Origin: a bacterium
GTDB lineage: Bacteria; UBA9089; CG2-30-40-21; SBAY01
Direction: 5' to 3'
Length of the DNA: 14,820 bases
Assembly: GCA_040757115.1 (NCBI GenBank)
Contig: JBFLYA010000090.1
Coordinates: 1 to 14,820 of the forward strand
Shown: piece by piece, positions 1 through 14,820 of the stretch
How the letters are laid out: every line of letters starts with the position of its first letter
Position numbering within the stretch: position 1 is the stretch's first letter
The notes under the pieces: model-generated
Databases searched by the model: none
Seen by the model: the letters and a program-made list of their open reading frames with translations, nothing else
What the model was told of the DNA's origin: nothing
Made by a program: the position numbers and the translations under genes

Positions 1-45
1 GGGTCAGTGAAATGGGGGATTCTCCTGAAAGTAGGAAGTAGGAGA

Positions 46-127
46 GTAGGAAAGTAGGAAAGGGGGAGACATTGCCCCCAGAAGAGGAATACCGTGCACA
101 TCCTTTATCCCTTTCCTACTTACCTAC
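46..127. repeat. Inverted repeat made of GTAGGAAA-type tandem units
   Basis: The arm at 46-64 (gtaggaaagtaggaaaggg) is the reverse complement of 109-127 with one mismatch in 19. The left arm continues a short tandem run from about 30 (agtaggaagtaggagagtagg), and the right arm continues as tacctac units to about 142. The whole stretch 1-206 is otherwise without a gene. The design, a low-complexity tandem repeat folded back on itself, recurs at 4316-4546 and 13899-13959 with different units. Confidence 0.75.
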
Positions 128-207
128 AACCTACTTACCTACTATTTTCATTGCTTTGTCCTCCGCAGATTAATGTTCATCCCCCCAAAATGACTAACGC
201 ATTACGA

Positions 208-212
208 TGGAG
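208..212 (+). promoter_or_regulatory. Shine-Dalgarno that decides the start of the dehydratase gene
   Basis: TGGAG lies six bases before the ATG at 219. The upstream in-frame ATG at 207 overlaps this site and has no purine-rich stretch before it, so 219 is the better start. Confidence 0.6.
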
Positions 213-218
213 ATTTTT

Positions 219-2030
219 ATGTTAAAGAATAAACAATATTTATCACTTATTGCTGATGGGATAATGAGTGTCATTATCCTCTATCTTGCCTTCTGGGTGC
301 GATTTGGTGGACATCTGACCAACATAGAATTTGACCAATTTTATACCGTTTTACCTGTCTTTATTTTAGTTCGTCTGGCAAGTTTCTATTTCTTTGGGCT
401 TTATCGTGGACTATGGCGTTATGCCAGTCTTCAGGATTTCATTATCATTATCCAGGCAGTAACCTGTAGTATGATTGTAATGGTCGTGATTATCTTTTTT
501 GCCCGTTGGTCATTCCCAAGAACCGTTTTACTTATAGATTGGGCATTTAGTATTATCTTTATTAGCGCCCGGAAATTTTTGCCAAGATTAATCCGGGAAT
601 TTCAATGGAAACAAACTGAGAAAAAAAGAGTTCTTATTGCTGGAGCCGGTGATGCGGGTGAAATGATAGTTAGAGAAATCAAAAGTAATCCTGATTCTGA
701 ATATAGAGTTGTCGGGTTTATTGATGACCATCATCAAAAACAAGGTATGCGAATCCATGGCATAGAGGTCATTGGGAAAAAAGAGGATATACCGCATCTG
801 GTTACAAATAAAAAAATCGATGAGGTAATTATTGCGATGCCTTCTGTTCCTGGAAAGATTATCTATAAGATTGTCTCTATTTGTAATGAGATTGGTGTCC
901 AGTGTAAAACTATTCCTGGACTGGGCGAGTTAATTAGAGGGGATGTAAGCATTAAGGGATTGCGGGATATTCATCTTGAAGATTTGTTACGCCGACCACC
1001 TGTAACTCTAAATCTGGACGAAATATCAGCCTATCTTCATAACAAATGTATCCTTGTTACAGGTGCCGCAGGCTCGATTGGTGCGGAATTATGCCGTGAA
1101 ATATTGAATTTCAGCCCTAAAAAATTGATATTATTCGACCATAATGAAAATGACTTATTCTTCCTTGAACACGAATTAAATACAAATAAGGATATTCTAA
1201 AAATATGCCTTGGTGATATTAAAGACCGTGCTAAAATGTCATTAGTTATGGAAAGATTTATGCCAGAGGTTATTTTTCATACTGCGGCTCATAAACATGT
1301 TCCGATGATGGAATTAAATCCTGAAGAAGCAGTCAAAAATAATATCATTGGAACAAAGATTTTAACTGAATTAGCCGAAAAATATCATATTGCAAAATTT
1401 ATTTACATCTCTACAGATAAAGCCGTCAACCCAACAAGTATTATGGGAGCAACTAAACGGGTAGGAGAACTCTTAGTTCAAAATAGAAAAGGGCAAACGC
1501 AATTTATCAGTGTCAGATTTGGTAATGTTCTGGGAAGTGCAGGTAGTGTCGTGCCGTTATTTCGCAAACAAATTGAGGAAGGCGGACCTGTCACCGTAAC
1601 CCATCCTGAAGCCACGCGTTACTTTATGACCGCTCCCGAGGCTGTAAACCTTATAATTCAGGCAGGGGCAATGGGTAAAGGAGGCGAAGTATTTATCCTC
1701 GATATGGGAGAACCAGTCAAAATCACAGACCTGGCTCGTGACCTGATTATGTTATCAGGATTTGAACCAGATAAAGATATTGAAATAAAATTTATTGGAC
1801 TAAGACCTGGCGAGAAACTACACGAAGAGATTCTTACCGCAGAGGAAGGTGTCAACGCTACATTTCATAAACAGATATTTATTGCCAAACCAGATATAAT
1901 TGATGTAGGGACGCTGGAGACTAAAATTAACGAATTAACCTATCTGGCAGAAAAAGGTGATAGAAAAGGAATTGTCCAAAAACTAATGGAATTTGTCCCA
2001 AATTATAACCCAAATTCAAATGAAAAATAA
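219..2030 (+). CDS. Membrane-anchored NDP-sugar dehydratase/epimerase (WbpM/FlaA1/CapD family)
   Basis: Probable UDP-N-acetylhexosamine 4,6-dehydratase feeding surface-polysaccharide synthesis. The protein has 603 residues, close to the roughly 600-660 usual for the long, membrane-bound members. The first 120 or so residues hold about four hydrophobic segments. A CoA-binding-like Rossmann region follows with GAGDAGE near residue 142, then the catalytic extended short-chain dehydrogenase domain with the nucleotide-binding TGAAGSIG at about 281 and STDKAVNPTS near 398. The usual YxxxK dyad appears as MGATK (Met-409, Lys-413); Met in place of Tyr is normal for this family and marks it as a dehydratase type. 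GLRPGEKLHEEIL near the C-terminus is also typical. An in-frame ATG at 207 would add four residues but lacks a ribosome site. The O-antigen ligase gene starts 7 bases after the stop, so the two are probably co-transcribed. The exact sugar substrate cannot be told. Confidence 0.93.
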   Translation: MLKNKQYLSLIADGIMSVIILYLAFWVRFGGHLTNIEFDQFYTVLPVFILVRLASFYFFGLYRGLWRYASLQDFIIIIQAVTCSMIVMVVIIFFARWSFPRTVLLIDWAFSIIFISARKFLPRLIREFQWKQTEKKRVLIAGAGDAGEMIVREIKSNPDSEYRVVGFIDDHHQKQGMRIHGIEVIGKKEDIPHLVTNKKIDEVIIAMPSVPGKIIYKIVSICNEIGVQCKTIPGLGELIRGDVSIKGLRDIHLEDLLRRPPVTLNLDEISAYLHNKCILVTGAAGSIGAELCREILNFSPKKLILFDHNENDLFFLEHELNTNKDILKICLGDIKDRAKMSLVMERFMPEVIFHTAAHKHVPMMELNPEEAVKNNIIGTKILTELAEKYHIAKFIYISTDKAVNPTSIMGATKRVGELLVQNRKGQTQFISVRFGNVLGSAGSVVPLFRKQIEEGGPVTVTHPEATRYFMTAPEAVNLIIQAGAMGKGGEVFILDMGEPVKITDLARDLIMLSGFEPDKDIEIKFIGLRPGEKLHEEILTAEEGVNATFHKQIFIAKPDIIDVGTLETKINELTYLAEKGDRKGIVQKLMEFVPNYNPNSNEK

Positions 2031-2037
2031 ATAATTT

Positions 2038-3246
2038 ATGTTTAAAGAATCTATACCTCAAAAAATTATACTCTCAGGATTAATATTATATTGTTTAGGT
2101 GTTACTATCTCTATCTCCTGTCAGATAATGGGAGTAATATTAGCACTTAGTGGTTGGATAATCAGAATGATAATAACCCGTAGGTTTGAAATAATAGGCA
2201 CCCCATTAAACATCCCTATCCTACTTTTTATCATCACCCTATTTTTATCAACAATATTCTCTTCTTATCCAATAGTGGCATTGGATAAAACGGAATCTAT
2301 GATTAGACACCTCCTTTTATATTATTTAGTCGTATGTGGAATTAAGGACGCATCTACTGCAAAAAAAATAATTATGGTTTTATTAGTTGCGGTGGCTATT
2401 GAATCAGGATACATAATTTTGCAGTATCTTTATAATTTTAAACTATTTGGGATAGTTGTTCATAATGGGGTCTCAAAACATCTAACAGAAAACCGTGCTA
2501 TAGGTGGTGCGGTAGGAATAATATTTCCGATTGGATTTTCTCTTTGGGTCTTTAGTAATTCTGCTTACAAAAAAATTGCTCTGGGAATAATCAATCTTTT
2601 AATTTTAACCGTATTATTATTTACTCAAACCAGAGGGATTTGGGTAGGTGTGATTTTAGCACTTATCTTTATAATTATCATCGGTATTCGGAAGAAAAAG
2701 AAAATATTACTCTCTTTATTCGCATTTGTGATTGTCATTCCATTTATTTTCCCAAAAGAAGTAACTAATCAAGTCTTATCAATATTTTCAGATAAAACTC
2801 TTGGTGGAAGAATCTATCTCTGGAGGGATAGCTTACAGATAGTCAAGGATTATCCTGTGTTTGGCACAGGACCAGGAACTTTTATCCATATCTATTATCC
2901 TGAATATTTTTCTAAAGAGGCAATGGAAAATAAAGACTTTGGGCATTTACATTGCCATAACAATTTTGTAAATGTTGCCGTAGAAGGAGGAATATTAGGT
3001 TTATTTGCATTTATCTGGTTGCTTATTGCCTCTTTTTGCCTTGGTTTTAAAATCCTTAAAAGGAATCTTCAAGATAAAGACCTTTTTCCGTTAACGATTG
3101 GACTGCTGGCTGGGTTAATAGTCTGGTTAGTTCACGGAATGGTAGATTGCACCTACCTGGGTAGCAGTGCCTATCTTTTCTGGTTCACATTGGGAATGAT
3201 TGTCAGGACAGGAGATATAGCGGTTATTAACTGGAAGTTTACATAG
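2038..3246 (+). CDS. O-antigen ligase/polymerase family membrane protein (Wzy/WaaL-like)
   Basis: A 402-residue polytopic inner-membrane protein, almost wholly hydrophobic, with around ten membrane segments. It carries the Wzy_C/O-antigen ligase signature (PF04932 type): a large extracytoplasmic stretch containing YLWRDSLQIVKDYPVFGTGP (about 260-280), then HLHCHNNFVNVAVEGG (about 303-318) with the conserved His-Asn before a Glu-Gly-Gly turn and the next membrane helix. Family members transfer or polymerise lipid-linked glycans at the periplasmic face. No Shine-Dalgarno is visible before the ATG; with only 7 bases after the preceding stop, translational coupling to the dehydratase gene is likely. 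Ligase and polymerase cannot be separated by sequence alone, and a bactoprenol-linked protein glycosylation ligase is also possible. Its 3' end faces the convergent minus-strand gene across a 147-bp spacer. Confidence 0.85.
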   Translation: MFKESIPQKIILSGLILYCLGVTISISCQIMGVILALSGWIIRMIITRRFEIIGTPLNIPILLFIITLFLSTIFSSYPIVALDKTESMIRHLLLYYLVVCGIKDASTAKKIIMVLLVAVAIESGYIILQYLYNFKLFGIVVHNGVSKHLTENRAIGGAVGIIFPIGFSLWVFSNSAYKKIALGIINLLILTVLLFTQTRGIWVGVILALIFIIIIGIRKKKKILLSLFAFVIVIPFIFPKEVTNQVLSIFSDKTLGGRIYLWRDSLQIVKDYPVFGTGPGTFIHIYYPEYFSKEAMENKDFGHLHCHNNFVNVAVEGGILGLFAFIWLLIASFCLGFKILKRNLQDKDLFPLTIGLLAGLIVWLVHGMVDCTYLGSSAYLFWFTLGMIVRTGDIAVINWKFT

Positions 3247-3279
3247 GATAATACCCATAAATAAGGCATGAGAATAATC

Positions 3280-3305
3280 GTTCCGTTAGGAACATAATAT
3301 TGGTA
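3280..3305 (+). repeat. Palindromic repeat unit A1 (stem GTTCC-GTTA-GGAAC plus AT-rich tail)
   Basis: A perfect 5-bp stem, GTTCC/GGAAC with loop GTTA, is followed by the tail ataatattggtag. It is one of five copies in the window (also 3329, 14581 reversed, 14623 and 14673). It lies in the spacer between the convergent ligase and FN3 genes. There is no U-tract, so it is not a classical terminator. Confidence 0.75.
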
Positions 3306-3328
3306 GGAATAGATAGACAAATCAATCA

Positions 3329-3354
3329 GTTCCGTAGGAACGATATATTGGTAG
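3329..3354 (+). repeat. Palindromic repeat unit A2 (stem GTTCC-GTA-GGAAC plus tail)
   Basis: The 5-bp stem GTTCC/GGAAC with loop GTA is followed by gatatattggtag, nearly the tail of the unit 49 bases before it. Directly after it, tagaaatttatggaaa (3352-3367) is found again identically at 14789-14804, so the flanking low-complexity sequence is shared with the right end of the window too. Confidence 0.75.
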
Positions 3355-3393
3355 AAATTTATGGAAAGCCATTTACCGATATGTTGAAGGATT

Positions 3394-4044
3394 TTATGGC
3401 AGGACAACATCAGGGGCGGGCGTATCATCTTTAGTGTTTATTTTAAGGACTTTACCTCCTAACTGTCCACCTTCGACTTGAATAAGAAGAAAATCACCTT
3501 TGGCAGAATACTTGAAGGATTTAGTCAAGTCAGCAGTTCTAAAATTGACTAAGTTTGTGTACCAATAGCCACCTGAATTGGCTAAAACAGAATACAATGC
3601 GGATTCATCTTCATCCCCTTGATTATCATTGTCCTGGAGTTTCAAATAGACGATAGCTTCGTTATCTAAAGCATTACCTTCGGCATCAATCACCTTGCCA
3701 TAGACTAAATCATTGCCTGTTGGAATTAAAGATACTCCGGTAGTTATTTCAAAGTCTTTGAGAACGGTCTCACCAGAGATAACCTGACAACGATAGGGTG
3801 TTTGTGGCGATAAACCAACAAGCGTGATGTGGTGAATAGTGCTAACGGTATTACTCCCACGGTCATCATAGGCAATTTGAGTTGTTTTTGTCTCACCATA
3901 CTTGATTAGCCCTATCTCTGGTTCATCAGATACCCACGAAATTGTCATCTGGCTATCCGTGATATTAGAAACCATTATTTCCTCAGCAAAGGCTAACTGA
4001 ATAAATAGCCCAATTGTTAATAAACTCATAATTAATCTTTTCAT
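3394..4044 (-). CDS. Small secreted FN3/PAP-like plus carboxypeptidase-regulatory-like protein, paralogue of the giant protein's C-terminus
   Basis: A 216-residue predicted exported protein of unknown function. Residues 1-20 form a signal peptide (basic MKR, hydrophobic core, AFA before EE). Residues about 21-103 resemble the FN3-like N-terminal domain of purple acid phosphatases (ITDSQMTISWVSDEPEIGLI, then YDDRG and a Thr-rich TTG end) but no phosphatase domain follows. Residues about 113-216 resemble a carboxypeptidase-regulatory-like beta-sandwich (VYGKVIDAEGNALDNEAIVY). Both domains, in this order, match the last 190 residues of the giant protein encoded upstream on the same strand, including the FDDRG/YDDRG motif, the AIVYVKLK/AIVYLKLQ strand and a final N/V-LP end. 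GGAGG at 4056-4060 (minus strand) sits 11 bases before the ATG, slightly long spacing. It probably acts outside the membrane, perhaps as a binding or adhesion module. I see no catalytic residues. Confidence 0.85.
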   Translation of the reverse strand: MKRLIMSLLTIGLFIQLAFAEEIMVSNITDSQMTISWVSDEPEIGLIKYGETKTTQIAYDDRGSNTVSTIHHITLVGLSPQTPYRCQVISGETVLKDFEITTGVSLIPTGNDLVYGKVIDAEGNALDNEAIVYLKLQDNDNQGDEDESALYSVLANSGGYWYTNLVNFRTADLTKSFKYSAKGDFLLIQVEGGQLGGKVLKINTKDDTPAPDVVLP

Positions 4045-4067
4045 TTTTTCTTATACCTCCTTATTTT

Positions 4068-4116
4068 TGGTAATTGGTGACTGGTAACTGGTAATTGGTA
4101 ACTGGTAATTGGTAAC
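4068..4116. repeat. Seven tandem 7-bp units (TGGTAAY)
   Basis: TGGTAAT and TGGTAAC units alternate seven times with one variant (tggtgac). They lie 8 bases upstream of the ribosome site of the small FN3 gene, that is, in its 5' untranslated or promoter region. Seven-base units tend to slip, so copy number may vary between strains. Confidence 0.9.
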
Positions 4117-4219
4117 TAAGTTCCTGTTTAGCGTCTCCCACGATTCTTCCCTTATTATCTTCCGCAAGATTTTACCACAGATTATCACTGATTACTTACT
4201 TTTCTGGTCTCGGATGTAA

Positions 4220-4266
4220 GGTGTAGACGGAGAGGGGTATTTAAATGATAAGGACTTGTCTACACC
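4220..4266. repeat. 9-bp perfect inverted repeat GGTGTAGAC/GTCTACACC
   Basis: The arms are 4220-4228 and 4258-4266 with 29 bases between them. Its function is unknown. It may be an RNA hairpin in a read-through transcript or the remains of element ends. Confidence 0.6.
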
Positions 4267-4289
4267 AAACATCCTCAACCATCACTTTT

Positions 4290-4302
4290 GTAAGCGTTCA
4301 GG
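4290..4302 (+). repeat. 13-bp terminal motif copy (gtaagcgttcagg)
   Basis: Identical to 14699-14711 and one base different from 13335-13347. As at 14699, it is followed within a few bases by a GTGTAA start and a GGAGATA-rich repeat, so it appears to mark the left boundary of that element. Confidence 0.7.
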
Positions 4303-4315
4303 CTACACATCCGGT

Positions 4316-4546
4316 GTGTAAAAAGGGGGATAAGGAGATAAGGGAGATGTGGAGATTATAAATTAAAAGATTATGGTTATGAAGTTGGTATGGAAGCCTG
4401 CTCCTGACAGGTTCAGGAGTTAGGTCAGGATGGTTCTAACTTCATAACCCCTAAACCAAACCAGCCCCCTAACCCTAACCCTTTCACCAAAAACTCCTAA
4501 ATATATCCCCTTATCTCCATAATCTCCATATCTCCTTTTCTTACAC
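4316..4546. repeat. GGAGATA-rich element with inverted ends
   Basis: The left arm 4316-4360 starts gtgta and runs into ggataaggagataaggg units. The right arm 4507-4546 is the same type of sequence in reverse, starting gtgtaagaaaaggagat when read on the minus strand. The right arm read in reverse matches 14714-14748 at about 32 of 35 positions, so this is a dispersed family with at least three arms in the window. The interior holds the hairpin at 4375-4449. Confidence 0.65.
4375..4449. repeat. Nested hairpin: 12-bp outer stem with a 7-bp inner stem
   Basis: GGTTATGAAGTT (4375-4386) pairs perfectly with AACTTCATAACC (4438-4449). Within it CTCCTGA (4401-4407) pairs with TCAGGAG (4413-4419) across a 5-base loop. 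This is a compact two-level structure of about 75 bases in the middle of the GGAGATA element. It could be a folded RNA or a single-strand DNA hairpin of a non-autonomous element. Confidence 0.65.
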
Positions 4547-4586
4547 TATTTCAACCTTTATGCTAGATTAAGACACCATCCAAAAT

Positions 4587-7500
4587 TTACGGTAAATTTA
4601 TATCACCTGCATTAGTCGTGCTGGCGTTTACGGTTGTCGATGTCTTACCCAAAGAGCCTGCTTCTACCTCGATATAAATGTTGTCTTGATTTGAGTAACT
4701 GAAAAAGCCTTGTAAATCTTTAGTCCTGATTTTATTTTTGTCTATTTCCCATCTGCCTGTAGCGTCGGTTAAACAAGCCGCCCAGACGGATTCTGAGGAA
4801 TTATCCTGTTTTTTCAATTTAACATAAACAATTGCCCCTTCAACTGGCATAGGACCTTTTTTAACATAACCCGCGATATTCGCCTGTGCTTGCGGCGGTA
4901 TCGTCGGTCCTGTGGTGAAAGAATAGGTTGCCGGGTCAGTTGAGTTACCACAAACCAGCGTGTAAAGATATGTAGTTTGTGTTTTTAGATTTTTAATAGT
5001 AACAAAATGTGTTTCTGCTTGAGTATCTACCCCACGGTCATCAAACGCCTCATAACCCAAAGATGTCGTCGTGCCGTAAAGAACTTTACATTTCAGGTTA
5101 GAGGTAGTAATCCAGGAGATAGTAACTTGATTTTCTGCAAAATTACTCACCCTGGTCCAATTTGGCGAATATTTGCTGATTTGTTTTGAATAGACAAAAT
5201 AGCCTTTATCTATATTCGTTGTAAAGTTATAGAACTCCGGGAAGCCAATCTGATACCCTGCCCAGAAGCTTCCATCATCCCAGCGTTGAACAATTGTTGC
5301 TGAGCCGTTTTGGGCATTTATATTCTGGAGCAGGTTTTTAGCCGTAATTGTCGCCACACCTTGACCAATTAAGTTCCAGCCAACTCGTAGATTTATATTT
5401 TCTGATTCAATTTTACTGCCGTGCATCTGCCAGGTGCTGGCATTCTTACAATGCACAAAATAGCCTCTTCCAACTTCAATCGGCATATCGTTATTAAAAT
5501 ATGGAGGTGTTGGTGGAATGCCTATCTGGTAAGTTAACCAGGTGCTTCCCTCGGTCCAATGTTGAACTATATCTGCGGTTGTGCCCTGTGCATTTATGCT
5601 CTCAACTAAATTTTCAGCGGTGTATGGTTTAAGCGTTGGTATTAACGGTAATGAGAATAGATTCCATCCCGCTCGGAAAGAGACGGTTCTCGTCGTAATT
5701 GGTCCAGCCAGAGTAGTTGCATCACAGGTGGTGATACCAGAAGGATTTGCCACCTCATCCCGGGTCTGAATGTAAAATCGATATGCCGTCGTGCTAAGTA
5801 ATCCAGTTATTGTTGCCTGCTGGACACTTCCGACAGGTTGAGGGAGAGGTGGTGAAAGAAACACAGTGGCATTATCCCAATTTCCTCCGACAGGTGCATA
5901 TTTGATGATATAAAGTGAGGCAGTGCCTGTAAAATTGTTATCACCCGGTGCACTCCACTCTAATCCAGCCGAATCAGAGGTAATATTTTTTACCGTAAAA
6001 TCGGTTATTGTGCCTGGCGCCCAAATGTCTCCTGGTGTCGCACTACCTACATTTGACATAGGTCCTTCTTGATCACCACTTACTGCGGTGACGACATAAT
6101 AATAAGGAATATCCTCAGTTACCGTGTTATCAATATAACTCGTTGTGCCAATTCCGGTATCAATCTGTTGAAAAGTTACTGTCCCTGCTGGCGGTATATC
6201 TGTGCGGTAAATATTAAAGGTCGTTGGTGTGGCAATATTATATTCCCAGGTTAATGATATTGAGCCCGGATGTCCAACCGCCTGGAGATTTGTCGGTCCA
6301 GTAATAGCAGGTGCCATTGCGGGCAGGGAAAGACTACCCAATGGTGGTGGAGTAACCTGTATCCCTAAAAAGGCATCCGTGTAAGTAATACTGGTTGAGC
6401 CAATTAATTCAAAATAGTCAGTTGATTGGAGTGGAGTAGGTGCTTTCGGTGCTTTCCCTTTCGTTTTTTGTGGGGTAATCGACAGGGTTAGTAAGATATT
6501 CTTTTCCGACCCCGGTGCGATATTCCCTCCCTCACCCCATTCCCAGATAATTGTATCTCCAATTTGTGTGCTGGTTCCGGGGAATGTTGAAATCAAATCG
6601 ACATCAGCATTTAAGTTCATCGTTATCTTTGGTGTTTCGGCAATATCATCCCCGGTATTGACAAATAATACCTTTAAATCTACCTCATTTCGTTCGTTGA
6701 GTGTGAGTGTCTGTGTTATTTCGCCATTAAATGCCCGTCGTATCTGATTAACGATATATTCCTGATTCATCGCAGGTCCATGAACAACAACGGTTTCAAG
6801 ATTCCCCGCAGAAGTGCCTGTTTCGCCAAAATGGTCTTTAAACTCAATCCCCGGACCCTCATTCACGACCTTTATGCCACTTCGCACACTATCCGTAATA
6901 GATTGAACAATCACATAAAAATCCTGCTTCATTTCATTATTATCATACCAGGGTAATTGTTGGGCATAGTTAGGTAAAGTAAAGGTTACGGTGCCTTTTG
7001 TGGGGTTAAAGGAAACATCTCTATTTAATGCTTCAAAATAAGCCGCTGATTGTGTGCCTCGTGGTTTTTGATTCACATCTATTCCCATAAGTCGTTCAAA
7101 TTCTGCTTTTTCTGCGGCATTGGCTAATTTCGCCTTATTTACCGTAACAAAAGAGGGAAAACCATCGGTTAAATGGACAACCGTCGATGAACCATACGAA
7201 GTTAAAATATGCCCTTGAGTATCCTCTATCCCTATCCAGGCGGCCGGGATTTCAAAACCGACATTGGCTAATTGATTGCCCGGCTCATCACAGGTCAATT
7301 TGAATTTTATCTTATGTATCTTACCTCTATCTAAATCAGGGATATTGGGTTTGGTCGTAATTTTAAAATAGACTATCCCTCGCCAGGCATCCGCAATCTT
7401 CGGTTCATTTTGAGCCTCAAGTAGATACGATAAGTCCTGATGCACCGGAGGAATAGAATTTAATAAATCATCCACAGTAATCGTCATCCAATCATTAATT

Positions 7501-10500
7501 ATCCGATATGTCTCCGGGTCAGAGGTATCTGGTTCGATTTTAACATTTTTAAGGGTATATGGGTCATTGGCGCTGCCACCAAGGTTATTACAAACCTCAA
7601 TTCTCACAAATGTTTCCTGTCCCGGGGCAAGTCGTGGGGTGCAAAGTTTATCATCAATACGACCACCAACAAATGTGCTGGCGGTTATCCTCCCAAACCC
7701 ATAGCTTTTAAGGAATGTCTCCATTTCAAATTGTCGTGGCTCATACGGGTCTTCAACTTTAATAATATGAAACACCGTATCGCCATAATTACCGATATTG
7801 ACTGGTGCTACCTTTTTAGAAATCTCAACATCACTAACTAACCCCCAGACCGCCTGAACATGGGCATCCATTATCATATATTGATTAGGGCCTTCATCGG
7901 GCTTATGAAAGATATATCGACTACCATCATTAACCTTCATCGGTCCCTCATAATGCACATCCGGATAATATGTGTTCATATCTGCCCAGATATGAATTTC
8001 TTCTTTTTCGCCAGTAAATAATGCCTGATTGAAATATAGGGTATGAAACATCGGCTCATCTTTTTCATCAACAAGTTGTGTTGGGTTGCCTACATTCTGA
8101 TAATCAGTCAAATAGTACTGCTCATATCTTGTATCAAACCCTAATCCTTTAAAGATATTCTTGACAATTAAACTCTGGTCTTTATTTATCTTAAATTTTT
8201 CATCAGGTTGATATATTTGCTCAAATTCCCGTGACCCATTCCATGTTTTGGCAATCAGATGTAATTTTGCAGGTTTGGAGACATCATATTCTAAATACAA
8301 TTTTTCATCACCATCCCTTGTGTATGGCGGCTTCCCACTGGCGGTATCCTTCTCTACATAAAGTTCATAGGTATCATTTACCGTTGGATAAACTTTAACC
8401 ACCGGGAAGAAGTCATTCGATTTTTTAAACTGTGGGTCCATCGTTCTAAGAGGGGCAGAATGCGGTCTCCCCCACATATCCTGCCATTTTACCTTTGGTA
8501 GATTTTCAATGTTAGTTGGAATAGGTGAATAAGCAATGCCCTGTGATAAATATTGTTTATATGGGTTTTCATCTGAGCCTAATAAAATGATAAAGAATAA
8601 TGCCTGAGCATTCATCAGCACCTTACCATTAACAACATAGTTTTCCGGGATATTGGGTAATGTTGCCATTAAAATTGTTCTGGGCGGAAGGATTTTATTT
8701 TTGTCAGTAGAAGTGCCCGGGTAGGGCGGTGGTAATTCCGTGCTCCTTATCCCATATCTGACAAGTGGGTCGATAAAATCATACCCGCCAATTTGATGAT
8801 ATGTCCAGGTGCCGGTCCAGGTAAGTTTTTGTGCCGGCAGGATTATATCGCCATTTGGGGCTAAACTAATTAAAGGTTTATCAAGTCCTGGTCCCCATTG
8901 TGGTTCTTTATAAACATTTGGGATTTCAATTGGTGCCCCATAAGGATTTTCATAGATATAAGTTGTCACGCCATCCCAGTTATTAACATTAAATTTGACA
9001 TAGCGGTTAGGTGCTTCGATAGGTAGTGGATAGCGTGGGTCATCAAAGAAAAATACCTCATTTTGTAACCAGACATTGGCATCACCGTCATCTACATCCC
9101 AGTATGTGCCGCCAGTTGACCAGACTATCTTTCGATTATCCGTTACATCAACAATTGGGGCAACCAAAGCGACTAAATCCTGGACATTGACATTTTTTGC
9201 CAATGTATCTTCTTTATTTTCAATGGGAAAGACAACATCCGAGAATATTCCGCTGCCAACAACGCCATAAGCGGTAAGTTTATCCAGCGAGCGGTCGCCA
9301 ACTAATCGTGCCGCCATTTTTGCCTTCATCGTTACATCACGGGCATAAATCGTTACATCACCACCTGGCACCTCTTTGTAACTTGCGGATGTCTTGCAAA
9401 CAACCGCCTCTCCTTTTTTAAGGGCATTTGCCTCTGTAAAAACCCAGAAGGATAAGTTTAACTTTGTATTTTCATCAATTTCGCCAAAATTCCAGGTAAT
9501 AGTGGTCAATGTGCCAGGACCCAGGTCAGTGATAGTCCCTTCTCGCTCAATATTAGATTGTAATGGGCTGATTTTAGACTGGTCAGTAATATTGAATCCC
9601 GGCTGGACTACCGATTTGATAACTACATCCTTAAGTGGGTTATTCCAGAAGTTACAAAATGTTACCGTAACATACACCGGGACATCTGCCTCTAATCCGG
9701 GAATAATATCTTTGGGCACCTCCTCAGAGAACTTTTGGCAGGCATCCATTGATAAAGCCGCCTTTCTCGACATACTTAAAAGCACCGCATCTAAGACCAT
9801 TGGATAATATTCTGTTTTATCCGATGGATGAGAAGGTATCATCATCGCACAGCCTAACTGGTGTTCAATATAAATTATGGCTGGTGAATCTGAATGATTG
9901 GTATCAGTATATTTAGCGATTATTGTCTGGGTAGCATTTGCCACTGGCGATTTTTCTAATAATAACGGGTCGTCAAGAACATAAGTTTCTGGAGCTAACC
10001 AGGAGAAGGTAAGTGGATGTGCGGTATCTAAAATATTTAGTTGCCCTTTACTATCTATATCTGTTACGCGTGTTTGTAAATCTACGGTTCCAGAACCTAC
10101 CAGCCCAAGTTTTTCCACTAAATACACACATTCTCCCTGCGTGTAAAGGATACCGCCATTGGCGATAAATGATTTGAGATTATCTAATCCTTGTTGGGTC
10201 AAAGTGCCAACAACATCTTCCACATAACCTTTTTTAACTGATGGGAAAATAACCAGGTCATAATCAGCAAGTTTGCCCTGGCGAATATCATTTTCATTAA
10301 CACGGTCAAAGTATTCACCCCAAAGATACATCCGGAATATTTGTTCAAAATAACCTTCTTCCCAGGTAATGTATTGGTCATATTCATCCATTAAATCCGA
10401 GTAAAATAAAGCAATCTTGATGGGTTGTAAGGAATAGGATTTTGAGACACCAAGCACATTTCCTGTCCCAACACCCTTTTCTACAACAAGATAATCTGGC

Positions 10501-13154
10501 GTTGGTGTGCCAACAAAATCTATAAAACTTATTACCGTTGAGGTTGCGGGTGAATATTCTGAGATAAATGTGCCGGCATCAAAAACCGTGTTGTGATAAG
10601 GGAATGATGTGGAGGCAGTCCATTCCATATTACCATATTCATAAACATGGTTAAAGCAAGCCTTGTAGGCATTTCTTATTTTATCCAGTTTAATCTGACC
10701 AGCACCTTCTTGCTGGTTACCCATAGGGATAATGACACTCATTGGCTCATATTGATAGCCAAGTCCAACCGGTGTGCGACATATCTCCGTAGAATAGTTA
10801 CTGGGATATGAATTAGTGTTATAGCCGCGTAGGGCAAGATAGTATTTTTTATCATTCGTTAATCCTTCGAGATTATATTTCGGGACATTACCCACATCAA
10901 TCATGTGGTCATAAGTTTTATTAATCGTTCCTGCGTAGGATTCATCGCCATAATATAAGATATACCCAGCAATATCTGGTTGAGGGCTGGGGTTCCAGGA
11001 AAGGTAAAGCACCTCATCCCCAGGCAGACATTCAGCTTCTTTCCAGAGAGGTGGTGTTGGCAGGTCGCCTTTAGTCGTATCTGAGACAACATTAGAAAGC
11101 CCGGATTCATTTCCAGCCTCATCTACGGTTTTTAAGGCAAAGAAATAGGTTTTATTCCAGCCAAGTCCGGTGACGGTGAAAGTTGCTCTCGTATTTGGGG
11201 CATCAGGTTTTGGTTCGCCAAATGCCTGGAAACAATTATCCCAATTCGCCTCAGTAATCTTCTCAAGAGAATATCGCACATCATAAACACTTGCCTTACC
11301 CTGTGTGCCGTTATCTCCTGGATTAGTCCAGCTAAGTTCTATGGTGCTTGCAGTAACACTTCCTACGGCTAAATCAGTAACCGTAGCTGGAGAAATCATA
11401 TCGGTTGAAACGACATTGGATAGTGCGGAAACATTATATTGCTCATCATTTGTTTTCAGGGCAAAGTAATATTCATATTTAGTCAGTTGTAGGTTCTGGA
11501 CGATAAATACCTCCGGTTCTCCTGCCTTTCTGGGTAGCGGTATGCCTACCTGTGTGGCAAATACCCAGGTATCCTCGGTTATGGGCACAGTAGAGTAGCG
11601 AATATCGTATTTATCATCGGTTCGATTTGGATAGCCTTTATCTTTTGTCCAGGTTATATTTCCGTCATCACCAGGGGATGTCCAGACCAACATAAGTGAG
11701 CCGTTTTGCAGATTAACATTGGCAATGGCAAGGTCAGTCACGGTGCCAGGGGCTATTTCGTCTAAGGTCGTTTTCTGAAAGACATTGGATATGTTAGACA
11801 ACTGTCCGCCTCTATCCATAGTTTTTAAGGCAAAGAAATAGGTTGTTTCGGGTTGGACGGTGCGACTGCCAATGGGTAATTTTCGGTCATCAGTGACAGT
11901 TCCGATAACAACCAGATGGTCTCGATTACCGGCAAAGGAAGGTTTTGGTATTATACCTGGAGCAGAGGCACAATTGTCAAAATCATTCTGTAAGGTATTT
12001 GTGCCTTGCGTTGTCCATTTAATAGTATAAGTGCTTGCCTGTCCTTGACTTCCATCTGCACCAGGTGCAGTCCAATTTAAAATAATGCTAAATGATGTTG
12101 GTTGAATGGGTTGCCAGCCGGTGATTGCTGTCCAATACAAACTATCAAGGTCGCTCACCGCGGCTGGTGGGGTATCATTTAGCATCACTGTAGTTTGTTC
12201 TCCCGCAGAATAAGTTCCATCTTTATCATAGGCAAAAGCGGTGTAGTAATAAGTTTGAAGTGGAATTAATGCCGGGTCTTCATCTGTGCAGGTCTCATAC
12301 TGATTATTATAAATTACCATTAATTTCCCATCATTTGTTAGACTACCAACAACATAGGTTGAAGTTGCTCCTTGAGTTGGTGTCCAGGTGCCAATAGTCT
12401 CTGTCCCGCGGACAATAAGCACACCACGAAAATAAGCATTGTAGGGATTCTCCCAGCTCAATCGAATGATATTATCATTCGATTCGCCTTTAAACTTCTT
12501 TACCGGATTCATCATCCCGGGTGCAAGTTCAAATCGGAACTCAACAGCATGTTTTGATTCTGGATTATGTTGTCTGGTATGAAACATATCGGCTAAACCT
12601 ACTTCAACCGTATAAGTTCCGGGCACACAATTTTTAAAAGTCCAGGTTGTCTCGTTAACAAATCCTGTCCAGACAGCTTGTTTGTTTCCACCAGGCGGCT
12701 GGCAGTAGAGCACAAGAATAATATATCCTTCCCAGTAGCCATCAGGTGCCATGCCGATACTGAAGTTTTCTACTTCAAATGTCGCGGTAATCGAGCCTTC
12801 ACTGGTGATGGTGGCAGTAGCGGTTGGCCAGGTAACGCGGATGGTCGGTGGGGCATAACTTGCCGTAAAATCTACATCGGAAATATCAACACCGCTTATT
12901 TGAACTGTTCTGGAACCTGGTGAAAAAGACCACCATAATTTATCCGGGGTAACAATGTAATTTCCATCTGGCAGACCACTAAAAACATAACTACCATCAG
13001 CCGATGTGGTGGTTACACTTGAAACATTGCCGGCAATGGTCACCTGGGCATCAGCAAGAGTGTTAATTTTACCACTTATGCTAAAAGCCCCGACATTTGA
13101 AACCCCTGTGAAATAGCCGATTAAACCTAATATTAGAATCATCCATTTTTTCAT
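4587..13154 (-). CDS. Giant secreted multidomain FN3 protein with an embedded amidotransferase-like domain
   Basis: About 2,855 residues, predicted secreted and likely cell-surface. A signal peptide covers residues 1-24 (MKKW, hydrophobic core, VGA before FS). Approximate domain order: carboxypeptidase-regulatory-like sandwich 25-100; beta-rich region 100-320; four FN3 repeats about 330-790, several opening with PATVTDL-type linkers and containing W-(T/S)-x-PG-D-(D/N)G; class I amidotransferase/ThuA-like alpha/beta domain about 905-1110, with IALFYSDLMDEY, YDLVIFP and GGILYTQGECVYLV (Cys near 1009); DUF11-like sandwich about 1150-1270; a long region 1270-2280 I cannot assign, partly beta-rich and DUF11-like; two FN3 repeats about 2285-2480; a duplicated GWNL module about 2485-2660; PAP-like FN3 about 2665-2745; regulatory-like sandwich about 2750-2855. 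The start chosen is ATG 13154, with GGAGG ten bases before it; the adjacent TTG at 13157 is possible. The exact role is unknown. The reading frame is intact throughout. Confidence 0.88.
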   Translation of the reverse strand: MKKWMILILGLIGYFTGVSNVGAFSISGKINTLADAQVTIAGNVSSVTTTSADGSYVFSGLPDGNYIVTPDKLWWSFSPGSRTVQISGVDISDVDFTASYAPPTIRVTWPTATATITSEGSITATFEVENFSIGMAPDGYWEGYIILVLYCQPPGGNKQAVWTGFVNETTWTFKNCVPGTYTVEVGLADMFHTRQHNPESKHAVEFRFELAPGMMNPVKKFKGESNDNIIRLSWENPYNAYFRGVLIVRGTETIGTWTPTQGATSTYVVGSLTNDGKLMVIYNNQYETCTDEDPALIPLQTYYYTAFAYDKDGTYSAGEQTTVMLNDTPPAAVSDLDSLYWTAITGWQPIQPTSFSIILNWTAPGADGSQGQASTYTIKWTTQGTNTLQNDFDNCASAPGIIPKPSFAGNRDHLVVIGTVTDDRKLPIGSRTVQPETTYFFALKTMDRGGQLSNISNVFQKTTLDEIAPGTVTDLAIANVNLQNGSLMLVWTSPGDDGNITWTKDKGYPNRTDDKYDIRYSTVPITEDTWVFATQVGIPLPRKAGEPEVFIVQNLQLTKYEYYFALKTNDEQYNVSALSNVVSTDMISPATVTDLAVGSVTASTIELSWTNPGDNGTQGKASVYDVRYSLEKITEANWDNCFQAFGEPKPDAPNTRATFTVTGLGWNKTYFFALKTVDEAGNESGLSNVVSDTTKGDLPTPPLWKEAECLPGDEVLYLSWNPSPQPDIAGYILYYGDESYAGTINKTYDHMIDVGNVPKYNLEGLTNDKKYYLALRGYNTNSYPSNYSTEICRTPVGLGYQYEPMSVIIPMGNQQEGAGQIKLDKIRNAYKACFNHVYEYGNMEWTASTSFPYHNTVFDAGTFISEYSPATSTVISFIDFVGTPTPDYLVVEKGVGTGNVLGVSKSYSLQPIKIALFYSDLMDEYDQYITWEEGYFEQIFRMYLWGEYFDRVNENDIRQGKLADYDLVIFPSVKKGYVEDVVGTLTQQGLDNLKSFIANGGILYTQGECVYLVEKLGLVGSGTVDLQTRVTDIDSKGQLNILDTAHPLTFSWLAPETYVLDDPLLLEKSPVANATQTIIAKYTDTNHSDSPAIIYIEHQLGCAMMIPSHPSDKTEYYPMVLDAVLLSMSRKAALSMDACQKFSEEVPKDIIPGLEADVPVYVTVTFCNFWNNPLKDVVIKSVVQPGFNITDQSKISPLQSNIEREGTITDLGPGTLTTITWNFGEIDENTKLNLSFWVFTEANALKKGEAVVCKTSASYKEVPGGDVTIYARDVTMKAKMAARLVGDRSLDKLTAYGVVGSGIFSDVVFPIENKEDTLAKNVNVQDLVALVAPIVDVTDNRKIVWSTGGTYWDVDDGDANVWLQNEVFFFDDPRYPLPIEAPNRYVKFNVNNWDGVTTYIYENPYGAPIEIPNVYKEPQWGPGLDKPLISLAPNGDIILPAQKLTWTGTWTYHQIGGYDFIDPLVRYGIRSTELPPPYPGTSTDKNKILPPRTILMATLPNIPENYVVNGKVLMNAQALFFIILLGSDENPYKQYLSQGIAYSPIPTNIENLPKVKWQDMWGRPHSAPLRTMDPQFKKSNDFFPVVKVYPTVNDTYELYVEKDTASGKPPYTRDGDEKLYLEYDVSKPAKLHLIAKTWNGSREFEQIYQPDEKFKINKDQSLIVKNIFKGLGFDTRYEQYYLTDYQNVGNPTQLVDEKDEPMFHTLYFNQALFTGEKEEIHIWADMNTYYPDVHYEGPMKVNDGSRYIFHKPDEGPNQYMIMDAHVQAVWGLVSDVEISKKVAPVNIGNYGDTVFHIIKVEDPYEPRQFEMETFLKSYGFGRITASTFVGGRIDDKLCTPRLAPGQETFVRIEVCNNLGGSANDPYTLKNVKIEPDTSDPETYRIINDWMTITVDDLLNSIPPVHQDLSYLLEAQNEPKIADAWRGIVYFKITTKPNIPDLDRGKIHKIKFKLTCDEPGNQLANVGFEIPAAWIGIEDTQGHILTSYGSSTVVHLTDGFPSFVTVNKAKLANAAEKAEFERLMGIDVNQKPRGTQSAAYFEALNRDVSFNPTKGTVTFTLPNYAQQLPWYDNNEMKQDFYVIVQSITDSVRSGIKVVNEGPGIEFKDHFGETGTSAGNLETVVVHGPAMNQEYIVNQIRRAFNGEITQTLTLNERNEVDLKVLFVNTGDDIAETPKITMNLNADVDLISTFPGTSTQIGDTIIWEWGEGGNIAPGSEKNILLTLSITPQKTKGKAPKAPTPLQSTDYFELIGSTSITYTDAFLGIQVTPPPLGSLSLPAMAPAITGPTNLQAVGHPGSISLTWEYNIATPTTFNIYRTDIPPAGTVTFQQIDTGIGTTSYIDNTVTEDIPYYYVVTAVSGDQEGPMSNVGSATPGDIWAPGTITDFTVKNITSDSAGLEWSAPGDNNFTGTASLYIIKYAPVGGNWDNATVFLSPPLPQPVGSVQQATITGLLSTTAYRFYIQTRDEVANPSGITTCDATTLAGPITTRTVSFRAGWNLFSLPLIPTLKPYTAENLVESINAQGTTADIVQHWTEGSTWLTYQIGIPPTPPYFNNDMPIEVGRGYFVHCKNASTWQMHGSKIESENINLRVGWNLIGQGVATITAKNLLQNINAQNGSATIVQRWDDGSFWAGYQIGFPEFYNFTTNIDKGYFVYSKQISKYSPNWTRVSNFAENQVTISWITTSNLKCKVLYGTTTSLGYEAFDDRGVDTQAETHFVTIKNLKTQTTYLYTLVCGNSTDPATYSFTTGPTIPPQAQANIAGYVKKGPMPVEGAIVYVKLKKQDNSSESVWAACLTDATGRWEIDKNKIRTKDLQGFFSYSNQDNIYIEVEAGSLGKTSTTVNASTTNAGDINLP

Positions 13155-13164
13155 CAAAAATACA

Positions 13165-13169
13165 CCTCC
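13165..13169 (-). promoter_or_regulatory. Shine-Dalgarno of the giant gene
   Basis: GGAGG on the minus strand lies ten bases before ATG 13154 and seven before TTG 13157. By spacing alone either start could be used; ATG is preferred. Confidence 0.6.
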
Positions 13170-13224
13170 CTGTTAGAATGAATGATGGAGTATTATCAAT
13201 ATTCCATTGTTTCCAGATATTATA

Positions 13225-13253
13225 AATATAACATAATTTTTAGAAATTGGCAA
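13225..13253 (-). promoter_or_regulatory. Sigma-70-type promoter for the giant gene
   Basis: On the minus strand, TTGCCA (13253-13248) and TATATT (13230-13225) are separated by exactly 17 bases in very AT-rich DNA. This would give a 5' untranslated region of roughly 60 bases before the giant gene. Overlapping TATAAT-like hexamers are present, so the exact -10 is uncertain. Confidence 0.5.
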
Positions 13254-13277
13254 GTTTTTTTTACATTTAAAAAAATA

Positions 13278-13307
13278 TTGACAATAACTTAATGGTGATG
13301 ATATAAT
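13278..13307 (+). promoter_or_regulatory. Consensus sigma-70-type promoter on the plus strand
   Basis: TTGACA (13278-13283) and TATAAT (13302-13307), both perfect hexamers, are separated by 18 bases. The promoter is divergent from the giant gene's promoter. Just downstream is AGGAGGG (13329-13335), but no start codon follows at a usable distance; instead the 13-bp element motif begins at 13335. The original target gene is therefore displaced or lost. Confidence 0.65.
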
Positions 13308-13328
13308 AATTATTACAAACAATAAATC

Positions 13329-13334
13329 AGGAGG
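13329..13334 (+). promoter_or_regulatory. Orphan Shine-Dalgarno (AGGAGG)
   Basis: A perfect ribosome-binding sequence stands at the expected distance after the plus-strand promoter but has no ATG, GTG or TTG 5-12 bases downstream that opens a reading frame of note. It abuts the boundary motif at 13335 and looks like the leader of a gene broken by insertion. Confidence 0.45.
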
Positions 13335-13356
13335 GTAACCGTTCAGGTAATCCTTT

Positions 13357-13385
13357 ACCGCAGAGACGCAGAGAAACAGAGAAGA
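13357..13385 (+). repeat. ACCGCAGAGACGCAGAG-type repeat, forward copy
   Basis: accgcagagacgcagagaaa (13357-13376) is the reverse complement, with small differences, of the two long copies at 13567-13619 and 14070-14122. It stands immediately before the GxxExxY N-terminal fragment and so forms an inverted pair with the copy that follows the C-terminal fragment. Confidence 0.8.
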
Positions 13386-13386
13386 C

Positions 13387-13575
13387 ATAAAAATAAATCA
13401 GATAACAGAAAAGATTATCGGTGCAGCTATTGAAATACATAGGAGCTGCTTGCCGAATGTTCAGCAGACAAGCCAGATTTGTTAATCCATCCCTGATTTT
13501 CATCAGGGCAAGTTTAATGTTGTTGTACTCAAAAGCTTGCCCAGGGATGTTAAGCGTCTCGTCCCTAGATTTTAA
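13387..13575 (+). pseudogene. Internally deleted GxxExxY family gene (PD-(D/E)XK_3-like), copy 1
   Basis: The frame from 13387 reads IKINQITEKIIGAAIEIHRS, the typical N-terminus of GxxExxY proteins (usually M-x-x-NQITEKIIGAAIEVHRxLGPGLLES). The initiating ATG has become ATA. After HRS the frame meets TAA at 13483. In the same frame 13513-13575 reads FNVVVLK, a short insertion, then DVKRLVPRF and a stop, the usual C-terminus. The middle of the protein, including the GxxExxY motif and the putative nuclease residues, is missing, so about half of a normal 120-130 residues remains. Family members are small proteins of uncertain function in the PD-(D/E)XK-like group. The remnant is bracketed by inverted ACCGCAGAGACGCAGAG repeats, hinting that it was once mobilised as one unit with them. 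Confidence 0.7.
13488..13549. repeat. Overlapping hairpins inside the GxxExxY remnant
   Basis: CATCCCTG (13488-13495) pairs with CAGGGATG (13542-13549); GGGCAAG (13506-13512) pairs with CTTGCCC (13536-13542); CCCTGA (13491-13496) also pairs locally with TCAGGG (13503-13508). The loop encodes the FNVVVLK piece of the GxxExxY C-terminus, so palindromic sequence sits on both sides of a short preserved coding stretch. Confidence 0.5.
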
Positions 13576-13619
13576 TTTTTTTCTCTGCGTCTCTGTGTCT
13601 CTGCGGTGAACAGTTACAA
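13567..13619 (-). repeat. 53-bp GxxExxY-associated repeat, copy 1
   Basis: It runs from agattttaattttttt through ctctgcgtctctgtgtctct to gcggtgaacagttacaa. It matches 14070-14122 at 52 of 53 positions (A versus G in gaacRgttac). Its first bases overlap the last codons and stop of GxxExxY remnant 1. Confidence 0.92.
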
Positions 13620-13668
13620 AAAGAGTTAGTCAAAAGTCCGTATTAAAAGATTAATAAACAATGAAAGA

Positions 13669-13699
13669 CCCGAAATGCACAAAAAAAGGAAATTTCGGG
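13669..13699. repeat. Hairpin CCCGAAAT/ATTTCGGG
   Basis: The perfect 8-bp arms 13669-13676 and 13692-13699 enclose a 15-base A-rich loop. The right arm is part of the 18-bp inverted repeat end at 13689-13706, so the element end can itself fold, as is common at REP-like element ends. Confidence 0.6.
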
Positions 13700-13790
13700 A
13701 CGGTTCCTTTTATCGTTTTTCCTATGATTTTTGTTGGAAATTGGAAATTGGGCTGTAACTATTCACCACGAAGGGTACGGAGAGCACGAA

Positions 13791-13961
13791 GTGAAATTTG
13801 ATGAATTATCGAATAGAGTCATTGGATGCGCTATAGCGGTGCATCGAACTCTTGGGCCAGGTTTGCTTGACACCGTGAAGAGTGATAATTCACAATTGAC
13901 AATTCACCATTCACCATTATTAAGGAAATTTAGGGAAGAAATTGTGAATGGTGAATTGTGA
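13791..13961 (+). pseudogene. Truncated GxxExxY family gene, copy 2
   Basis: From GTG 13791 the frame reads VKFDELSNRVIGCAIAVHRT then LGPGLLD (to 13871), an excellent match to the GxxExxY N-terminus, which normally continues ES-x-YE. Here the family sequence stops at LLD and about 29 unrelated codons derived from the GTGAATTG repeat follow to a stop at 13959-13961. Only about a fifth of the gene remains. The last codons of such a gene may survive outside the element: 14060-14080 can be read as SLVNRF-stop, matching LVPRF-stop of copy 1. It differs clearly in sequence from copy 1, so the two are separate family members, not a recent duplication. Confidence 0.65.
13899..13959. repeat. Hairpin of GTGAATTG/GTGAATG tandem units
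   Basis: acaattcaccattcac (13899-13914) pairs perfectly with gtgaatggtgaattgt (13944-13959), with 29 bases between. The right side continues as tandem gtgaatg/gtgaattg units to 13970. This insertion is what breaks GxxExxY remnant 2. Confidence 0.8.
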
Positions 13962-14069
13962 ATGGTGAATAGTTACATTGGGCTTTTGTCTCTCTCCCTG
14001 ATTTCTAATTTCAATCCGCAATCTTTCAAACAAAAGTGAACCGTCCCGAAATTTCTGTCTCTGGTGAAT

Positions 14070-14122
14070 AGATTTTAATTTTTTTCTCTGCGTCTCTGTG
14101 TCTCTGCGGTGAACGGTTACAA
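14070..14122 (-). repeat. 53-bp GxxExxY-associated repeat, copy 2
   Basis: It matches 13567-13619 at 52 of 53 positions and ends with ggtgaacggttac, the 13-bp motif in inverse orientation. It is separated from copy 1 by 450 bases, so recombination between the two copies could delete the intervening element. Confidence 0.92.
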
Positions 14123-14167
14123 GATAATAAGTATGGTAGATGTTAGCAGAAATTGAGGAGGCTGTAG

Positions 14168-14572
14168 ATGGGAGTTTTTACTGTTTCAATGAAGATAAGA
14201 AACTGGCAGAATAGGTATCTACCTGCTGATAAACAGGGAGAAGAACTTGAGTGTATGGCTCTCGTTGATTCAGGGGCAGCAGAACTTTCACTTCCTGCTG
14301 AGATGATTGACCAACTCAAGTTGGAAGAGATTGGAACTGTGCAAGTATATACAGCTGATGGGGGTCAACATGAATATCGGGTTTTCGGTATAGCAGAGGT
14401 AGAAGTGCAGGGAAGAGTATCTCAGGTACGCGTAATTGAGCTTCCACATGGAACTGAACCGCTTCTTGGGGCAGTCCCTCTCGAGGAGATGGATTGGCAC
14501 ATCTCTCCTTTAGAAAAAAGGCTTCTACCAAATCCAAAATCTCCCAATAAGCCACTTTTACCTTTGTGTTGA
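14168..14572 (+). CDS. Retropepsin-like clan AA aspartic protease homologue
   Basis: A 134-residue soluble protein without signal peptide or membrane segment. ALVDSGAAELSLP places the catalytic-type D-S-G-A at residues 34-37, and PLLGAVPLEEM (98-108) matches the hydrophobic-Gly plus helix that closes the retropepsin fold. As in other single-domain members the active enzyme would be a homodimer sharing two DSGA loops. Bacterial members of this size are widespread and their substrates are mostly unknown; some are encoded beside toxin-antitoxin or mobile genes. GAGGAGG (14155-14161) lies six bases before the ATG. No promoter is evident between 14123 and 14167; the nearest good plus-strand promoter is at 13278-13307, upstream of the element cluster. 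The tail after residue 115 is Pro/Lys-rich. Confidence 0.8.
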   Translation: MGVFTVSMKIRNWQNRYLPADKQGEELECMALVDSGAAELSLPAEMIDQLKLEEIGTVQVYTADGGQHEYRVFGIAEVEVQGRVSQVRVIELPHGTEPLLGAVPLEEMDWHISPLEKRLLPNPKSPNKPLLPLC

Positions 14573-14580
14573 AATGTAAG

Positions 14581-14608
14581 TCTACAAATATATCACTCCT
14601 AACGGAGT
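14581..14608 (-). repeat. Palindromic repeat unit A3 (reverse orientation; stem ACTCC-GTTA-GGAGT)
   Basis: Read on the minus strand it is actccgttaggagt followed by gatatatttgtaga, the same layout as the units at 3280 and 3329 but with different stem pairs. It begins 9 bases after the protease stop. Confidence 0.75.
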
Positions 14609-14622
14609 TTAAAATATATTCA

Positions 14623-14648
14623 GCCCTGTAAGGGCGAGATGTTTATAG
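14623..14648 (+). repeat. Palindromic repeat unit A4 (stem GCCCT-GTA-AGGGC)
   Basis: gccctgtaagggc is followed by gagatgtttatag. The stem sequence differs from the other units but remains fully paired. Confidence 0.75.
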
Positions 14649-14672
14649 ATTTACCGTCTCAACATCAAATTA

Positions 14673-14699
14673 GCTCCGTAGGAGCGATATGTTTATTGG
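14673..14699 (+). repeat. Palindromic repeat unit A5 (stem GCTCC-GTA-GGAGC)
   Basis: gctccgtaggagc is followed by gatatgtttattgg. Its tail runs directly into the 13-bp terminal motif at 14699. Confidence 0.8.
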
Positions 14700-14759
14700 T
14701 AAGCGTTCAGGTGGTGTAACAAAAGGAGATGTGGAGATTAAGGAGATAGGGAGATATTA
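14699..14759 (+). repeat. 13-bp terminal motif plus GGAGATA-rich repeat, right-hand copy
   Basis: gtaagcgttcagg (14699-14711) is identical to 4290-4302. From 14714 the sequence starts gtgtaacaaaaggagatgtg and continues in GGAGATA units, matching the reverse complement of 4512-4546 with about three differences in 35. If complete, its partner end lies beyond the window. Confidence 0.65.
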
Positions 14760-14770
14760 TTAAAAAAATT

Positions 14771-14804
14771 GAAATTAATAGAAACTAATAGAAATTTATG
14801 GAAA
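14771..14804. repeat. Low-complexity GAAAYTAATA repeat
   Basis: gaaattaata, gaaactaata and gaaatttatg follow one another as imperfect 10-base units. The stretch tagaaatttatggaaa (14789-14804) is identical to 3352-3367, next to palindromic unit A2. The repeat probably continues past the window end. Confidence 0.6.
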
Positions 14805-14820
14805 TTTGTTGTTTTCCACA

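What the first reader, a model, noticed from the sequence alone, without database searches (positions are those of the whole stretch)
13335..14120. One 13-bp terminal motif borders several unrelated repeat modules
GTAASYRTTCASS occurs seven times: plus strand at 4290, 13335, 13755 and 14699; minus strand at 13605-13617, 13964-13976 and 14108-14120. It precedes GGAGATA repeats twice (4290, 14699). Inward-facing pairs bracket GxxExxY remnants within 13335-13617, 13755-13976 and 13335-14120. Shared ends with different interiors look like one mobilisation machinery acting in trans on a set of non-autonomous modules, and I do not recognise it as a named element.
Basis: partly seen in the sequence, partly recalled or inferred. 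Interest (0 to 1): 0.7.

Follow-up and report, generated by a model that had tools for sequence, protein, structure and literature searches.

The report
IS66-end mobile modules carrying diverse passengers
The repeated 13-letter motif is the end of a very large family of small jumping DNA modules that carry no transposase of their own and were most likely moved by an IS66-type (ISBst12-group) enzyme; they fill about 4% of the sampled genome of this uncultured bacterium, and some carry a whole small gene.

Summary
The motif occurs 7 times in the window (0.01 expected) and 1,202 times in the 4.3-Mb genome (3 for the reversed control). In 1.8 Mb sampled, 45 of 131 adjacent inward-facing pairs (median 240 bp) carry an exact 8-bp target duplication; permuted flanks give 0.4 on average, at most 4. 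Empty sites with one target copy exist in a congener and in paralogous repeats, including for window 13755-13976. But the machinery is recognisable: ends, 8-bp duplication and partner transposase match the ISBst12 group of the IS66 family. The same ends flank a broken IS66 transposase in this genome, an intact one in a relative of the same order, and intact copies with 8-bp duplications in another phylum. Interiors include complete GxxExxY and 23S-IVP/four-helix-bundle genes and deletion derivatives (window 13335-13617 is one). Not shown: an active transposase in this assembly, or trans-mobilisation by experiment. Verdict: MITEs and transposase-free gene cassettes of IS66/ISBst12 type; a new variant of a known kind at unusually high copy number.

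The parts
13755..13976 (+). 222-bp module (CACGAAG / GxxExxY remnant type) with perfect 13-bp inverted ends GTAACTATTCACC
   Evidence: Exact 8-bp duplication; paralogous copies of the surrounding repeat lack it and keep one ATTGGGCT; same type with duplications elsewhere in the genome
13747..13754 (.). Left target duplication ATTGGGCT of 13755-13976
   Evidence: Sequence
13977..13984 (.). Right target duplication ATTGGGCT of 13755-13976
   Evidence: Sequence
13335..13617 (+). 283-bp module with ends GTAACCGTTCAGG / GTAACTGTTCACC, an internally deleted GxxExxY cassette; no target duplication
   Evidence: Positions 1-107 and 216-283 match the two ends (91-93% identity) of the 472-bp GxxExxY cassette at C26:12091-12562
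13335..14120 (+). Outer chimaeric unit: left end and GxxExxY module joined to the remainder (13618-13696 and 14048-14120) of a 235-bp CCGCAGAGACGCAGAG module
   Evidence: Pieces 1-48, 284-362 and 714-786 match the duplicated element L060:1760-1994
13697..14047 (.). Second, unrelated MITE family (ends GGGACGGTTC) inserted in the outer unit and itself carrying 13755-13976; 8-bp duplication GAAATTTC at 13689-13696 and 14048-14055
   Evidence: 8-bp duplications in 3 of 6 pairs of this family, none at other lengths
4290..4546 (+). GGAGATA-type module with intact left end GTAAGCGTTCAGG; right end decayed
   Evidence: Matches the duplicated element L114:8759-8996 in two blocks, 83% and 94% identity
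14699..14820 (+). First 122 bp of the 237-bp GGAGATA-type module, cut by the contig end
   Evidence: 100% identical to the duplicated element L049:4487-4723 over 122 bp
1..205 (-). AGTAGGAAAG-type module with divergent ends (GTAATGCGT...), cut by the contig start
   Evidence: Positions 3-205 are 93.6% identical to the duplicated element L050:11985-12194

Best explanation
The motif is the terminal inverted repeat of a large family of transposase-free IS66-type modules: MITEs plus single-gene cassettes. Each is bounded by about 11-13 bp ends (GTAASYRTTCASS) and was inserted with an 8-bp target duplication (shown). The mobilising enzyme is most likely a single-ORF IS66-family transposase of the ISBst12 group acting in trans on whatever lies between two correctly oriented ends (shared ends and duplication length shown; action in trans inferred). 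Some modules carry a whole GxxExxY or 23S-IVP gene and others are internally deleted forms of these (shown); how new interiors are captured is inferred. Modules also insert into one another and form chimaeras, as at 13335-14120 (shown).
For: 1,202 genomic ends against 3 for the reversed control. 8-bp duplications in 45 of 131 adjacent pairs, permuted mean 0.41 and maximum 4 of 10,000, and in no other length; 0 of 176 same-direction pairs. Empty sites for 18 of 67 duplicated pairs against 3 of 106 others, including a 160/160-position gap-free empty site in a congener. The same ends flank an IS66 transposase in this genome (broken) and in same-order relatives (intact). In G065, four 1.49-kb IS66 elements have these ends and exact 8-bp duplications, two with an uninterrupted transposase, beside 200-244 bp MITEs with the same ends. 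ISDge4 of the ISBst12 group has ends GTGACTACTCAGCA/GTAACTGCTCAGCA, a single ORF, an 8-bp repeat and observed transposition (PMC12898284). Whole-gene cassettes with duplications and deletion derivatives.
Against: No intact partner transposase in G000, only a contig-edge fragment in G001 and a weak 45-residue hit in G008 despite 797 ends. The transposase-bearing elements in G000 and G004 have no target duplication. 86 of 131 pairs lack a duplication; decay, chimaeras and mispairing would explain this but were not separated. The assemblies are fragmented MAGs.
Confidence: 0.9

Rival explanations
1. Real non-autonomous transposons, but mobilised by a non-IS66 transposase that recognises the same ends.
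For: Several genomes rich in ends lack an intact IS66 gene in their assemblies (G001, G008).
Against: IS66 elements with these ends occur in G000, same-order relatives and another phylum; the only other transposase found between such ends, an IS630-like gene in L091, appears to be a nested insertion.
Confidence: 0.06
2. Repeats that spread by recombination or gene conversion, or REP-like hairpins, not by transposition.
For: Many copies are decayed or lack duplications; some sites are shared between congeners; different modules can occupy the same intergenic site in two congeners.
Against: Duplications of exactly 8 bp and matching empty sites are the signature of DDE transposition.
Confidence: 0.03
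3. Chance or low-complexity artefact of a degenerate motif.
For: Several interiors are short-period repeats.
Against: 1,202 against 3 for the reversed control; inward pairing 127 against 18-26 for the other orientations within 600 bp.
Confidence: 0.001

Closest known systems
IS66 family, ISBst12 group (e.g. ISDge4 of Deinococcus geothermalis; PMC12898284)
   Same: Near-identical ends (GTAACTGCTCAGCA against GTAACTATTCAGC), 8-bp duplication, single-ORF transposase in the partner elements
   Different: The modules carry no transposase, are mostly 150-300 bp, and number in the hundreds
tIS66: IS66 elements with a passenger gene (e.g. ISPa75 with fosZ; PMC12888890)
   Same: IS66-type ends (GTAA...) around a passenger gene
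   Different: tIS66 keep the IS66 transposase genes; these cassettes hold only the passenger gene or its remnant
Prokaryotic MITEs (Correia, ERIC, Chunjie and others; reviewed in PMC10969869)
   Same: Short, non-autonomous, inverted ends, target duplication, mostly intergenic
   Different: Many differing interiors behind one end type, whole-gene cassettes, higher end count; IS66 is not mentioned in that review

Membership tests
MITE (miniature inverted-repeat transposable element) | Short, no transposase, terminal inverted repeats, target duplication | tested here: met
   Median 240 bp; 13-bp ends; exact 8-bp duplications in 45 of 131 pairs; longest frames in modules over 400 bp are not transposases
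MITE (miniature inverted-repeat transposable element) | Pre-insertion (empty) sites exist | tested here: met
   18 of 67 duplicated pairs; base-level examples
IS66 family, ISBst12 group: origin of the ends | Ends starting GTAA and 8-bp duplication | tested here: met
   compared with ISDge4 in PMC12898284
IS66 family, ISBst12 group: origin of the ends | The same ends flank a single-ORF IS66 transposase | tested here: met
   L031:893-2455 (broken), L137:1450-2954 (intact), G065 elements; PF03050, zf-IS66 and NF033517
IS66 family, ISBst12 group: origin of the ends | Intact partner transposase in the same genome as the window | tested here: not met
   Only a copy with one TAA and one TAG, plus fragments; assembly in 462 contigs
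IS66 family, ISBst12 group: origin of the ends | The transposase moves the modules in trans | not testable with these tools
   Needs a transposition assay
tIS66 (IS66 with passenger gene) | Passenger gene together with IS66 transposase genes in one element | tested here: not met
   GxxExxY and IVP cassettes of 326-546 bp contain no transposase

The most novel reading that the evidence does not exclude
A phylum-wide system of transposase-free gene cassettes: a single-ORF IS66 enzyme needs only about 13 bp at each end, so any DNA caught between two inward ends becomes mobile. This would be a main route by which GxxExxY and 23S-IVP/four-helix-bundle genes and the common short-period intergenic repeats spread, with new module types arising through nesting and chimaera formation.
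Probability: 0.4. Interest if true: 0.72.

Novelty: new variant of a known kind. Interest (0 to 1): 0.57.

Why it matters
It identifies the likely mover of a very dense load of small transposons in a bacterium (1,202 ends, about 4% of the sampled sequence; the MITE review PMC10969869 gives 711 ERIC copies as a high figure). It offers a testable mobility route for two widespread small gene families, GxxExxY and 23S-IVP/four-helix-bundle proteins, and helps explain why such genomes assemble into hundreds of contigs, several of which stop at the same distance inside the repeat. I found no report of IS66/ISBst12 MITEs in the open-access library searched, which is not the whole literature.

Tried and rejected
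Plasmid and phage collections: nothing relevant. Rfam: no match in the window. PDB by sequence for the transposase: no match. Other IS66-profile hits in the genome (C232, C32, C18, C130) are fragments without paired ends in the stretches read. An IS630-like gene lies inside one long span (L091:648-2069) but looks like a nested insertion, not a partner. Empty sites were first sought by pairing flanks, which gave mostly shared or replaced sites; the joined-flank search then found clean ones. The organism's name was not resolved: the intact partner lies in a MAG titled only 'bacterium isolate Yes70-11', and the mineral-water paper that was read does not mention that bin.

Full report
Observation. 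The motif GTAASYRTTCASS is at all seven stated places and strands; shuffles of the window give 0.01 on average and never 7. The window is contig 90 of a 4.3-Mb, 462-contig assembly with 607 forward and 595 reverse matches, against 3 for the reversed pattern. Among 98 genomes, the same genus has 1,195 and most other members of the phylum have an excess, up to 797; outside the phylum most genomes are at the level of the reversed control, and a few, notably G065 (21), G078 (33) and G047 (11), have a modest excess.

Transposition (shown). I read 1.8 Mb of the genome in 101 stretches, window included. Of 450 ends, 131 form adjacent inward-facing pairs under 2.5 kb, median 240 bp. In 45 of the 131 the 8 bases before the left end equal the 8 bases after the right end; no other length gives a signal. 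Permuting the flanks gives 0.41 on average and 4 at most in 10,000 trials. Same-direction pairs give 0 of 176. A search that fixes only GTAA/TTAC and an imperfect inverted repeat finds 66 pairs with exactly 8 bp and at most 4 at any other length from 5 to 10. Joining the flanks with one duplication, and searching this genome and 0.76 Mb of a congener, finds junction-spanning empty sites for 18 of 67 duplicated pairs and 3 of 106 others. The cleanest is L110:7797-8004 (CATTAAAT): the congener's L190:6205-6046 covers all 160 positions at 98.1% identity without gaps and has one CATTAAAT. The window element 13755-13976 (ATTGGGCT) has paralogous empty sites in L086 and L118. Other copies are shared between the congeners, for example CGTTACTT in L064 and L159. 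Target sites are AT-rich (27% G+C against 37% overall), and 64 of 66 lie outside open frames of 120 codons or more.

The machinery. The same 13-bp ends flank a 1,563-bp element on C277 that codes for an IS66-family transposase broken by one TAA and one TAG. A same-order relative has an intact 468-aa version between GTAACCGTTCACA ends, with PF03050, the IS66 zinc finger and NF033517 at 270 bits; D233, D283 and E406, plausible catalytic residues, are invariant among three relatives. Another relative has a 522-aa version between GTAACTACTCAGG ends. In G065, a single-contig genome outside this phylum, four 1.49-kb elements with GTAACCATTCAGG/GTAACTATTCAGG ends have exact 8-bp duplications, two of them with an uninterrupted transposase, beside MITEs of 200 bp (one mismatch in the duplication) and 244 bp (exact) with the same kind of ends. 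The literature agrees: ISDge4, in the single-ORF ISBst12 group of IS66, has ends GTGACTACTCAGCA and GTAACTGCTCAGCA, makes an 8-bp repeat and transposes (PMC12898284). Family identity of the ends is therefore well supported; action in trans on the modules is inference.

The interiors. Modules fall into several types: CCGCAGAGACGCAGAG, GGAGATAAGGAGATA, CACGAAG, CACAGAG with a hairpin, CACAGATGGACACGG, and AGTAGGAAAG with divergent GTAATGCGT-type ends. The types are not all unrelated: at a loose threshold (30 bp of shared interior) the 66 duplicated elements join into seven groups, the largest with 47. Some duplicated elements carry a gene: GxxExxY (TIGR04256/PF13366) in L078:4650-5145 (TTATACAC, open) and L054:14892-15402 (GATAGGTG, one stop), and a 23S-IVP/four-helix-bundle gene (TIGR02436/PF05635) in the 484-bp C49 element (AATAATTC), with further duplicated copies or remnants on C108, C88 and C72. 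The C72 copy is a deletion derivative of the C49 type, and window 13335-13617 matches both ends of a GxxExxY cassette on C26 with the middle missing or replaced. Not all such genes are bracketed: 13 of 26 GxxExxY hits and 18 of 26 IVP hits tested had no such ends. How interiors are captured is not shown.

Anatomy of 13335-14120. A deleted GxxExxY module (13335-13617) replaces the left part of a 235-bp CCGCAGAG module (remainder 13618-13696 and 14048-14120). A second MITE family with GGGACGGTTC ends (13697-14047, duplication GAAATTTC) is inserted in that, and the module 13755-13976 (duplication ATTGGGCT) is inserted in the second MITE. The window starts and ends inside such modules, and several contigs stop 108-113 bp from their last motif.

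Load. Sequence matching the duplicated elements covers 4.0% of the 1.8 Mb sampled and 2.4% of the congener sample. A review of prokaryotic MITEs gives 711 ERIC copies as a high figure and does not mention IS66 (PMC10969869). The figure of 1,202 here counts ends, not elements, and includes solitary and decayed copies.

Weak points. No intact transposase was found in G000, only a contig-edge fragment in G001, and a weak 45-residue hit in G008 despite 797 ends. Multi-copy elements are easily lost from fragmented assemblies, but extinction or another enzyme is not excluded. The transposase-bearing elements in G000 and G004 have no duplication.

Verdict. Observation confirmed and extended. New variant of a known kind.

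Noticed in passing
13697-14047: A second, unrelated MITE family with GGGACGGTTC...GAACCGTCCC ends, also with 8-bp target duplications (3 of 6 pairs in the sample); its transposase was not sought.
   Followed up: partly
L065:13425-13661 against L159:17346-17445; L054:2705-2869 against L161:18666-18739; L113:15723-15944 against L156:13714-13880: At three orthologous intergenic sites the two congeners carry different modules instead of one filled and one empty site. Two of the congener's modules are GGTAATTGGTAACTGG repeats next to GGGCTTCACGAAATTAAAAG.
   Followed up: partly
4067-4117: A GGTAATTGGTAACTGG tandem array of the same kind as the modules found at those orthologous sites.
   Followed up: no
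1-205 and L050:11985-12194: A divergent end subtype (GTAATGCGTCACT/GTAAGGCGTCAGT) around AGTAGGAAAG interiors, six duplicated copies in the sample; possibly served by a different IS66 variant.
   Followed up: partly
14699-14820 and the ends of C56, C57, C58, C61, C66: Contigs stop 108-113 bp from the last motif, so this repeat is a main cause of fragmentation of the assembly.
   Followed up: partly
L031:1273-1285: The motif GTAAGCGTTCAGG also occurs inside the coding sequence of the broken IS66 transposase.
   Followed up: no
4587-13157: A 2,856-aa open frame with fibronectin type III repeats, probably a large secreted protein.
   Followed up: no
14168-14572: A small open frame matching clan AA / gag-type aspartyl protease profiles.
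   Followed up: no
3276-3365 and about 14590-14695: Another short intergenic repeat (TTCCGTAGGAACGATATATTGGTAG type), two tandem copies and a related stretch near the other end of the window.
   Followed up: no
L239:361-497 (G047): In an unrelated genome a 137-bp unit with ends GTAACTGTTCAGG/GTAACTATTCACC has an exact 8-bp duplication (GAAAAAAC), hinting that such modules exist outside this phylum.
   Followed up: partly
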